Assembly: GCF_009671205.1 (NCBI RefSeq)
Contig: NZ_CP045309.1
Location: forward strand, 3,906,001-3,970,000
Source: Micromonospora terminaliae
GTDB lineage: Bacteria > Actinomycetota > Actinomycetes > Mycobacteriales > Micromonosporaceae
Reading direction: 5' to 3'
DNA length: 64,000 bases
The notes below the pieces were generated by a model. It saw only the letters and a program-made list of their open reading frames with translations, was not told the origin of the DNA and did no database searches. The stretch's first letter is position 1; the number at the start of each line of letters is the position of its first letter. The position numbers and the translations under genes were made by a program. This document shows, piece by piece, positions 1 through 64,000 of the stretch.

Positions 1-1106
1 GGCGCGAGCCGGTCGCCGCGGAGCAGCATGTCCCCGGCGTTGGCGACGTCGCCGATCTGGGCGAAGCCGCGGGCGATGTCGAGCAGGTGGTGCGCGCGCC
101 GCTCGGGCAGCAGCGCGTTGAACGCGGGCACGGCCAGGCGGTGGTGCGTCTCCACGGCCCGGCCGCCGTCGCCCAGCTCGACGGCCGCGGCGGCCCGGTG
201 CAGCTCCAGGTTGGTCGGGCCGAACGAGGTCCAGTAGTGGTTGTGATCGCCGCCGAGCAGGGTGGCCGCCTCGCCGGCCCCGGTCAGCAGGTCGTCCACT
301 GTCGCCGAGTCGCCGATGCGGGCGGCGGCCATCGCGCCCTGGAGCAGCAGCATGCCGTAGACGGAGAGCCGCTCCGGCCGGACGTCGTTCTCGCCGCCGG
401 GCGCCAGCCGGTTGGCGATCCGCACGTTGAGTTCGAGCGCGGGGCGGGGGCGGCCCATCGCGACGAGGGCGTTGCAGACCCGGGTGGTGGCGATGCCGGC
501 GAGCAGGGGGTCGTCGGCCCGCTGGGCGACCGCCATCGAGCGGTCGGCGGCCAGCCAGGACAGCTCGCACTCGCCGAGCTTGCGCAGCACCGAGGAGGCG
601 ATCTGGTAGACCTGCCCGAGCAGGTGGGCGGCCTCGCGGGCCTGGTCGCCGCCGTAGCCGGCGTCGGCGGCCTGGGCGTCGCGCAGCAGCTTGGGCAGAG
701 CGCGGGTGAGCATGCCGTAGCGGCCGTACTGGTAGGTGAGCCAGGCGTGGTTGACCGCCTTGCGCATGTCGGCCAGCGGCGGGGGGCAGGGCGCCGCGTC
801 GAAGTACGCGCTCATCGAGTCGTAGCGCTCCAGCGCGGCCCGGATCTCCTCGACCTCGACCTGGTCGATGCAGTTGAGGGCGTCGGTGCGCCGCTCCGGG
901 TCCTTGCCGAGGAGCAGTTGCACGTCGACCTGCAGGATGTCGGCGATCTCGTAGACGACGGAGAACTTGTCCAGCCGCCGGACGCCGCGCTCCACCTTGT
1001 CCACCCAGCTCTTGGACTTGCCGAGCCGGTCGGCGAAGACCTGTTGGGACATCTTGCGCCGGCTCCGCCAGTAGGCGACCCGCCGGCCTATGGGTAGCTC
1101 GTCCAT
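1..1106 (-). CDS. XRE-family transcriptional regulator with TPR-like C-terminal region (3' end outside window)
   Basis: The reading frame is open from the ATG at 1106 to the left window edge (about 368 residues) with no stop, so the C-terminus is missing. Residues 5-60 form an XRE helix-turn-helix (MSQQVFADRLGKSKSWVDKV). The rest is alpha-helical and alanine/leucine-rich, resembling the TPR-like sensor region of actinobacterial XRE regulators. A GGGAGGG sequence lies about 9 nt upstream of the ATG. It is divergent from the Prim-Pol gene, and the 243-bp gap holds a short inverted repeat. No ligand or target can be assigned. Regulators of this size often control an adjacent small gene, which is inference only. 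Confidence 0.85.
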   Translation of the reverse strand, partial: MDELPIGRRVAYWRSRRKMSQQVFADRLGKSKSWVDKVERGVRRLDKFSVVYEIADILQVDVQLLLGKDPERRTDALNCIDQVEVEEIRAALERYDSMSAYFDAAPCPPPLADMRKAVNHAWLTYQYGRYGMLTRALPKLLRDAQAADAGYGGDQAREAAHLLGQVYQIASSVLRKLGECELSWLAADRSMAVAQRADDPLLAGIATTRVCNALVAMGRPRPALELNVRIANRLAPGGENDVRPERLSVYGMLLLQGAMAAARIGDSATVDDLLTGAGEAATLLGGDHNHYWTSFGPTNLELHRAAAAVELGDGGRAVETHHRLAVPAFNALLPERRAHHLLDIARGFAQIGDVANAGDMLLRGDRLA

Positions 1107-1203
1107 CTGACCATCCCTCCCCCTGCCCGTATCCGGTTGATCCCCCCGGTCGACCAATCGCGACGGTCCTTCGGTTTTCAGGTTTTCCCTGGTCGCACAG
1201 TCT

Positions 1204-1218
1204 GTACGTCGGCCGTAC
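1204..1218. promoter_or_regulatory. Short inverted repeat in the XRE / Prim-Pol divergent gap
   Basis: GTACG (1204-1208) and CGTAC (1214-1218) form a perfect 5-bp inverted repeat with a 5-nt centre, about 100 bp upstream of the XRE start and 130 bp upstream of the Prim-Pol start. It could be an operator for the neighbouring XRE protein. The arms are short and chance occurrence in GC-rich DNA is possible. Confidence 0.3.
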
Positions 1219-1349
1219 GGCCAGTTCTCGTAGTTTTCGTGCAAGTTGCATGAGCCGTTCGTCAGCTCAACGAGTGTGGGTTACGGCAGTGACGGCCTTC
1301 GAGATGTGGCGTGTGGACAGTCCGGGTGGGGCGAGAAGGGGTGGCACAC

Positions 1350-2021
1350 ATGTGGGGGAATGTCGGACCGCGCGTGGCTCACCTGTCGCCGCTGGAACGG
1401 GTCCGGCTGCGCCGGGTCGCCGTCCGGTACGCCGCGCACGGCTGGGAGGTGACCCCCGGCGCCTGCCTGGCCAACAGCCGCTTCGTCTGCGGCCGGGCCG
1501 GCTGTCCCACGGTCGGCTGCCATCCCGCGCTGGAGAACTGGGAGCACGCGGCGAGCGCCGACCCGGCCCGGGTAGCCACCTGGTGGCGCAGCCGCCCGCA
1601 CGGGGTGCTGCTGCCCACCGGGCGCGCCTTCGACGTGCTGGAGGTGGCGGCCCACCTGGGCCGGCGCGTGCTGGACACGGTCGCCACCCATCCGGCCGGC
1701 TTCGGCGTACGCGGGCCGGTGCTGGTCACCCCCACGGGGCGCTGGATGTTCCTGGTCCGCCCCGGCGACCCGCTGCGCCCCGAACTGGAGCACTGTTTCC
1801 ACGTGGTCCGGCACGGGCCCGGCTCCTGGATCCCGGCCCCGCCGACCCGGTTGCCCGAGGGGACGGTCCGCTGGGCGGTCGCCCCCGAACAGGCGCGGTG
1901 GCGGCTGCCCGACTCGTACCTGGTGCAGAACGCGCTCATCGCGGCGTTACGGGCGGCCGGGATCACGCTCACCTCCGACCTGCTCCCGGGCCAGCTGCCC
2001 CTCCCCCGCCGGGGCTGCTGA
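1350..2021 (+). CDS. Stand-alone bifunctional DNA primase/polymerase (Prim-Pol) N-terminal domain protein
   Basis: 223 aa. The ATG at 1350 is preferred because GAGAAGGGG lies just upstream; an in-frame upstream start at 1311 exists. The sequence fits the actinobacterial family annotated as bifunctional DNA primase/polymerase, N-terminal: an early AAHGWEVTPGACL segment, a cysteine cluster (CGRAGCPTVGC), the GVLLPTGRAFDVLEV segment and a late SYLVQNALI helix. No helicase or other replication domain follows, so it is a single-domain protein. In phages and plasmids this fold primes DNA. In chromosomal actinobacterial copies the role is unknown, and catalytic acidic residues are not obvious here. 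It is divergent from an XRE/TPR regulator. Confidence 0.75.
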   Translation: MWGNVGPRVAHLSPLERVRLRRVAVRYAAHGWEVTPGACLANSRFVCGRAGCPTVGCHPALENWEHAASADPARVATWWRSRPHGVLLPTGRAFDVLEVAAHLGRRVLDTVATHPAGFGVRGPVLVTPTGRWMFLVRPGDPLRPELEHCFHVVRHGPGSWIPAPPTRLPEGTVRWAVAPEQARWRLPDSYLVQNALIAALRAAGITLTSDLLPGQLPLPRRGC

Positions 2022-2098
2022 CGGCAGCGACCTCCCCGGCATCGCACTCGTTGTGCCTGTTGGAGAGGCGCAGGAAGCGCCGGGAGCGGGGGTGGAGG

Positions 2099-2257
2099 AT
2101 GTCCGAGGACGACGCGGCCCGCCACGGCGGCACCGAGCCACCGCCGCACCGGCGCCGCCCGTACCGCTGGGCCTTCACCCGCCCGTGGGGCACCCGGCCC
2201 CGGGGGTCGCGTCCCCGCGGCTCCCGCCCCGCCACGACCCACCGCCCGCTCCGCTGA
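2099..2257 (+). CDS. Possible small basic protein, unknown function
   Basis: A 52-aa frame starting at ATG 2099, directly after a GGTGGAGG ribosome-binding-site-like sequence, beginning MSEDDAARHGGTEPPPHR and ending in an Arg/Pro/Gly-rich tail. It lies 77 bp after the Prim-Pol gene on the same strand and converges on apbE. Composition is low in complexity and no family is recognised. The ribosome binding site is the only real support, so it may be noncoding. Confidence 0.35.
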   Translation: MSEDDAARHGGTEPPPHRRRPYRWAFTRPWGTRPRGSRPRGSRPATTHRPLR

Positions 2258-2273
2258 CGCCCCGCGCGCCCGG

Positions 2274-3032
2274 TCAGGAGGCGAGCGGGAGGGCGCGGGA
2301 GTGCAGGAGGCGGGCGTCGTCCGTCACCACGGCGTGCCGCCAGGGCGCGGGCAGGCGGTCCAGCCAGCCGATGCCGGGCTCGCCCATGGCCACGGCGGCG
2401 GTGGCGTAGGCGTCGGCGACGCCGAGGTCGGGGCCGACCACGGTGACCGAGCGCAGGCCGGTGGCCGGGGTGCCCCGGCGGGGATCGACGACGTGGTGGC
2501 CGCGCTCGTAGACGCCGGAGGTCGCGACCGCCAGGTCGGTGCCGGTCAGGACCAGGCACGTGGCGGCCGGGTCCCAGGGGTGCCGGACGCCGATCCGCCA
2601 CGGGTCGCCGGTGGCCGCGTGGCCGCGTACCCGGACATCGCCACCGGCGTTCACGCAGTGGTTCGGGGCGCCGGCCGCGACCAGCCGGTCCGAGGCCACC
2701 TGCGCCGCCCAGCCCTTCACGTAGCCCGACGGGTCCAGCCGGCCCGTGGCGTACGCGTCGAAGTAGCCGTCGGTGCCGGCCCACAGGTCGGCGCAGCGGT
2801 CGAGGACGCTCCGCAGGTCGGCCGACGCCTCGGCCAGCCGCAGCTCGCCCCGGTCCAGGCGGCACACCTCGCTGTCCGTCCGGTAGGTGCTGAAGCGGGC
2901 GTCCACGTCGCGCAGCCAGGCGAACGTCTCCTCGGCCAGCTCGTGCAGGGTGGCGGCGGGCAGGTCGTCGGCCAGGTCCAGGCTGATCGCCGTACCCATG
3001 ATCTGCTCGACCCGGCGCAGGCCCGGCCTCAT
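2274..3032 (-). CDS. apbE: ApbE-family FAD:protein FMN transferase
   Basis: 252 aa. ApbE enzymes transfer FMN from FAD to a threonine of a target FMN-binding domain using a divalent metal. Visible signatures: an N-terminal VEQIMGTAISLDL strand, DPSGYVKGWA (the usual GG-x-AKG region), HCVNAGGDVRVRG, TSGVYERGHHVVDP and DAYATAAVAMG near the C-terminus. Many ApbE proteins are exported lipoproteins. This one has no signal peptide or lipobox, so it looks cytosolic. Its ATG overlaps the TGA of the upstream FMN-binding gene by 4 nt (ATGA), implying translational coupling. It is the last gene of the five-gene redox operon, and its presumed substrate is the protein encoded just before it. Confidence 0.9.
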   Translation of the reverse strand: MRPGLRRVEQIMGTAISLDLADDLPAATLHELAEETFAWLRDVDARFSTYRTDSEVCRLDRGELRLAEASADLRSVLDRCADLWAGTDGYFDAYATGRLDPSGYVKGWAAQVASDRLVAAGAPNHCVNAGGDVRVRGHAATGDPWRIGVRHPWDPAATCLVLTGTDLAVATSGVYERGHHVVDPRRGTPATGLRSVTVVGPDLGVADAYATAAVAMGEPGIGWLDRLPAPWRHAVVTDDARLLHSRALPLAS

Positions 3033-3625
3033 GCCTTGTCGAGGGCAGCCTGGAGCGACTGCTTGTAGGCCGTGCTGGTGTAGGTGGCCCCGGAGACGGT
3101 GTTCAGGTTGGCGCTCTGCTTGGCGACCACCTCGCCCGAGCTGCCGCTGTAGCGGGCCTGCACGTCGTCGCTGCGCAGCCCGGACTGCCCGTCCAGCGGC
3201 ATGCCGAGGCCGGTGGCGTCGACGATCCGGCTCCCGCTCAGCGTGATCCGCACCTGGAGCGAGCCGTACCGGTAGCTGACCACCGGCCCGGTGACCGTCC
3301 GGGTGGTGACCTTCGGCGCGCTCGTGGTGGTCCGCGGCGCGGCGGTCGTGGCCCTGGTGGTGACCCGGGTGGTGGCGCTGGTCCGGGTGCCGGGGGCGCG
3401 GCTCGCGCCGGCCTTGGCGCTCGGCTTCGCCGACGCGCCGGGCCGGGCGGAGGGGGTGACGCCGCCGGGGGCCGGCCCGGGGGCCGCCGAGCCGCCGGGG
3501 ACGACGGGTGCCTCGGCGACCGGCCGGTCCTGCGCGGCCTGGCTCGTGCCCGGGGCGCCCTTGAGCACCACCAGCGCGGTGGTGCCGGCGGCCAGGCCGG
3601 TGATCGCGAGGAGCGCGCGACGCAT
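3029..3625 (-). CDS. FMN-binding domain protein, membrane-anchored or secreted, probable ApbE substrate
   Basis: 198 aa from ATG 3625, chosen because it begins a clean signal or anchor segment (MRRALLAITGLAAGTTALVV). Residues about 30-110 are a Pro/Ala/Thr/Ser-rich linker, and about 115-198 are a compact FMN-binding domain. The C-terminal SGATYTS is the flavinylation motif; the threonine of SGAT is the residue to which ApbE attaches FMN in characterised relatives such as NqrC/RnfG. The layout suggests a tethered flavin carrier outside the membrane. It lies 13 bp after the ferric-reductase-like gene and overlaps apbE by 4 nt. Confidence 0.9.
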   Translation of the reverse strand: MRRALLAITGLAAGTTALVVLKGAPGTSQAAQDRPVAEAPVVPGGSAAPGPAPGGVTPSARPGASAKPSAKAGASRAPGTRTSATTRVTTRATTAAPRTTTSAPKVTTRTVTGPVVSYRYGSLQVRITLSGSRIVDATGLGMPLDGQSGLRSDDVQARYSGSSGEVVAKQSANLNTVSGATYTSTAYKQSLQAALDKA

Positions 3626-3638
3626 GGGCGGGGCCTCT

Positions 3639-5054
3639 CTACAGCTCGAAGGTGGCGAGGTGGATCTGCCGGCGCGGCACACCGGCCCGGCGCAGCGCCC
3701 GGACCGCCTCCTCGACCAGGCCGCCCGGGCCGCACAGGTAGACGTCGCGCCGGGTGAGGTCGGGCACCAGCCGGCGCAGCCCCTCCGGGCTCATCACCTG
3801 GCGGGGACCGGGGTCGTCGCGGGAGCCGACCACGTACCAGACCGAGGTGTGCCGGGCCTGGGCGAGCCAGTCCAGCTCGTTGTGCAGCAGCACGTCGGCC
3901 GGGGTACGGGCCCGGTAGATCAGGGCCGCGCCGGGCGGCAACTCCTCCAGCATGGCGCGCAGCGGGGCGATGCCGCTGCCGCCGGCGATCAGCAGGGCCC
4001 GCTCGCGGGTCCGGTGGGCCGCCGTGAAGGTGCCAGACGGCCCCTGCGCCCAGACCCGGGTGCCCGGGCGGAGATCCCGCAGCTCGGCGGTGTGCCCGCC
4101 GACGACCTTGACGGTGAGCCGCAGCCAGCGGCCGTTGCCCGCCGCCGAGAGCGAGAACGGGTGCGACTGCCACCAGCAGCCGGGGTTGAGGAAGCGCCAG
4201 CGGAAGTACTGGCCGCCGAGCAGGTCGATCTGGTTGAGCCGGTGCCCGGTCAGGTAGATCGAGATGGTGTCCGGGCTCTCCGCGACCACGTCGGCGACGC
4301 GCAGCCGGTGCCGCAGGTTGAAGCGCAGCGGGACGATCAGCCGGCCCCACACCAGCGCGGCCACCACCAGCAGGTACGCGGCGATCCAGCCGGTGCGCAC
4401 CGGGCCGGGCTCGTAGAGCTGGGCGCCGTTGCTGAACTGGTGCCCGTAGCCGAGCAGCAGGGCGAGGTAGCTGGTCAGGTGCAGGTGGTGCCAGAGCTCG
4501 TAGGGCAGCCGCCGGCGGACGCCCCGGACCGCGGTGAGGCCGACCGCCACCATGATCCCGGCGGCCACGAAGGCCGAGACCATGTCCTCGTAGTGGGTCA
4601 GGAGGGCGCCGACCTGGCCGAGGATCGAGTTCTTCTCCATCCGGGCGTAGCCGACCACCAGCAGCGCCAGGTGGGCGAGGACCGCCACCAGCAGAGTGGC
4701 GCCGACGTCCCGGTGCGCCCGCGAGATCCGCTCGCCGCCCAGCCGGCGCTCCAGCGCCCCGAGCCGGCTCATCATGAGCACCTGGACCAGCAGCAGGTAG
4801 CCGGCGACCAGGCCGGTGATCCGGCCGGCCGCGGTGAGCAGGCCGGTGGTGTCGGCCAGCGAGCCGGGCGGGGTGGCCAGCCACCAGGGCAGCACCGCGG
4901 CGACCAGGCCGAGCCAGAAGACAGCGCTCAGCGCCCGCCGCCCGCCCGGCCCCCGGCGCGGCACACCCGGGGGTACGGGGGCAGCCGGACGGCCGCCGTA
5001 CGGGGCGGAAGGCCCGGTACGGCGGCCGGTGGCGTAAGTGTCCTGATATGTCAC
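3639..5054 (-). CDS. Ferric-reductase-like transmembrane flavocytochrome with FAD/NAD(P)H oxidoreductase domain
   Basis: 471 aa from GTG 5054, which overlaps the stop of the DUF1501 gene (GTGA). Residues 1-40 are Pro/Gly-rich and cytosolic. About 42-245 hold six predicted membrane segments with histidines placed as heme ligands of the ferric reductase domain (RAHRDVGATL, LAHLALLV, ELWHHLHLTSY, GYGHQF). From about 255 follows a ferredoxin-NADP reductase module: GGQYFRWRF, HPFSLS (FAD), GGSGIAPLRAML (nucleotide), YLCGPGG and a C-terminal ATFEL. It should pass electrons from cytosolic NAD(P)H through FAD and hemes to the outside. The FMN-binding protein encoded 13 bp downstream is the natural acceptor. 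A much longer open frame extends upstream but is antisense-like noise. Confidence 0.88.
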   Translation of the reverse strand: MTYQDTYATGRRTGPSAPYGGRPAAPVPPGVPRRGPGGRRALSAVFWLGLVAAVLPWWLATPPGSLADTTGLLTAAGRITGLVAGYLLLVQVLMMSRLGALERRLGGERISRAHRDVGATLLVAVLAHLALLVVGYARMEKNSILGQVGALLTHYEDMVSAFVAAGIMVAVGLTAVRGVRRRLPYELWHHLHLTSYLALLLGYGHQFSNGAQLYEPGPVRTGWIAAYLLVVAALVWGRLIVPLRFNLRHRLRVADVVAESPDTISIYLTGHRLNQIDLLGGQYFRWRFLNPGCWWQSHPFSLSAAGNGRWLRLTVKVVGGHTAELRDLRPGTRVWAQGPSGTFTAAHRTRERALLIAGGSGIAPLRAMLEELPPGAALIYRARTPADVLLHNELDWLAQARHTSVWYVVGSRDDPGPRQVMSPEGLRRLVPDLTRRDVYLCGPGGLVEEAVRALRRAGVPRRQIHLATFEL

Positions 5055-6430
5055 GCGTACAGCTTCACGGGAGTGTATTTCTGCCGGGGGAAGACCTTGT
5101 CCACCTGCGCGGTCGTCAGTCCGAACCGGCCCTGCGCTACCGAACCGTAGACGTTGAACATGTTGTTGTACTCGGGTACGTCTCCGCTGTCGAGATCGTT
5201 CAACCCGTTCCAGGTGCCGAGGAGCGAGCCGGCGAGCTTGCGCCCGGACAGGATGGTGACCACCCCGCCGTGCCCGTGGTCGGTGCCGCCCTGGTTCGAG
5301 GCGACCCGCCGGCCGAACTCGCTGGACACCATGATCGTCACGTCGGCGGCCCGGTCGCCGAGGTCGGTGAAGAACGCCGCCATGGCGTTCGCCAGCTCGT
5401 TGAGCCGGCGCCAGAGCTGGCCGCCCTCGCGGGTGCCCTGGTTCTCGTGGGTGTCGTAGCCGCCCATGCCGACCGTCGCCACCCGCACGTTGGCCCCGCC
5501 CTTGATGAGTTGGGCGAGCTGCTGGAAGGCGTACCCGACGCCCTCGTACTTCACCCCGGCGGCGGCCGCGTACGGCTTCGCGGCCAGCTTCTGCGCGGTG
5601 GCCAGCGCGCCCATGCCCTCGATGACCGCCTCCTCCACCGGGTGGTTGATCCCGGTGAAGAGGCCGCGGATGGCCTTCTCGGTCGCGGCGCGGAACCGGT
5701 CGTCGCCGTTGAGCCGCAGCTCCCCCACGCTGTTGAGGGAGATCGCGCCGTTCACGCCGACCAGCGAGCGGGGCAGCGTGCTGCCGATGCCGACGCTGCG
5801 GAACGCCGTGCCCTTGCCGAGGGTGTCGACCAGGCTGTCCAGCCAGCCCCGGCCACCGGTCTCGCCGGGCAGGCCGCCCAGGTTGCAGGCGTCGGCGGCC
5901 TGGAAGTGGCTGCGGGACAGCCGCGGGTCGGAGACGGCCGGCACGAAGCCGAGCTGGCCGGCCGTGAGCCACTTCTCCAGCGGAGCGAACGCGCTGGTCA
6001 GCTTGAAGCCGCGGCCGAGGGCCAGCGAGTCGTTGCCGAGCAGCAGGTCGGGGCGGGTCCGGCTGAGCACCGGGTCGTCGGCCGGGGCGACCAGGCTCAG
6101 CCCGTCCAGCCCGCCGTAGAGGAAGACGTGGATCAGCGTGCCGGTCTTCGTCGCCGCGAACGACGCCGAGGTGGTGACGAACTGGGCGGTGGCCAGGGCG
6201 GTCGCCGTGGCCGCGGCACCGGCCACGAAGGTACGCCGGGTGACGCCCCGGCCGTCCTGCTGGGCCTCCTCCAGCTCCTCCAGCCGGCGGTACCGGTCCG
6301 CCTCGGCGGCGTTCTCCGCCGCGACGATGTCGGCCTCCGCGCGCAGCAGCGCCTCGGCCGGGTTGTCGGCCAGCCGCCGCAGGTCGGGGCATTCGGGGTG
6401 CAGGGGGTACGGGTTCACGGTCATCTCCAT
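5051..6430 (-). CDS. DUF1501 family protein with Tat-type signal
   Basis: 459 aa from ATG 6430, preferred because GGTGAGG sits 6 nt upstream; GTG 6442, overlapping the DUF1800 stop, is the alternative. Residues about 20-60 are a charged helical N-region, then a twin-arginine motif (VTRRTFVAGAAATATALA) near 67, so export through Tat is likely. The mature part has the DUF1501 sulfatase-like features: HVFLYGGLDGLSLVAPADD, SRSHFQAAD, GYDTHENQG, SSEFGRRVASN and GTDHGHGG, with several Asp/His that could bind metal. Function is unknown; the family is almost always next to DUF1800. It lies between DUF1800 and the flavocytochrome with overlaps on both sides. Confidence 0.9.
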   Translation of the reverse strand: MEMTVNPYPLHPECPDLRRLADNPAEALLRAEADIVAAENAAEADRYRRLEELEEAQQDGRGVTRRTFVAGAAATATALATAQFVTTSASFAATKTGTLIHVFLYGGLDGLSLVAPADDPVLSRTRPDLLLGNDSLALGRGFKLTSAFAPLEKWLTAGQLGFVPAVSDPRLSRSHFQAADACNLGGLPGETGGRGWLDSLVDTLGKGTAFRSVGIGSTLPRSLVGVNGAISLNSVGELRLNGDDRFRAATEKAIRGLFTGINHPVEEAVIEGMGALATAQKLAAKPYAAAAGVKYEGVGYAFQQLAQLIKGGANVRVATVGMGGYDTHENQGTREGGQLWRRLNELANAMAAFFTDLGDRAADVTIMVSSEFGRRVASNQGGTDHGHGGVVTILSGRKLAGSLLGTWNGLNDLDSGDVPEYNNMFNVYGSVAQGRFGLTTAQVDKVFPRQKYTPVKLYA

Positions 6431-6438
6431 CGAATGCC

Positions 6439-8475
6439 TCACCGGAGGTGGTGCTGGGGGGACGCGAGGATCGTCCGCGCGACCGCGGCGATGGCCCCGT
6501 TGAAGGTGGCGTCGACCTTGGCGCCGGCCGACACCCCGGCGACGCCGAGCACGAGGGCCTTCTCCTTGGCGCTCAGCTTCTGGTGCACGAGCCGCTGGGC
6601 CAGCGCGTCCACGTACGCCCCGGCGGTCGCCGGCGGCTTCGCCACCAGCTTCTCCGGACGGAGGTAGGTGAACTGCTTGCGGTAACCGGCCACCAGGTCG
6701 CCGGCCTCGTTCCAGCCGTCGACCATGGTGCCGGCCGAGGTCCAGGCCACGTAGACGTCGGCGTAGCCGTCCGGGGTGGGCTTGCCCATCGGGTACTGGC
6801 CCAGCTCACGCAGCTTGTCCTGGATCTGCCGCAGCCCCTGGGCGAACGGGGTGCGCCGCTTGTCGCCCTCGAATCCCGCGGACGCCTCCGGGCCCACGCC
6901 GAGGGAGCGGTAGGTGGCGACCAGGTACTCCATGGGGCGGCGGACCTTCTGGCCGACCGAGGCCCAGAACTCCGAGGAGCTGAACAGCGTGGCCAGCACC
7001 GGCCGGATCTGGCCCTTGTTCGTCGTGTACGACTTGGCCAGCCGGTCCACGAGCGACTTCGGCGGGGTGTCGGAGACGAACCGGGTGGCGAGGCTGCTCG
7101 CCACGTACCGCGCGGTCGACGGGTGCAGCGCGATGTAGGTGATGTACTGGTCGATCACCTTGTCGGCGGCCTTCGGGTCGGCCGAGTTGTTGGCGTGGCT
7201 GAACCCGAGGATCTTCACCTTGCCGACGTAGTGCCGCTCCGGGAAGAACCGGTACTTCCCGTCGGCCACACCCCGCCCGGTCTGCAGCATGGCGGCCTGG
7301 CGGACGTCCTTCTCGGTGTAGCCGCCGTCCACCCCGACCGAGTAGAGCTCCAGGTTCTCCCGGGCCAGGTTCTCGTTGACCGCGTCCTTGCGGGAGTCGG
7401 TCTGGTTCAGGTAGATGAGCAGGGCCGGGTGCTTGTTGGCGGCCACCAGCATGTCCGGGTAGCTGCCCAGCGCGTGCTTGCGGATGACGTCCTGGTCGAA
7501 CGAGTTCCGGTAGATCTCGCCGCCGTCGAAGTCGGCCGCCACGTGCAGGAAGTCGTTCCAGAAGTCGACCATCACCTCGAAGAGCTGGCGGTCCGACCAG
7601 ATCTGCCGGGCGATGGTGGCGTCCACGGTCTCCCGCTCCGGCTGGGCGCCCCGCTCGTTGAGCTGGTCCCGCTGGTCGCGCAGCTGGGTGGGGCTCAGCT
7701 TGAGGGTGGGCAGCTCGGCCAGCTTCAGCTCGGCCTTCGTCGGGGCGATCTTCTCCGGCTGGAGCTGCTGGCGCAGCCAGTCGTCGATGCCGAGCCGCTT
7801 GATGTCGGCGAGCACCTTCGGCGTCGGCCCGAAGGTGGTCCGGCTGGCGAGGTGGCGGATCGGGTCCTTGGCGAGCACCGTCTTGACGGTCACCTGGGTG
7901 GCCGCCGCGGCCGCCGCCGGGCCGGCGAAGAGCCGGCCACCGGCCGGGGCGTTGCGCTTGAGCGCCAGACCCGCACGGGAGCCCATGTAGCTCTCGTTCT
8001 GCTCGGTGTAGGTGCGCACCGTGCTGGGCTGCTGGCCGCTCGGGCGGGCCGCGGTGCCGTCGGTGACGACCGTGCCGGTCGCGTCGCCGGCCGCGGGGTC
8101 GTCGGAGAAGAGGCCCCGGATCTGCGGGGACAGGCCCAGGGCGGCACCACCGGCGACCACCGCGGCGCCGCCGAGCGCCACGAGGGCCCGGCGCCGGCCG
8201 CGGCGCGGCTCGCCGTCGTGGTCGTCGTCGTCCAGGTTGGGCAGTCCGGGGCCGGGCGGCGGGGCGTACCCGCCGGACGGCTGGGGGTAGCCGCCGGCGA
8301 AGCCGTCGGGCCCGACCCACTGCGGGCCGGAGGCCGGAGGCGCCGGGGCGGCGTAGCCGCCGGGACCGGTGTACGGCATGGCGTTGTCGCGGTACCCGTC
8401 CGGATGGGGGTGCTGGAATCCGTCCCAGCCGCGGTCGTCCCGGGGTCGACGCGGTGGCACGTTCAGGTCGGCCAT
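6439..8475 (-). CDS. DUF1800 family protein, membrane-anchored
   Basis: 678 aa. Residues 1-95 are a Gly/Pro/Tyr-rich cytosolic tail ending in an acidic then Arg-rich stretch. A single membrane segment (ALVALGGAAVVAGGAALGL, about 97-118) follows, and the rest is the DUF1800 domain from about 200 (RHLASRTTFGPT, SDRQLFEVMVDFWNDFLH, ENLARENLELYSVGVDGGYTEKDV, FSHANNSADPKAAD, MEYLVATYRSLG). This is the first gene of the five-gene operon; its stop overlaps the alternative DUF1501 start (GTGA). DUF1800/DUF1501 pairs are widespread and uncharacterised. Here the anchor implies the domain is outside the membrane, next to the flavin electron carrier. Confidence 0.9.
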   Translation of the reverse strand: MADLNVPPRRPRDDRGWDGFQHPHPDGYRDNAMPYTGPGGYAAPAPPASGPQWVGPDGFAGGYPQPSGGYAPPPGPGLPNLDDDDHDGEPRRGRRRALVALGGAAVVAGGAALGLSPQIRGLFSDDPAAGDATGTVVTDGTAARPSGQQPSTVRTYTEQNESYMGSRAGLALKRNAPAGGRLFAGPAAAAAATQVTVKTVLAKDPIRHLASRTTFGPTPKVLADIKRLGIDDWLRQQLQPEKIAPTKAELKLAELPTLKLSPTQLRDQRDQLNERGAQPERETVDATIARQIWSDRQLFEVMVDFWNDFLHVAADFDGGEIYRNSFDQDVIRKHALGSYPDMLVAANKHPALLIYLNQTDSRKDAVNENLARENLELYSVGVDGGYTEKDVRQAAMLQTGRGVADGKYRFFPERHYVGKVKILGFSHANNSADPKAADKVIDQYITYIALHPSTARYVASSLATRFVSDTPPKSLVDRLAKSYTTNKGQIRPVLATLFSSSEFWASVGQKVRRPMEYLVATYRSLGVGPEASAGFEGDKRRTPFAQGLRQIQDKLRELGQYPMGKPTPDGYADVYVAWTSAGTMVDGWNEAGDLVAGYRKQFTYLRPEKLVAKPPATAGAYVDALAQRLVHQKLSAKEKALVLGVAGVSAGAKVDATFNGAIAAVARTILASPQHHLR

Positions 8476-8926
8476 GTAGCTGTCCCGTTTTCTTCGAGCG
8501 CCGGCACGCCTGCCACCCAGGGGGTGGGCGGAGGGGCGGCGACGGTTGCCGGAGGAGTTGCTACGGGAAAGTAGCCACGCGCTCCCGGGCGCTCAAGGCA
8601 CGCCGGCGGCACCCCTGAGGGCACTTAAGACGGTGCTCAGGCCCGCGGCCCGGCGGGCGGCGCGGGCAGCCCGGACCGGCGGCCCCCGGAGCTGGGCCGA
8701 CCCGGGCGGTCCCCGCCCCCGCGTAACGTTTTGGCCGGTCGCGGCGCTATTCGCGGCGTTCAACCCCTCAGGGAAACTTAAGGCACGGATAAGCCCGTGC
8801 TGAGGTCACCGACCGCCGCGTCCGAGCCTGTCCCACTCGCGGAAACCAGCAGCAGCGGGGCGCGTGACCCGCCCCCGATCCGGGTATGCCGCCGAACCGC
8901 TGAAGCCGTGAGGGGAAGGCACCGCC
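8476..8926. other. 451-bp divergent intergenic region with two related palindromic segments
   Basis: The region separates the DUF1800 operon (left, minus) from DUF3040 (right, plus). No coding potential is convincing. Two segments look related: around 8612-8645 (CCCTGAGGGCACTTAAG then GTGCTCAG) and around 8765-8803 (CCCTCAGGGAAACTTAAG then GCACGG/CCGTGC). Each contains CTTAAG and an inverted repeat. They may be matched promoter or operator regions for the two divergent units. Confidence 0.35.
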
Positions 8927-9184
8927 ATGCTCAGCAAAGAGGATCAGCGCAGGTTCGAACAGATCACCCGCCAGCTGCGGGAAAGTGACCCGCAGTTCTT
9001 CGCCCGGCTCGACCACCGGGCCCGGGGCCGCCGAGGCCGGTACCTGATGCTGCTGACGATCGTGCTGTGGGCCTCGCTGCCGGCGATGACCGTACTTGCC
9101 GGGCGAATGGCCGGCGCGATCTGCGCCGTGGTGCTGATCGCCAATGCCGGCCTCATGTGGCGGTTCCGCCGGCGCTGGCTATGA
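8927..9184 (+). CDS. DUF3040 family small membrane protein
   Basis: 85 aa. The ATG at 8927 follows GAGGGGAAGG. An N-terminal basic amphipathic helix (MLSKEDQRRFEQITRQL, then DPQFFARLDH) is followed by two hydrophobic segments (YLMLLTIVLWASLPAMTVLA and MAGAICAVVLIANAGLMW) and a basic tail. This matches the short DUF3040 inner-membrane proteins common in actinomycetes, whose function is unknown. It converges on the SWIM-domain gene 12 bp away. Confidence 0.88.
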   Translation: MLSKEDQRRFEQITRQLRESDPQFFARLDHRARGRRGRYLMLLTIVLWASLPAMTVLAGRMAGAICAVVLIANAGLMWRFRRRWL

Positions 9185-9196
9185 CCGCGGCGCCGG

Positions 9197-10135
9197 TCAG
9201 CGCGGGTCGTCCGGCCCCGCCGCCTCGCGACCGAACTCCCGGTACGCCCGGCGGAGCCGTTCGACGAGGCCCGGGCCGCCGATCGCGGCCCCGGGCGGGC
9301 CGAGCTGGCGCAGCAGCAGCTCCGGTCCGGTGGCGAGGGTGGGCGGCCGGTCCGGCAACGCGACCGGGGACACCCAGAACCGGTCGATCTCATCGTCCGC
9401 CGGGACCGCCGGCAGCCCCGCCAGGACCCGTCCCGCGCCGGCCACGGGCCGCGCCGCCGGCCCCGCGTCCGCCGGCGCGACCGGCCCGTCCAGGGCCGCC
9501 GCCGGGCCGGCCGGCGCGCCGCCGGGTGCGGCGCCACGCAGGGTACGCAGCCGGTCCAGCAGCTCGCCCCGGGCCCGCCCGCGCCAGTGCAGGAGCTGGA
9601 ACGGGTCGGCGTCGAACGCCTCCGCGAGCAGATAGAAGGTGGCCGCGAGGTGCTTGCACGGCACCGCGAAGTCGGGGCAGCCGCAGTGCTGGTCCAGCTC
9701 GCCGACGGCCGCCGGGAACAGCGGCGCGCCCGCGGTGGCGAACAGCTCCTCCAGCTCGTCCGGGAGGTCACCGGCGAGCAGGCGGGCGCTGAAGAACGCC
9801 TGCCCGGCCAGCTCCGCCTCGATCCGCTCCCACACCTCGTCGGGGTACGCGGCCAGCCCGATCCGCACCGGGTAGGGATCCGGCCGGGAGCCCTGCACGG
9901 TGGCGGTGACCAGCCCGGGGGCCACGTCGAGCCGGAGCACCTGGCCCCGGCGCGCGTACGCCCGGCCCCGGGTGAGCCGGGTGCCGAGGGCGAACGACTC
10001 CAGCACCTCCAGGAAGCGGCGGGACCACCAGGAGCGCCCGATCGCGCCCCGGGTGCTGCGCGCCTTCAGCCCGCCCTCGACCCGCCGGGGCGGCCCGAAC
10101 TCGGCGAAGCGCGGCCCTCCGTCCGGTGTGGTCAC
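9197..10135 (-). CDS. SWIM zinc finger protein, partner of SNF2 helicase
   Basis: 312 aa from GTG 10135, which overlaps the stop of the SNF2 gene by 4 nt. The SWIM motif (CxC-xn-CxH) is visible as CGCPDFAVPCKHLAA near residue 160, after a DELEELFATAGAPLFPA segment. N-terminal residues RSWWSRRFLEVLESF are typical of the family. Residues 195-260 form an Ala/Pro-rich linker. SWIM fingers bind DNA or protein; in actinobacteria the gene is nearly always coupled to the large SNF2 ATPase encoded upstream, suggesting a two-component chromatin-remodelling or repair machine. The process it serves is unknown. Confidence 0.9.
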   Translation of the reverse strand: MTTPDGGPRFAEFGPPRRVEGGLKARSTRGAIGRSWWSRRFLEVLESFALGTRLTRGRAYARRGQVLRLDVAPGLVTATVQGSRPDPYPVRIGLAAYPDEVWERIEAELAGQAFFSARLLAGDLPDELEELFATAGAPLFPAAVGELDQHCGCPDFAVPCKHLAATFYLLAEAFDADPFQLLHWRGRARGELLDRLRTLRGAAPGGAPAGPAAALDGPVAPADAGPAARPVAGAGRVLAGLPAVPADDEIDRFWVSPVALPDRPPTLATGPELLLRQLGPPGAAIGGPGLVERLRRAYREFGREAAGPDDPR

Positions 10136-13100
10136 TCGACCACCGCCCCGGACTCCAGCGCGAACAGCTCGCGCAGCGTGTCGGTGGACAGCTCGGTGAC
10201 CCACTGCTCGCCGCTGCCCACCACCCGCTGGGCGAGGCTCCGCTTGTCGGCGATCATCGCGGCCACCTTCTCCTCGACCGTGCCGGCGCAGACGAACTTG
10301 CGGACCTGCACCCGGCGGCGCTGGCCGATGCGGAACGCGCGGTCGGTGGCCTGGTCCTCGACGGCCGGGTTCCACCAGCGGTCCACGTGCACCACGTGGT
10401 TCGCCGCGGTCAGGGTGAGCCCGGTGCCGCCGGCCTTGAGCGAGAGGACGAACAGCGGCGGACCCGCCGGGGACTGGAAGCGGGTCACCATGGCGTCCCG
10501 TTCGGCCTTGCCCACCCCGCCGTGCAGGAGCAGCACCTCCCGGCCCGTACGCGCCGACAGGTGGCCGCGCAGCATCCCGCCGAACTCGGCGTACTGGGTG
10601 AAGAGCAGGGCCTTCTCCCCCGCCGCCAGCACCTCGTCGACGATCTCCTCCAGGCGTTCCAGCTTGCCGGAGCGGCCCGGCAGGGCGGAGCCGTCGTGCA
10701 GCAGCTGGGCGGGGTGGTTGCAGACCTGCTTGAGCCGGGTCATGGTGGCCAGCACCAGCCCGCGGCGCTCGATCCCGTCGCTGGACTCGATCTTCGCCAT
10801 CATGTCGTCGACCACCGCCCGGTAGAGCGCCGCCTGCTCCGCGGTGAGGTTGCAGAGCACCTCCATCTCCAGCTTCTCCGGCAGGTCGGTGATGATCGTG
10901 GGATCGGTCTTGAGCCGGCGCAGCACGAACGGCCCGGTGATCCGGCGCAGCCGCTCGGCCACCTCGGCGTCGCCGTGCCGCTCGATCGGCTCGGCGAACT
11001 TCTTCCGAAAGCCGGCGGCCGGGCCGAGCAGTCCCGGGTTGGCGAACTGCATGATCGACCAGAGGTCGGCGAGGCGGTTCTCCACCGGCGTGCCGGTGAC
11101 CGCGACCCGGTGCCGGGCGGGCAGCGACCGCACCGCCTCGGCCTGCCGGGTGGAGGCGTTCTTGATCGCCTGCGCCTCGTCCACCACCACCCGGTGCCAG
11201 TCGATCCCGGCCAGCTCGTACGCGTCCCGCGCGGCCACCGAGTAGGTGGTCAGCACCAGATCCGCGGCGTGCACGGCGGTGGCGAACGCCGCACCCCGGG
11301 CCCGCTCGGCGCCGTGGTGCACGTGGACCCGCAGGTCCGGGGCGAACTTCGCGGCCTCCCGCTGCCAGTTGCCGACCAGCGACATCGGACAGACCAGCAG
11401 CGTGGGCCCGGCGGCCGGCGGGTCACCGGCGAGCAGCGCGAGCAGCTGCACGGTCTTGCCCAGCCCCATGTCGTCGGCGAGGATCCCGCCCAGCCCGAGG
11501 GACTGGAGGAAGGCCAGCCAGGCCAGCCCGCGCCGCTGGTACGGCCGCAGCGTCCCGGTGAACCCGGGCGGCGGGTCGGCCGGGGTGAGCCGCCGCTCCG
11601 CCTCGCCGGCCAGCAGCTCGCCCAGCGCGCCGTCGGCGACCACCTCCAGCACCGGCAGCTCGCCGGGGCGGCCGGACCCGTCCAGCCCCATCCGCAGCAG
11701 GTCGGCCACGGTCAGCTCGCCGGAGGAGCGGAGCAGCCGCAGCCCGGCCTCGAGCCGCTGCGGGTCCAGCTCGACCCAGCGCCCCCGCAGCCGCACCAGC
11801 GGCGACTTCAGATCGGCCAGCGAGGCCAGCTCCTCGGCGGTCAGCGGCTGGTCGCCGAGCGCCACCTCCCAGCGGTAGTCGACCAGGGCGTCCAGCCCGA
11901 GCCCGCCGGCGGCGACGGCCACCGTGCCGGGCGCGGTGCGGCCGCGCGCCCGCAGCCGGGCGCCGAGGCGGGACGAGGAGCGCCGCCACCACGAGGGCAG
12001 CAGCACCCCGAAGCCGGCCGCGTGCAGCACCGGGGCGCCCTCCCGGAGGAACCGGTGCGCGCCGTCGGCGTCCAGCTCCATCCCCTCCGGCGCGGCCGTG
12101 CGCAGCGCGGCGTCCAGCTCCGGCCAGAGCCGGCTGGCCCGGCCCAGCTCGGCCAGCAGGGTCTCCTGCGGATCGACGCCGCGGGCGGCGAGTGCGGGCG
12201 CGGGCCGCTGCCAGATGTGCGCGGCGTCGACCACCAGCCCCGGCTCGTCGGTCGGGTGCAGGCCGAACTCGACCCGCCAGGCGCCGCCCTCGACCAGCTC
12301 GGCCACCGGGTCGACGGCCGGCTCGACCAGCCGGAACGCGGCCCGGACCGGCCCGCCCGCGGCGTCGCGCTGCCAGGCGTCCAGCTCGGCCCGGAGGGTG
12401 TCCAGGGCGGCCGGCTCGGCGGCGAAGCCGCGCTCCGGGCCGGTGAGCGCGGCCAGCCAGGCCGGCACCGGCCCGTTCGGGCGCATGCCCCGGGGCAGCC
12501 GGGTGTCGGCGAGCGCGGCCCGGGCGGCGGCGTCGACCAGCGCGTCCAGCGCCTCGGCCACCAGCTCCCCCGGCTCGGCGCCGCCCACGGTCACGCTGCC
12601 CGGCTCCACGCCGTCCTCGTGCCACTCGCGGGCGGCGCGGACGGCCGGGGGCAGCGCGAGCGCCAGTGAGCGGGCCCAGGCCGCGTCCGTGCCGGTGAGC
12701 AGCGGACGCCAGACGGCCCGTGCGGTGGCCACGTCCGAGTCGTCCACCACGCGCAGGCGACGTCGGTCGCCGCCCTGACGAAGGGCCGCCGGAACCGTGG
12801 AGAGGGAGGTCGGGTCGGGGTCGGCGAGCCCGGGCAGGAGCCGGCCGCGGGTGACCAGGTCGGCGGCGAAGTCGGCCAGCTCGGCCAGGTGGCGCAGGCT
12901 CGCCCCGGCCACCGCCTCCCCCGGGTCGAGCGCCCGGAGCACGGCGAAGGCGGCGTCCGGCGCGTACACCAGGGCGGGGACCCGCCACCCGGCGCGGGTG
13001 GCCCGGCCGCGGGCCGGTTCCCCGACGGCGGTCCGGACCAGCTCGGGTGAGTCCAGCGGTGAGCCGGCCCGGGTGGGCAGGTCGAGCAGGACGGCGGCCG

Positions 13101-13278
13101 GGGCGCCCGGCGGACCGTCGAGCGCGGTCGCCAGGGCGGCGTGGCCGGCGGCGAAGGGGTGTGGCCGCTCGCGCGGCGCGCGGCCGGGCCGGCGGGGCGC
13201 GTCGGCCGGCAGCCAGCTGTCCTCGGCCCAGACGGCGAGCCCGCGGCCGGACAGCCACAGCCCGTGGATGACCAGCAC
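10132..13278 (-). CDS. SNF2/RAD54-like DEAD/H-box ATPase (helicase)
   Basis: 1048 aa from GTG 13278, which has GAGGGGGAG 5 nt upstream. Residues 1-560 are an Ala-rich N-terminal region typical of bacterial SNF2 proteins. The ATPase core begins about 570: LADDMGLGKT (motif I, about 600), LLVCPMSLVGNWQ (Ia), VVVDEAQAIKN (II, about 700), AVTGTPVENRL (III), LFTQYAEFGGMLRGHL and LLLHGGVGKAERD (IV), LSLKAGGTGLTLTAANHVVH (V) and DQATDRAFRIGQ (VI). It uses ATP to move along duplex DNA and displace bound proteins. It is co-translated with the SWIM protein downstream. The gap to the divergent PfkB gene is 63 bp. Confidence 0.93.
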   Translation of the reverse strand: MLVIHGLWLSGRGLAVWAEDSWLPADAPRRPGRAPRERPHPFAAGHAALATALDGPPGAPAAVLLDLPTRAGSPLDSPELVRTAVGEPARGRATRAGWRVPALVYAPDAAFAVLRALDPGEAVAGASLRHLAELADFAADLVTRGRLLPGLADPDPTSLSTVPAALRQGGDRRRLRVVDDSDVATARAVWRPLLTGTDAAWARSLALALPPAVRAAREWHEDGVEPGSVTVGGAEPGELVAEALDALVDAAARAALADTRLPRGMRPNGPVPAWLAALTGPERGFAAEPAALDTLRAELDAWQRDAAGGPVRAAFRLVEPAVDPVAELVEGGAWRVEFGLHPTDEPGLVVDAAHIWQRPAPALAARGVDPQETLLAELGRASRLWPELDAALRTAAPEGMELDADGAHRFLREGAPVLHAAGFGVLLPSWWRRSSSRLGARLRARGRTAPGTVAVAAGGLGLDALVDYRWEVALGDQPLTAEELASLADLKSPLVRLRGRWVELDPQRLEAGLRLLRSSGELTVADLLRMGLDGSGRPGELPVLEVVADGALGELLAGEAERRLTPADPPPGFTGTLRPYQRRGLAWLAFLQSLGLGGILADDMGLGKTVQLLALLAGDPPAAGPTLLVCPMSLVGNWQREAAKFAPDLRVHVHHGAERARGAAFATAVHAADLVLTTYSVAARDAYELAGIDWHRVVVDEAQAIKNASTRQAEAVRSLPARHRVAVTGTPVENRLADLWSIMQFANPGLLGPAAGFRKKFAEPIERHGDAEVAERLRRITGPFVLRRLKTDPTIITDLPEKLEMEVLCNLTAEQAALYRAVVDDMMAKIESSDGIERRGLVLATMTRLKQVCNHPAQLLHDGSALPGRSGKLERLEEIVDEVLAAGEKALLFTQYAEFGGMLRGHLSARTGREVLLLHGGVGKAERDAMVTRFQSPAGPPLFVLSLKAGGTGLTLTAANHVVHVDRWWNPAVEDQATDRAFRIGQRRRVQVRKFVCAGTVEEKVAAMIADKRSLAQRVVGSGEQWVTELSTDTLRELFALESGAVVE

Positions 13279-13341
13279 GCACTCCCCCTCGACGACGCCC
13301 GGGGCCAGGATAGGCGGCCGGCGCGGACTACTGTCGGCGCC

Positions 13342-14217
13342 ATGGTCGATCTGCTCGTGATCGGCGGGTTGGGCGTGGACATCCGCGCCCGGGTGCCCGC
13401 CCTGCCGCTGCCGGCCGCCGACTCGCTGGCGGTGCCCCCGATCGAGTTGCGGATCGGCAACACCGGCGCCGGGGTGGCGCTGGCCGCGCACGCCCTCGGT
13501 CTCCGGGTGGCGCTGGCCGACGTGCTGGGCGCCGACCCGGCCGGTGACGTGGTCCGGGCGGCGCTGGCCCGCACCTCGGTACGCGCCGTGCTGGCCGACG
13601 CGCCGGCCGGCACCCGCCGCTCGGTGAACATGGTCGACCCGGCCGGCCGGCGGATGTCCCTCTACGACCCGCGCCCCTGGTCGGGCGCCGCGCCGTTCGC
13701 CGAGGCGGACCTGGCCGGGCTGGTGCGCGAGGCCGCGCACGTGCACGTGTCGATCATGGACTGGGCCCGGGACGCGCTGCCGGCCCTGCGGGCGGCGGCC
13801 CTCGACACCGGGGTGTCGCTCTCCACCGACCTGCACGACTGGGACGGCGAGAACGACTACCACCGGCCCTTCGCCGAGGCGGCCGACCTGGTCTTCGTCA
13901 GCGACGTCCGGTTGGGTGACCGGGCCGGGAAGGTGGCGGCCGCGCTGGCGCCACGGACGGTGCTGGTCACCGGCGGGGCGGCGGGCGCCACCCTGCACGG
14001 CCCGGATACCCCGCCGGTCCACGTGCCCGCGATTACGCCGCCGGGAGCCGTGGTCGACACCAACGGCGCGGGCGACGCGTTCGCCGCCGGCCTGATCGCG
14101 GCCCGGCTGCGCGGCGCCACCCCGCTCGACGCGGCCCGGTACGCCGCCCGGGTGGCCGCGGCGGCCTGCACCCACGACGGCATGGAGTATCCGGCCGGCC
14201 TGCTGCCCCGGGACTGA
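13342..14217 (+). CDS. PfkB-family carbohydrate kinase
   Basis: 291 aa from ATG 13342, where the conserved N-terminal strand (MVDLLVIGGLGVDI) begins; the frame is open upstream but unlikely to be coding. Family marks: IGNTGAGVALAAHALG (substrate site), and the C-terminal PfkB signature DTNGAGDAFAAGLIAARL with the catalytic Asp of GAGD. The protein phosphorylates a sugar or nucleoside hydroxyl with ATP. The exact substrate (ribose, adenosine, fructose phosphate) cannot be read from the sequence. It is monocistronic, divergent from the SNF2 gene and convergent with a DinB-like gene. Confidence 0.9.
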   Translation: MVDLLVIGGLGVDIRARVPALPLPAADSLAVPPIELRIGNTGAGVALAAHALGLRVALADVLGADPAGDVVRAALARTSVRAVLADAPAGTRRSVNMVDPAGRRMSLYDPRPWSGAAPFAEADLAGLVREAAHVHVSIMDWARDALPALRAAALDTGVSLSTDLHDWDGENDYHRPFAEAADLVFVSDVRLGDRAGKVAAALAPRTVLVTGGAAGATLHGPDTPPVHVPAITPPGAVVDTNGAGDAFAAGLIAARLRGATPLDAARYAARVAAAACTHDGMEYPAGLLPRD

Positions 14218-14224
14218 GCCGGGC

Positions 14225-14746
14225 TCAGATCGCCCCGGTCTCGCCGTCGGTCAGCTCGCGCAGGATGTCGGCGTGCCCGGCGTGCCGGGCGGTCTCCTCG
14301 ATGAGGTGCACGAGCACCCAGCGCAGCGACACCTCGCCGAGCTGCGGGTGCGGCACCACGTGGTCGAGGTCGAACCGGGCGGCCACGGCGCGGGACCGGG
14401 CGCAGGCGGCCCGGTAGACCTCGGCCAGCCCCTCGACGGTCTCGCCGGGCTCGAGGGTGAAGCTGGCCTCGGCGTCGGCCTCGCTGGTCAGGTAGACGTC
14501 GCCCGGCTCGGGGGCGAACAGGCACGGCAGCCAGTTCCGCTCCACCAGGGCGAGGTGTCGGAGCAGCCCGGCGAGGGTGGTCCGGGTGGGCACGAGGCGC
14601 CGGGTGGCCTCGGCGTCGGAGAGGCCGCGTGTCTTGCGCAGGATCGTGGCCCGGTGGAAGTCGAGGAACGATTCGAGGATGGCCCGTTCGCCGCCCGTGC
14701 GGGCGAGGATCGGACCGAGGGTGGGGTCGATCGCCGGTTCCGCCAT
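14225..14746 (-). CDS. DinB/DUF664-family putative thiol transferase
   Basis: 173 aa. Helical bundle protein of the DinB superfamily (DUF664 branch). The family's metal-binding histidines fit: LLRHLALVERNWL near 62-74, LVHLIEETARHAGHADILREL near 140-160. DinB-like proteins of actinobacteria include mycothiol-dependent enzymes such as maleylpyruvate isomerase and S-transferases, so a mycothiol role is possible. The start at 14746 gives the conserved MAEPAIDPTLGPIL N-terminus. It ends 7 bp from the convergent PfkB gene. Confidence 0.87.
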   Translation of the reverse strand: MAEPAIDPTLGPILARTGGERAILESFLDFHRATILRKTRGLSDAEATRRLVPTRTTLAGLLRHLALVERNWLPCLFAPEPGDVYLTSEADAEASFTLEPGETVEGLAEVYRAACARSRAVAARFDLDHVVPHPQLGEVSLRWVLVHLIEETARHAGHADILRELTDGETGAI

Positions 14747-14830
14747 CCCCGGACCCTAGTCGCCGGGACCGCCGTCCCGCTGCCCCCGCATCCCGCTGCG
14801 CGGCGGCGATCCCCGGGGCAGGATGGGCGC

Positions 14831-15037
14831 ATGGCATCCACGGTGCAGATCCCTCTGGTGGGCGGCACGGCCGACGGCGAGACCGTCACCGTCGAGCTGG
14901 ACAGCCACGGCCGCCCTCCGCTGACCCACCACCACCTCGGGCCGGAGGGGCTCGCCCACGCCCAGATCTACGAGCTGCAGACGGACGACCAGCAGGAGGG
15001 CACCTGGGTCTACACCTGGCGGGGTCCGGCGGCCTGA
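14831..15037 (+). CDS. Small conserved-looking protein, unknown function
   Basis: 68 aa from ATG 14831, with GGGGCAGGATG-type purine-rich sequence upstream. It reads as a compact beta-rich protein: VQIPLVGGTADGETVTVELD, a TPLTHHHLG-like histidine cluster (LTHHHL) and IYELQTDDQ...TWVYTWRG. Strong third-position GC agrees with coding. No domain family is recognised. It is divergent from the DinB-like gene and converges on the pyruvyl transferase gene 6 bp downstream. Confidence 0.6.
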   Translation: MASTVQIPLVGGTADGETVTVELDSHGRPPLTHHHLGPEGLAHAQIYELQTDDQQEGTWVYTWRGPAA

Positions 15038-15043
15038 CGCCGC

Positions 15044-16192
15044 TCAGGCCGTGGCCCTGGCCAGCGTCCGCGAGCGGAGGCTCTCCAGCACGCCGCGGGT
15101 GACCTGGGACGTGCCGTGGGCCTGCTCGCACACGGCGGCCACCCGCCGGGCGGTCTCGTCGGCTCGCGCGTCGCGCTCGTCCCACAACCGGTCCACCTCG
15201 GCCAGCAGCGGGCCCTCCACCTCGCGCTCCACGCCGCGCAGCGCCGGCACCCCGAGCCGCTGGGCCAGGTCGAAGACCTTTCCCGCGTACGGCAGGGGCA
15301 GGAACGGCGTGCCCATCATGGCTGCGAAGATCAGGAAGTGCAGCCGCATGCCGACCGCGAGGTCGAAGTGCTTCATGAGGCCGAGCACCTGCCGGGGCGA
15401 GTAGTCGTTGTGCAGGATCCGGCCCCGCTCGGCGGCGACCATGTGCGACATCACGCCGTGCGAGTGCCGGATGTCGTCGCGTTCCATGGGCACGAAGAGC
15501 ACGTACGCGTCGATCCGGTGCACCAGGAAGTCGCTGATCTGGGCGAGCAGCCGGTGGTAGCCGTCGACGTCGAGCCGCTCGGCGGCCCGGCCCGGTTCGC
15601 GGACGCTCAGCCCGACCAGCTGCTTGCCGGCCGGTACGCCCTCCTCGCGCAGCCAGCTCTCCGGAAAGTCCTCGGGCGTGAGCAGGAACGCCGGGTCGGC
15701 GGTGACGGTGATCGGGTTCAGCAGCCCTGCCTCCTCCAGCACCATCCGGGACTCCTGGTCCCGCACGGTCAACTCGGTGGCCTTGCCCAGCGTCTCCCGC
15801 ACCATCCCGGTGTCCACCCCCTCGCTGAGCGGGCCGACCCCGACCGCGTACGTGAGCAGCGGCAGGCCGCGTTCCTGGGCGACCCGGACCACCCGCAGGT
15901 AGCGCCGGGCCTCCTTGTCGTAGAGGATGCCGCCGCCGCCGAGGACGAGCAGGTCGAGCTGGGCCAGGACGGCCGACGAGTCGACCCGGCTGACGCCCTC
16001 CCAGGGCACCGCCTCCACGTCCGGGTGGGCCAGCGCGGTGTGCGCCGGGTTACGGGAGAAGACGATGATCCGGGCGTTCGGCTCCTGCTGACGCAGGTCG
16101 GCCAGGAGGCCCGTGAGGATCGCCTCGTCACCGAGGTTGCGACCGCCGTACGAGCCGAGCACACCGATGGTCAGTCCGGCGCCATCCGTCAT
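15044..16192 (-). CDS. Polysaccharide pyruvyl transferase family protein
   Basis: 382 aa from ATG 16192 with GGGGAGGAG 6 nt upstream. The N-terminus has the family glycine-rich loop (IGVLGSYGGRNLGDEAIL). LLVLGGGGILYD follows near 85, and the C-terminal half carries MRLHFLIFAAMMGTPFLPLPYAGKV. Members include CsaB-like enzymes that ketalise cell-surface polysaccharides with pyruvate from phosphoenolpyruvate. No glycan operon is present here, so the acceptor is unknown. The protein has no signal peptide, consistent with cytosolic glycan-precursor modification. It lies 73 bp after the TetR gene on the same strand. Confidence 0.9.
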   Translation of the reverse strand: MTDGAGLTIGVLGSYGGRNLGDEAILTGLLADLRQQEPNARIIVFSRNPAHTALAHPDVEAVPWEGVSRVDSSAVLAQLDLLVLGGGGILYDKEARRYLRVVRVAQERGLPLLTYAVGVGPLSEGVDTGMVRETLGKATELTVRDQESRMVLEEAGLLNPITVTADPAFLLTPEDFPESWLREEGVPAGKQLVGLSVREPGRAAERLDVDGYHRLLAQISDFLVHRIDAYVLFVPMERDDIRHSHGVMSHMVAAERGRILHNDYSPRQVLGLMKHFDLAVGMRLHFLIFAAMMGTPFLPLPYAGKVFDLAQRLGVPALRGVEREVEGPLLAEVDRLWDERDARADETARRVAAVCEQAHGTSQVTRGVLESLRSRTLARATA

Positions 16193-16265
16193 CGTCGCTC
16201 CTCCCCAGGTGCGTCCCGGACCGCGTTCCCGCTGGTCGCCGGGACATACCTGGGCGCGGGACAGG

Positions 16266-16838
16266 TCAGGCGACGGCGACCAGACGGGAGACCAGGGCGG
16301 ACACCACCTGATCGACGTCGAACCCGGCGTCGATCGAGGTGGTGAGCTGGTCGAGCAGGAGACCGTCGACCGCGTAGTGCAGCAGGGCGATCTCGAAGGC
16401 GCCGCCGGGCAGCCCGGCGGCGACGTGGAAGGCGACGTCGTCGGCGTACCCCCGGCGCAGCACGTCGCCCAGCGCGGCCCGCAGCTCGGGGCGGCGCGAG
16501 GCCTCCAGCCGCAGCTCGAACAGGGCGCGGGTGAGGTCGGGCTCGCGGGTGGTGCGCTCGACGATGTAGCGCAGGTAGTCGGTGACCAGCGCGAGTGAGG
16601 GCTCGCGCCGGCCGAGGTCGGCCAGCACCGCGGGGTCGGGCGCCATCCGGTCGAAGATCCGTTCGGCCAGCGCGGCAAGCAGCGCGGCCCGGGACGGGAA
16701 GTAGTTGGAAGCGGTGCCGGTGGGCACGCCCGCCTCGGCGTCCACCGCGCGGTGGGTCAGGCCGCGCGCGCCGGCGGCGGCCAGCACGCGCAACCCGGCG
16801 TCGGCGAGCAGGGTACGGCGTTCCGGATTTCGGACCAT
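16266..16838 (-). CDS. TetR-family transcriptional regulator
   Basis: 190 aa. The N-terminal TetR helix-turn-helix spans about 10-55 (LLADAGLRVLAAAGARGLTH, then GVPTGTASNYFPSRAALLAAL). The C-terminal ligand domain is helical (LTRALFELRLEASRRPELR). It is divergent from a RibD-like reductase gene, and the 91-bp gap contains two copies of an imperfect 18-bp palindrome, the obvious candidate operators. It therefore probably represses both itself and the downstream reductase. The inducer is unknown. Confidence 0.92.
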   Translation of the reverse strand: MVRNPERRTLLADAGLRVLAAAGARGLTHRAVDAEAGVPTGTASNYFPSRAALLAALAERIFDRMAPDPAVLADLGRREPSLALVTDYLRYIVERTTREPDLTRALFELRLEASRRPELRAALGDVLRRGYADDVAFHVAAGLPGGAFEIALLHYAVDGLLLDQLTTSIDAGFDVDQVVSALVSRLVAVA

Positions 16839-16857
16839 GCCAGCACCCTAGCAAAAA

Positions 16858-16905
16858 CCACGACAGGTGTTGTACATTCTCTCTCGACCACGACAGCCGT
16901 TGTGG
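16858..16905. promoter_or_regulatory. Two tandem TetR-type operators, 30 bp apart
   Basis: Site 1 is CCACGACAGGTGTTGTAC at 16858-16875 and site 2 is CCACGACAGCCGTTGTGG at 16888-16905. Both are imperfect palindromes of the form CCACgACAnnnGTTGTgg, starting exactly 30 bp (three helical turns) apart. Site 1 is 20 bp from the tetR start and site 2 is 25 bp from the reductase start. The AT-rich TTGTACATTCTC lies between them and probably includes promoter elements. Confidence 0.75.
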
Positions 16906-16929
16906 TTGAGGCCGGACATCGGAGTCGGT

Positions 16930-17508
16930 TTGCGCAAGCTCGTGTACTACGTCGCCAGCACCCTCGACGGCTTCATCGCCGCCCCCGACGGGTCCTACGA
17001 CCACCTCCCGCTGGAGCCCGACGTGGCGGCCCACCTGACCGCCGAGTGGCCCCAGACCTTCCCCACGTTCACCCACGCCCACTTCGACATCGCCTCGCCG
17101 CCGGCCGGCCGCTTCGACGCCCTGCTCATGGGCCGGGCCACCTACGACCCGGCGCTCAAGATCGGCGTGACCAGTCCCTACGCGCACCTCAAGCAGTACG
17201 TCTTCAGCCGCTCGCTGCCCCCGTCGGACGACCCGCAGGTCGAGATCGTCGCCGGCGACCCGGTGGCCTTCGTCCGCGAGCTGAAGGCCCAGCCCGGCGG
17301 CGACATCTGGCTCTGCGGCGGCGGGCAGCTCGCCGGCCAGCTCCTCGACGAGGTCGACGAGCTGGTGGTGAAGCTCAACCCGGTGGTGGCCGGCAGCGGC
17401 ATCCCGCTGGCCGACCGGAGCTTCACGCCCACCCGGTTCACCCTGGTCGGCACCCGGTCGTTCGACAGCGGCGTGGTGGTGCTCCGCTACACCGCCGGGG
17501 CGCGGTAA
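16930..17508 (+). CDS. Dihydrofolate reductase-like (RibD C-terminal domain) family protein
   Basis: 192 aa starting at TTG 16930. That start has GGAG 5 nt upstream and yields the canonical N-terminus MRKLVYYVASTLDGFIA; longer in-frame starts would run through the operators. Further family marks are FDALLMGRATYDPAL, the DIWLCGGGQLAGQLL nucleotide loop near 125-140, and LNPVVAGSGIPL. These proteins resemble RibD/DHFR reductases that bind NADPH, but stand-alone actinobacterial members have no known substrate. The gene faces a TetR regulator across paired operators, so it is probably inducible, perhaps by a xenobiotic. Confidence 0.9.
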   Translation: MRKLVYYVASTLDGFIAAPDGSYDHLPLEPDVAAHLTAEWPQTFPTFTHAHFDIASPPAGRFDALLMGRATYDPALKIGVTSPYAHLKQYVFSRSLPPSDDPQVEIVAGDPVAFVRELKAQPGGDIWLCGGGQLAGQLLDEVDELVVKLNPVVAGSGIPLADRSFTPTRFTLVGTRSFDSGVVVLRYTAGAR

Positions 17509-17549
17509 TCGGGTTGCCCGCGGCCGGACGGGTCGCGCACGGTGGGTCG

Positions 17550-18485
17550 GTGACCAGCCTGACGAAGAGCCGGATCCGCTGGACGGACCTGCCCGGGCCC
17601 GTCCGCGCCGCGGTCGAGGAGATCCTCGGCGACCGGGTGGTCGCCGCCGAGTCACAGCACGGTGGCTTCTCCCCCGGCACCGCCGACCGGGTCCGCACCG
17701 CCGGTGGGCGGCGGGCCTTCGTCAAGGCGGTCAGCCCGGCGCAGAACGACCGCAGCCCCACGCTGCACCGGGCGGAGGCGCGGATCGCCGCCGCGCTGCC
17801 GCCGGCCGCGCCGGCGCCCCGGCTGCTCGGCAGCCACGACGACGGCGACTGGATCGCGCTGGTCTTCAGCGACGTCGAGGGCCGCCACCCGGTCACGCCG
17901 TGGGAGGCCGGCGAGCTGGCCGCCGTGCTGTCCACCCTGGAGGCGATGGCCGGGGTGCTCACGCCGGCGCCCGCCGCGGTCGTCACCACCGCGGCCGAGC
18001 AACTGGGGTACGACTTCGGCGGCTGGCGGCGGCTCGCCGACGACCCACCGGCCGACCTGGACCCGTGGGCGCGGGCCCGGCTGCCCGAGCTGCGCGCGGC
18101 CGCCGACCGGGGGCTGGCCGCGCTGGCCGGCGACACCCTCTGCCACGTCGACATCCGGGCCGACAACCTGCTGATCGGCCCGGACGGCGGCGTCACCGTG
18201 GTCGACTGGCCCTGGGCCTGCCGCGGGCCGGCCTGGCTGGACAGCCTGCTGACCCTGATCAACGTGCAGGTGCACGGCGGTCACGACCCGGAGGCGCTGC
18301 TGGCCGCCCGGCCGCTCACCGCCGGGGTGGACCACGCCGACGTGACCGGGGTGCTGGCCGGGTTCACCGGGTTCTTCCTGGACGGCGCCCGCCAGCCGCC
18401 CCCGCCCGGCATCCCGACGGTCCGGGCGTTCCAGCGGTTGCAGGGCGACGCGCTGCTCCCCTGGCTCGCCCGGCGTATGGGCTGA
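17550..18485 (+). CDS. Aminoglycoside phosphotransferase (APH) family kinase
   Basis: 311 aa from GTG 17550, 41 bp after the reductase gene. Kinase-like marks: ESQHGGFSPGTADRV (nucleotide loop), RRAFVKAV (ATP-binding Lys), CHVDIRADNLLIG near 197 (catalytic loop, HxDxxxxN) and VTVVDWPWACRG (metal-binding Asp). The APH fold covers drug kinases, sugar or choline kinases and spore proteins; substrate cannot be assigned and the chromosomal setting argues against a dedicated resistance gene. It may share the TetR-controlled transcript with the preceding gene. Confidence 0.88.
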   Translation: MTSLTKSRIRWTDLPGPVRAAVEEILGDRVVAAESQHGGFSPGTADRVRTAGGRRAFVKAVSPAQNDRSPTLHRAEARIAAALPPAAPAPRLLGSHDDGDWIALVFSDVEGRHPVTPWEAGELAAVLSTLEAMAGVLTPAPAAVVTTAAEQLGYDFGGWRRLADDPPADLDPWARARLPELRAAADRGLAALAGDTLCHVDIRADNLLIGPDGGVTVVDWPWACRGPAWLDSLLTLINVQVHGGHDPEALLAARPLTAGVDHADVTGVLAGFTGFFLDGARQPPPPGIPTVRAFQRLQGDALLPWLARRMG

Positions 18486-18499
18486 CGACCAGGGCGGAT

Positions 18500-19300
18500 T
18501 CAGGCCCGGTCCGGGAGCTTCTCCTGCCGGGTCCAGCTCGTCCAGCCCCGCTCGCGCATCAGGTCGCGCATCAGCCGGGCCCCGGGATGGGACTCGTCGG
18601 CGAGCGCGTCGAGCAGGTCGTACGGCAGGTCGTCCCCGGAATCACCCTGGCCGGCGGCCTCGCCGGCGGCGTAGGCCTCCTCGGACAGCTCCGCCATGAT
18701 GTCGGCGGCCTCCTCCATGAGCCGGTGGGCGGCCCCATCCGTCAGGCGTTCGCCGGCCACGTCGCCGTCCAACAAGGTGGACAGGACCAGATAGAGCCGG
18801 ACCATCCGCGGGTCATCCAACTGCGCGAACTTCAACGGCATCCACCCGCGCACCTGGTCCGGCCAGCGGGCCGAGATCAGGATCCACCCGTCCCGCTCGG
18901 CCTCCACGACGCGCTCGGACACCCCGATCTCCCGGAGCCGGTCAAGATAGGCGAGGACCTCCGGCGGGAGGCCGCCGCTGTTCCCGGCGGCCAGTTGGGC
19001 GATCTGCTGACGGCTGGTCTCCAGCCGGCTGATCTCGTCGGACAGGCGGCCGTCGATGCGGTGGATCGCCGCGGCGAAATCCGCCTGGTCCGCCCGCAGC
19101 AGCGCGGTGATCTCGGACAGCGGCACCCCGGCGTCCGCCAGGGCGCGGATCTTGAGGAGTGCGACGACGGCGCTCGCGCCGTACCGCCGGTAGCCGGAGG
19201 CGTCGCGCTCCGGCTCCGGCAGCAGACCGATCTGGTGGTAGTGCCGCACCGCCCGCACGGTGACACCGGCGTACGACGCCAGTTGCCCGATCGTCAGCAT
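18500..19300 (-). CDS. MerR-family transcriptional regulator
   Basis: 266 aa from ATG 19300, chosen because MLTIGQLASYAGVTVRAVRH is the normal MerR N-terminus; an ATG at 19360 would add 20 residues. Residues 1-70 are the winged helix (GLLPEPERDASGYRRYG). About 75-115 form the dimerisation coiled coil (IHRIDGRLSDEISRLETSRQ). The large C-terminal region (about 130-266) has no CxC metal motif, so an organic ligand is more likely than a metal. A perfect 13-bp palindrome lies at a MerR-type promoter upstream, suggesting autoregulation. It converges on the APH gene. Confidence 0.9.
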   Translation of the reverse strand: MLTIGQLASYAGVTVRAVRHYHQIGLLPEPERDASGYRRYGASAVVALLKIRALADAGVPLSEITALLRADQADFAAAIHRIDGRLSDEISRLETSRQQIAQLAAGNSGGLPPEVLAYLDRLREIGVSERVVEAERDGWILISARWPDQVRGWMPLKFAQLDDPRMVRLYLVLSTLLDGDVAGERLTDGAAHRLMEEAADIMAELSEEAYAAGEAAGQGDSGDDLPYDLLDALADESHPGARLMRDLMRERGWTSWTRQEKLPDRA

Positions 19301-19378
19301 GCCCCTGATCCTGCCCTGCTCAGGAGGCCGTTCGCCGCTGGCCGCCGCCGGATTGTTCATGCCGCCAGCATGGCGGGT

Positions 19379-19391
19379 TGACGCTGCGTCA
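19379..19391 (-). promoter_or_regulatory. MerR-type operator/promoter of the merR gene
   Basis: TGACGCTGCGTCA is a perfect palindrome (single central base) sitting just after a minus-strand TTGACC -35 element at 19398-19393. Candidate -10 sequences (CCATGC or CATGCT) follow at 19-20 bp spacing, the long spacer typical of MerR-activated promoters. The palindrome is 79 bp upstream of the preferred merR start and 148 bp from the sigma factor gene. Confidence 0.65.
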
Positions 19392-19538
19392 GGGTCAAGC
19401 CGCCCGCTTGGCGAAGACCACGACAGCGCGCCACGTCCGCGGGCTGACGGTGAGCACGGGGGCGGCCGGGGCGTGGTCGAATGACCGCCTCAACCATCCG
19501 GCGGGTGGCACGCGTTCCTAGGGGGCGAGGGGGTGGGC

Positions 19539-20042
19539 ATGTCGGAGACGTTCCACGAGTTCGTGGTGCAGCGGTCGCCCGCGCTGTCGCGGACGGCGTA
19601 CCTGCTGACCGGCGACCACCAGCACGCCGAGGACCTGTTGCAGAGCGCACTGGCCCGGACGTACCGGCACTGGCGGCGGATCCACGACGGGGACCCGGAG
19701 GCGTACGTGCGCCGGGTCATGTACCACCAGCAGGTCTCGTGGTGGCGCCGGCGGCGGGTGGCGGAACGGCTGGACGCGACGCCGGTCGAGCGGGGCGGCG
19801 GCGACCACACCGACGACACCGCGCTGCGGCTCAGCGTGGTGGCCGCGCTGCGCCGGCTCACCGCCCGGCAGCGGGCCGTGCTGGTGCTCCGCTACTACGA
19901 GGACCTGACCGAGGCGCAGGTGGCCGAGGTGCTCGGCTGCTCGGTGGGCACGGTGAAGCGGCACGGGCACGACGCCGTGCGCCGGCTCCGCGACCTCGTC
20001 CCCGACCTGTGGGAGCCGACGCCGGAGAGGAGCGGGCGATGA
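19539..20042 (+). CDS. SigE-family ECF RNA polymerase sigma factor
   Basis: 167 aa from ATG 19539 (GTG 19533 also possible), following a GGGGGCGAGGGGG sequence. Region 2 is seen at about 3-70 (FHEFVVQRSPALSRTAYLLT, DHQHAEDLLQSALARTYRHW, AYVRRVMYHQQVSWWRRRR). Region 4 is at about 105-155 (LTARQRAVLVLRYYEDLTEA, then GCSVGTVKRHGHDAVRRLRD). The pattern matches the short SigE-type ECF family abundant in Micromonosporaceae. It overlaps the next gene by 4 nt (ATGA), so the membrane protein downstream is probably its modulator. Confidence 0.93.
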   Translation: MSETFHEFVVQRSPALSRTAYLLTGDHQHAEDLLQSALARTYRHWRRIHDGDPEAYVRRVMYHQQVSWWRRRRVAERLDATPVERGGGDHTDDTALRLSVVAALRRLTARQRAVLVLRYYEDLTEAQVAEVLGCSVGTVKRHGHDAVRRLRDLVPDLWEPTPERSGR

Positions 20043-21457
20043 GCGTACGGCTGCGGGAGGCGCTGCGGGATGCGGCGGCCGAGGTTCCGGCGTACCCGGT
20101 GCACGACCGCGCGGTGCGGACCGCGCGGCGCACCCGCCGGCGGATGGCGGCGGCGGTCGCGGCGGTGCTGGTGCTGGTGGCGCTCGTGCCGCTGTCGGTG
20201 CGCGGCGGCGGGCCGGCCACCGTCGCACCGGCCGGTGTGGACGGCCCTGCCCTGCCCGACCGGATCGGGCTGCCGGGGTTCGGGTCGTTGCGCGCCACCG
20301 ACCGGCCCCGGCTCGGCCCGGCGTCGGTGGTGTTCAGCGGGCAGGCGCGGGGGCTCACCGGGCTGATCGACGAGAACGGCACCGTGGGCATCGTCGGCGC
20401 CGACGCCGACCGCTACCGCACCTGGACGGTCGGCCACGAGGCGCCGGCCGGCGAGCAGGTGCTGCTCTCCCCCGACGGGCGGCGGCTCGCCGTGCCCGCC
20501 GGGTCGTGGGAGCATCCCCGGATCGACCTGGTCGACCTGGTGGACGGGACGGTCCGTCGGGTGCCGAGCCCGCGAGAGGGCAGCACGCTGACCGAGCCGG
20601 CCGGCTGGGCGCCGGACGGGACCGCGCTGGTGGTCCGGGACACCACGCCGGCCAACCCGGAGGGCAGCGCCCACGTCAACACGCTCAGCCTGGTGCGGCT
20701 GGACACCGGCCGGGCGGTACGCCTGCTCGAAACCGAGCAGCTGCCGGTCTTCGGCACCCCGGTCGCGTTCACCGCCGACGGGTCCCGGCTGGCCTACCAG
20801 GTCGGCGACAAGGTGCTCGTGACCAGCGCCGACGGGCAGTCGATCGCGTCGTTCCCGCTGCCGCCGGAGAGCGGGCTGGCCGGCAAGGGGGCCTGGCTGC
20901 CCGACGGGACGCTGGCGCTGGCCGGCCACGAACCGGGCACCGACCGGTGGCGGCTGCGCCGGGTCGACACCAGCGGCACGGACCTGGGCGTCCCGGCGCT
21001 GCCCGCCGTCGCGGGCGTCACCACGATCCGGCTGCTCGGCTGGCAGGCCGACGGGACCGCCGTGGTGGTCGGGTACCGGCCCGAGCCGAACTCCCCGGCC
21101 TCCTTCACCGGAGCGCTGGAGATGGACCAGCGGACCGCGTACGGGAACGTGCGGACGGTCCGGGTGCTGGGCCTGGCCCCGGGTGCCGCCGCGCCGACGA
21201 CGCTGCTCACCGCACCGGACCAGGTGCTCGCCATCGACGTGGCGGACGCAGTGGTGCGCGCCGGCCGGGTCCGCGCGGCGGATCCGCCGTCCGGGCCGGG
21301 TGGCCGGGTCTGGTGGGCGGCCGGGGCGGCGGCGCTGCTGCTCGGCGGCCTGGTGGCCGCGCGGCTGCTCCGGCGGCGGCGACGGGCGCAGCGGTCACTC
21401 GGGGACGCGCACCTCGTGGGTGAGGAAGGGCAGCACGGCCGCGGGCAGGGCGGGTGA
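20039..21457 (+). CDS. Membrane protein coupled to sigma factor; beta-propeller-like exterior domain
   Basis: 472 aa. The N-terminal 30 residues are cytosolic and basic, then a membrane segment at about 38-56 (MAAAVAAVLVLVALVPLSV). The long middle region has WD40/TolB-like repeats, each with a PDG turn (LLSPDGRRLAVP, WAPDGTALVV, AFTADGSRLAYQ, WLPDGTLALAG). A second hydrophobic segment lies near the C-terminus (WWAAGAAALLLGGLVAARLL) followed by a basic tail. The ATGA overlap with the sigma gene suggests a regulator or sensor, but no anti-sigma zinc motif is present. Its last 63 bp overlap the hydrolase gene on the opposite strand. Confidence 0.85.
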   Translation: MSVRLREALRDAAAEVPAYPVHDRAVRTARRTRRRMAAAVAAVLVLVALVPLSVRGGGPATVAPAGVDGPALPDRIGLPGFGSLRATDRPRLGPASVVFSGQARGLTGLIDENGTVGIVGADADRYRTWTVGHEAPAGEQVLLSPDGRRLAVPAGSWEHPRIDLVDLVDGTVRRVPSPREGSTLTEPAGWAPDGTALVVRDTTPANPEGSAHVNTLSLVRLDTGRAVRLLETEQLPVFGTPVAFTADGSRLAYQVGDKVLVTSADGQSIASFPLPPESGLAGKGAWLPDGTLALAGHEPGTDRWRLRRVDTSGTDLGVPALPAVAGVTTIRLLGWQADGTAVVVGYRPEPNSPASFTGALEMDQRTAYGNVRTVRVLGLAPGAAAPTTLLTAPDQVLAIDVADAVVRAGRVRAADPPSGPGGRVWWAAGAAALLLGGLVAARLLRRRRRAQRSLGDAHLVGEEGQHGRGQGG

Positions 21458-22192
21458 GCCGACGATGTCGTAGTGGGTCAGCCCGGGCAGCACGGCCAGC
21501 CGGGACGCGGGCCGGCCGGTGCCGTCCCAGCCGGCGTCCCGGTGGCCGCCGCCGAGCAGCCCGTAGAACTCGGCCGCGTGGCGCACGGGAATCGAGTCCG
21601 CGTCGGCGAACACCAGCAGCACGGGCATGGGCAGGGCGGCCACCTCCGCGGACCAGTCGTACTCGCGGCGCAGCAGCTCGCCGGTCTTCGCCCAGAGCAC
21701 CGGCCAGTCCTGCGGGCGGGGCGCGACCCGTTCGTAGCGTTCGTGCGGCGGGGTGCCGCGCATCTGCTCGGCGACCCGCTCGTCCTGGGCGGCCATCGCG
21801 GCGAGCACCTCCGGGTACCAGCCCTGCCTTCGGCACGGCGTCGAGACCAGCACGAGGCGGCGGACCAGGGCCGGGTGCTGGATCGCGGCACGCAGGGCCA
21901 CCCCGCCCCCGAGCGAGTAGCCGAGCAGGTCGGCCGGCGGCAGGCCGAGGTGCCGCAGCAGCGCGGCGACGTCGTCGGCCATCGACTCGTGGCGCAGCGG
22001 CCGGTCCACGTCGGCGGTCCGGCCGTGGCCCTGAAGATCGACGGCGACGACCTGCCGGCGCGCGGTGAGGGCGGGCAGGATCGGCGCGAACGTCTCCGTC
22101 GAGCCGTACCCGCCGTGCAGCAGGACGAGCGGGCGGCCGGTGCCGTGGATCTCGTACCAGAGCCGCACCCCGTCGACGTCCGCGTAGCTCAC
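21395..22192 (-). CDS. Alpha/beta hydrolase
   Basis: 265 aa from GTG 22192. The fold is clear: VLLHGGYGS (oxyanion region), DLQGHGRT, nucleophile elbow GYSLGGG with Ser about 92, Asp in LLVFADADSIPV near 205 and His in LPGLTHYDIVGS near 245. It hydrolyses an ester, lactone or similar; the substrate is unknown. The 3' 63 bp lie within the 3' end of the opposite-strand membrane-protein gene, so one of the two stops may be mis-evolved or the tails truly overlap. Confidence 0.9.
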   Translation of the reverse strand: MSYADVDGVRLWYEIHGTGRPLVLLHGGYGSTETFAPILPALTARRQVVAVDLQGHGRTADVDRPLRHESMADDVAALLRHLGLPPADLLGYSLGGGVALRAAIQHPALVRRLVLVSTPCRRQGWYPEVLAAMAAQDERVAEQMRGTPPHERYERVAPRPQDWPVLWAKTGELLRREYDWSAEVAALPMPVLLVFADADSIPVRHAAEFYGLLGGGHRDAGWDGTGRPASRLAVLPGLTHYDIVGSPALPAAVLPFLTHEVRVPE

Positions 22193-22210
22193 GCCGGTTC
22201 AACGACGGAC

Positions 22211-22242
22211 GGCCCGGCGGCGGGTCGCCCCACCGCCGGGCC
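22211..22242 (-). terminator. Probable terminator after the acetyltransferase gene
   Basis: GGCCCGGCGG (22211-22220) pairs perfectly with CCGCCGGGCC (22233-22242) around a 12-nt loop. It lies 13 bp after the acetyltransferase stop on the minus strand and before the hydrolase start. There is no clear T-run, as is common for actinomycete terminators. Confidence 0.6.
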
Positions 22243-22255
22243 GGTCGGTCCGGCG

Positions 22256-22738
22256 TTACCCGGCGACGTACCGGTGCAACAGTCCTTCGTCACTGTCGAC
22301 GGTGCCGTCGCGGCGCAGGCCGGCCTTCTCCAGCACCCGCACCGACGGGATGTTGGCCGGGTCGACGGTGGCGAACACGAGCGTCACCCCGGGCAGGGTG
22401 CGGGCGTGGGCCACCAGCGCACGGACCGCCTCGGTGACGTAGCCCCGGCAGCGCCGGGACTCGACGATGCCGTAGCCGAACTCGACCGCGCCGTCGGTGG
22501 GCGGCAACTTCAGCCCGATGCCGCCCACGGTGAGGCCGGTCTCCCGCTCGATGATGAGCCGGTGGCCGTGCGGCCGGTCCGGGTTGCCGGCGATGATCCC
22601 GGCGATCACCCGCTCGCCGTGGGCGGGGAAGTCCGCCGCCCAGTGCGGGCGGCGCGCACCGGCGACGACGGCGGCGGCCTCCTCGGCCGGCCACGGGCGC
22701 AGCACGAGACGGTCGGTGGTCAGGTCAGAAATGAACAA
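22256..22738 (-). CDS. GNAT-family N-acetyltransferase
   Basis: 160 aa. The RimJ/RimL-like pattern is present: LTTDRLVLRPWPAEEAAAVV at the N-terminus, TVGGIGLKL, FGYGIVESRRCRGYVTEAVR (acetyl-CoA pyrophosphate loop, about 88-107) and VFATVDPANIPSVRVLEKAG. Transfers acetyl from acetyl-CoA to an amine; the acceptor is unknown. Its leader contains a 10-bp perfect hairpin. It is a single-gene unit with a terminator downstream. Confidence 0.9.
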   Translation of the reverse strand: MFISDLTTDRLVLRPWPAEEAAAVVAGARRPHWAADFPAHGERVIAGIIAGNPDRPHGHRLIIERETGLTVGGIGLKLPPTDGAVEFGYGIVESRRCRGYVTEAVRALVAHARTLPGVTLVFATVDPANIPSVRVLEKAGLRRDGTVDSDEGLLHRYVAG

Positions 22739-22765
22739 CGCGATTCTCCAGAGTCATGGAGTGAC

Positions 22766-22805
22766 CCGGGTCGCGGTGAACGCTCAGTCAGGAGTCGCGA
22801 CCCGG
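22766..22805 (-). promoter_or_regulatory. Hairpin in the leader region of the acetyltransferase gene
   Basis: CCGGGTCGCG (22766-22775) pairs with CGCGACCCGG (22796-22805), a perfect 10-bp stem with a 20-nt loop, 28 bp upstream of the acetyltransferase start. It could be an operator or an RNA leader structure. Confidence 0.35.
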
Positions 22806-22912
22806 AAGAGGGCATGGCAGGGGAAGCTCATGGCGATCCATGGCCTCATCTCCCCCTGCGCCCACGACGGTCGCGTGTCCGCGCCCGGGCACTCTAACCC
22901 ATGATCCGGATA

Positions 22913-22959
22913 CGCCGCGCCCCCGTTGCCTCGGGCCAACGGGCAACGGGGGCGCGGCG
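22913..22959 (-). terminator. Strong terminator hairpin after the NCS2 permease gene
   Basis: An 18-bp perfect inverted repeat (22913-22930 and 22942-22959; arms begin CGCCGCGCCCCCGTTGCC) with an 11-nt loop lies 9 bp past the permease stop. The stem is GC-rich and long, so it should end transcription or protect the 3' end. Confidence 0.85.
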
Positions 22960-22968
22960 CGGGACGGG

Positions 22969-24450
22969 TCAGCTGACCCCGGTGACGGCCTTGACCAGGT
23001 TGATGGCGAAGTAGATGACGAACGCGACGGCCACCGCCCACATGAGCGGGTGGATCTGCCGGGCCTTGCCCTGCGCCACCCGGATCGCCACCCAGCTCAC
23101 GAAGCCGGCGCCGATGCCGTTGGTGATCGAGTAGGTGAACGGCATGAGCGTCATGGTCAGGAACGCCGGGACGGCGACGCCCACGTCGGTGAAGTCGATG
23201 TCCTTGACCTGGCGGATCATCAGCGCGCCCACGACCACCAGCGCCGGGCCGGCGGCCTCGCTCGGCACCAGCGACACCAGCGGGGTGAGCAGCAGGGCGC
23301 CCAGGAAGAGCACGCCGGTGACCACGCTGGTCAGGCCGGTCCGCCCGCCGTCCGCGATGCCCGAGGAGGACTCGACGTACGTGGTGGCCGACGAGGCGCT
23401 GCCCGCGCCACCGGCGACCGCGGCGACGCCGTCGACGAAGAGCACCTTGCCGAGGCGCGGCATGTCGGTGCCGTCCTCGGTGGCCAGGTTGGCCTGCTTG
23501 GCGAGGCCGACCGTGGTGCCCATGACGTCGAAGAAGTCGGCCAGCACCAGGGTGAAGACCAGCAGCAGCGCGGTCATCAGGCCGACGTGGGCGAACGCGC
23601 CGAACGACACGTTGCCGAGCAGGTGCAGGTCGGGCTTCTGGACCAGCGGGTCCGGCAGGGTCGGCACGTTGAGCCGCCACCCGTCCGGGTTGGGCTTGCC
23701 GTCGACGAGCGCCGGGCCGGGCTTGGCGAACGCGTTGACGATCACCGCGATGACCGTGGTGGCCACGATGCCGATGAGGACGCCGGCCTTCACCTTGCGG
23801 GCGACCAGGATGCCCGTGACCAGCAGGCCGACCACGAAGACGACCGTGGGCCAGCCGTGCAGGGTGCCGTTGCTGCCCGAGCCGAGCTGCAGCGGCACGC
23901 CGCTGCCGGCCCGGACCAGACCACCGTCGACGAAGCCGATCAGCGCGATGAACAGGCCGATGCCGGCCGCGATGGCCGCCTTCAGCTCGGCCGGGATGGC
24001 CCGGAAGACGGCCTTCCGGAACCCGGTCAGCACCAGCACGGTGATGATCAGACCCTCGATGACGACCAGGCCCATGGCCTCGGCCCAGCTCATCTGGGAC
24101 GCGACCGCGTACGCCACGAACGCGTTCAGCCCGAGACCGGTGGCCACCGCGAACGGCACCCGGCCCACGATGCCCATCATGATCGTCATGACGGCGGCGA
24201 CCAGGGCGGTGACGCCGGCGACCGCCGGGATGCCGAGGGTCTTGCCGTCGGCGTCCGGCGCGGTGCCGATGATCAGGGGGTTCAGCACGACGATGTAGGC
24301 CATCGTCGCGAACGTGGTGAGCCCGGCGAGCACCTCGCGCCGGACCGTCGAGCCCCGTCGGGTGATCTCGAAGAAGCGGTCGAGGCGGCTCTGCGCGGCG
24401 GGTTCCGCCGGCTCCACCGGGGCAGCAGGATCCTGCGTAGTCACGCTCAT
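22969..24450 (-). CDS. NCS2-family purine permease (AzgA-like)
   Basis: 493 aa from ATG 24450. At least twelve hydrophobic segments. Conserved AzgA-type NCS2 marks: an N-terminal FFEITRRGSTVRREVLAGL followed by TTFATMAYIVVLNPLI, ATGLGLNAFVAYAVASQMSW, IPAELKAAIAAGIGLFIALI, LADFFDVMGTTVGLAKQANL and SSATTYVESSSGIADGGRTG. These carriers import hypoxanthine, guanine or adenine with protons. It sits alone, 272 bp downstream of DUF6928 on the same strand, with its own terminator. No purine riboswitch is recognised in the upstream gap. Confidence 0.93.
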   Translation of the reverse strand: MSVTTQDPAAPVEPAEPAAQSRLDRFFEITRRGSTVRREVLAGLTTFATMAYIVVLNPLIIGTAPDADGKTLGIPAVAGVTALVAAVMTIMMGIVGRVPFAVATGLGLNAFVAYAVASQMSWAEAMGLVVIEGLIITVLVLTGFRKAVFRAIPAELKAAIAAGIGLFIALIGFVDGGLVRAGSGVPLQLGSGSNGTLHGWPTVVFVVGLLVTGILVARKVKAGVLIGIVATTVIAVIVNAFAKPGPALVDGKPNPDGWRLNVPTLPDPLVQKPDLHLLGNVSFGAFAHVGLMTALLLVFTLVLADFFDVMGTTVGLAKQANLATEDGTDMPRLGKVLFVDGVAAVAGGAGSASSATTYVESSSGIADGGRTGLTSVVTGVLFLGALLLTPLVSLVPSEAAGPALVVVGALMIRQVKDIDFTDVGVAVPAFLTMTLMPFTYSITNGIGAGFVSWVAIRVAQGKARQIHPLMWAVAVAFVIYFAINLVKAVTGVS

Positions 24451-24722
24451 GGCGTGGCTTACTCCGTTCCGGGTTGGCCCAGCCGGTTGCGCCGGCCAGG
24501 CGGTGGGGGTGCAGCCGTCCCGTTTCGGTTGGCCCGGAGAACGTCGGGGCGGCTGGGCTCCACGGATCCCGTGAAGCACTACGAAGCCGCGCCCCGGGGT
24601 CCGGGGAAGCGACTTCGCGAGGCCCACCTTAACCGCCGGGTAACGGCAGATGACCTGCCGCTGAGCGGGGATCCGGCCCGGGGGTGGCCAAGGTCACGCC
24701 CGGGCCCGGTGCCGCGCGCGAG

Positions 24723-25406
24723 CTAGGCGCGGCGCTGGAGCACCATCCGGCGTGCCAGTTCGTGGAGTTCGTCGCGCGCGGCCTGCTCCCGGCCGGTCGG
24801 GTCGGTCACCCGGAACCCGTGCAGCCGGACGGCGTCGGCGTCCACGTCGTCCGGCCGCCGGCGGCCCTCCATCACGAAGCCGAACAGCGCCCGCAGCGCC
24901 GCCTCACCCAGTTCCAGCGGATGGAACGGCAGGCGGTCCCAGCCCGGCACCGGGTGCTCCCCCGCCCAGTACGGGAGCTCGAACGGTAGTGGCTCGCCGA
25001 TGTTCTCACCGACGCCTTCGGGTCCCACGTTCAGCGACCGGACCAGGACGCCGTCCTCCCACACCGCGAATCCCAGCCAGTCGCTGACCGACTGCATGCC
25101 ATGGAGCACGATCCGCCGCCCGGCGCCGGCCTCGACCAGGTGTGCGGGCAGCGCGGACGGCGGGTTGACGGCCAGCCGCCGGTCGCAGAGCAGGTCCACC
25201 CCGGCCAGCGCGACGGCGTACGTCACGTCGTCGGGCGGGTAGACGGCGTCCCACAGGCACTCGTCGGCGGCGCCGTCGACGAGGTGCCCCGGGTGGATCC
25301 GCCGGACCAGCGCCTCGGCCGCGTCCCGGTCACCGCCGGTGGCCCCGCGCAACGCCGTGGCGATGTCCCCGTCCGCGTACGCCAGCAGTGCCGTCTTCGC
25401 CCCCAC
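24723..25406 (-). CDS. DUF6928 family protein
   Basis: 227 aa. Opens MGAKTALLAYADGDIATAL, characteristic of DUF6928 proteins. A central MQSVSDWLGFAVWEDGVLVRSLNV strand pair, then an EPLPFELPYWAGEHPV segment, LPFHPLELGEAALRALFGF and a helical C-terminus follow. It is cytosolic with no known activity. It is preceded by a hairpin that ends the upstream regulator gene, so it probably has its own promoter. Confidence 0.85.
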   Translation of the reverse strand: MGAKTALLAYADGDIATALRGATGGDRDAAEALVRRIHPGHLVDGAADECLWDAVYPPDDVTYAVALAGVDLLCDRRLAVNPPSALPAHLVEAGAGRRIVLHGMQSVSDWLGFAVWEDGVLVRSLNVGPEGVGENIGEPLPFELPYWAGEHPVPGWDRLPFHPLELGEAALRALFGFVMEGRRRPDDVDADAVRLHGFRVTDPTGREQAARDELHELARRMVLQRRA

Positions 25407-25449
25407 GCCCGCGCCCCTCCCCCGACGAGTGTCACCGCACGGTACCGGC

Positions 25450-25501
25450 GAGATCTTGGTAGGAAAAGGCCCCGGTAGGGGCCACTTCCCACCAAGATCT
25501 C
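25450..25501 (-). terminator. Long inverted repeat overlapping the stop codon of the cupin regulator
   Basis: GAGATCTTGGT (25450-25460) pairs with ACCAAGATCTC (25491-25501). The stem continues with mismatches through a GGAAA/TTCCC-like section and GGCCCC/GGGGCC near the apex. The right arm includes the last base of the TAG stop of the minus-strand cupin regulator. It looks like a terminator, possibly bidirectional. Confidence 0.7.
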
Positions 25502-26088
25502 TAGGAAGCCGTGCGGGGGCGGGCGCGGAGGTGGGCGCGTTCGCCCTGGGCGCCGAAGAGGCTGAGGAACTCGACGGCCTCCTCGTCGGCCCGGCCGAAC
25601 CAGTGCGGCACCCGGGTGTCGAACTCGGCCGCCTCGCCGGGTGCGAGCACCAGGTCGTGCTCGCCGAGCACCAGCCGCAGCCGGCCGTTGAGCACGTAGA
25701 CCCACTCGTACCCCTCGTGGGTCTGCGGGGTGGGCTCGGCGGGCCGCCCGCCCGCGGGGATGACCAGCTTGTACGCCTGGATGCCGCCGGCCCGGCGGGT
25801 GAGCGGCAGCATGGTCATGCCGTGCCGGGTGACCGGCCGCAGGTGGATGCGCGGGTCGCCGGTGGGCGGGGCGCCGACCAGCTCGTCGAGGGTCACGCCG
25901 TGCGCCCGGGCCAGGGGCAGCAGTAGTTCGAGGGTGGGGCGGCGGCTGCCGGACTCCAGCCGGGACAGGGTGCTCACCGAGATGCCGGTGGTGGCCGACA
26001 GCTCGGCGAGGGTGGTCTCCCGTTCGCGGCGCAGCGCGCGCAGCCGGGGCCCGACCGTGTCGAGGGCCCGGTCCAGGTCGTCGTCCAT
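25501..26088 (-). CDS. XRE-family regulator with C-terminal cupin domain
   Basis: 195 aa from ATG 26088 (GTG 26091 is adjacent). Residues 8-65 are an XRE helix-turn-helix (LRALRRERETTLAELSATTG, then ISVSTLSRLESGSRRPTLEL). Residues about 110-185 are a cupin sensor (THEGYEWVYVLNGRLRLVLG, then LAPGEAAEFDTRVPHWFG). This is the common HTH-cupin architecture that senses small metabolites. It is divergent from the flavin oxidoreductase gene, and the 81-bp gap holds repeated GTTTGC-like motifs near its start, so it likely represses that gene and itself. The stop is inside a hairpin. Confidence 0.92.
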   Translation of the reverse strand: MDDDLDRALDTVGPRLRALRRERETTLAELSATTGISVSTLSRLESGSRRPTLELLLPLARAHGVTLDELVGAPPTGDPRIHLRPVTRHGMTMLPLTRRAGGIQAYKLVIPAGGRPAEPTPQTHEGYEWVYVLNGRLRLVLGEHDLVLAPGEAAEFDTRVPHWFGRADEEAVEFLSLFGAQGERAHLRARPRTAS

Positions 26089-26169
26089 CACCCCAGTTTG
26101 CCAGAACGGCAACAAAGTTTGCGGGTATGGCCACCACCGCCGCATCGTTGCGGCCAGGAGGTGGTCAGG

Positions 26170-27180
26170 ATGGCCGAAGGGTACGAGGTGGTCGTGATCG
26201 GCGGCGGCGCCGCCGGGCTGAGCGGGGCGCTCATGCTGGCCCGGGCGCGCCGGTCGGTCCTGGTGATCGACGGAGGCAGCCCGCGCAACGCGCCGGCCGA
26301 CGGGGTGCACGGCCTGCTGGCCCGTGACGGCATGCCCCCGGCCGAGCTGCTGGCGCGCGGCCGGGACGAGGTACGCCGGTACGGCGGACAGCTGGTGGAC
26401 GGCGAGGTCGACACGGTGACCCGCGACGAGGAGGGCTTCACCGTGGCGCTGGCCGGCGGCCGGCGGGTGCGGGCCGGCCGGCTGCTGGTGGCCACCGGCC
26501 TGGTCGACGAGCTGCCCGAGGTGCCCGGACTGCGGGACCGGTGGGGCCGGGACGTGGTGCACTGCCCGTACTGCCACGGATGGGAGGTGCGCGACCGGGC
26601 CATCGGTGTGCTGGCCACCGGGCCGCTGTCGGTGCACCAGGCGCTGCTGTTCCGCCAGTGGAGCGACGATGTCCTGTTCCTCCGCCACACCGCGCCGCCG
26701 CTCACCGACGAGCAGGCCGAACAGCTGGCCGCGCGGGGCGTCCCGGTGATCGAGGGCGAGGTCGCGTCCGTCGAGGTCGTGGCGGACCGGCTGGCCGGGG
26801 TACGCCTGGGCGACGGCCGGTCGGTCGCGCGCGAGGTGCTGGTCGCGGCCCCCCGGATGGTGGCGCGGGCCGGGTTCCTGGCGGCGCTCGGGCTGCGGGC
26901 CGTGGCGCACCCGTCCGGGGCCGGCGAGCACGTGCCCGCCGACCCGACGGGGCGTACCGAGGTGCCCGGGGTGTGGGTCGCGGGCAACGTCACCGACCCG
27001 GCCGCCCAGGTCGGCGCGGCAGCGGCGGCGGGCGCCCTGGCGGCCGCCGCGATCAACGGCGACCTGGTCGCCGAGGAGACCCGCCGGGCGGTCGACGCGC
27101 GGCAGCGGGACGTGTTCTCGGCGCAGACCGAGGCGCGGGTGAGCGAACTGGTGGCGGGCGACCGTCGCCACGGACTGTGA
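26170..27180 (+). CDS. Thioredoxin-reductase-like NAD(P)/FAD-dependent oxidoreductase
   Basis: 336 aa from ATG 26170 with an AGGAGG sequence upstream. N-terminal FAD motif VVIGGGAAGLSGALML (about 7-22), redox-type CPYC at 132-135 within VHCPYCHGWEV, and GVWVAGNVTDPAAQVG near 285 (second FAD motif). This is the short TrxB-like class common next to HTH-cupin or methyltransferase genes. The disulfide could reduce a small redox protein or a low-molecular-weight thiol; the partner is not encoded here. It is followed 15 bp later by a methyltransferase, so the two are probably one transcript under the cupin regulator. Confidence 0.92.
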   Translation: MAEGYEVVVIGGGAAGLSGALMLARARRSVLVIDGGSPRNAPADGVHGLLARDGMPPAELLARGRDEVRRYGGQLVDGEVDTVTRDEEGFTVALAGGRRVRAGRLLVATGLVDELPEVPGLRDRWGRDVVHCPYCHGWEVRDRAIGVLATGPLSVHQALLFRQWSDDVLFLRHTAPPLTDEQAEQLAARGVPVIEGEVASVEVVADRLAGVRLGDGRSVAREVLVAAPRMVARAGFLAALGLRAVAHPSGAGEHVPADPTGRTEVPGVWVAGNVTDPAAQVGAAAAAGALAAAAINGDLVAEETRRAVDARQRDVFSAQTEARVSELVAGDRRHGL

Positions 27181-27195
27181 ACCGGGGAGGCGGCC

Positions 27196-27813
27196 ATGGC
27201 GGAGTTCGACCGGGCGTACTGGGAGGAGCGGTACCACCACCAGCACGCGGCGCATCCCCGGACGCCCACGCCGTACCTGGTGGCGGAGGCCGGTGACCTG
27301 GCGCCCGGCACGGCGCTGGACGCGGGCTGCGGCGAGGGCGCCGACGCGATCTGGCTGGCGGCACGCGGCTGGCGGGTCACCGCGGTCGACGTCGCGGACG
27401 GCGCCCTGCGCCGGGCTCGCGAGCACGCGGCGGCGCAGGGCGCCGAGGTCGCCGGCCGGGTCGAGTGGGTGCGGGCCGACCTGGCCGGCTGGCGTGCCCT
27501 TGAGGAGGGCTTCGACCTGGTGACCAGCTCCTACGTGCACGGCGCGGGCGAGGATCTGGTCGACCGGCTGGCCGCCGCCGTCGCGCCCGGGGGCACGCTG
27601 CTCGTGGTGGGTCACGACCCCACCGACCCGCACACCGCCGCGGAGGGTGCTCCGGCGACGGCGCACGTCACGGCCGGGCGGCTGGCGGCGGGCCTCGACC
27701 CGGCGCGGTGGGAGGACGTCATGGCGGAGACCCGGTCCCGGTCGGTCACCGCCCCGGACGGCCGGTCGAGCACCCTGCACGACGCGGTTCTGCGCGCCCG
27801 CCGGCGCGGCTGA
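27196..27813 (+). CDS. Class I SAM-dependent methyltransferase
   Basis: 205 aa. N-terminal FDRAYWEERYH and the SAM-binding motif I ALDAGCGEGADAIWLAARGW (about 41-60), VTAVDVADGALRRARE (motif II), and GGTLLVVGHDP strand. The pattern resembles thiopurine/TehB-type methyltransferases. The acceptor is unknown. It sits 15 bp behind the TrxR-like gene, and this arrangement is frequent in actinobacteria, suggesting a detoxification pair. Confidence 0.9.
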   Translation: MAEFDRAYWEERYHHQHAAHPRTPTPYLVAEAGDLAPGTALDAGCGEGADAIWLAARGWRVTAVDVADGALRRAREHAAAQGAEVAGRVEWVRADLAGWRALEEGFDLVTSSYVHGAGEDLVDRLAAAVAPGGTLLVVGHDPTDPHTAAEGAPATAHVTAGRLAAGLDPARWEDVMAETRSRSVTAPDGRSSTLHDAVLRARRRG

Positions 27814-27908
27814 GCACGCGGAGGGGTGGCATTCACGAATCCGACTTACATGGACAATATTGCCCTTTAAGTTACTGCGGTGAGGGTGCAGTCGAAACGG
27901 GGGGCGAC
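27814..27908 (+). promoter_or_regulatory. AT-rich upstream region of the GH15 gene
   Basis: This 95-bp gap contains an unusually AT-rich stretch around 27843-27872 (TTACATGGACAATATTGCCC then TTTAAG), standing out from flanking DNA, and GGGGGG just before the GTG start. It is the likely promoter, though boxes cannot be assigned firmly. Confidence 0.4.
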
Positions 27909-29756
27909 GTGAGCGAGTATCCGCCGATCGAGGATCACGGGCTCATCGGTGATCTTCAGACCGCCGCCCTGGTGACCTGTGACGGCACGATCGACTGGTT
28001 CTGCGCACCCCGCTTCGACTCCCCCAGCATCTTCGCCAGCGTGCTCGATCGGGAGCGCGGTGGCTTCTTCCGGATCGCGCCCCACGAGACCACCTACGTC
28101 ACGAAACAGCTCTACCTGCCCGGCACCCCGATCCTGATCACCCGGTTCATCAGCGCCGACGGGGTCGCCGAGATCCAGGACTTCATGCCGGTCACCGGCG
28201 AGAAGGCCACCGACGTGCACCGCCTCGTGCGCATGGTCACCATGGTCCGGGGCAGCATGCGGTTCCGGCTGGAGTGCCGGCCCCGGTTCGACTACGCGCG
28301 CGAGCAACCCCGGCTGGAGCGGCACCGGAACGGGTTCGTCTTCCGCGGCTCGTCCGCGTCGCTCACCTTCAACCCGGTCCAGCCGATCCGCCAGCTCATC
28401 GCCAAGGAGGACATGCACCTCGGGGACGGCGACCTGATCGGGTTCGGCACCCTCAACCAGGGCGACACCGGCGGCGTGGTGCTGGAGACGAACTCCGAGA
28501 TGGAACCCCGGGCGGTCCCGCTCGAAGAGGTGCAGGGGATGTTCGAGTGGACCCGCGACTACTGGCGACGGTGGGTCGAGCGCTCCCGGTACACCGGCCG
28601 CTGGCGGGAGATGGTCGAGCGGTCGGCCATCACGTTGAAGCTCATGACGTACGCGCCCACCGGCGCGATGATCGCCGCGCCGACGGCCGCGCTGCCCGAA
28701 CTCGTCGGCGGCACCCGCAACTGGGACTACCGCTACACCTGGGTCCGGGACACGTCCTTCTCGGTGCACGCGCTGCTCGGCCTCGGTTTCACCGAGGAGG
28801 TCGGCCGGTACATGGACTGGCTCGACGAGCGGATCCGCGAGGCCGGCGACCACCAGGCCCCACTGAAGATCATGTACCGGGTCGACGGTTCGTCCGACCT
28901 CCACGAGGAGGTGCTCGACCACCTGGAGGGCTACCGCGGCTCCCGCCCGGTCCGGATCGGCAACGGCGCCGCCGACCAGCTCCAGCTCGACATCCACGGC
29001 GAGGCGCTCTACGCCATGCACGTCGCCGACGAGCAGGGCATCCGGGTGTCCCACCAGGTGTGGAAGAGCACCGTGCGGCTCATCGACTGGCTGTGCCACA
29101 ACTGGGACCAGCCGGACGCCGGCATCTGGGAGAGCCGGCACCATCCCCGGGACTACACCTTCGGCCGGGTGATGTCCTGGGTGGCCCTGGACCGGGCCAT
29201 CCGGCTCGCCGCCCGTACCGGCCGGCCGGGGGACGTCAGCTGCTGGACCACCCAGCGGAACCTCATCTACGACCAGGTGATGGCGCGCGGTTACCACCGG
29301 GGCCGCGGTTCCTTCGTCCAGGCCTACGGCGAGAACGTCCTGGACGCCGCGCTGCTCTCCATGCCGGCGGTCGGCTTCGTGACGCCGTCCGATCCCATGT
29401 GGTGCCGCACCCTCGAGGCCATCGAGCGCGAACTGGTCTCCGACAGCCTGGTCCACCGGTACGACCCGGTCCACTCCCCCGACGGGCTCCCCGGCCATGA
29501 GGGCACCTTCAACATGTGCACCTTCTGGTACGCCGAGGCGCTGGCCCGCTCCGGCCGGCTCGACGACGCCCGGCTCACCTTCGAGAAGATGTTCACCTTC
29601 AGCAACCACCTCGGCCTGTACGCCGAGGAGATCGCCTCGACCGGTGAGCAGATCGGCAACTACCCGCAGGCCTTCAGCCACCTCGCCCTGATCAACACCG
29701 CGCTGGCGCTGAACGACATGCTCGACGCCGAGGCCGAGGCCCGGCGCAGACGCTGA
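27909..29756 (+). CDS. Glycoside hydrolase family 15 protein (glucoamylase/trehalase-like)
   Basis: 615 aa from GTG 27909, preceded by a G-rich ribosome binding site. N-terminal beta-sandwich ([33 protein letters not shown]), then the (alpha/alpha)6 barrel from about 245: [49 protein letters not shown] and [20 protein letters not shown] near the C-terminus. Acidic catalytic residues are expected at the IWE and EE segments. Actinobacterial members of this length are often trehalases or glucosidases acting on stored trehalose or glycogen, in the cytosol (no signal peptide). It is monocistronic. Confidence 0.92.
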
Positions 29757-29863
29757 ATCTCGGGACGGGGTTAGCCGACGGCAGGCCGGGTAGCCACACG
29801 CGCTGCGTGTGCAGCCCGTTGAACCGGCCTTCCTTGCCGACAACCCAGCCGAGAGGAACGACG

Positions 29864-30334
29864 GTGTCGCACGAGTACCGCAAGAACCCGGAGGCAGTTT
29901 CCCGGTTGTCGCCCGAGCAGTACCACGTGACCCAGGAGGGCGGGACCGAGCGGCCCTTCGCCAACCCCTACTGGGACACCAAGGAACCGGGCATCTACGT
30001 GGATGTCGTGTCCGGCGAGCCACTGTTCGCGTCGGTCGACAAATACGACAGCGGCACCGGCTGGCCCTCCTTCACGAAGCCCATCGAGCCGCGGAACGTG
30101 GTCGAGGTCCGCGACGTCGCCCTCGGCATGGTCCGCACCGAGGTCCGGTCCGCGCACGGTGACAGCCACCTCGGGCACGTCTTCGACGACGGCCCCATCG
30201 CCACCGGCGGGCTGCGCTACTGCATGAACTCCGCGGCGCTCCGGTTCATCCGGCGCGACGACCTGGAACGGGAAGGGTACGGCGAGTACCGCGCACTGTT
30301 CGAGCACCCGGACGGGGGGCGAAGCGATGAGTGA
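29864..30334 (+). CDS. msrB: Peptide-methionine (R)-S-oxide reductase MsrB
   Basis: 156 aa from GTG 29864, with GAGAGGA upstream. It reduces methionine-R-sulfoxide in proteins. Motifs: [18 protein letters not shown] and catalytic [11 protein letters not shown] with Cys near 120. That is the only cysteine, so the four zinc cysteines and a resolving cysteine of many MsrBs are missing. Regeneration must come from a thiol outside the protein. It overlaps msrA by 8 nt and heads a probable four-gene oxidative-repair operon. Confidence 0.95.
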
Positions 30335-30845
30335 CAAGACGGAGAAGGCCGTCCTGGCCGGCGGCTGCTTCTGGGGGATGCAGGACCTCATCCGGAAACG
30401 GCCCGGCGTGGTGTCCACGCGGGTCGGCTACACCGGCGGCGACGTGCCGAACGCGACGTACTACAACCACGAGGGCCACGCCGAGGCCATCGAGATCGCC
30501 TACGACCCGGACAAGCTCTCGTACCGGGACCTTCTCGAGTTCTTCTTCCAGGTCCACGACCCGACGACCCTCAACCGCCAGGGCGGTGACGTCGGCACCA
30601 GCTACCGGTCGGCGATCTTCTACTGCGACGACGAGCAGCGGAGGGTCGCCGAGGACACGATCGCGGACGTCGACGCCTCCGGCCTGTGGCCGGGCAAGGT
30701 CGTCACCGAGGTCACCCCGGCCGGCCCGTTCTGGGAGGCGGAGCCGGAGCACCAGGACTACCTGGAGAAGCATCCCGGCGGCTACACCTGCCACTTCCCC
30801 CGGCCCGACTGGAAGCTGCCCCGCCGGGGCGAGAACCAGAGCTGA
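30327..30845 (+). CDS. msrA: Peptide-methionine (S)-S-oxide reductase MsrA
   Basis: 172 aa. Catalytic GGCFWG with Cys 14, then [51 protein letters not shown] and YRSAIFY, all signatures of MsrA. Two further cysteines (IFYCDDE, GYTCHFP) may serve as resolving residues. It reduces the S-epimer of methionine sulfoxide, complementing MsrB, whose 3' end overlaps this gene by 8 nt. Confidence 0.96.
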
Positions 30846-30886
30846 CCGCACGCAGCCGAGTGACCAACGAGGAAAAGGAGCCCGAC

Positions 30887-32113
30887 GTGGCCGCCAGGAC
30901 CCAGACGCTCGCCCGCGCCACCGACATCAAGCCGTTCACGGTGGAGATCCCCGAGGCGGACCTCCAGGACATGCGCCGGCGCATCGCGGCGACCCGCTGG
31001 CCGGATAGGCAGACCGTCAACGACCAGTCCCAGGGCGTGCCGCTGGAGACGAGCCAGGCCCTCGCCCGCTACTGGGAGAAGGAGTACGACTGGCGCAAGG
31101 CCGAGGCGAGGCTGAACTCCCTGCCCAACTTCATCACCGAGATCGACGGCCTGGACATCCACTTCATCCACGTCCGGTCCAAGCACGAGAACGCGCTGCC
31201 GCTCATCGTCACGCACGGCTGGCCCGGTTCCGTCATCGAGCAGCTGAAGATCATCGAGCCGCTCACCGACCCGACGGCACACGGCGGGTCCGCGTCGGAC
31301 GCCTTCCACGTGGTGATCCCGTCGATGCCGGGTTACGGCTTCTCCGGCAAGCCGACCGAACCCGGCTGGGGGCCGGACCACGTTGCGAGGGCCTGGACCG
31401 AGCTGATGAAGCGCCTCGGCTACAACCGGTTCGTCGCGCAGGGCGGCGACTGGGGCGCCCTGATCACCAACCTGATGGGCGTGCAGGCGCCGCCGGAACT
31501 GGCCGCCATCCACACCAACATGCCGAGCACGGTTCCGTTCGAGATCGACGCGCTGGTCCAGTCCGACATCACCGGAATCAACGGCGCGCTCGCCAAGCTG
31601 CCGGCCAACCTCTCCGAGGAGGAGCGGCGGGCCGCCGAGCAGCAGGACTTCTTCTGGAAGCACTCCGCCTACGCACTGATCATGGCCACCCGCCCCGAGA
31701 CCCTGATCGGGTTGGCGGACTCGCCCGTCGCGCTGGCGACCTTCATGTGCGACCACGACGCGGCCAGCCTGGAGCTGATCTGCCGGGCGTTCGCCGGGAA
31801 TCCCGGGGGCCTCACGCGCGACGACATCCTCGACAACATCACGCTCACCTGGTTGACCAACACGGGCGTCTCCTCCGCCCGCATCTACTGGGAGAACAAG
31901 TACTCCTTCCTCGGCGCCAAGGACGTCTCGGTGCCGGCCGCCGTGAGCGTCTTCCCGGACGAGCTCTACCAGGCGCCGCGGAGCTGGGCCGAGCAGGCGT
32001 ATCCGAACCTCATCCACTACAACCAGCTCGACCGGGGTGGGCACTTCGCGGCGTGGGAGCAGCCGCAACTGCTGACCGACGAGCTCCGCACCGCCTTCCG
32101 GTCGGTTCGCTAG
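30887..32113 (+). CDS. Epoxide hydrolase (alpha/beta hydrolase, EHN domain)
   Basis: 408 aa from GTG 30887, chosen for GGAAAAGGAG 7 nt upstream; GTG 30860 is a longer alternative. N-terminal epoxide hydrolase domain (about 10-110: IKPFTVEIPEADLQDMRRRI, TRWPDRQTV). The hydrolase core has VTHGWPGSVIEQ, PSMPGYGFSGKP, nucleophile QGGDWGALI with Asp about 187, and the C-terminal base in DRGGHFAAWEQP with His about 385. It opens epoxides to diols. Its place behind msrBA suggests detoxification of oxidised lipids. The stop TAG is immediately followed by the next ATG. Confidence 0.92.
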   Translation: MAARTQTLARATDIKPFTVEIPEADLQDMRRRIAATRWPDRQTVNDQSQGVPLETSQALARYWEKEYDWRKAEARLNSLPNFITEIDGLDIHFIHVRSKHENALPLIVTHGWPGSVIEQLKIIEPLTDPTAHGGSASDAFHVVIPSMPGYGFSGKPTEPGWGPDHVARAWTELMKRLGYNRFVAQGGDWGALITNLMGVQAPPELAAIHTNMPSTVPFEIDALVQSDITGINGALAKLPANLSEEERRAAEQQDFFWKHSAYALIMATRPETLIGLADSPVALATFMCDHDAASLELICRAFAGNPGGLTRDDILDNITLTWLTNTGVSSARIYWENKYSFLGAKDVSVPAAVSVFPDELYQAPRSWAEQAYPNLIHYNQLDRGGHFAAWEQPQLLTDELRTAFRSVR

Positions 32114-33067
32114 ATGGCCGTCTCCGAACGGCTGCGCCTGCCCGCGCTCGACGGGGCGACCGGGTGGCTCAACTCCGAGCCACTCGGTCCCGCCGAGCTG
32201 CGGGGACGCCCCGTCGTCGTGAACTTCTGGACGCTCACGTGCATCAACTGGCTGCGCCAGGAGCCGTACGTCCGGGCGTGGTCGCAGGCCTACCGCGACG
32301 ACGGGCTGGTGGTCGTCGGCGTGCACACGCCGGAGTTCTCGTTCGAGCACGACGTCGACGAGGTGCGCCGGGCGGTGGCGGCCCGTGGGATCGACTACCC
32401 GGTGGCGCTCGACAACGACTACGGGGTGTGGACCGCGTTCGACAACCACTACTGGCCGGCGCTCTACTTCGTCGACGCGGACGGCGTCATCCAGGACCAC
32501 CACTTCGGCGAGGGCCGCTACGAGAAGTCGGAACGGGTGATCCAGCGGCTGCTCGGCGTCGACCGCGACCTCGTCCCCGTCGAGGGGACCGGGGTGGAGG
32601 CCGACGCCGACTGGGACCACCTGCGCACGCAGGAGACCTACCTGGGGTACGCGCGCTCGGAGCAGTTCGCGTCACCGGACGACGCCACGTACGACGCGAG
32701 CGGCGCCTACGAACTCCCGGCGAGCCTGCCCGCCGACCACTGGGCGCTCGGTGGGGAGTGGACGATCGGCTCCGAGAAGGTCGTGCTCGACCGGGCCGGC
32801 GGCACCCTCGCCTTCCGGTTCCAGGCCCGCGACGCGCATCTCGTGCTGTCGCCCGGAACGCGCGGCCCGATCCCCTTCCGCCTGCTCCTCGACGGCGCCG
32901 CCCCGGGCTCCGCACACGGCGACGACGTCGACGAGGACGGCAACGGCCTGCTCCGGGATGGCCGGCTCTACCAGCTCGTCCGACAGCGGGACGCCGTCCG
33001 GGAGCGGACGCTGGAACTCACCTTCCTCGAACCCGGCGCCGAGGCGTACGTGTTCACCTTCGGCTGA
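32114..33067 (+). CDS. Redoxin/thioredoxin-like domain protein with single active-site cysteine
   Basis: 317 aa, starting on the base after the epoxide hydrolase stop. Residues 1-150 are a thioredoxin fold: VVVNFWTLTCINWLRQEPYV near 34-53, GVHTPEFSFE, ALDNDYGVWTAFDNHYWPAL and FVDADGVIQDHHFGEG. The site is C-I-N-W, not CxxC, so only one cysteine is available. Residues about 170-317 form a DipZ C-terminal-like beta domain. No membrane segments or signal peptide are seen, so it acts in the cytosol. Last clear member of the msrB operon. Confidence 0.85.
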   Translation: MAVSERLRLPALDGATGWLNSEPLGPAELRGRPVVVNFWTLTCINWLRQEPYVRAWSQAYRDDGLVVVGVHTPEFSFEHDVDEVRRAVAARGIDYPVALDNDYGVWTAFDNHYWPALYFVDADGVIQDHHFGEGRYEKSERVIQRLLGVDRDLVPVEGTGVEADADWDHLRTQETYLGYARSEQFASPDDATYDASGAYELPASLPADHWALGGEWTIGSEKVVLDRAGGTLAFRFQARDAHLVLSPGTRGPIPFRLLLDGAAPGSAHGDDVDEDGNGLLRDGRLYQLVRQRDAVRERTLELTFLEPGAEAYVFTFG

Positions 33068-33116
33068 CGGCGGAAACGACCTCGCGCCGATCCGCGCCCG
33101 TTGGCAGAATCGCCGG

Positions 33117-34004
33117 GTGCCCGAGCCGGTCGAGGTGAGCCCACCGTTCCGCTGGGATCTGGTGACACCGGACCAGCTCGGCTCGATGCTGTCCGGCGGT
33201 CCCGAACCGGACCTGTGGTTCGTCGACGAGCTGACGGAGTGCGCGGGCCGGGTGCTGGCCCGCAGTGGCAACGGCGACCTGCTGTTCGTGGGCCGGTCGC
33301 TGGACTCGATGTTCGACCTCCTGAGCGGGGCCCTGACCGGCATCACCACCGAGCAGCGCCTGGCGCGCCTCCCCTTCTCGTTCCACCGGCGGCCGGTGGT
33401 GGACGGGCGCGGGAGATGGCGCGTACCCGCGCTGTCGGCGGGGCAGCGCGCGGCCGCACGCCGCGTGCTGGCCGACCTCGACGTGACGCCCCACGCCCTG
33501 GCCCGCCGGCACCGGCCGGTGACCTTCGTCGACGTGGTCCACGAGGGCTCGACGTTCACGGAGCTGTTCGCGCTGCTGGACGACTGGATCGTCGAGTCCC
33601 GCGAACCGTGGGAGGTCGTGCGGCGGAAGCTGCGGTTCCTCGGCGTCACGCGGAGCCGGAAGACGAGCCCCAACACCTGGCGCTGGCACCAGCACGCCGG
33701 ATGGACCCGCCGGCTCCCGGCCGCCTCGGTGCGGAACGTCTCCCTGGACGCCCTCGTGTGGTCCTACTTCGGTGACCACCAGACGAAACTCACCCGATCG
33801 TTCCGGCCGGACCGGTGGCTCCTTACCGACGACGGGCCGGACCGCGACGAGCGGGCCCGGCAGGCACTCGCCGAGGCGGTCGCCCTGGTGGCGTACGGTC
33901 GCGGCGCCCCGGGCCGGCGCGCGCTCGCGGCGGCGACCAGCCACGAGCCGGCCCTGGCCGAACCCTGGCTCCGCTCCGTCGTCCGGCAGCTCAACGGGGT
34001 CTGA
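33117..34004 (+). CDS. Unknown protein with phosphoribosyltransferase-like motif
   Basis: 295 aa from GTG 33117, 49 bp after the redoxin gene. No family is recognised with certainty. DLLFVGRSLDSMFDLLSGAL near 60-80 resembles the first loop of a phosphoribosyltransferase fold, and VTFVDVVHEGSTFTELFALL near 138-157 resembles a PRPP-binding strand and loop. A central Trp/Arg-rich part (NTWRWHQHAGWTRRL) and a helical Ala-rich C-terminus follow. It may share the operon or have its own start. Evidence for a PRTase fold is motif-level only. Confidence 0.75.
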   Translation: MPEPVEVSPPFRWDLVTPDQLGSMLSGGPEPDLWFVDELTECAGRVLARSGNGDLLFVGRSLDSMFDLLSGALTGITTEQRLARLPFSFHRRPVVDGRGRWRVPALSAGQRAAARRVLADLDVTPHALARRHRPVTFVDVVHEGSTFTELFALLDDWIVESREPWEVVRRKLRFLGVTRSRKTSPNTWRWHQHAGWTRRLPAASVRNVSLDALVWSYFGDHQTKLTRSFRPDRWLLTDDGPDRDERARQALAEAVALVAYGRGAPGRRALAAATSHEPALAEPWLRSVVRQLNGV

Positions 34005-34054
34005 CGGGGGCGCGTCGTAGGCTGCATCTCGCAGGTGACGGGCGGGAGGCTGAC

Positions 34055-34723
34055 GTGTCCGAGACGACGGTTGCCGGGGTGCTGGCCGAGCTGGCCGCGC
34101 TCGAGGACCCGAAGGCACGCGCCGTGAACGAGCGGCACGGTGACGATCACGGGGTGAACCTCGGCGCGCTGCGCGCGCTCGCGAAGCGGCTGAAGACGCA
34201 GCAGGAACTCGCGTGCCGGCTCTGGGCGACGGGCGACAGCGCGGCGAGGCTGCTGGCGCTCCTGATCTGCCGGCCGAAGGCGTTCGGGCGTGACGAGCTG
34301 GACGCCATGCTGCGCGAGGCACGCACACCCAAGGTGCACGACTGGCTCGTGAACTACGTCGTGAAGAAGAACCCGCACGCCGAGGAGTTACGCCTGGCCT
34401 GGTCCGCCGACCCGGATCCCGTGGTGGCGAGTGCCGGCTGGGCCCTGACCACGGAACGCGTGGCGAAGAAGCCGGAGGGCCTCGACCTCGCCGGGCTGCT
34501 CGACGTCATCGAGGCGGAGCTGAAGGACGCGCCGGACCGCCTGCAGTGGGCCATGAACCACTGCCTGGCGCAGATCGGGATCGAGAACGCCGCGCTCCGC
34601 GCCCGTGCCATCGACATCGGCGAGCGCCTGGAGGTGCTCAAGGACTACCCGACTCCCCCGGGTTGCACGTCTCCGTTCGCACCGACCTGGATCACCGAGA
34701 TGGTGCGCCGGCAGCAGTCGTGA
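34055..34723 (+). CDS. DNA alkylation repair protein (AlkD-like)
   Basis: 222 aa from GTG 34055, with GGCGGGAGG upstream. HEAT-like helical repeats typical of the AlkC/AlkD family: GVNLGALRALAKRLKTQQEL, LWATGDSAARLLALLIC, VHDWLVNYVVKKNPH, AGWALTTERVAKKPEGLDLA and a C-terminal GCTSPFAPTWITEMVRRQQ. Family members remove 3- or 7-alkylated purines from DNA without base flipping; this shorter subgroup is uncharacterised. It lies 50 bp after the PRTase-like gene on the same strand. Confidence 0.88.
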   Translation: MSETTVAGVLAELAALEDPKARAVNERHGDDHGVNLGALRALAKRLKTQQELACRLWATGDSAARLLALLICRPKAFGRDELDAMLREARTPKVHDWLVNYVVKKNPHAEELRLAWSADPDPVVASAGWALTTERVAKKPEGLDLAGLLDVIEAELKDAPDRLQWAMNHCLAQIGIENAALRARAIDIGERLEVLKDYPTPPGCTSPFAPTWITEMVRRQQS

Positions 34724-34746
34724 GCGGCCGGCGCACCGTCGGTCCG

Positions 34747-35616
34747 TCAGGCCGGTTCGACCGGTAGCCACAGCTCGCAGGTCGCCGTGCTGAAGTCGTC
34801 CGCCCGATCGAGGACGGCGACGATCGAGGGCCCGGGCCGCAGCCGCCACGGGTTCGACGGGAACCACTCGGTCGCGGTCGCGGCCCAGGTCTCCTGCAAC
34901 ACCTGCGGGTGCGGTCCGGCGGTGCGGAAGACCGCCCACCGGCCGGCCGGCACCTCGATGACGTCGAGGTCGCCGGGTGCCGGCGTGTCCGGGGAGAGGG
35001 CCACCCCGTGCAGGTACGTCAGTTCGCTGCCCTCGGTGGCGTCCGGATCGAGGTCGTCGGAGACCTGCAGCAGCCCCCCGGGCTCGGCGTCGCCGAGGGC
35101 CTTCAGCCGGAGGTGCTCCTCCATCGGCAGCGCGGCGATGTGCTGCTGGATGTGCGGGTTGATGCCGTGGTGGATCAGCGGGACCCGGGCGGCGTGCCCG
35201 ACGAGCCGGAACGCGGGGCGGTCGACGATGCGGGTGTGCATGGGGTTGCTCCCTTCGACGGTCAGGCGGAACCTGAGCTGCGGTTGTGTGCGAAGGGGGC
35301 CTCCGTCGCGGCGGACGTCACCGGGGCCGGCACCGTGGACCGCCCGGAACGCGCGCCCGAACGCCTCGGTCGAGCCGTACCCGTGCCGGACGGCGATGCT
35401 CAGCAGGTCGTCCTGACCGCGGACGACATCGGCGGCGGCGAGGGTCATGCGCCGCCGGCGCACGTACTCCGACAGCGGCATGCCGGCCAGCGACGAGAAC
35501 ATCCGCCGCAGGTGGTATTCGGTCGTGCCGAGCGTCCGGGCCAGCCCGGTGACGTCGAGTTCCTCGGTGAGGTGCTCCTCGACGAGGTCGACGAGCCGGT
35601 TGAGTGCCGAGATCAC
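34747..35616 (-). CDS. AraC-family regulator with GyrI-like effector-binding domain
   Basis: 289 aa from GTG 35616, preferred because AAAGGAGG lies 5 nt upstream; the frame is open to 35655. Residues 1-100 carry the two AraC helix-turn-helices (LDVTGLARTLGTTEYHLRRM, GYGSTEAFGRAFRAVHGAGP). Residues about 125-289 are a GyrI/SoxS-like effector domain (RIVDRPAFRLVGHAARVPLI, VIEVPAGRWAVFRTAGPHPQ, TEWFPSNPWRL, CELWLPVEP). This Rob/BltR-like layout senses small hydrophobic compounds. It converges on the AlkD-like gene; no target efflux gene is adjacent. Confidence 0.92.
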   Translation of the reverse strand: MISALNRLVDLVEEHLTEELDVTGLARTLGTTEYHLRRMFSSLAGMPLSEYVRRRRMTLAAADVVRGQDDLLSIAVRHGYGSTEAFGRAFRAVHGAGPGDVRRDGGPLRTQPQLRFRLTVEGSNPMHTRIVDRPAFRLVGHAARVPLIHHGINPHIQQHIAALPMEEHLRLKALGDAEPGGLLQVSDDLDPDATEGSELTYLHGVALSPDTPAPGDLDVIEVPAGRWAVFRTAGPHPQVLQETWAATATEWFPSNPWRLRPGPSIVAVLDRADDFSTATCELWLPVEPA

Positions 35617-35695
35617 GAGGCCTCCTTTCGACGTCAAGCCTCGCTCGTGCGACACCGGCCGCGCCCGACCACTCCGGCCCGATCCGATCGGGCGG

Positions 35696-36031
35696 TCAGC
35701 CGTCTGACCGCGACCGAAGATCTATCTGGGTCTTGTTGTGATTTCCGTTGATCACAACGCGGTTGCGGAAGACGATGTTGAGCATCCGGCTCACCCGCTG
35801 ACTCCGGCCTCCGGCTGCCGGCGCGCTCGAAGCATCGCTCACCGCCGCGTTCCGTCGCACGGTGAACATGACGACACTGCCGCACATCGTGACGAGAGCA
35901 GCGGCGAAGCTGCCGATGCTCGCCCACTTGTCGGCCTTGTCGAGGGATTGCAGAGCAAGGAAGACGACTGCGGCCATCGACACCGCCAGACACAGTGAGA
36001 GGGCCAACCAGACCGAGAGCTTCGTCCTCAT
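35696..36031 (-). CDS. Small membrane protein with Asn-rich RHIM-like C-terminal motif
   Basis: 111 aa. Two hydrophobic segments (about 5-28 and 38-58: VWLALSLCLAVSMAAVVFLA and SFAAALVTMCGSVVMF) and a Ser/Ala-rich linker. The C-terminus (NIVFRNRVVINGNHNKTQID) contains V-I-N-G-x-x-N, partly like the RHIM core (V/I-Q-V/I-G-x-x-N). Its ATG overlaps the stop of the upstream gene by 4 nt. Codon use is less GC-extreme than the neighbours. The upstream protein carries a closer RHIM match, so the two may interact by amyloid-type stacking at the membrane. Function is unknown. Confidence 0.72.
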   Translation of the reverse strand: MRTKLSVWLALSLCLAVSMAAVVFLALQSLDKADKWASIGSFAAALVTMCGSVVMFTVRRNAAVSDASSAPAAGGRSQRVSRMLNIVFRNRVVINGNHNKTQIDLRSRSDG

Positions 36032-37281
36032 CTGCCGATCCCGCCTCCCCCCCGCCTGCGCCGCTTCTCTCGTGGCGACAGGGGCTGTTCATCCTCGATG
36101 TGGGGCATCTCGAAGGTCGCCTCCACGACCCACGGCACAGGGTGCGGGCTCCCGTCGGGCGAGGCCGCCTGCTCGCTCGTCGGCGTGTGGTAAGTCCGGA
36201 TGTCCGATGGAGGCGGTGACATCTCCTCGTGCAGCTCTGCGACAGCGTCGATGACCTCGTCACCGCCAAGCTCCTCAACATGCACTCGGACGTCCCTCGT
36301 GAACCTGTTCCCGGTGCCGGCGAGGACGGACACGGGATCGCTCACGCGGGTGAAACCGAAAAGCGCGAACACCCTCGTGCGTTGGCTCGTCTCGTCGGTC
36401 GCCTGCCGCAGCAGGTCGAGTTCTCCGGTGCGATCTCCCGCCCTCAGCAGACTGACTAGGAAACGTTCCATGGCTTGCCCCGTCGGCCCCTCCCGAATCG
36501 CGTCGGCCAGCTGCAACCGGAGATCCCTGTCCCCCAAAAGCAATTCAGCGCCGGACAGAACGGTCCTCCGGACGAGGATCTCGGTCGTGCTCGTGATCCG
36601 GGAATCGTCACCCAGCTGAACGACGCCGGACCCGTGGATGAGGTTCACGTGACTACGTGCCAGCGGCAGATCCACCTCGGTCGGTCCGATCTCCTCCACA
36701 CCGCCGACGGCTCTGGCCAAGGCGCGGACGAGGGCGGCATCATGCGAGCGGCTGGCCGGTTCGTTGACGAGCGCAGACAGCGCCTTCCGGACGTCGGGCG
36801 CCTCCAGAACCCCGTCGAGAGTCACGGCCACGGAATCCAGGTGGTAGTGCTCGCGGTGGATGAGTTCGCAGCTGTTGCCCGCCACCACCTCGTCCGCGCG
36901 GACGACATCGACGATCCGTGCCGGCGAGAGCAAGCCGAACACACTTACTTCGCCTCCCGCAGCCGAGGCGATGGTCAGGTGAACCGGACCGAGGTGAGGT
37001 TTCGTTGCCTCGGAGTCGGTGCCGTCGCTCACCTCCACACGGACGCCCGGCACCTGGATCGCGTGTTCGGCAAGCTTCTCCGGCCGCTCGATCAACCGCT
37101 CGAACCAACCTTGGTTGGCCGAGCGGCTTTCCACCCGTGGTTCGGGCACCCGCGGCCTTGTCTCCACCGGCGGAGTGATCATCAGTTCCGACAGTTCGGG
37201 TGGCCTGATGTCCCAGTACCCCGGTTGCTCAATCCGATGACGTCGCTCGCTGACGCCTTCACCGCTGCCGAACTCGACCAT
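36028..37281 (-). CDS. RHIM-like motif protein, unknown function
   Basis: 417 aa from ATG 37281, which has GAGGGG 6 nt upstream; TTG 37302 is weaker. No enzymatic domain is recognised. Residues 1-55 are Pro/Arg/Glu-rich, 70-190 beta-rich. At 221-229 the sequence VQLGDDSRI fits the RIP homotypic interaction motif (V/I-Q-V/I/L-G-x-x-N/S-x-M/I). A helical region (about 240-340) and a disordered Pro/Arg tail (SPREKRRRRGGGG) follow. In bacteria such motifs nucleate amyloid-like signalling complexes. It is coupled by ATGA to the small membrane protein. Confidence 0.7.
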   Translation of the reverse strand: MVEFGSGEGVSERRHRIEQPGYWDIRPPELSELMITPPVETRPRVPEPRVESRSANQGWFERLIERPEKLAEHAIQVPGVRVEVSDGTDSEATKPHLGPVHLTIASAAGGEVSVFGLLSPARIVDVVRADEVVAGNSCELIHREHYHLDSVAVTLDGVLEAPDVRKALSALVNEPASRSHDAALVRALARAVGGVEEIGPTEVDLPLARSHVNLIHGSGVVQLGDDSRITSTTEILVRRTVLSGAELLLGDRDLRLQLADAIREGPTGQAMERFLVSLLRAGDRTGELDLLRQATDETSQRTRVFALFGFTRVSDPVSVLAGTGNRFTRDVRVHVEELGGDEVIDAVAELHEEMSPPPSDIRTYHTPTSEQAASPDGSPHPVPWVVEATFEMPHIEDEQPLSPREKRRRRGGGGIGR

Positions 37282-37578
37282 GGCACGCCCCTCGGTTGGC
37301 AAGTCGCACAGAAAGCGTTACATGGAGTAAGTATCGACGGCTAGAGCGCTGGCCGAGGAGACCGGCGCCCGTCCGGACTCGACACCGGCGAGGCAGCGGA
37401 GAGCTTCCCACCTCTCGTGACCCAGGCAGCCGCGCTGAGTGCACGACATCGCCGGCAGGCCGCCGTCTGCTGGGACGACGAGTACGTAGTCAGGCGGCTC
37501 GCCGAAGTTCGAGCGGCCTGAGAACGCGTTTGAGGAGTACGGGGTGGGCGCGGCAGACCTGGTGTGTACTGTGTACCC

Positions 37579-38430
37579 ATGGCACAGGTCGACTTCAGGT
37601 ATCTCACGGACCTCCTCACCCCACGCCACGCCACCGCGGTCGACGACCCGACGGAACGGAACCGCCTTGCCGGCCTGGTCGACACCGACACCTCCGAGTA
37701 CATCGCCGGCTTCATCTCTCAGACCGGCCGGGTGCTCGGTGAGTCGATGAAATCGGGCGAGACCGTCCTACACGAGAGCGACATCATTCTGGACGCTGAC
37801 GGTGGCTGGGAACCCGGAACTCCGTCCCGGATGTGGATTGTGTCAGAGGGCACTCGACGGGAGGACGTATTCGACGATGCCGCCCGCGTCTTCCTGGCCC
37901 ATAGCCTGCTCACCGGAGCCGCGAGCCAGTTCTGCGGATGGCGGGAACGGGTTGTGGCAATCGTGCCCGAGGAGGTCGGACCCAAGGAGTCGAAGATCAT
38001 CCGTACCCTGGCTGACGGGGGCATCGAGGTCGTGCACACGTACACCGTTCTCGATGCGTACGGCACGTACGCCCGATGGGTCACTGACCTCGCCTTGGAG
38101 TATGGAAGCGGTGACGAAGCAATCGCTTCCGACACCCCTCGGCCGCCCGGCATGGCGCGATCGGTCGTCAGCGCATGGCTGATGCGCGAGGCGGGCGAGG
38201 CACAGCTCCAGCAGGCCCGCCACTCCCTGAAGTTCGGCTTGGCGGGGTACGCGCGGGTGTCCGGTGAGGAGTTGCCGATCGCTGAACTCGCCCGCTCCCT
38301 CTACACCGACCGCGCGAACTTGACGAAGGTCATCAAGGCGGCCGAGAAAGATGCCAGGATCTCCGGGATCCTCGACGCGATCGCGTCCGGGGACACCGAC
38401 CGGATCATGACGACTCTTCGCTGCGCGTAG
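37579..38430 (+). CDS. Unknown protein, possible C-terminal helix-turn-helix
   Basis: 283 aa from ATG 37579; an upstream in-frame start at 37564 exists, and no good ribosome binding site is present. Codon use is lower in GC than the core genes. The middle has FGLAGYARVSGEELPIAEL, then LARSLYTDRANLTKVIKAAE, which could be a DNA-binding helix-turn-helix. The N-terminal part (DFRYLTDLLTPRH, EYIAGFISQTGRVLGESMKS) is unfamiliar. It lies between the RHIM-like cassette and the first tRNA-Val fragment and may be accessory. Confidence 0.65.
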   Translation: MAQVDFRYLTDLLTPRHATAVDDPTERNRLAGLVDTDTSEYIAGFISQTGRVLGESMKSGETVLHESDIILDADGGWEPGTPSRMWIVSEGTRREDVFDDAARVFLAHSLLTGAASQFCGWRERVVAIVPEEVGPKESKIIRTLADGGIEVVHTYTVLDAYGTYARWVTDLALEYGSGDEAIASDTPRPPGMARSVVSAWLMREAGEAQLQQARHSLKFGLAGYARVSGEELPIAELARSLYTDRANLTKVIKAAEKDARISGILDAIASGDTDRIMTTLRCA

Positions 38431-38540
38431 AACGGTCACGCCTCTGCCGAGCTCGGGTCTCAGCCCGCCGGCAGGAAAGCCGGCATGGGCAGACCTTTAT
38501 TGCGTTACTCGGGCACCGACGGATGTGCCTGTTTAGGTGG

Positions 38541-38586
38541 TGGTGGACGCGGCAGGTTTCGAACCTGCGACCCCTCGCTTGTAAGG
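38541..38586 (-). repeat. tRNA-Val 3'-half copy A: leftmost att-like site
   Basis: This 46-bp sequence matches the T-arm, acceptor and anticodon-side sequence of the intact tRNA-Val at 46331, with one mismatch in the acceptor strand and 39 identical bases from 38548 to 38586. The homology stops in the anticodon stem, so it is not a functional tRNA. It is the leftmost of the four copies and may be the outer left junction of the element array. Confidence 0.85.
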
Positions 38587-39095
38587 TCTGCGCAACCCGC
38601 GGTCCGCAACCACCTGCGCCCAGCCCGCCTCGCTTCGGCGCGCCACAAGCACGTGATCGTGCGTCGTCGTCCGTCACGGTTGCTACAGACGCTGTTACAC
38701 CGGCGCTCACCGGGTCTGTCGATGAGGACGACTAGCTGGCGGTCATGCTTGGTTCGCCCTTGCCTGGCTTGGACCTGGGTCAGGTGGCTTAGCGGTCGTG
38801 CTGGCCGGACGGCGCATCGGCCCCGGTTGCTGCCGCCGCCGCCCAATCCCCGTCGTGGGCAGCGAGACCTCAGCCACACTGCGACCGGCCCCGTCGCAGC
38901 TATGGCGGCCAATGGCCACATCTCCCTCAACCGCTGCAGGTTGACGCTCCCGGCGCCGTAACGCGAGCCCGGTTTTGCGTCGGGCTGACGCTATGGCTTC
39001 CAGTGCCCTTCGACCTGCGAGAACAGGACGGTTTTCGTCACGCCGGCGATATACGGATCGGCGCTTCGCATGTTTGAGATGCCACCATCTTGCGC
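38587..39095. other. 509 bp of noncoding element interior
   Basis: No supported gene. Short frames on both strands are shadows of the tRNA-derived reading frame (RQVSNLRPLAC). A degenerate GTTGCTACAGACGCTGTTAC near 38676-38700 resembles the arm-type repeats beside the other att copies. The rest is unremarkable. Confidence 0.5.
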
Positions 39096-39317
39096 ATGAG
39101 AGCAAAGCAGTGGATCGGCCCGAGCGCAGGCGGCCTGGTCGCGATCGCGATCGTCTTCGGGCTCGCGGTACTGATGGTCCTCAAGCGGTACGACCCAGCA
39201 GTGATCACCGCGGTGGTTACCGGGACGAGCCTCGCGGCGGCCGAACTCGTGCGCCGGCTCCGAGAGTCTACGTCGGCCCCTACTGAGTCGAATCACAAGC
39301 GTGAGGTGGGCTCGTGA
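39096..39317 (+). CDS. Small single-span membrane protein
   Basis: 73 aa from ATG 39096 (TTG 39090 possible). Basic N-terminus, one membrane segment (GGLVAIAIVFGLAVLMVL, about 11-29), KRYDP, then an amphipathic segment VITAVVTGTSLAAAELVRRL and a polar tail. The stop overlaps the Nudix fusion start by 4 nt (GTGA), so the two are translated together and it may anchor or regulate the fusion protein. No family is recognised. Confidence 0.65.
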   Translation: MRAKQWIGPSAGGLVAIAIVFGLAVLMVLKRYDPAVITAVVTGTSLAAAELVRRLRESTSAPTESNHKREVGS

Positions 39318-40429
39318 TTCGGCCGTCGGTGTCGCTCGTTGGTAGCTTCCGGCAGCACTATGCCGAGGTCGTGGCAGCCGCCGAGATCTTCACCGCCGCC
39401 GGTGTCACGGTGAAGTCGCCGCCGATTTCGCGGATCACGAACCCGGGGCGAAACTTCGTGCGCTTCGAGTCCGACCCGCCGTTGTCCTTGGACCACCACA
39501 TTCAAGCCGCGACCTTCGAGAAGATCTTCTCATCGGACTTTGTGTACGTGGTGAATCCCGGCGGATACATTGGCCGGACTACCGCGTATGAGTTAGGGCG
39601 AGTCCACGAGCGCGGCATGGCGGTCTACTTCGCCGAGAGGCCAATCGACCTGCCGATTCAGGTGCCTGCCGGAACGATACTGAACCCTCGGGAGCTGGTA
39701 GCTGCTGTCGTCGAAGGTGGCCTCAGAGTCCAGACCGTTAGACGTCCAAGGGTCGCCGCGCTACCGACTGCGGACCTGGTCATCCTCACGATCCGTGAGC
39801 AGCGTCTTAACGTCCTGCTGGTCGTTCGCGGGAAGGAGCCGTACCGCGGGCTGCTGGCGCTCCCTGGTGGCTTCGTCCGGCCGGGGGAATCCTTGGAGGA
39901 CACGGCAGGGCGGGAACTCACAGAAGAGTCTGGGTTAGACAGCTCGAAGCTCCCGCTGCAGCAGGTACACACGTACTCAATGCCCGAGCGTGATCCTCGA
40001 GGACGGATCGTGACGACGGTCTTCCTCGCGATCGCCCCGAACCTACCAGAAGTCACGGGTGGCACGGATGCGTCGCGTGCGGACTGGGTCGAAATCGAGG
40101 AGTCACTCGGCACTCGCCTCGCCTTTGACCATGAGCAGATCCTGTGGCAGACGCTTGAGCATGCGCGCAGGTTGTTGGAGTACACCACTATCGCAGCAGC
40201 CTTCTGTCCGAAGGAGTTCACGATCGGCGAGCTCCGGCAGGTCTACGAGGCGGTTTGGGGAATCGGACTCAATCCTCAGAACTTCCATCGGAAGGTACGA
40301 GGCACGGAGGGCTTCCTCGTGGACACCGGCAGGAAACGGACGAAACAGCCTGGCCGACCAGCCGAGTTGTTTCGGCGGGGCCCTGCTCAAATCCTCTATC
40401 CGCCAATGCTGCGGCCGAGCCAGGGGTGA
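39314..40429 (+). CDS. Nucleoside deoxyribosyltransferase-like / Nudix / winged-helix fusion protein
   Basis: 371 aa from GTG 39314. Residues 1-140 resemble the nucleoside 2-deoxyribosyltransferase fold: SVSLVGSFRQHYAEVV, GVTVKSPP, then NPGGYIGRTTAYELGRVHER with a candidate catalytic Glu 93. Residues about 150-290 are a Nudix hydrolase; the Nudix box is complete at 186-208 (G-x5-E-x7-REL-x-EE-x-GL). Residues about 300-365 look like the winged helix of NrtR-type Nudix regulators (FTIGELRQVYEAVWGIGLNP). It may be a nucleotide-responsive regulator or a nucleotide-degrading effector. It is coupled to a small membrane protein, inside the tRNA-Val element array. Confidence 0.85.
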   Translation: MIRPSVSLVGSFRQHYAEVVAAAEIFTAAGVTVKSPPISRITNPGRNFVRFESDPPLSLDHHIQAATFEKIFSSDFVYVVNPGGYIGRTTAYELGRVHERGMAVYFAERPIDLPIQVPAGTILNPRELVAAVVEGGLRVQTVRRPRVAALPTADLVILTIREQRLNVLLVVRGKEPYRGLLALPGGFVRPGESLEDTAGRELTEESGLDSSKLPLQQVHTYSMPERDPRGRIVTTVFLAIAPNLPEVTGGTDASRADWVEIEESLGTRLAFDHEQILWQTLEHARRLLEYTTIAAAFCPKEFTIGELRQVYEAVWGIGLNPQNFHRKVRGTEGFLVDTGRKRTKQPGRPAELFRRGPAQILYPPMLRPSQG

Positions 40430-40440
40430 CAGCGACGGTA

Positions 40441-40833
40441 CGCCATACGCCGGAGTGGCTGATGTGGACGTCGTGGTACCGCTTGAGGTACATCGCGATC
40501 TTCTCGGGGCCGAAGTGGTAGTTCTGCCGCAGTTAGATGATCTTCCCAACGACCTCCGCGCGGGTGGCGTTGGGGCTGGTCTTGGGTCGCTTGGATCGGC
40601 TGCGCAGCCCGTCGACGCCTTCGGCCTGGTAGCGGCGGTACCAGATGTAGTACGCCTGCCGGCTGATCCCGTAGTACCGGCACGTCAGCGCGACGTTGCC
40701 GGTGACCTCTTCGACATGCCGGCTGATCGCCAGGCGCCGCTTGGCCTCCCGATCGAGCGGCGGGTGAGGGATAGACATATTTGGTCTCCGTACTGGCCGG
40801 AGACCCAGGTGTCAACGATGTCTGTCAGTTTTA
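40441..40833 (-). mobile_element. IS481-like transposase remnant
   Basis: The minus-strand frame from ATG 40778 reads AKRRLAISRHVEEVTGNVAL, YYGISRQAYYIWYRRYQAEG and PNATRAEVVGKII, the N-terminal helix-turn-helix of an IS481-type transposase. It hits a TAA at 40533-40535 where homologues have a tyrosine codon. Past the stop the same frame continues with NYHFGPEKIAMYLKRYHDVH and SGVWR, then homology ends near 40441, so the catalytic DDE half is missing. The sequence GTGTCAACGATGTCTGTCAG near 40810 resembles an IS terminal repeat. The insertion truncates the PP2C-like gene beside it. Confidence 0.85.
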
Positions 40834-41205
40834 GAGCGCTCTCGTGGATGAGCGCGGGGCTGTCGCCGAGCACGAGCAGGTCGACGTGGTCGGTGTTCCA
40901 TCGGGCGAGTATGGCGGTGCTGTAGGGCTCTCGCCGGGTTTGAGGCCGTAGGTGTCGCGGACATCGGCGATCGCGGCGTCGAGGATCACGTTGAGGGCGG
41001 TGCCGTGTCCGGGCAGGCGAGCGGCCAGCGCCGCGCCTAGGGTCCGGGCGTACCAGCCGCCGTCGCGCGGTTCGGGTCCGTGGTAGGTGTGCAGCCAGGA
41101 GGTCGCGCCGTCGAGGACTGCGGCGGCACCGTCGACCATGACGTATTGGTCCTGTTTGGTGGGGCGGTCACCGCGCAGGGTGGCCGCCGAGCAGATCCAG
41201 TGCAC
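40834..41205 (-). pseudogene. Broken protein phosphatase 2C-like gene
   Basis: From GTG 41205 the frame reads CSAATLRGDRPTKQDQYVMV, DGAAAVLDGATSWLHTYHG and RDGGWYARTLGAALAARLPG, an N-terminal PP2C-like pattern. Near 40925 one nucleotide is lost in a proline codon: the next frame then gives YSTAILARWNTDHVDLLVLG and DSPALIHES, a natural continuation. The remaining C-terminus is cut off by the IS481-like remnant at about 40834. It follows deoC by 31 bp and was probably its operon partner. Dead as a full-length enzyme. Confidence 0.75.
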
Positions 41206-41235
41206 GCGCTTGTCGCCGATCTTGGTTGAGTCGGT

Positions 41236-41940
41236 TCAGTAGTCGCTGCCGGAGGGGGCCACAGCGGTGGTGGGTTCGTCACCCCGTTCGCGAGCGGCGA
41301 AGTCGTCGAGGATGGTCTCGGTGGCGGTCGCGCCAAACCGGGTCGCTCCGGCTTCGTGCAGGGTCAGCAGGGTGTCGAGGCTGCGGACACCGCCAGCGGC
41401 CTTGACGTGGATGTGCGGGGAGACCGCGGCGCGCATCAGCTGAATGTCGGCCAGGGTGGCGCCGCCGGGGGCGAAGCCGGTGCTGGTCTTGACGAAGTGC
41501 GCCCCGGCTTGTTCGGCGATACGGCAGCCGGTGACCTTCTGTTCGTCGGTCAGGTAGGCATTTTCCAGGATCACCTTGACCACCCGGCCCTGCGCGGCGG
41601 CGACCACGGCGGCGATGTCGTCGTACACGTACGCGGTCTCGCCGCTGCGCAGGCGACCGATGTGCAGCACCATGTCGACCTCGTCGGCGCCCGCGTCGAC
41701 CAGTTCGCGAGTCTCGGCGGCCTTGATCGTGGTGCGGGTATCGCCGTGCGGAAAACCGGCCACGGTACCGACGAGGACGCCGGTGCCGAAGAGTGCGACC
41801 TTGGCGAGTCCGACGTCGGAAGGACGCACGCAGACCGAGGCGACCTGGCGGCATGCCGCGATCTCGCAGCCACGGCGGATGTCGTCGGTGCTGAGTTCGG
41901 GGCGCAACAGCGAATGGTCGATCATCTTGGCAATGTTCAT
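41236..41940 (-). CDS. deoC: Deoxyribose-phosphate aldolase
   Basis: 234 aa. Cleaves 2-deoxyribose 5-phosphate to glyceraldehyde 3-phosphate and acetaldehyde, the last step of deoxynucleoside breakdown. N-terminal IDHSLLRPELSTDDI, VASVCVRPSDVGLA, Schiff-base lysine 151 in HFVKTSTGFAPGGAT, and K180 in HVKAAGGVRSLDT. Full length and intact. The start overlaps the GntR stop by 4 nt, so a GntR-regulated operon gntR-deoC-(PP2C) is implied. It sits inside a tRNA-Val element. Confidence 0.96.
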   Translation of the reverse strand: MNIAKMIDHSLLRPELSTDDIRRGCEIAACRQVASVCVRPSDVGLAKVALFGTGVLVGTVAGFPHGDTRTTIKAAETRELVDAGADEVDMVLHIGRLRSGETAYVYDDIAAVVAAAQGRVVKVILENAYLTDEQKVTGCRIAEQAGAHFVKTSTGFAPGGATLADIQLMRAAVSPHIHVKAAGGVRSLDTLLTLHEAGATRFGATATETILDDFAARERGDEPTTAVAPSGSDY

Positions 41941-42665
41941 CGGGAATCTCCGGTCCGGGGTGGCTGCACGTCGAAGGTGACCTGCAGGTCGTAGCGGTCC
42001 CCGACGTAGCGACTGACGGTGTACTCCAGCGGTGCCGAATGCTGGTCGACGATGAGCCGGGTCTCGACCAGCAGCGGCTCGTCCGCCGGCACGTGCAGCA
42101 ACTCGCCGTCGGAGCCGGCGCGCTGGGCGGTCAGCGTCGAGGAGCCGAGCGTGGGGCGCAGGCCCCTCTCGCCCAGGGCGCGATGCAGCGAGCCGGTTTC
42201 CAAGTCGAGGTCGAGCAGGGTGCTCAGGTGGGGCGGGAAGCAGGCGTATTCGATGGCCAAGGGCACGTCATCGGCGAGCCGCACCCGCACGATCGAGGTC
42301 ACCCGCGGCGCTACCGCAGTCAGCTGCAACGCCGCCGCCTCCGCGGGGGACGCTGCCCGGACCTCAGCCTCTACCAGCCGCGATGCCGGTACACGCCCCC
42401 AGCTGCGCACCTGATCCTGGAAGCTCATCAGGGTCCCGGCGGCCCGCGGTTCGGGCCGCTGCCGTACAAACGTGCCCCGGCCCTGAATCCGCTCGATGAG
42501 CCCGTCGGATTCGAGAGCGTTGAGCGCCGCCCGGACCGTCATCCGGGCGACCCCGAACTCCTCGGCGAGTACCGACTCGGCCGGTACTACGTCACCGGGC
42601 TGCGCCTGGGCGAGACGTGTTCGCAGTTCCCGTTCGATCCGCACGTAGAGCGGCGCCTTGGCCAC
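41937..42665 (-). CDS. GntR-family (HutC-type) transcriptional regulator
   Basis: 242 aa from GTG 42665, with GGAGGAG 4 nt upstream. Winged helix at about 3-72 (LYVRIERELRTRLAQAQPGD, FGVARMTVRAALNALESDGL, IERIQGRGTFVRQRP). The C-terminal half is a UTRA ligand domain (VTSIVRVRLADDVPLAIEYA, LVETRLIVDQHSAPLEYTVS). A perfect inverted repeat sits 15 bp upstream of the start. The ligand is probably a deoxyribose-linked metabolite, given the coupled deoC, but that is inference. Confidence 0.92.
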   Translation of the reverse strand: MAKAPLYVRIERELRTRLAQAQPGDVVPAESVLAEEFGVARMTVRAALNALESDGLIERIQGRGTFVRQRPEPRAAGTLMSFQDQVRSWGRVPASRLVEAEVRAASPAEAAALQLTAVAPRVTSIVRVRLADDVPLAIEYACFPPHLSTLLDLDLETGSLHRALGERGLRPTLGSSTLTAQRAGSDGELLHVPADEPLLVETRLIVDQHSAPLEYTVSRYVGDRYDLQVTFDVQPPRTGDSR

Positions 42666-42680
42666 GTCTCCTCCAGGTCG

Positions 42681-42695
42681 TCTAGACAACCTAGA
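42681..42695. promoter_or_regulatory. GntR operator upstream of gntR-deoC
   Basis: TCTAGACAACCTAGA: TCTAG and CTAGA form a perfect inverted repeat around a 5-nt centre, 15 bp upstream of the GTG start of gntR. TAG-rich palindromes are unusual in this GC-rich DNA, and the position fits autorepression. Confidence 0.7.
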
Positions 42696-42812
42696 AGTTC
42701 GCATGGTCCGAGGTTCCCGTCAAGCCGCTGTGCGGCACAGCACCGACGACCAGAAGGAGGCCCTGCGAAAGCTGAGTGAAGGCGTTCAACCCCAGCGACT
42801 GATGTCGAACGT

Positions 42813-42852
42813 GGCGCGGCAGGTTTCGAACCTGCGACCCCTCGCTTGTAAG
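42813..42852 (-). repeat. tRNA-Val 3'-half copy B: att-like site
   Basis: Forty bases are identical to the tRNA-Val 3' half from the acceptor stem to the anticodon (GGCGCGGCAGGTTTCGAACC onward to the TAAG). Sequence past the end (TTGTGGGCGCTCTGTCCGG) resembles that beside copy C, as expected for related element ends. Just to the left the frame HSTDDQKEALRKLSEGVQ might be a fragment of an integrase C-terminus, which is weak. Confidence 0.88.
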
Positions 42853-42945
42853 TTGTGGGCGCTCTGTCCGGGCTCGTCCACGCCTGTGTCCGACGTCGGG
42901 CGTGGACGGTGAGAGCCAAAGCCAGCCAGCGACGGATCAACCCCG

Positions 42946-42966
42946 GTTGCTGTCACCGTTGCTGTC
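42946..42966 (+). repeat. Paired 9-bp arm-type repeats beside att copy B
   Basis: GTTGCTGTC occurs twice, at 42946-42954 and 42958-42966, 12 bp apart, followed by an inverted GCAGCAAC. The same pair with the same 12-bp spacing occurs beside copy C. Likely integrase arm-binding sites. Confidence 0.6.
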
Positions 42967-42991
42967 GGCAGCAACCCGTGCCATGGGGCCC

Positions 42992-43255
42992 CTACTCGTA
43001 CACGACAGCCGCCGCGAGCGCCCGGGCGAAGAACGTCCAGTCGCCCTCGGCAGGAAGCTCCTGTTCGAAGTTGCCGTACCAGCCTGGCGCGGCGGTGATC
43101 CACACGGACAGTGCGTCGAGGAACCGGTCCAGTGTCTGGTTCTCCCAATCCGCGCCGGAGCGAATGAAGTCATCGCGCAGGGCTGCCACGAAAGCAGCAA
43201 GCTCTTCCCGTGTTCTCACTTCGTTTGCAGGGTGCGGCGGCAGACTCCAAGCCAT
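42992..43255 (-). CDS. DUF7660-type small protein
   Basis: 87 aa from ATG 43255. The sequence EVRTREELAAFVAALRDDFI, TLDRFLDALSVWITAAPGWY and a C-terminal DWTFFARALAAAVVYE matches a small actinobacterial family annotated DUF7660. Acidic, cytosolic, alpha-helical, function unknown. Upstream 225 bp to the next gene hold nothing recognisable. It lies in the element between att copies B and C. Confidence 0.75.
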   Translation of the reverse strand: MAWSLPPHPANEVRTREELAAFVAALRDDFIRSGADWENQTLDRFLDALSVWITAAPGWYGNFEQELPAEGDWTFFARALAAAVVYE

Positions 43256-43482
43256 GGCGGAACGATACTTGGCCAAGGGGGTGCGGGCCGACGGACCAGC
43301 GGGTCCAACTGCCGGCCGCGGGTAGTGATCTCCGCGAGGGCGGTGACTCGGCGAGTCCGGCCACAGCAGCAGCGGTGGCCTGTTCTGGTCGTTGAGCCGG
43401 GGCCGGTCGATGGTGAGGGCGGTGCAGCGGAGCACCAGGACGGCGGCGCTGAGCTTGGGCAGCTGTGCCGCAGAGCCTCAGC

Positions 43483-44034
43483 TCAGGTCGCGCTACCAGG
43501 AAGCTGCGTCTCCACTTCGGAGTCCGCGATCCCGTTGATGAACCGCTCTCCTGCGTACGCAGTGAGCGCCTGAACTACTTGGTCCTGCGATGCCCGGAGC
43601 GAGTCCAGCGGCAGCAGGATGATGGAGGGCCGACCGTCGACCTTGTTCTGATATTCGGCGACCGTGCCCAGATCGGCGTCTGCCGACGGCACCAACAGCA
43701 GCCGCGGAGTGCCGCTACTGTCCAACGACCCCTGGTATGGCTCAAGGATCAACGCGTCAATCGACGCCCACGGTACGGACCGGTCGATGCCTGCCACACG
43801 CAGCCGGAGTCCCGTCTCATCGAGCATGATCGGGGCGGGACGAAACGTACTGGCAAGACCGGCAAGAGCGCCCAGAACCATGATCAGGCCGACAACAAGC
43901 AGAGCTCCCGAGCCCAACGGCACGACCAGGAGTCTCAACTCCCACCCATTCTGGGAAGCCCAGATGGTGACAAGGCCCCCCACGAGGAAGAAGGCGACCC
44001 AGAAGAGGTTGGGACGACGGCGGTGAAGCTCCAT
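43483..44034 (-). CDS. Two-span membrane protein with PH-like domain
   Basis: 183 aa from ATG 44034, with GGAGA 6 nt upstream. Two membrane helices lie at about 10-28 (LFWVAFFLVGGLVTIWAS) and 33-62 (LRLLVVPLGSGALLVVGLIM). A soluble domain of about 115 residues follows (IMLDETGLRLRVAGIDRSVP, WASIDALILEPYQG, RLLLVPSADADLG), like bacterial PH domains. Lower-GC codon use than core genes. No partner is seen in this element apart from the DUF7660 gene. Function is unknown. Confidence 0.75.
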   Translation of the reverse strand: MELHRRRPNLFWVAFFLVGGLVTIWASQNGWELRLLVVPLGSGALLVVGLIMVLGALAGLASTFRPAPIMLDETGLRLRVAGIDRSVPWASIDALILEPYQGSLDSSGTPRLLLVPSADADLGTVAEYQNKVDGRPSIILLPLDSLRASQDQVVQALTAYAGERFINGIADSEVETQLPGSAT

Positions 44035-44444
44035 CAAGATCTCCAGAGATCAGTGCAGATACTCCTTGGCCAAGGCTGCAGGCCAAAATCACGGTGAAGC
44101 TAGCAGTTGCGTTCTCGGGTGACAACGGCTCATGCACATGCGTCCACCGGTCATCCCGGATGCCGTTGTCCAGCCCCGGCTGGCGAGCGGTCGCCCTGGG
44201 TTCGCCCATCAAGCGGACCTTGACTTCCGAGGCGCTGGCTGGCTGCTTCACGACGAGGCCGTGACTCGTCCCCGGGGCGGTGCAACGGCCGCCGCGCCCC
44301 GGCCGACTGCCGACCCACGAACTCCTCGCCCAACGGCCTGTCGTTCCGCGCCAGCCGCCGGGCATCAGGCATGACGGCCGCCGAGCGACAGCGCCAGCGG
44401 CCGGCGCGCGCCTGGCGGCGGCGCGTGCGGCCCATCAAGGGCCG
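44035..44444. other. Noncoding stretch before the second integrase tail
   Basis: No supported gene. Reading frames here are shadows or low-complexity Arg/Ala frames. It precedes a 52-bp integrase 3' remnant on the plus strand and probably represents a deletion junction inside a decayed element. Confidence 0.45.
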
Positions 44445-44496
44445 CCTTGATGTCATGCGGCAGGCGCTCGGCAAACTCGACGGACGGCTCTCGTAA
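44445..44496 (+). pseudogene. Tyrosine integrase 3' end (short remnant)
   Basis: The plus-strand frame reads LDVMRQALGKLDGRLS then TAA at 44494-44496, nearly identical to the C-terminus of the longer remnant at 46154-46255. Only the tail after the catalytic tyrosine survives. A terminator hairpin and att copy C follow, so the element once had an integrase gene facing its attachment site. Confidence 0.8.
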
Positions 44497-44523
44497 CCGC
44501 TACCGCTGTCACCGTTGCTGCCA

Positions 44524-44552
44524 CCGTCCCGGGGAGTGATCTTCTCGGGCGG
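44524..44552 (+). terminator. Integrase terminator beside att copy C
   Basis: CCGTCCCGGGGAG (44524-44536) pairs with CTTCTCGGGCGG (44541-44552) around a TGAT loop and is followed by TTTT. Its counterpart occurs at 46284-46313. Confidence 0.7.
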
Positions 44553-44569
44553 TTTTCGCTGGTGGTGTG

Positions 44570-44614
44570 TGGTGGGCGCGGCAGGTTTCGAACCTGCGAC
44601 CCCTCGCTTATAAG
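44570..44614 (-). repeat. tRNA-Val 3'-half copy C: att-like site
   Basis: 45 bp matching the tRNA-Val 3' half including the encoded CCA, with one substitution (A at 44610 in the anticodon part). It is part of a longer direct repeat: 44445-44614 corresponds to 46204-46375, covering the integrase tail, terminator and tRNA half. Confidence 0.9.
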
Positions 44615-44707
44615 TTCTGGGCGCTCTGTCTGCGGTCGTCCGGGCGGATCCGTCACCTGGGACAGCCGTACGTGAACGGTTAGGTACGGCTATCCCTGTC
44701 ACGTCTC

Positions 44708-44728
44708 GTTGCTGTCAGCGTTGCTGTC
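44708..44728 (+). repeat. Paired 9-bp arm-type repeats beside att copy C
   Basis: GTTGCTGTC at 44708-44716 and 44720-44728, again 12 bp apart, about 94 bp to the right of copy C. Matches the pair near copy B. Confidence 0.6.
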
Positions 44729-44803
44729 GGAAGCGGCGATCCAGGTGAGCGCTTCTGCTCGCCGCTGACGACCGGCTGGTCACAGCGAGGGCACCATGGC
44801 TGC

Positions 44804-45226
44804 TCACCGCCTTGCGCTTCCGCTCGTCGCGGGCTGCAAGCTTGGCGCGTTGATCGGGGGCAGGCTGTTTGGCCGATCCATACAGCCGTTGATGAACGAC
44901 AGGCGTCGTCGCTCCTGGAAGTCGACATCGTTGGCGCGGTTGTTGTTGGGGTTGTTCATGTCGTTCTCAGCATCCTTGGCACCGCTGGTGAGCCACGAGC
45001 TGCCACAGGAAGCTTCGTCAACGACGATCCCCGTCTTCTCCATCGACTTTCGGCTGGTCTTGCCCTGCTCGTATACGGCGTCAATCGCCTCAGCCCGGTC
45101 TTCGAAGCTGTCCCCATTGTCCACTATGTCGCCAATCGTCGAACATCCTCCGAGAACCGCCATGAGTACAGTAGCGACAGATCCAACCACCAAGCGTCTC
45201 CACATGGGTACGGAGTGTATCGACAT
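44804..45226 (-). CDS. Small lipoprotein, unknown function
   Basis: 140 aa from ATG 45226 (ATG 45205 also possible). N-terminal WRRLVVGSVATVLMAVLGGC gives a signal peptide with lipobox LGGC and the lipidated Cys near 27. The mature part is acidic and Asn-rich (AENDMNNPNNNRANDVDFQE), with a CGSSW and a later cysteine (FINGCMDRP) that could form a disulfide. No family is recognised. It is divergent from a membrane-protein gene across 46 bp, inside the rightmost element. Confidence 0.75.
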   Translation of the reverse strand: MSIHSVPMWRRLVVGSVATVLMAVLGGCSTIGDIVDNGDSFEDRAEAIDAVYEQGKTSRKSMEKTGIVVDEASCGSSWLTSGAKDAENDMNNPNNNRANDVDFQERRRLSFINGCMDRPNSLPPINAPSLQPATSGSARR

Positions 45227-45272
45227 GGCTCTGTCTCTGCTACCAGCACCCTGCCCGCTAGGATCACCCCCT

Positions 45273-45998
45273 GTGATCAGCTTCCTACTTACTTCTCGAC
45301 TAGCTTCCCCCGCTCCTGGGGAGCCGCCGAAGTGGACTGAGGTCGGTGGATTCTGGGTCGCCGTAGTCATGGGAATCATCGCCTTGGCTGCCATCGCCGT
45401 CGCAGCTCTCGTCACATACCGAGCCGCTCGGCCAAAACGTCTCCTGCGCTGGCAGTCCCGGGTTATCCCAATTACCGACGAGAGCCTGCGGCAGGTAGGG
45501 CTCGGTGTCACCTACAACGATGAGCGCCTCCAAGGAGCGCTAACAGCAGAGGTGCGACTCAAGAATGACTGCCGCAAGGACTTCGTCTCGTCAGATTTTG
45601 AAGAGGGCCGCCCCCTTGAGATCAAAATCGACGGCAGAATACTGAACGTTCTCGACTGGGATTTCGCGAATAGCAATGCACCCCGACCGATACTTGAGAC
45701 TGACCACAGCACCGGAGTAATCACGATAGCGCCGTTCCTGTTTTCAGCAGGTTCATCGATTTCAATCAGGGTGCTTCTTGCCGATGACAAGGGTGCCACT
45801 TTCCGTCAATACGCCGTCTTTTCAGGCCATGAGATAAAAGTTGCACTGCCTACGGTTCGGCTCACTAGCCCGATTCGAGACGTGGCGGTTGCATTCAACG
45901 AACCAGACCGTCGGCGCTGGGTGCGGCCGGCTGTATACTCTGGAGCTTTTGGCTTTGTCGGCTTCGCCGCTGGCGCGTTAATTGGAGCGATTAACTAA
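45273..45998 (+). CDS. Membrane protein, unknown function
   Basis: 241 aa from GTG 45273; AGGA lies about 9 nt upstream. One membrane helix at about 27-53 (WVAVVMGIIALAAIAVAALV), a basic loop, a beta-rich domain of about 150 residues (LRQVGLGVTYNDERLQGALT, VRLKNDCRKDFVSSDFEEGR, GVITIAPFLFSAGSSISIRV), and a C-terminal hydrophobic segment (YSGAFGFVGFAAGALIGAIN). AT-richer codon use than the core genome points to acquired DNA. No known domain. Confidence 0.75.
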   Translation: MISFLLTSRLASPAPGEPPKWTEVGGFWVAVVMGIIALAAIAVAALVTYRAARPKRLLRWQSRVIPITDESLRQVGLGVTYNDERLQGALTAEVRLKNDCRKDFVSSDFEEGRPLEIKIDGRILNVLDWDFANSNAPRPILETDHSTGVITIAPFLFSAGSSISIRVLLADDKGATFRQYAVFSGHEIKVALPTVRLTSPIRDVAVAFNEPDRRRWVRPAVYSGAFGFVGFAAGALIGAIN

Positions 45999-46153
45999 TT
46001 CCGCCTTGACCCCTAGGCAACCAACGCGAGGCGCTGACCTGCCGTTGCACAGCGGTCGGCCTGTTGAAATTTTTCATCGATGCCCCTGCTAGTCGGTTGC
46101 ACCTTGTGGAATAGCCAAGCGATCAGGATCGCGATGTTCCCACCGCGTGGTGA
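45999..46153. other. Noncoding stretch before the integrase remnant
   Basis: Nothing supported in this 155-bp stretch. It leads into the integrase 3' remnant and probably marks a deletion end. Confidence 0.45.
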
Positions 46154-46255
46154 ACCCGGCACGCCGATGTGAAGATCACTCTCAAGATCTACTCGCACGC
46201 CAACCTTGATGTCATGCGACAGGCGCTCGGGAAGCTCGACGGACGGCTCTCGTAA
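46154..46255 (+). pseudogene. Tyrosine-recombinase (integrase) C-terminal remnant
   Basis: The plus-strand frame reads RHADVKITLKIYSHANLDV then MRQALGKLDGRLS and TAA at 46253. The IYSH tyrosine corresponds to the catalytic Tyr of phage-type integrases; HADVKITLKIYSH is the family's final motif. A TGA lies at 46151-46153 and the rest of the gene is gone. The gene pointed toward the tRNA-Val att site, as integrases normally do. Confidence 0.88.
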
Positions 46256-46283
46256 CCGCTACTGCTGTCAGCGTTGCTTGTCG

Positions 46284-46313
46284 CCGCCCTGGGGAGTGAT
46301 CTTCCCGGGGCGG
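46284..46313 (+). terminator. Integrase terminator beside the tRNA-Val gene
   Basis: CCGCCCTGGGGAG (46284-46296) pairs with CTTCCCGGGGCGG (46301-46313), a 13-bp stem with two G-T pairs and a TGAT loop, followed by TTT. Same structure as at 44524-44552. Confidence 0.72.
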
Positions 46314-46330
46314 TTTCCGCTGGTGGTTGA

Positions 46331-46405
46331 TGGTGGGCGCGGCAGGTTTCGAACCTGCGACCCCTCGCTTGTAAGGCGAGTGCTCTCCCACTGAGCTACG
46401 CGCCC
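46331..46405 (-). tRNA. tRNA-Val (anticodon TAC)
   Basis: A full cloverleaf folds on the minus strand: acceptor GGGCGCG/CGCGCCC, D-arm GCTC/GAGC, anticodon stem CTCGC/GCGAG with loop CTTACAA (anticodon TAC, valine), T-arm GCAGG TTCGAAA CCTGC, discriminator A and an encoded CCA (46333-46331). Length is 72 nt plus CCA. The 3' half is the integration target repeated at 38541, 42813 and 44570. Confidence 0.97.
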
Positions 46406-46420
46406 GGAACGCCCGTACGG

Positions 46421-46460
46421 CGGGCCGGAGCGGCAAGCTTACCTGCCGGGCTCCGGCCCG
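46421..46460 (-). terminator. Terminator after the ahpE gene
   Basis: CGGGCCGGAGC (46421-46431) pairs perfectly with GCTCCGGCCCG (46450-46460), with an inner GGCA/TGCC extension, 24 bp past the peroxiredoxin stop. It separates that gene from tRNA-Val on the same strand. Confidence 0.75.
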
Positions 46461-46484
46461 GTCGAACGACGTGCCCGGGTGGGA

Positions 46485-46952
46485 TCAGGCGGCGACGGCC
46501 TCGGCGAGCGCCTTGCGCCAGCCCTGCTGGTCCCGCGCCTCGCCGGGCATGTTCATCTCGGCGAACCGGACCACGCCGGCCTTGTCGATGACGAAGGTGC
46601 CCCGGTTGGCGATGCCCGCGACGTCGTTGAAGACGCCGTACGCCTGGGCGACCGCGCCGTGCGGCCAGAAGTCGGCCAGCAGCGGGAACTGGTAGCCCTC
46701 CCGGTCGGCCCAGATCTTGTGGGCGTAGACCGAGTCGACGCTGATCGTCAGCACCTGGACGTCGTCGTTGACGTACTCGTTGAGGCTGTCCCGCACCTCG
46801 CACAGCTCGCCCTGGCAGATGCCGGTGAAGGCGAGCGGGTAGAAGACCAGCAGCACGGTGCGCCGGCCACGGAAGTCGGCGAGCCGCACCTCCTGGTTGT
46901 TCTGGTCCTTGAGCACGAAGTCCGGCGCCTCGGCGCCAACCTCGATGGGCAT
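46485..46952 (-). CDS. ahpE: AhpE-type one-cysteine peroxiredoxin
   Basis: 155 aa from ATG 46952 with GAGGAG upstream. It reduces hydroperoxides or peroxynitrite. Strong likeness to mycobacterial AhpE: VGAEAPDFVLKDQNNQEV, FYPLAFTGICQGELCEVRD with peroxidatic Cys 46, HKIWADREGYQFPLLADFWP, HGAVAQAYGVFND, GIANRGTFVIDKAGVVRFAE. A second cysteine (C51) five residues on is an addition worth noting, since classical AhpE has only one in this segment. Reduction is expected through mycothiol/mycoredoxin. Confidence 0.93.
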   Translation of the reverse strand: MPIEVGAEAPDFVLKDQNNQEVRLADFRGRRTVLLVFYPLAFTGICQGELCEVRDSLNEYVNDDVQVLTISVDSVYAHKIWADREGYQFPLLADFWPHGAVAQAYGVFNDVAGIANRGTFVIDKAGVVRFAEMNMPGEARDQQGWRKALAEAVAA

Positions 46953-47032
46953 GCGAGCTCCTCGGATCGGGTCTGGAGATGATCAGCCTGCCACACCCGG
47001 CGACAGCGGCCGCCGGGCGTGGAGCCCCGCGC

Positions 47033-47470
47033 CTACTTCTTGCTCTTCGACCCGCGCCGGAGTACGAGGCGGGCGCCGCTCCAGTCGCGGCCCGCGTTGA
47101 TGGTCGAGGTCTGCTGGAGGCCGGCGGTCTGCGCGCTCTCCGCGACCTCGCTCGGCTCGACGTGGCCGTCCCGGCCGGCCTTGGGCGTCAGGAGCCAGAC
47201 CACGCCGTTGTCGGCCAGCGGTCCGAGGGCGTCGACGAGGAGCTCGAAGAGGTCGCCGTCGCCGTCGCGGTACCAGACGAGAACCGAGTCGACCACCTCG
47301 TCGGTGTCCTCGTCGACCAGCTCCCCACAGCGGTCGGTCAGGGCGTCCCGGAGATCCTGGTCGACGTCGTCGTCGTACCCCATCTCCATGACGACCATCC
47401 CCGGCTCGATCCCGAACCGGTCCGCCAGGCTGCGTACCCCGTCGGCGGCCTGACCAGCGGTCGCGCTCAC
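47033..47470 (-). CDS. DUF3052 family protein
   Basis: 145 aa from GTG 47470, giving the conserved VSATAGQAADGVRSLADRFG; GAGGAGG lies 9 nt upstream and ATG 47488 is a longer option. GIEPGMVVMEMGYDDDVDQD, LVDEDTDEVVDSVLVWYRDG, ADNGVVWLLTPKAGRDGHVE and TINAGRDWSGARLVLRRG are typical. DUF3052 is an actinobacterial protein of unknown role, commonly beside peroxiredoxin ahpE and the pyruvate dehydrogenase locus, as here. Confidence 0.93.
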   Translation of the reverse strand: MSATAGQAADGVRSLADRFGIEPGMVVMEMGYDDDVDQDLRDALTDRCGELVDEDTDEVVDSVLVWYRDGDGDLFELLVDALGPLADNGVVWLLTPKAGRDGHVEPSEVAESAQTAGLQQTSTINAGRDWSGARLVLRRGSKSKK

Positions 47471-47581
47471 TGTCGCGTGCCTCCTCATCTCATCCCTGCT
47501 CGTGGCATCGTCCGACGCCGTCGGGCCCAGTCCACACAGTTGTGGCTCCCCGCGCAAGTGGCGCACCGGGTGGAACGGAAT

Positions 47582-50191
47582 TTACCGTGCCAGCAGCGTA
47601 CGGGCACCCTCGGTAATGGCTTCCTCGGAGACCAGAACCTGACGTGCCGCCGGACCTAATGGTACAAACGAGTCAAGTCCGGCCACGCGGCGTGCCGTGC
47701 CCACGTACCCGCCGTCGACCAGCGCCGCGATCACGCCCTCGCCCACCCCGCCCGAGCGGCGGGTCTCGTCGACGACCAGCACCCGGCCGGTGGCCGAGGC
47801 CTCCCGGACGATGTCCGCCACCGGCAGCGGGGCCAGCCACCGCAGGTCCACCACCCGGCTGCCGACCCCCTCGTCGGCCAGGACGGCCGCGGCCCGCAGC
47901 GACATCCGGACGCCGTTACCGAAGGTGATGATGGTGAGGTCCTCGGCCGAGCCGACCCCGTACACCCGGGCGCGGCCGACCGGCACGTGGCGGGCGGCCC
48001 AGGCGCCGGGCTCGGCGTACTCGGCGAGCCACTCGCCGTCGCCCTCCGTGTAGAGGTCGCGGGTGTGGTAGAGCGCGATCGGCTCCAGGAACACGCTGAC
48101 CGCGCCGTCCACCGCGGCGGCTGCCAGGCAGGTACGCAGCATCGGCGCGGCGTCGTCCGGGCGCGCCGGCACCGCGATGACCAGCCCCGGCACGTCCCGG
48201 AGCACGGCCACCGAGTTGTCGTTGTGGAAGTGCCCGCCGAACCCCTCCTGGTACGCCAGCCCGGCCACCCGGACCACCATGGGGTTGCGGAACGCCCCCC
48301 GGGAGAAGAAGCGCATGGTCGCCGCCTCGCCCCGGAGCTGGTCCTCGGCGTTGTGCAGGTACGCCAGGTACTGGATCTCCGGCACCGGCAGCATCCCGGC
48401 CACGCCCGCGCCCAGCGCCAGCCCGAGGATCGACGTCTCGTCGAGCAGCGTGTCGAACACGCGGGCCGCCCCGAATTTGTCCCGCAACCCCTTGGTCACC
48501 CCGTACACCCCGCCCTTGGCGGCCACGTCCTCACCGAAGACGGCCATCCCGGCGTGGTCGAGCATCCCGTCGGCCAGGGCTGCGTTGATGCTCTGCGCCA
48601 GGGTGAGCGGCCCGGCCCGCTCCGGCGGCTTCCCGCCGAACGCCTCCGCGCGGGCGCCGGCGCCCGGACCGGCGGCGCGGGTCCCCGCGTCGGCGACCGC
48701 CCGGGAGATGCGGACCGGCCGGCGCGGGGCCAGTTCGGCCACCACCTCGACCGGGGACGCCAGCTTCGGCTCGTCCAGCACCTCCTCGGCGATCCGGCGG
48801 ATCTGCCAGCCGCGCTCGTCGTACCGGGCCAGCAGTTCCTCGCCGGTGGCGTAGCCGGCCTCGACCAGCCGCCGGGCGGTCACCAGCAGCGGGTCCCGTG
48901 CCACGTCCGCGGCGATCTCGGCCGGGCTCCGGTACGCGGTCTCCGCGTCCGCGCCGGCGTGCCCCATGAGCCGCACGGTGGTCAGGTGCAGCACGGCGGG
49001 CCGCCGGTGCCGGCGCACCCAGGCCGCCGCCTCCGCCGCCACCCGGTACGCCTCGGCCACGTCGGTGCCGTCGGCGGCGAAGTAGCGGATCCCCGGCCGG
49101 GACCGCAGGGTCGCGGCCACCCAGCCCTGCGGCGAGCGCACGCTGATGCCGAGCCCGTTGTCCTCGCACACGAAGAGGACCGGGATGCGCAGGCCCGTGT
49201 GGTCGTACCAGCCGGCGGTGTTGAACGCCGCCGTGGCGGTGGCGTGGTTGACCGAGGCGTCGCCGAACGAGCAGACCACGACGGCGTCCGGCGGCCAGGC
49301 GGCGACCTCGGGGTCCCCGTCGGCCCGGCGGCCGCCGCGGCGCAGCCGTTCCAGGGCCAGGCCCAGGCCGACCGCCCGGGGCAGGTGCGAGGCGATGGTG
49401 GAGGTGGTCGGGACGACCGCGAGGTCGGCCCGGCCGAAGACCTTGTGCCGGCCGCCGGCGATCGGCTCAGCGACCGAGGCCACCATGCCGCGCAGCACGT
49501 CGCGGGCCGCGGCCGCGTAGGCGTCGTCGGGGTCGGGCGGGGGCAGTTCGGGTACGCCGGCCGTCGCGGCGCCGGCGGTGTCCACGGCCACCCCGGCCCC
49601 GGTCGGCAGGGCTTCGGCCTCGGCCCAGTCACCACCCGCCGGGGAGCCGCCCGGCGGGCGCGCCCCCTCGGCCCCGTCACCCGACTCCGGCGGCCCGTCC
49701 GGCACGGCGGCGTCCGCGTCCAGGGAAGCGTCGGCGGGGGTACGCGGGTCCGGGATCCGGGCCGTCGGGGCGTCCTCCGCCGCCTCCGGCCCGTCGGCGT
49801 CCGGCACGGCGGCGTCCGGCACGGCGGGGCCGGCCGGGAAGGCGCCGGCCGCCTGGGCGGCACGGAGGCAGTAGAAGGCGCCGGAACGATAGTGGAGCAG
49901 GGCGGGATCGGTCGGCCGCAGCGCGGCCGCCACGGCGGCGTTGCCCTCGTGGCCGGCGGAGCCGATCGTGTAGTACCCCTCGCCGAAGCTGCGCAGCCAG
50001 CGTCCGGCGAGGTCGAGCAGCCGGCTGGTGAGCTGGGCGTCGAACAGGGCCAGCGCCTGCGCCCCGGTCAGCGGCGCGCCACCGGGCAGCGGTTCACCCA
50101 GGTCGCGCCGCGAGGCCGGGGCGCCGAGCGCGGTCAGGGCCGCCCGGAACCGGTCGTCGAGATCTTGCGGGGTGGTCACGTCGGACAGCAT
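47582..50191 (-). CDS. 2-oxoacid dehydrogenase E1, alpha and beta subunits fused, with long Pro/Ala/Asp-rich insert
   Basis: 869 aa. The N-terminal half is an E1-alpha: YTIGSAGHEGNAAVAAAL, HYRSGAFY, then a low-complexity insert at about 115-225 rich in Ala, Pro, Asp and Gly, then HKVFGRADLAVVPTTSTIAS, VVCSFGDASVNHATATAAFN (ThDP), EDNGLGISVRSPQGW. The C-terminal half (about 530-869) is an E1-beta: SINAALADGMLDHAGMAVFG, KGLRDKFGAARVFDTLLDE, PEIQYLAYLHNAEDQLRGEA, VPARPDDAAPMLRTCL. This is a 2-oxoisovalerate-type E1 in one chain. No E2 or E3 gene is adjacent. Confidence 0.88.
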   Translation of the reverse strand: MLSDVTTPQDLDDRFRAALTALGAPASRRDLGEPLPGGAPLTGAQALALFDAQLTSRLLDLAGRWLRSFGEGYYTIGSAGHEGNAAVAAALRPTDPALLHYRSGAFYCLRAAQAAGAFPAGPAVPDAAVPDADGPEAAEDAPTARIPDPRTPADASLDADAAVPDGPPESGDGAEGARPPGGSPAGGDWAEAEALPTGAGVAVDTAGAATAGVPELPPPDPDDAYAAAARDVLRGMVASVAEPIAGGRHKVFGRADLAVVPTTSTIASHLPRAVGLGLALERLRRGGRRADGDPEVAAWPPDAVVVCSFGDASVNHATATAAFNTAGWYDHTGLRIPVLFVCEDNGLGISVRSPQGWVAATLRSRPGIRYFAADGTDVAEAYRVAAEAAAWVRRHRRPAVLHLTTVRLMGHAGADAETAYRSPAEIAADVARDPLLVTARRLVEAGYATGEELLARYDERGWQIRRIAEEVLDEPKLASPVEVVAELAPRRPVRISRAVADAGTRAAGPGAGARAEAFGGKPPERAGPLTLAQSINAALADGMLDHAGMAVFGEDVAAKGGVYGVTKGLRDKFGAARVFDTLLDETSILGLALGAGVAGMLPVPEIQYLAYLHNAEDQLRGEAATMRFFSRGAFRNPMVVRVAGLAYQEGFGGHFHNDNSVAVLRDVPGLVIAVPARPDDAAPMLRTCLAAAAVDGAVSVFLEPIALYHTRDLYTEGDGEWLAEYAEPGAWAARHVPVGRARVYGVGSAEDLTIITFGNGVRMSLRAAAVLADEGVGSRVVDLRWLAPLPVADIVREASATGRVLVVDETRRSGGVGEGVIAALVDGGYVGTARRVAGLDSFVPLGPAARQVLVSEEAITEGARTLLAR

Positions 50192-50242
50192 TACCGACCG
50201 GAGGGCACCTCGCCCAGCCGGACACGTTCCGCCCGGGCGCCC

Positions 50243-50713
50243 TCAGGCCTCGCCGCACTCCTCCGGGCAGCCGCCGTCGGAGACCTTCCAGACCAGCTCA
50301 CGGAGGGTGGCCAGCTCCCCCGTGGTCAGCCCGCCGAGGAGTCGGGAGTCGGACATCACCAGCCGGACCCGGTCCCGGACCCGCCGGCCATCCGCGGTCA
50401 CCACGAGCGTCTTCTGCCGCCGGTCGGCCGGGTCGGCCCGCCGCTCCACCAGACCGGCCTGCTCCAGCCTGTCGACGAGCGCCGTGACGTTGGAGCGGTC
50501 GCAGCCCAGCCGGTCGGCGAGGTCCCGGGCGGGCAGCGGCCGGTCGGGGTCCAGCTCGTGAAGGGCGCGGGCGGCAGCCGGGGTGAGGCCCAGCCCCGCG
50601 ATCGCCTCGTCCTGCTGATGGCGCATGGCCGAGGCGATGTGCATGATCCGGCGGACGGCGTCCCCGGCCAGGCCGGAGCGGTCGCCGGCCTCGGGGACGG
50701 TAGGTCGCGCCAT
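50243..50713 (-). CDS. MarR-family transcriptional regulator
   Basis: 156 aa. Winged helix (LTPAAARALHELDPDRPLPA, DLADRLGCDRSNVTALVDRL, AGLVERRADPADRRQKTLVV). It starts 3 bp after the MFS transporter stop on the same strand, so it is co-transcribed and likely controls that transporter in response to its substrate. A C-terminal CPEECGE adds two cysteines that could sense oxidation. Confidence 0.93.
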   Translation of the reverse strand: MARPTVPEAGDRSGLAGDAVRRIMHIASAMRHQQDEAIAGLGLTPAAARALHELDPDRPLPARDLADRLGCDRSNVTALVDRLEQAGLVERRADPADRRQKTLVVTADGRRVRDRVRLVMSDSRLLGGLTTGELATLRELVWKVSDGGCPEECGEA

Positions 50714-50716
50714 GTC

Positions 50717-52138
50717 TCACATCGTACGGGCGAAACCGATCATCTCCGGTGCCGGCCGCGTGGCCAGCCGGGCGGCGACGGCGCCCGTGAGCAGCAACGC
50801 GGCGGTCGGGAGCGCCGGGGGCAGGGTGAGGGCCGGCCCGTGCCGGCCGGCCGCGGTCAGGGCGAGATGCAGGCCGCCGACCAGGGTCACCCCGAGCACG
50901 GCCGCGAGGAGCGTGCCGGTGGAGACGGCCGCCGAGAGCGCCGCGGCCGCGCCGGCCGGCACCACGCGGGTGAGCCGGGTGACCAGCGGGCTGAACGACG
51001 CCGCGTGCGCCGCCCCACCCACCAGCAACAGCGCGCTTCCCGCCGGCCACGGCCAGCCCGCGGCGGCGAGCCCGGCCACCGCCACCACGACCGCCGCCAG
51101 CACCGCCGGGCCGGCCACGGGCAGCACCGCCCGGCCCCGCTCCGGCAGCCGCGCCACCGCCAGGCCGCACAGGGCGAAACCCGACGCGTACGGGAGGAAC
51201 GCCAGCCCCGCCGCCAGCGCGGTGAAGCCCAGCCCGTCCTGGAGCCGCAGGGTGAGCACGAACAGGAAGCCCGCGTAGCAGCCCATCACCACGCAGCAGG
51301 CGAGCAGCCCGGCCGGCACCCCGGGGTGCCGCAGCACCGTCACGTCCAGCAGCGGGGCGGCGTCGCGGCGGGCGCGCCGGACCTCGTACCCGAGGAAGAG
51401 CCACAGCCCGGCGGCGCCGGCGGCGACCGCGGCGGCCCGGACCCAGCCGGGCCAGGCGAGGTCCCCGCCGAGCACCAGCGGCACCACCAGGGTGAGCATC
51501 GCGGCGGCGAGGAGCAGCACGCCCGGCAGGTCCAGCGGCTCGCGGCGAGGTGGATCGGCCGGCAGTCCGGCGAACACCCGCCGCCCGACGACCTGGAGCG
51601 CCACGCCGACCGGCACGTTCACCAGGAACGCGGCCCGCCAGGTGAGGCCGCCCAGGTCGAGGGTCACCAGCAGCCCGCCGAGGACCTGGCCGGCGGCCAC
51701 ACCGAGGGCCAGCACCATCGAGTACGCCCCGACGGCCCGCGCCCGGGCCGCGGCCGGGACGGCCGCCTGGATCAGCGACAGCACCTGCGGCACCATCAGC
51801 GCGCCGGCCGCGCCCTGGGCCACCCGGGCCGCCACCAGCGTGGCCGGTCCCGGGGCGAGGCCGCAGGCCAGCGACGCGAGCGTGAAGCCGGCCAGGCCGA
51901 GCAGGAAGACCCGGGGGTAGCCGTGCCGGGCGCCGAGCCGCGCCCCGACCACCACGAGCACGGCGAAGGTGAGCGTGTAGCCGGCCAGCACGAGCTGCTG
52001 CACGGCCGGCGGTCCGGCCAGGTCGGCGCGGATCGCGGGCGCGGCCACCGCCGCGATAGAGGTGTCCATGGAGGCCATCGCCTGCCCGGTGAGCAGGACG
52101 GTGAGCAGGGCGGCGGTCCGGCGGGTCGACTCGGTCAC
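50717..52138 (-). CDS. MFS multidrug-type transporter (DHA2-like)
   Basis: 473 aa from GTG 52138. About 14 hydrophobic segments: ALLTVLLTGQAMASMDTSIA (motif D-like), LVLAGYTLTFAVLVVVGARL, GARHGYPRVFLLG (motif A), AARVAQGAAGALMVPQVLSL (motif B region), VLALGVAAGQVLGGLLV (motif C) and NVPVGVALQVVGRRVF. Such proteins export drugs in exchange for protons. Its 3' neighbour is a MarR regulator (3 bp gap); upstream, 87 bp away, an AraC regulator is transcribed in the opposite direction. Confidence 0.92.
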   Translation of the reverse strand: MTESTRRTAALLTVLLTGQAMASMDTSIAAVAAPAIRADLAGPPAVQQLVLAGYTLTFAVLVVVGARLGARHGYPRVFLLGLAGFTLASLACGLAPGPATLVAARVAQGAAGALMVPQVLSLIQAAVPAAARARAVGAYSMVLALGVAAGQVLGGLLVTLDLGGLTWRAAFLVNVPVGVALQVVGRRVFAGLPADPPRREPLDLPGVLLLAAAMLTLVVPLVLGGDLAWPGWVRAAAVAAGAAGLWLFLGYEVRRARRDAAPLLDVTVLRHPGVPAGLLACCVVMGCYAGFLFVLTLRLQDGLGFTALAAGLAFLPYASGFALCGLAVARLPERGRAVLPVAGPAVLAAVVVAVAGLAAAGWPWPAGSALLLVGGAAHAASFSPLVTRLTRVVPAGAAAALSAAVSTGTLLAAVLGVTLVGGLHLALTAAGRHGPALTLPPALPTAALLLTGAVAARLATRPAPEMIGFARTM

Positions 52139-52225
52139 GGCCGCCACCCTGCCCGCCCCGGTGGCCGCGGTCTTGTCGATCCTTGCGGGGCGGTCGTGTC
52201 GGCCGGTGGGCCTACGCTGACCGGC

Positions 52226-52996
52226 ATGCGTACCGCGACACCGCTGCTGACGCACCCCGACTTCCGGATCAGCGTGGTGCGGTGCCGCGACGACCACACC
52301 GGCTGGTCCGCGCCCGAGCCGGCCACCGCGCACGGCCTCGTGCTCACCCGGCGGGGCGGCTTCCGCCGGGCCGGGCGGGGCGGCGCCGAGTTCGTCGAGC
52401 CGACCGTGGCCTACCTGACCGTGCCGGGTGAGGAGGAGCGCTTCGCCCACCCGGCGGGCGGGGACGACTGCACCTCGCTGCGCCTGTCCGAGCGGCTGTG
52501 GCGGGAGCTGTTCGCGGACCGGCCGGTGCCGGCCGTGGTGCACGTCGACGCCCGGGTCGACCTCGCCCACCGGCTGCTGCTGCGCGCCACGGCCGACCCC
52601 GACCACGCGGCGGCCGAGCGGCTGGTCCGGCTGGTCGGCGCGGCGACCGGACCGGCGGCCGGCCGGAGCGGGCGGGACGGGCGGCTGGTCGAGCGGGCCC
52701 GGGCCGCCCTGCACGACGGCGCGCCCGAGGCGGCCGGGCTCCTGCCGCTGGCCCGGGCGCTCGGGGTCTCGCCCTACCGGCTCAGCCGGGAGTTCCAGGC
52801 CCGGGTCGGGGTGCCGCTGACCCGCTACCGCAACCGGCTGCGGGTCGGGCGCCTGCTCGACCGGCTGGAGGAGGGCGCGGACAGCCTCGCCGCGCTCGCC
52901 GTCGAGCTGGGCTTCGCCGACCAGGCCCACCTGACCCGCACGGTCCGCGCCCAGCTGGGCCACACCCCCGGCCGGCTGCGGCGGCTGCTGGGCTGA
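52226..52996 (+). CDS. AraC-family transcriptional regulator
   Basis: 256 aa from ATG 52226. N-terminal cupin-like sensor (about 20-90: HGLVLTRRGGFRRAGRGGAE, VEPTVAYLTVPGEEERFAHP). C-terminal tandem helix-turn-helix at about 165-256 (LLPLARALGVSPYRLSREFQ, VGVPLTRYRNRLRVGRLLD, SLAALAVELGFADQAHLTRT). The 87-bp divergent gap with the transporter suggests it activates or represses it. An enormous open frame runs through this gene but starts far upstream and is antisense there. Confidence 0.9.
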   Translation: MRTATPLLTHPDFRISVVRCRDDHTGWSAPEPATAHGLVLTRRGGFRRAGRGGAEFVEPTVAYLTVPGEEERFAHPAGGDDCTSLRLSERLWRELFADRPVPAVVHVDARVDLAHRLLLRATADPDHAAAERLVRLVGAATGPAAGRSGRDGRLVERARAALHDGAPEAAGLLPLARALGVSPYRLSREFQARVGVPLTRYRNRLRVGRLLDRLEEGADSLAALAVELGFADQAHLTRTVRAQLGHTPGRLRRLLG

Positions 52997-53038
52997 GCGC
53001 CGGCTCTCCGCCGGGGCCGCCCCCGCTTCGCGCCGGGC

Positions 53039-53443
53039 TCAGCCGGGCAGGAAGGAGAAGCGGACCTGCCGGTCGGGGTTGTCGCCGTTGGTGTCGACGA
53101 GGCAGATCGACTGCCAGGTGCCGAGCTGGAGCCGCCCGCCGAGGACCGGCAGGGTGGCGTACGGGGGGACGAGGGCGGGCAGCACGTGGTCCCGCCCGTG
53201 CCCCGGCGAGCCGTGCCGGTGCCGCCACCGGTCGTCGGTGGGGAGCAGGTCGTCGAGCGCGCGCAGCAGGTCGTCGTCCGAGCCGGCGCCGGTCTCGATG
53301 ATCGCCAGGCCGGCGGTCGCGTGCGGCACGAAGACGTGCAGCAGGCCGTCCCCCTGGCCGGCGACGAACCGCTCGGCCTCGCTCGTGATGTCCCGGACGG
53401 CCGGCCGGGTCCCCGTCTGGACGGTGATCACCTCACTGCGCAT
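53039..53443 (-). CDS. yjbQ: YjbQ/UPF0047 family protein
   Basis: 134 aa from ATG 53443 (ATG 53452 possible). Secondary thiamine-phosphate synthase-like family: LHVFVPHATAGLAIIETGAG near 40-60, HGRDHVLPALV, LGGRLQLGTWQSICLVD and a C-terminal VRFSFLPG, all typical. The three conserved histidines or carboxylates that line the site are visible. It is divergent from aceE; the 198-bp gap holds the promoters. Confidence 0.9.
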   Translation of the reverse strand: MRSEVITVQTGTRPAVRDITSEAERFVAGQGDGLLHVFVPHATAGLAIIETGAGSDDDLLRALDDLLPTDDRWRHRHGSPGHGRDHVLPALVPPYATLPVLGGRLQLGTWQSICLVDTNGDNPDRQVRFSFLPG

Positions 53444-53641
53444 ACGCCGCATTCTGCCGGAGTGGGACGTCGGCCGTCGCCGGTGTGGCCGGCCGGCCCC
53501 GCACAGCGGGCGATCGCACAAAGTTACCGGCGAGTACCTGTGTTCAGCGTCGCGTCTGGGGGAGGGAGACGTGACGACGAGCGCCACCAGGGGGCAGGAT
53601 GGCGCTAGAGACCTATCCCACACAGAACCGAGGGAACGCCT

Positions 53642-56386
53642 GTGGCTACGGAACGCAAGCGCCCGGTGATCACCGCTGGTCTGCCGAGCCAGCTTCCGGA
53701 CATCGACCCTGAAGAGACCAGCGAATGGGTCGAGTCGCTTGACGGTGTCATCGACGAGCGCGGAACCAAGCGCGCCCGCTACGTCATGCTGCGCCTGCTG
53801 GAGCGGGCCCGCGAGCGCCAGGTCGGTGTGCCGTCGCTGACGACCACCGACTACATCAACACCATCCCGCCGGAGCGCGAGCCCTGGTTCCCGGGTGACG
53901 AGCACATCGAGCGGCGGCTCCGGGCCTACATCCGGTGGAACGCCGCCATGCTGGTGCACCGGGCGCAGCGGCCGGAGATCGGCGTGGGTGGCCACATCTC
54001 CACCTTCGCCAGCTCCGCGTCCCTCTACGAGGTGGGCTTCAACCACTTCTTCCGGGGCAAGGACCACCCGGGTGGCGGCGACCACATCTTCTACCAGGGC
54101 CACGCCTCCCCCGGCATGTACGCGCGGGCGTTCCTGGAGGGCCGGCTCAACGCCGACCAGCTCGACGGCTTCCGGCAGGAGCTGTCGCACCCGAACGGCG
54201 GGCTGCCGTCGTACCCGCACCCGCGGCTCATGCCGGACTTCTGGGAGTTCCCCACCGTCTCCATGGGCCTCGGGCCGATGAACGCGATCTACCAGGCGCG
54301 GTTCAACCGCTACCTGCACCACCGGGGCATCAAGGACACCTCCCAGCAGCACGTCTGGGCGTTCCTCGGCGACGGTGAGATGGACGAGGTCGAGTCGCTC
54401 GGCGCGATCGGCGTGGCCGCCCGCGAGGAGCTGGACAACCTCACCTTCGTGATCAACTGCAACCTGCAGCGGCTGGACGGCCCGGTGCGGGGCAACGGCA
54501 AGGTCATGCAGGAGCTGGAGGCGTTCTTCCGGGGCGCCGGCTGGAACGTCATCAAGGTGGTCTGGGGCCGGGAGTGGGACCCGCTGCTCGCCGCGGACAC
54601 CGACGGCGCCCTGGTCAACCTCATGAACACCACCCCCGACGGTGACTACCAGACCTACAAGGCGGAGTCCGGGGCGTACGTCCGGGAGCACTTCTTCGGC
54701 CGCGACCCGCGGACCCGCAAGATGGTCGAGCACCTGAGCGACGACGAGATCTGGAACCTCAAGCGGGGTGGCCACGACTACCGGAAGCTCTACGCGGCCT
54801 ACAAGGCGGCCATGGAGCACACCGGCCAGCCGACGGTGATCCTGGCCAAGACCATCAAGGGCTGGACGCTGGGCTCGCACTTCGAGGCCCGCAACGCCAC
54901 CCACCAGATGAAGAAGCTGACGCTGGAGGACCTCAAGCTCTTCCGCGACCGGCTCTACCTGGACATCCCGGACAAGCAGCTGGAGGACAACCCGTACCTC
55001 CCGCCGTACTTCCACCCGGGCGAGAAGTCCGACGAGATGGAGTACCTGCACGAGCGGCGCAAGCAGCTCGGCGGCTACCTGCCGACCCGCCGGACCACCG
55101 GCAAGACGCTGCCGATCCCGGGCCCGGAGCGGTTCGCCGACGTCAAGCGCGGCTCGGGCAAGCAGAAGGTCGCCACCACCATGGCCTTCGTCCGCCTGCT
55201 CAAGGACCTCATGAAGGACAAGGAGTTCGGCAAGCGCTGGGTGCCGATCATCCCGGACGAGGCCCGCACCTTCGGCATGGACTCGCTCTTCCCGACGGCG
55301 AAGATCTACTCGCCGCACGGCCAGCGGTACACCTCGGTGGACCGGGAGCTGTTCCTGTCGTACAAGGAGGCCACCACCGGCCAGATCCTGCACGAGGGGA
55401 TCAACGAGGCCGGCTCGGTCGCCTCGTTCACCGCGGCCGGCACCTCGTACGCCACGCACGACGAGCCGATGATCCCGCTCTACATCTTCTACTCGATGTT
55501 CGGGTTCCAGCGGACCGGCGACGGGCTCTGGGCCGCGGCCGACCAGATGGCGCGGGGCTTCCTGCTCGGCGCGACCGCCGGCCGGACGACGCTCAACGGT
55601 GAGGGCCTGCAGCACGAGGACGGCCACTCGCTGCTGCTCGCCGCCACCAACCCGGCGGTAGCCGCCTACGACCCGGCGTTCGCCTTCGAGATCTCGCACA
55701 TCATGGAGAACGGCCTCCACCGGATGTACGGCGAGGCGCAGGAGAACATCTTCTACTACCTCACCGTCTACAACGAGCCGATCTTCCAGCCGGCCGAGCC
55801 GGAGGGCGTGGACGTCGAGGGCATCGTCAAGGGCATCTACCGCTACTCGCCGGCCCCGCAGGTCGACGGGGACGGGCCGAAGGCCAACATCCTGGCCTCC
55901 GGCACCGGCATGCAGTGGGCCCTCAAGGCGCAGAAGCTGCTCGCCGAGGACTGGGGCGTGGCCGCCGACGTCTGGTCGGTGACCTCGTGGACCGAGCTGC
56001 GCCGGGACGCGGTGGAGTGCGAGGAGCACAACCTGCTCAACCCGGGCGGCGAGCAGCGGGTGCCGTACATCCAGCGGAAGCTGGCCGACGCCGACGGGCC
56101 GAAGGTCGCCGTGAGCGACTGGATGCGCGCGGTGCCGGACCTGATCGCCCGCTGGGTGCCCGGCGACTACACCTCGCTCGGCACCGACGGCTTCGGCATG
56201 TCGGACACCCGGCACGCGCTGCGCCGCCACTTCCACGTGGACGCCGAGTCGGTGGCCGTCGCGACGCTGCGCCAGCTCGCCCTCCGCGGCGCGGTGCCGG
56301 CCCACGTGCCGGCCGAGGCCGCCAAGAAGTACGCGCTGGACGACGTCAACGCCGCCCCGGTCGGGGAGACCGGCGGCGACAGCTGA
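53642..56386 (+). CDS. aceE: Pyruvate dehydrogenase E1 component, homodimeric type
   Basis: 914 aa from GTG 53642, with GAGGGAA 6 nt upstream. Decarboxylates pyruvate with ThDP and acetylates the E2 lipoyl group. N-terminal [58 protein letters not shown], the ThDP/Mg motif [12 protein letters not shown] ending in [16 protein letters not shown], and [24 protein letters not shown] and [15 protein letters not shown] in the C-terminal half. Full length for the family. It is followed by a strong terminator; E2 and E3 must be elsewhere. Confidence 0.97.
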
Positions 56387-56396
56387 TTCATCCCGA

Positions 56397-56431
56397 ACGA
56401 AGGGCCCGGCGCTTCGCGCCGGGCCCTTCGT
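56397..56431 (+). terminator. Terminator after aceE
   Basis: A perfect 16-bp inverted repeat (56397-56412 and 56416-56431; arm ACGAAGGGCCCGGCGC) with a TTC loop lies 10 bp after the aceE stop. Flanking TCGTCCCC has no strong T-run. Confidence 0.88.
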
Positions 56432-56456
56432 CGTCCCCCTCCCCTCCCCGCTGCGG

Positions 56457-56527
56457 CGATCATGGAGTTGTGGTGGCACGCGGCAGGGGCGAAACGGTCG
56501 AAGACGGGCGCCACAAGTCCATGATCG
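56457..56527. repeat. Imperfect palindromic intergenic element
   Basis: CGATCATGGAGTTGTGGTG (56457-56475) pairs with CGCCACAAGTCCATGATCG (56509-56527), 17 of 19 positions, around a 33-nt loop. It lies between aceE and an opposite-strand gene. It resembles dispersed REP-like palindromes, which would need other copies in the genome to confirm. Confidence 0.55.
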
Positions 56528-56640
56528 GCGCGCGGGGCGGGCGGGGCCGGCGGGGCGGGCGGGCGGCGTGACAATGGTCCGGCGTCCCTGGCGGGGACGC
56601 CGGACCATCACCATCGCGGGCGACGCCGGGACGGGCTCGG

Positions 56641-57087
56641 TCAGCCGACGGCGGCCAGGTCGGTGAGCCGGGCCAGCGAGTCCTCCAGATCGGCGCCGAC
56701 CCGGCGCAGGCCGAGCCGGAGCAGGGCGGCCTTGACGGGGCCGGCGGGCCACCGCACGACGATGAGCCGCACGACCGTCCCGCCCTCCTCCTCGTCCGGG
56801 GTCAGCTGCACGTAGATCTCGGTGCGCGCCTCGGCCCGCGCGCCGGCCCCCTTGGCCCGTTCGCGCCAGCCGATCAGGGTCGGCTCCTGATAGGCGATCA
56901 CCTCGGCCTCGTGCGCCGCGCCACGCCCGGCCTGCACCAGTTGTCGCCGGCCGAAGCCCTCCCCGGACAGGACCTCGGCCGCGCGGACCCCCGCCAGCCA
57001 GGCCGGCAACTGCTCGGCCCGCTGTACGACGTCCCAGACCGTTTCCACCGGCGCCATCACGTGCGCACTGCGCTCCACGAGGATCAT
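56641..57087 (-). CDS. SRPBCC (START-like) domain protein
   Basis: 148 aa. Polyketide cyclase/SRPBCC pattern: VERSAHVMAPVETVWDVVQR, AEQLPAWLAGVRAAEVLSG, ARTEIYVQLTPDEEEGGTVV and a C-terminal helix ALLRLGLRRVGADLEDSLAR. The fold holds hydrophobic ligands; substrate and role are unknown. It is divergent from the GH1 gene across 186 bp, convergent with aceE. Confidence 0.9.
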   Translation of the reverse strand: MILVERSAHVMAPVETVWDVVQRAEQLPAWLAGVRAAEVLSGEGFGRRQLVQAGRGAAHEAEVIAYQEPTLIGWRERAKGAGARAEARTEIYVQLTPDEEEGGTVVRLIVVRWPAGPVKAALLRLGLRRVGADLEDSLARLTDLAAVG

Positions 57088-57178
57088 GTCTATCTTTCCC
57101 CCACTTAAAACACATCCGCGATATTCGGCACTCTATGTGTAAATCGGACTTAAGCGGACGGGTTCGGAGAAGACACGC

Positions 57179-57206
57179 CGAAAACCCTTGCCTACCTGGG
57201 GTTTCG
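57179..57206. promoter_or_regulatory. Inverted repeat upstream of the GH1-MFS operon
   Basis: CGAAAACCC (57179-57187) and GGGGTTTCG (57198-57206) form an inverted repeat with one mismatch and a 10-nt spacer, 67 bp before the GH1 start. It may be an operator for a sugar regulator such as a LacI protein; no such gene is in the neighbourhood. Confidence 0.45.
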
Positions 57207-57273
57207 GGCCTATGGCGCGACGGCCACTCGGGCCCTAGAGTCGCGAGCACGCTTCGCGTTTCTGGGAGGGCGA

Positions 57274-58605
57274 ATGACGAGCGCGCCGATGCCCGAGTTC
57301 CCCGCCGGCTTCCGCTGGGGGGTGTCCACGTCCGCGTACCAGATCGAGGGGGCGGTCGCCGCCGACGGCCGCGGGCCGTCCATCTGGGACACCTTCGCCC
57401 ACTCCCCCGGCCGGATCGTCGACGGCAGCACGGGCGACGAGGCGTGCGACCACTATCACCGCTACGCCGAGGACGTCGGGCTGCTGGCCGGGCTCGGGGT
57501 GTCGGCGTACCGGTTCTCCGTGGCGTGGCCCCGGGTGCAGCCCACCGGCACGGGCGCGGCGAACCCGGCCGGGCTGGACTTCTACGACCGGCTGGTGGAC
57601 GCGCTGCTCGCCGCCGGTGTGGACCCGGTGGCCACCCTGTTCCACTGGGACCTGCCACAGGCCCTGGAGGACACCGGAGGCTGGCTGAACCGGGACACGG
57701 CCCACCGCTTCGCCGAGTACGCCGACCTGGCCGCCGCCCGGCTCGGCGACCGGGTGAAGCTCTGGATCACGCTCAACGAGCCGTTCGTCCACATGAGCCT
57801 CGGGCACGGCATGGGCGTGCACGCACCCGGCAAGACGCTGCTCTTCGACGCCTTCCCGGTGGCCCACCACCAGCTTCTCGGGCACGGCCTCGCCGTCTCC
57901 GCGCTGCGCGCCCGCAGCACCAGCCCGGTGGCCATCGCCAACAACTACTCCCCGGTGCGGCTGGCCGGGGACACCGACGCCGACCGGGCCGCCGGGGCGG
58001 CGTACGACGCCCTGCAGAACCGGCTCTTCACCGACCCGCTGCTCGGCCGCGGCTACCCCGAGGAGCCCGGCTTCGACCCGGGCGTGGTCCGCGCCGGCGA
58101 CCTCGACGTGATCGCCGCCCCGATCGACGTGCTCGGCGTGAACTACTACAACCCGACCGGCATCCGCGCGCCCGCCGACGAGGACTCGCCACTGCCGTTC
58201 GAGATCGTGCCGCTGACCGGATACCCGCGCACCGCCTTCGACTGGCCGGTGGTCCCGGACGGGCTGCGCGAGCTGCTCGTCCAGCTCCACCAGCGGTACG
58301 GGGACGCCCTGCCACCGATCCAGATCACCGAGAGCGGCTGCGCGTACGACGACGTGCCGGACGCCGACGGCTCGGTGCCCGACCCGGACCGGATCGCGTA
58401 CCTGGACGGGCACGTGCGGGCGGTGCGCGAGGCGATGGCCGAAGGGGTGCCGGTGACCGGGTACTTCGTCTGGTCGCTGCTGGACAACTGGGAGTGGGCC
58501 GAGGGCTTCACGAAGCGGTTCGGCCTGGTGCACGTCGACTACGCCACCCAGCGGCGCACCCCGAAGTCGTCGTACGCCTGGTTCCGGGACCTGATCCGGC
58601 GATGA
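57274..58605 (+). CDS. GH1 family beta-glucosidase
   Basis: 443 aa from ATG 57274 with TGGGAGGG upstream. Retaining glycosidase barrel: FRWGVSTSAYQIEGAVAADG, GPSIWDTFAHSPGRI, YRFSVAWPRVQPTG, acid/base Glu about 168 in LWITLNEPFVH, nucleophile Glu about 352 in IQITESGCAYDDV, SLLDNWEWAEGFTKRFGL at the C-terminus. No signal peptide, so it splits imported disaccharides in the cytosol. Its stop overlaps the MFS transporter start (ATGA): import and cleavage are translated together. Confidence 0.95.
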   Translation: MTSAPMPEFPAGFRWGVSTSAYQIEGAVAADGRGPSIWDTFAHSPGRIVDGSTGDEACDHYHRYAEDVGLLAGLGVSAYRFSVAWPRVQPTGTGAANPAGLDFYDRLVDALLAAGVDPVATLFHWDLPQALEDTGGWLNRDTAHRFAEYADLAAARLGDRVKLWITLNEPFVHMSLGHGMGVHAPGKTLLFDAFPVAHHQLLGHGLAVSALRARSTSPVAIANNYSPVRLAGDTDADRAAGAAYDALQNRLFTDPLLGRGYPEEPGFDPGVVRAGDLDVIAAPIDVLGVNYYNPTGIRAPADEDSPLPFEIVPLTGYPRTAFDWPVVPDGLRELLVQLHQRYGDALPPIQITESGCAYDDVPDADGSVPDPDRIAYLDGHVRAVREAMAEGVPVTGYFVWSLLDNWEWAEGFTKRFGLVHVDYATQRRTPKSSYAWFRDLIRR

Positions 58606-59879
58606 CCACCGTCAACCCGACGCCGGCCTCGCTGCCGGCGGCGCTCGCCGAGCCGACCGTGCCGGTGCGGCGGAGCTGGATCGCGCTGATCTTCGCGGCC
58701 AACCTGGGCGTCTGGATGGCGTTCTTCACCCCCATCCAGGTGCTGCTGCCGCAGCAGGTGGAGCGGATCGCGCCGGCCGACAAGGAGGCCATGCTGGCGG
58801 TGGTCACCGGCCTGGGCGCGCTCGCCGCCGTGCTGGCGAACCCCCTGGCGGGAGCGCTGTCCGACCGGACCTCGCTGCGCCTGGCCAACCGGCACCTGGG
58901 CCGCCGGCACGTCTGGACCGCCACGGGCGCGGTGGTCGGTGCGTTCGCCCTCGTGGTGCTGGCCCGGCAGAACACGATCGCCGGGGTGGCCGTGGCCTGG
59001 GTCGCCGCCCAGGTCTGCTTCAACGCCATGCTGGCCAGCCTCACCGCCGCCATCCCCGACCGGGTGCCGGTGGCGCAGCGCGGCGGCGTCTCCGGCTGGG
59101 TGGGCATCCCGCAGGCGCTCGGCCTGGTGGTCGGCGCGGTGCTGGTCACCGCCGTGGTCACCGGCAACGCCGCCGGGTACGCCGCCATCGCGCTCGCGGT
59201 GCTGCTGCTGTCGCTGCCGTTCGCGCTGCTCACCCAGGACGACCCGCTGCCCCGGGAGCACCGGTCGCCGCTGCGGGCGCGGGCGCTGCTCGCCTCGATG
59301 TGGATCAGCCCGCGCCGGCACCCCGACTTCGCCTGGGCGTGGTTCACCCGGTTCCTGGTGCAGACCGGCAACGCGCTGGGCACGCTCTACCTGCTCTACT
59401 TCCTCAGCGACGGGGTGCGGGTGGCCGACCCCGAGGGCGCCCTGCTCGTGCTGATCCTGCTCTACACCCTCGGCATGATGCTCACCGCCGTCGTGGCCGG
59501 GCGGCTCTCCGACCGGTCGGGCCGGCGCAAGGTGTTCGTGATCGTCTCCGGGCTGATCATGGCGGTGGCGGCGGTGCTGCTCGCGGTGGCGCCGATCTGG
59601 CCCATGGCGATCGTCGCCGCGCTGCTGCTCGGCGCCGGCTACGGGGTCTACCTGGCGGTGGACGCCGCGCTCATCACGCAGGTGCTGCCGGCCGCCACCG
59701 ACCGGGCCAAGGACCTCGGCGTGATCAACATCGCCAATTCGGCGCCGCAGGTGCTCGGCCCGGCGCTCTCCGCCCCGATCGTGGTCCACCTGGGCGGATA
59801 TCCGACCCTGTACGCCGTGACGGCGGTGGTCACCCTGGTCGGCAGCGTCCTGGTCCTGAAGATCAAGGCGGTGCCCTGA
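58602..59879 (+). CDS. MFS transporter, probable oligosaccharide/disaccharide importer
   Basis: 425 aa from ATG 58602, overlapping the GH1 stop by 4 nt. About 12 hydrophobic segments: [60 protein letters not shown] (motif A-like), [37 protein letters not shown]. Resembles SLC45/GPH-type sugar porters. Coupling to a beta-glucosidase supports beta-glucoside uptake, which is inference. Confidence 0.88.
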
Positions 59880-59928
59880 ACCGGCCCCCTGCCGGACTGC
59901 GGTCGCGGCCCGCCGTAGGCTGGGGGAC

Positions 59929-61338
59929 GTGACGGTACGTGTACGCTTCGCCCCCTCCCCGACCGGAATGTTCCACGTCGGCGGCGCCCGCTCGGCCCTG
60001 CAGAACTGGATCTACGCCAAGCAGCAGGGCGGGGTGTTCGTGCTCCGCATCGAGGACACCGACGCGGCCCGCAACAAGCCCGAGTGGACCGAGGGCATCC
60101 TCTCGGCGCTCGACTGGATCGGCATCGCGCGGGGCACCTACGAAGGGCCGTACTTCCAGTCCACGTACGCGGGTGAGCACCGGGCCGCCGCGCAGCGGCT
60201 CTACGAGGGCGGCCGGGCGTACTACTGCGACTGCACCCGGGAGGACGTGCAGGCGCGCACCGGCTCGCAGTACCAGGGCTACGACGGTTACCACCGCGAC
60301 AAGGGCCTCGGCCCCGGCGAGGGCCGGGCGCTGCGGTTCCGCACCCCGGACGAGGGCGAGACCGTGGTGGTCGACCTGATCCGTGGCGAGCCGACGTTCG
60401 AGAACAAGCTGATCGAGGACTTCGTGATCGCCCGCGGCGACGGTTCGCCGGTCTTCCTGCTGGCCAACGTCGTCGACGACATGACCATGGGGATCACCCA
60501 CGTGATCCGGGCCGAGGAGCACCTGCCCAACACGCCGAAGCAGCAGCTGCTCTGGGACGCGCTCGGCGTCAAGCCGCCGATCTGGGCGCACGTGCCCGTG
60601 GTGGTCAACGAGAAGCGGCAGAAGCTGTCCAAGCGGCGGGACAAGGTCGCCCTGGAGGCGTACCGGGACGAGGGCTACCTCGCCGAGGCGATGCGCAACT
60701 ACCTCATGCTGCTCGGCTGGGCGCCCTCCGGCGACCGCGAGATCGTGCCCTGGTCGGTCATCGAGGAGGAGTTCCGGCTCGACGAGGTCAACCCCTCCCC
60801 GGCGTTCTTCGACGAGAAGAAGCTGCGCGCCTTCAACGGCGACTACATCCGGGCGCTGCCGGTGGAGGACTTCGTCGCCGCGTGCCAGCCGTGGCTCACC
60901 GGCACCGACACCATCGCCCCGCCGCCGTGGCAGCCGGCCGAGTTCGACCCCGCCGCGTTCGCCGCGGTGGCGCCGCTGGCACAGACGCGGATCGCGGTGC
61001 TCAGCGAGATCGTGCCGAACGTCGACTTCCTCTTCCTGGCCGACCCGCTCATCGACGAGGGCGCCTGGGCGAAGGCCATGAAGGAGGGCGCGGCCGACCT
61101 GCTGGACGCGGCGATCGCCGCGTTCGAGGCGCTGGAGACCTGGGACGCCGAGTCGCTGAAGGCCACGCTGGAGGCGGTCGGCGCGGAGCGCGGCCTCAAG
61201 CTGGGCAAGGCGCAGGCCCCGGTCCGCGTCGCGGTCACCGGCCGGACCGTCGGGCTGCCGCTGTTCGAGTCGCTGGAGGTGCTCGGCCGCGACCGCACCC
61301 TGACCCGGCTGCGGGCCGCCCGGGTGCGCCTCTTCTGA
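59929..61338 (+). CDS. gltX: Glutamate-tRNA ligase
   Basis: 469 aa from GTG 59929. Attaches glutamate to tRNA-Glu (and often tRNA-Gln in organisms with the amidotransferase path). HIGH-type signature [41 protein letters not shown]-type loop [17 protein letters not shown] near 230 and the C-terminal anticodon-binding helical domain ending [18 protein letters not shown]. Full family length. It lies 49 bp after the MFS gene. Confidence 0.97.
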
Positions 61339-61375
61339 CTCTGGCTCGACCGGCGCCCGCGGTCGCTCCTCGGAG

Positions 61376-62425
61376 TCACCGGACGTCGCGGGTGCCGCCG
61401 CCGGGGACCGGTGGCGTGCCCGGGCGCGCCGGCACGTCGCCCAGCAGCGTCTCACCCAGGTCGGTGAGGCGGTGCAGCACGAGGTTGCCGTGCCGCTGGC
61501 TGCTGATGAGCCCGGCCTCCCGCAGGATGGTGGTGTGGTGGCTGGTGGTGGCCGGCGAGATGCCGGCGCGCCGGGCCAGTTCGCCGGTGGTGGCGCCCCG
61601 GACGGTGGCGCGAAGGACGGCCAGGCGGGTGTGGCCGAGCAGCGGGCCGAGCCGGCGTTCCGGGTCGGCCGGTGACCCCGGCCCGGTCGTCGGGTCCGGT
61701 CGCTGTCGGCGGGCCGGGTAGACCAGGGCCGGGGGCAGCTCGGGATCGGCCAGCGCGATCGGCGCGTGCCAGCAGAAGTACGACGGGATCAGGGCGATCC
61801 CCCGGCCGTCGAGGTGCATGTCCCGGTCCTCCGGGTAACCGTTCACGGACAGCACCGGCGGGTCCCACCGCACGTCCGGACCCAGGTCGTCGAGGATCTG
61901 CCCGGCGCCGGTCTCGAGTACCCGGGCCCCGCGCAGGGCCCGGTCGCCGGAGACGGCGGCGCCGATCTGCGGAAGGTGAGGGGCGACCGCGACCCGGAAG
62001 TAGGCACGCAGCGCATCGCCGAGGCCGTGCAGGGCGGCGAGCCGGCCGGCGGCCAGGTCGCTCAGCCAGGCGCCGTTGGCGGGAGCCGCCATCCGCCCCA
62101 ACTCGGTGCGGATCCGCCGGCTCGGGGTGCCGAGCACCCGGTCGATCCCCTCGTCGAGGTCGGTGACCGGACCGGGCGTCAGGAAGTCCGGGAAGTACCG
62201 CTTGAGCGGCGCGACAGGCAGCAGCCGTTCGCGGACCACCGGGACGAGACCCGCCCGTTGCAGGTCCCGGCGCACCTGCCGGTACCAGCCGGCGTAACCG
62301 GCGTAGCCGGCCCGGGTCTGCAGGCGGTGCAGACTGCAGACGATCTCCCACAGTGGATCCGGCTGGACCGCCAGCCGGGTACGGCTGAGGTCCTGGGCCG
62401 TGAAGTGGATCCGCAGAGTCCGCAT
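61376..62425 (-). CDS. ArsR-type winged-helix regulator with large N-terminal domain
   Basis: 349 aa from ATG 62425. The C-terminal winged helix is clear (about 268-330: GHTRLAVLRATVRGATTGEL, ARRAGISPATTSHHTTILRE, AGLISSQRHGNLVLHRLTDL). The N-terminal 250 residues are the DUF5937-like region of actinobacterial ArsR proteins (IHFTAQDLSRTRLAVQPDPL, WEIVCSLHRLQTRAG). No metal-binding Cys cluster is seen, so the signal is not a classic metal. A short AT-rich stretch with repeated CGACAT lies about 50-75 bp upstream and may be its promoter/operator. Convergent with gltX. Confidence 0.88.
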   Translation of the reverse strand: MRTLRIHFTAQDLSRTRLAVQPDPLWEIVCSLHRLQTRAGYAGYAGWYRQVRRDLQRAGLVPVVRERLLPVAPLKRYFPDFLTPGPVTDLDEGIDRVLGTPSRRIRTELGRMAAPANGAWLSDLAAGRLAALHGLGDALRAYFRVAVAPHLPQIGAAVSGDRALRGARVLETGAGQILDDLGPDVRWDPPVLSVNGYPEDRDMHLDGRGIALIPSYFCWHAPIALADPELPPALVYPARRQRPDPTTGPGSPADPERRLGPLLGHTRLAVLRATVRGATTGELARRAGISPATTSHHTTILREAGLISSQRHGNLVLHRLTDLGETLLGDVPARPGTPPVPGGGTRDVR

Positions 62426-62530
62426 GGCGCACAGTGTTCCGAGATCGATCGACGCGCTCAGTCTCGTCCGCGACATTGACATACATCGACATCTGTCACC
62501 CGCCGTCAACACCGGCGTGCGACGGCCGGG

Positions 62531-62560
62531 CGGGGCGGCAGCCGTTCGGCTGCCGCCCCG
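62531..62560 (-). terminator. Terminator after the I36-like inhibitor gene
   Basis: CGGGGCGGCAGCCG (62531-62544) pairs perfectly with CGGCTGCCGCCCCG (62547-62560), 14 bp with almost no loop, 14 bp past the stop on the minus strand. Confidence 0.8.
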
Positions 62561-62574
62561 CGGTGCACCATGGT

Positions 62575-63066
62575 TCAGCCGACGCTGCAGCTCGACCGCC
62601 ACCGGTGGGAGGCGATGTTGTCGTTGGTGTTCTGCATGTAGCCGTCGCGGTTGGAGCCCCAGGTGAACCAGGCTCCCGTGAGGTCGTCCCAGGCGTCGCC
62701 GGCACCCAGGCAGGCGTACGCGCCGGTGTAGTCGGGGTGGATGTAGAGGGCGACCGGCCGGCCGGTGTTCGAGTCGTTCCACGCCGAGGACGCCAGGTTG
62801 CGCATGCTGGCCCGGTTGTTGTTGTCGCAGTTGGCGTTCTCGGCGACGTTGATGGTGTCCCAGTTGTTGTCGGCGTTGTACCACCAGCACCACCGGCCCG
62901 CCCAGTAGGCGTCCTGGCTGACGTACAGGTAGCCGCTGCCGGCCGCCACGCGGTGCGGGTCGGCGTGCGGCGCCGGCCTGCGCGCGGCCTGCGCCGCGGT
63001 GGCGGTGACGGCCAGCGCGGCCAGCACCGCGACCAGGGTGGCCACCAGGGACCGTACTGCTCTCAT
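62575..63066 (-). CDS. Secreted peptidase-inhibitor I36-like protein
   Basis: 163 aa from ATG 63066 with GGGAGGAAA upstream. A Sec signal peptide (MRAVRSLVATLVAVLAALAV, then TATAAQAA) should be cleaved near residue 28. The mature part has the I36/SMPI beta/gamma-crystallin-like pattern: GYLYVSQDAYWAGRWCWWYN, DTINVAENANCDNNNRASMR, SSAWNDSNTGRPVALYIHPD, YTGAYACLGAGDAWDDLT. Four cysteines could form two disulfides. Family members inhibit metalloproteases; the target here is unknown. Confidence 0.88.
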   Translation of the reverse strand: MRAVRSLVATLVAVLAALAVTATAAQAARRPAPHADPHRVAAGSGYLYVSQDAYWAGRWCWWYNADNNWDTINVAENANCDNNNRASMRNLASSAWNDSNTGRPVALYIHPDYTGAYACLGAGDAWDDLTGAWFTWGSNRDGYMQNTNDNIASHRWRSSCSVG

Positions 63067-63125
63067 GGGGTTTCCTCCCGTTGGGGTTTCCGCCGTGACG
63101 GGTCCGCCACGGAGTTCGTGAGGTG

Positions 63126-64000
63126 TCAGCCGCCGGCCAGCACGGCACGGGCGCGCGGCAGCGCGGCACCTTCGAGGCGGAGCCGGTCGGCCACCTCGGT
63201 GGGGAACTGCCGTTCGACGGCGCGCCGGTGCTCGGCGTCGAGCCGCCGGGCGAGCCGGCCGAGTCCCGTCTCCGTGGCGCAACTCGCCTCGGCAACGGCC
63301 AGCCGGACCTCGCCGGCCGGGACGGTGCCGGACGCCGGTTCGGGCACCGACGCGCGGGCGGCGGCCGGGTCGGCGTAGTCGTGCCCGGCGCCGCGCATGC
63401 ACCGCCGCCACGCCGTCACACCGGCGGCGTAGCGGCGATCGGCGAGCACCCGGCCGACGCGCAGCCCGGCGAGGTTGTCGGTCGTCTTCGCGGCGCGGTA
63501 CCAGGCGGGCAGGTCGCCGTAGAGGTGGCGCTCCGCCTCCGAGGTGCAGCTGTGGCTGCTGCGGCGCAGCACGCCGCCGGCCGGCAGCGTCGCGCGCAGG
63601 GCGTCCGGCTCGCCGGGGTCGCCGTTGACGGCGCGTACGGCGGCCGCCGCGCGCTCCGGCGGCAGCTCCCGGGCGTACCGGGTGTTCGGGTCGGCCGCCA
63701 TGGCCGCCTCGAACCGGCGTTCCAGCACCCCGCCGTAGCCGTGACGGCGGGCGTAGGACACGTCGTCGAGGACGTACGGGAACTCGCGCAGCTCCGGCAC
63801 CGGGCGCCGGGGCACCGGCCAGTAGCGGAACCCGCGGCGCTGCATGCAGTCACGGATCAGCAGCTGCGTCGCAGCGTGCAGCACCTCCGCCGCCGGGGCG
63901 GACGCGGCCGGCGCGGCCGGCGGCGGCGCGGTCGCCACCGGTTGCCGCCCGGCGGCGCCGTGGTCGCCGGGCGGTGGTGTCGTGTCGCGGCCGGCACCCA
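63126..64000 (-). CDS. Probable exported protein of unknown function (5' end outside window)
   Basis: The frame ends at 63126 and is open through the right edge. A GTG at 63938 would give 270 aa, but upstream codons stay open (RDTTPPPGDHGAAGRQPVAT), reading like the low-complexity linker after a signal peptide or lipobox, so the true start is probably beyond 64000. The visible protein has CMQRRGFRYWPVP, PYVLDDVSYARRHGYGG, WRRCMRGAGHDYADPAAARA and a C-terminal EHRRAVERQFPTEVADRLRL. Paired cysteines (CMQRRG, HSCTSEAE, CMRGAG, SCATE) suit an extracytoplasmic protein. No family is named. It lies 60 bp upstream of the inhibitor gene on the same strand. Confidence 0.8.
   Translation of the reverse strand, partial: GAGRDTTPPPGDHGAAGRQPVATAPPPAAPAASAPAAEVLHAATQLLIRDCMQRRGFRYWPVPRRPVPELREFPYVLDDVSYARRHGYGGVLERRFEAAMAADPNTRYARELPPERAAAAVRAVNGDPGEPDALRATLPAGGVLRRSSHSCTSEAERHLYGDLPAWYRAAKTTDNLAGLRVGRVLADRRYAAGVTAWRRCMRGAGHDYADPAAARASVPEPASGTVPAGEVRLAVAEASCATETGLGRLARRLDAEHRRAVERQFPTEVADRLRLEGAALPRARAVLAGG

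What the first reader, a model, noticed from the sequence alone, without database searches (positions are those of the whole stretch)
2274..8475. Five-gene coupled operon joining DUF1800/DUF1501 to an ApbE-flavinylated electron export chain
Seen: DUF1800, DUF1501, a ferric-reductase-like flavocytochrome, an FMN-binding protein with SGATYTS, and ApbE, with 4-nt overlaps at three junctions (6439/6442 if the upstream DUF1501 start is used, 5051/5054, 3029/3032) and a 13-bp gap at the fourth. Known: ApbE puts FMN on SGAT threonines, and ferric-reductase domains carry electrons across membranes. Inference: NAD(P)H > FAD/heme > covalent FMN > an exported DUF1501/DUF1800 pair, which would then be redox partners or terminal enzymes. 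That gives a testable role for two widespread families of unknown function.
Basis: partly seen in the sequence, partly recalled or inferred. Interest (0 to 1): 0.75.

Follow-up and report, generated by a model that had tools for sequence, protein, structure and literature searches.

The report
Electron-export genes fused to DUF1800/DUF1501 operon
In soil bacteria of the Micromonospora family, genes that push electrons out of the cell sit in one conserved, tightly packed operon with two exported proteins of unknown function, one of which looks like a phosphatase-type enzyme rather than an electron carrier.

Summary
Five genes lie on the minus strand at 2274-8475 with three 4-nt overlaps and one 13-bp gap. 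The order is conserved: of 79 named loci, 57 carry all five in the same order, 7 are incomplete (6 cut by contig ends) and 15 lack the redox genes. Of 25 Micromonospora genomes, 18 have the DUF1800 ortholog and the reductase side by side and 7 lack both, most simply by three separate losses. Reductase, FMN protein and ApbE are a known module, the MsrQ-like flavinylation cluster of Meheust 2021; DUF1800-DUF1501 is a known gene pair. Their union is what is new; it was seen in one family only. The redox role proposed for the pair is not supported: DUF1501 models as an alkaline-phosphatase-superfamily fold with invariant Asp/Ser/His residues, and neither protein shows a recognisable redox motif. 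Two relatives keep only the triad at this site, and others only the pair beside one of the same flanks, so the link looks facultative. Best reading: an exported hydrolase/transferase pair served by, or co-expressed with, a flavin-based electron exporter.

The parts
6439..8475 (-). DUF1800 protein, 678 aa; Pro/Gly-rich N-terminus, R94-R95 followed by a hydrophobic segment 97-116, then an exported helical domain (about 180-640)
   Evidence: PF08811 389 bits; hydrophobic segment; AF2 mean pLDDT 67, mostly 70-97 over residues 180-560, no PDB fold match
5051..6442 (-). DUF1501 protein, 463 aa; twin-arginine motif VTRRTF at 67-72; alkaline-phosphatase-superfamily fold from about residue 95 (predicted)
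3639..5054 (-). MsrQ/ferric-reductase-like flavocytochrome with FAD and NAD(P)H domains, 471 aa
   Evidence: PF01794, PF08022, PF00175; four heme-type His invariant in 40 of 40 rows
3029..3625 (-). FMN_bind protein: N-terminal MRRALLAITG anchor or signal, Thr/Ser/Pro-rich stalk, C-terminal FMN domain with SGATYTS
   Evidence: PF04205 26.7 bits; SGAT at residue 178; RR-hydrophobic start seen in 20 of 24 five-gene-type rows, not extracted in the other 4
2274..3032 (-). ApbE flavin transferase, 252 aa, without a recognisable signal peptide
   Evidence: PF02424 149 bits; AGGD and H..[DN]P kept in 38 of 38 rows, no TM-like segment in the window's copy; catalytic domain begins near the start
8476..8926 (-). 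intergenic region with the presumed operon promoter; two repeats beginning CTTAAGT (near 8782 and 8629) and a CCTTGAG copy (near 8597)
   Evidence: conserved columns in a 14-sequence alignment; positions; a regulatory role is inference

Best explanation
A conserved, translationally coupled five-gene operon of Micromonosporaceae made by joining two older modules. Module 1 (domains and motifs shown by sequence): an MsrQ-like flavinylated electron exporter. NAD(P)H reduces FAD in the cytosolic domain, two hemes b carry electrons across the membrane, and a membrane-anchored FMN domain, flavinylated by ApbE at SGAT, receives them outside (pathway inferred from established knowledge of these families). 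Module 2: an exported DUF1800-DUF1501 pair, in which DUF1501 is a metal-dependent alkaline-phosphatase-superfamily enzyme (phospho- or sulfoester hydrolase or transferase; fold predicted, activity inferred) and DUF1800 its helical partner (inferred from constant pairing). Most likely the pair is not an electron carrier: it works on an envelope or extracellular substrate, and the exporter supplies reducing power for the same process, for example by keeping a metal or the substrate reduced. The functional coupling is inferred from order, overlap and joint loss, and appears facultative.
Against: At the same site, with both flanks seen, two relatives (L111, L112) keep the triad without the pair; three (L089, L090, L109) keep the pair without the triad beside the same Prim-Pol/HTH flank, the other flank not found; one locus named Micromonospora (L218) has DUF1501 directly beside Prim-Pol/HTH without the triad. 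14 further fetched triads have no DUF pair. 73 of 80 fetched DUF1800 loci show none of the redox genes. Whole-block loss can come from one deletion of contiguous genes and does not prove joint function. Foldseek TM-scores are low (0.26-0.33 over the query in the first ten rows, rmsd 12.7-19.5), and the DUF1501 model has mean pLDDT 78. One origin of the joining is not shown. No substrate, transcript or protein data.
Confidence: 0.5

Rival explanations
1. Shared promoter only: the triad came to lie behind the DUF pair and is co-expressed with it (for instance under one envelope-stress or nutrient signal), but the two modules act on unrelated substrates.
For: Each module exists alone, the triad also at this very site and the pair beside one of the same flanks; among 16 standalone triads no neighbour within 3.5 kb recurred beyond close relatives; the pair's active-site columns do not change when the triad is present.
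Against: Two overlaps available in 15 of 15 Micromonospora loci; in 25 genus genomes DUF1800 ortholog and reductase were both present or both absent; L113 has all five genes with none of the usual flanking genes.
Confidence: 0.33
2. One reading: DUF1501/DUF1800 directly accept electrons from the FMN domain and are terminal redox enzymes.
For: Genomic coupling; a multicopper oxidase gene beside DUF1800 in one sister locus, L061.
Against: Predicted DUF1501 fold is of hydrolase/transferase type; no Cys in DUF1800, no CXXCH or SGAT in either; 73 of 80 fetched DUF1800 loci show no redox triad.
Confidence: 0.1
3. The pair serves the exporter: the NPP-like DUF1501 processes flavin nucleotides (FAD to FMN) or an envelope component needed to place the FMN protein.
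For: The best VIA matches are nucleotide pyrophosphatase/phosphodiesterases; ApbE takes its FMN from FAD (recalled).
Against: 73 of 80 fetched DUF1800 loci have no ApbE or FMN protein nearby, 16 fetched triads have no pair, and ApbE here seems cytosolic, so it would not need extracellular FAD processing.
Confidence: 0.07

Closest known systems
MsrQ-like flavinylation gene clusters (Meheust et al. 2021, eLife, PMC8238504; abstract and passages seen)
   Same: [quoted passage not shown] described there as broadly conserved in Actinobacteria, with NAD(P)H as the likely donor for at least a subset
   Different: The main text does not mention DUF1800 or DUF1501; the partner it names is the VIT1 iron transporter (153 clusters); here the cluster is translationally joined to DUF1800-DUF1501
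DUF1800-DUF1501 gene pair beside bacterial chitin synthases (PMC5122149; passages seen)
   Same: Co-oriented DUF1800 and DUF1501 genes, DUF1501 with a twin-arginine motif
   Different: There linked to chitin synthase and a sugar epimerase; no redox genes of this kind in the passages seen
Alkaline-phosphatase superfamily (NPP enzymes, LtaS/LtaP, sulfatases, BcsG)
   Same: Predicted fold of DUF1501 and an invariant Asp/Ser/His set
   Different: 8-14% identity in the listed matches; the metal-ligand correspondence was not established; activity unknown

Membership tests
MsrQ-like flavinylation cluster | PF01794 membrane protein within five genes of apbE/FMN_bind | tested here: met
   PF01794 55.4 bits, genes adjacent
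MsrQ-like flavinylation cluster | two heme-binding sites (paired His) | tested here: met
   H114/H128 and H192/H205 in 40 of 40 rows; heme itself not tested
MsrQ-like flavinylation cluster | FMN_bind domain with [S/T]GA[S/T] acceptor | tested here: met
   PF04205 26.7 bits, SGATYT; SGAT in 22 of 24 five-gene-type rows
MsrQ-like flavinylation cluster | at least one of apbE/FMN_bind predicted exported | tested here: inconclusive
   FMN protein has a hydrophobic N-terminal segment 3-23; no signal-peptide predictor was run; ApbE shows none
MsrQ-like flavinylation cluster | covalent FMN on the protein | not testable with these tools
   needs in-gel fluorescence or mass spectrometry
DUF1501 as alkaline-phosphatase superfamily | common fold | tested here: met
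   [not shown]
DUF1501 as alkaline-phosphatase superfamily | Asp/His metal ligands and Ser/Thr nucleophile | tested here: inconclusive
   D113, S178, D330, H332, H389 in 84 of 84 rows, not mapped residue by residue onto a solved site
DUF1501 as alkaline-phosphatase superfamily | phospho- or sulfoester activity | not testable with these tools
   needs enzyme assay
   no CXXCH, no SGAT, 0 Cys in DUF1800, Cys 18 and 186 in DUF1501; a non-Cys metal site is not excluded

The most novel reading that the evidence does not exclude
A flavinylation-based electron exporter drives or controls an alkaline-phosphatase-fold enzyme pair outside the cell, so that phospho/sulfo-transfer or ester cleavage on an envelope or iron-phosphate-type substrate depends on exported electrons; I know of no such reductively powered system, and it would give one clade of DUF1800/DUF1501 a testable biochemical role.
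Probability: 0.22. Interest if true: 0.78.

Novelty: new variant of a known kind. Interest (0 to 1): 0.52.

Why it matters
DUF1800 and DUF1501 are widespread and little studied: 4 and 10 papers hold the names in the searched library. Here one clade of them is locked into an operon with a readable redox module, and nature has made the controls: at this site relatives carry both modules, the triad alone or neither, and others carry the pair alone beside one of the same flanks. That makes a role for the pair, and an output for an actinobacterial electron exporter, directly testable by deletion and complementation in soil Micromonospora.

Full report
What is there. The window lies in a 6.74-Mb genome. 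That its genus is Micromonospora is inferred: a genome scored as same genus (G009) has a contig of the same length, 59,239 bases, as the named record Micromonospora sp. AMSO31t. Five minus-strand genes fill 2274-8475 as described: DUF1800, DUF1501, a ferric-reductase-like flavocytochrome, an FMN-binding protein with SGATYTS and ApbE, with GTGA, GTGA and ATGA overlaps and one 13-bp gap.

The redox triad. The reductase has the ferric-reductase, FAD and NAD domains. Its four heme-type histidines (H-x13-H and H-x12-H) are invariant in 40 of 40 rows, window included. The FMN protein has an N-terminal MRR-hydrophobic segment, a Thr/Ser/Pro-rich stalk and a C-terminal FMN domain. SGAT is kept in 22 of 24 five-gene-type rows (L100 and L114, which lack a found ApbE, are counted in); L146 and L147 read SQAT. 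The window's ApbE keeps the family motifs and shows no hydrophobic segment; in the other triads the catalytic domain also begins near the starts closest to the FMN stop, so ApbE seems cytosolic (no signal-peptide predictor was run, and other starts are possible). If so, flavinylation would precede export, which fits a twin-arginine route for the FMN protein; this is inference. Cytosolic ApbEs are known in other bacteria (ApbE review PMC12052999, passages seen). This triad is the MsrQ-like system of Meheust et al. 2021 (PMC8238504, abstract and passages seen).

Distribution. From three DUF1800 searches (searches listed matches each, a capped list) I fetched 80 loci: 10, 30 and 40 of them. DUF1501 lies beside DUF1800 in 79 of 80; the other (L070) is cut by a contig end. 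Reductase, FMN and ApbE all lie beside the pair in 6 of 80; L100 has a broken reductase and the FMN gene without ApbE; 73 show none of the three. All seven positives are among the 44 loci of the same family, none among the 36 from outside it. A scan of named genomes with two peptide patterns, which favours close relatives, gave 79 distinct loci: 57 have the five genes in one order (54 Micromonospora, 3 Asanoa). Seven are incomplete: L171, L160, L179, L181, L219 and L225 stop within 1.8 kb of DUF1501, while L211 has 5.7 kb left but no ApbE found. Fifteen lack the redox genes: Dactylosporangium 7, Phytohabitans 3, one Micromonospora (L218, where DUF1800 is cut off by the contig end), Verrucomicrobia 3, Planctomycetota 1.

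Two modules, one site. Of 121 family genomes 98 have a reductase match at E<=1e-10. I tabulated 32 of them, those with the closest copies: 21 have the copy linked to DUF1800 by coordinates (59-100% identity); 11 do not, among them G059 and G047 at 71%; a second copy in G120 at 59% is also unlinked. The other 66, with best matches of 58% or less, were not tabulated. Sixteen fetched triads stand without the pair, among them a second triad of the own genome, L126. Gene neighbours show one chromosomal site, between SNF2/SWIM-type genes and a Prim-Pol/HTH pair, in several states: five genes (both flanks seen in 42 of the 57 named loci), triad alone in L111 and L112 (both flanks seen), and pair alone beside Prim-Pol/HTH in L089, L090 and L109, where the other flank was not found. 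G047, the genome of L112, has no DUF1800 at all. In the genus, 18 of 25 genomes have DUF1800 ortholog and reductase adjacent and 7 lack both; one of the 7, G001, keeps a divergent DUF1800 copy elsewhere. The 13 positives fetched all have five genes. Five of the seven negatives gave both flanks, with the block missing; L136 keeps DUF1800 fragments; the other two contigs end too early. The tree of flanking genes needs three changes to block absence, most simply losses (33 rows, one genome twice, SH-aLRT support only). The reductase tree needs three changes, which fits one joining and two later losses of the pair but can be read otherwise.

Reading. Within the genus sample the block behaves as one unit; across the family it is separable. 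This argues for a facultative link: the exporter and the exported enzyme pair share expression and probably a purpose, but neither needs the other everywhere. It speaks against the pair being obligate terminal redox enzymes. The likely job of the pair is ester cleavage or transfer at the envelope; how electrons help is unknown. Confidence in the anatomy is high, in functional coupling moderate, in any named substrate low.

Novelty. Both halves are known. I found no description of their union in the paper listings, but the raw supplement of Meheust 2021 could not be read. I rate it a new variant of the MsrQ-like flavinylation cluster.

Noticed in passing
window 8927-9184 (+): Divergent small membrane gene of the DUF3040 family (PF11239, 56 bits); a similar gene lies at the triad-only site in L111, so it seems to belong to the site rather than to the DUF pair.
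   Followed up: partly
window 8597-8782 (-): Repeats CTTAAGTTTCCCTGAGGGG and CTTAAGTGCCCTCAGGGG upstream of DUF1800, with conserved cores in 14 sequences; no sign of a regulon.
   Followed up: partly
G000:C1:3725699-3726937 (L126): Second reductase-FMN-ApbE triad in the own genome, 43% identical reductase, without DUF1800/DUF1501.
   Followed up: partly
L146, L147 (G008, G012): The FMN protein reads SQAT instead of SGAT while all five genes are present; its dN/dS against the window (L147) is 0.96; flavinylation may be altered or lost there.
   Followed up: no
L061:10374-12314 (-): Multicopper oxidase gene directly upstream of a sister DUF1800-DUF1501 pair that lacks the triad.
   Followed up: no
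L089:6042-7286, L109:5473-6879, L080:11024-12376: Glutamate-cysteine ligase family 2 (GCS2) genes near DUF1800-DUF1501 pairs in two separate clades; in L080 a pyridine-nucleotide disulfide oxidoreductase follows.
   Followed up: no
L136:8295-8834 (G013): Fragments of DUF1800 left in a site that has lost the other four genes.
   Followed up: partly
L100 (G041): DUF1800 and reductase lie in several frames and ApbE is not found: decayed operon or sequencing errors.
   Followed up: no
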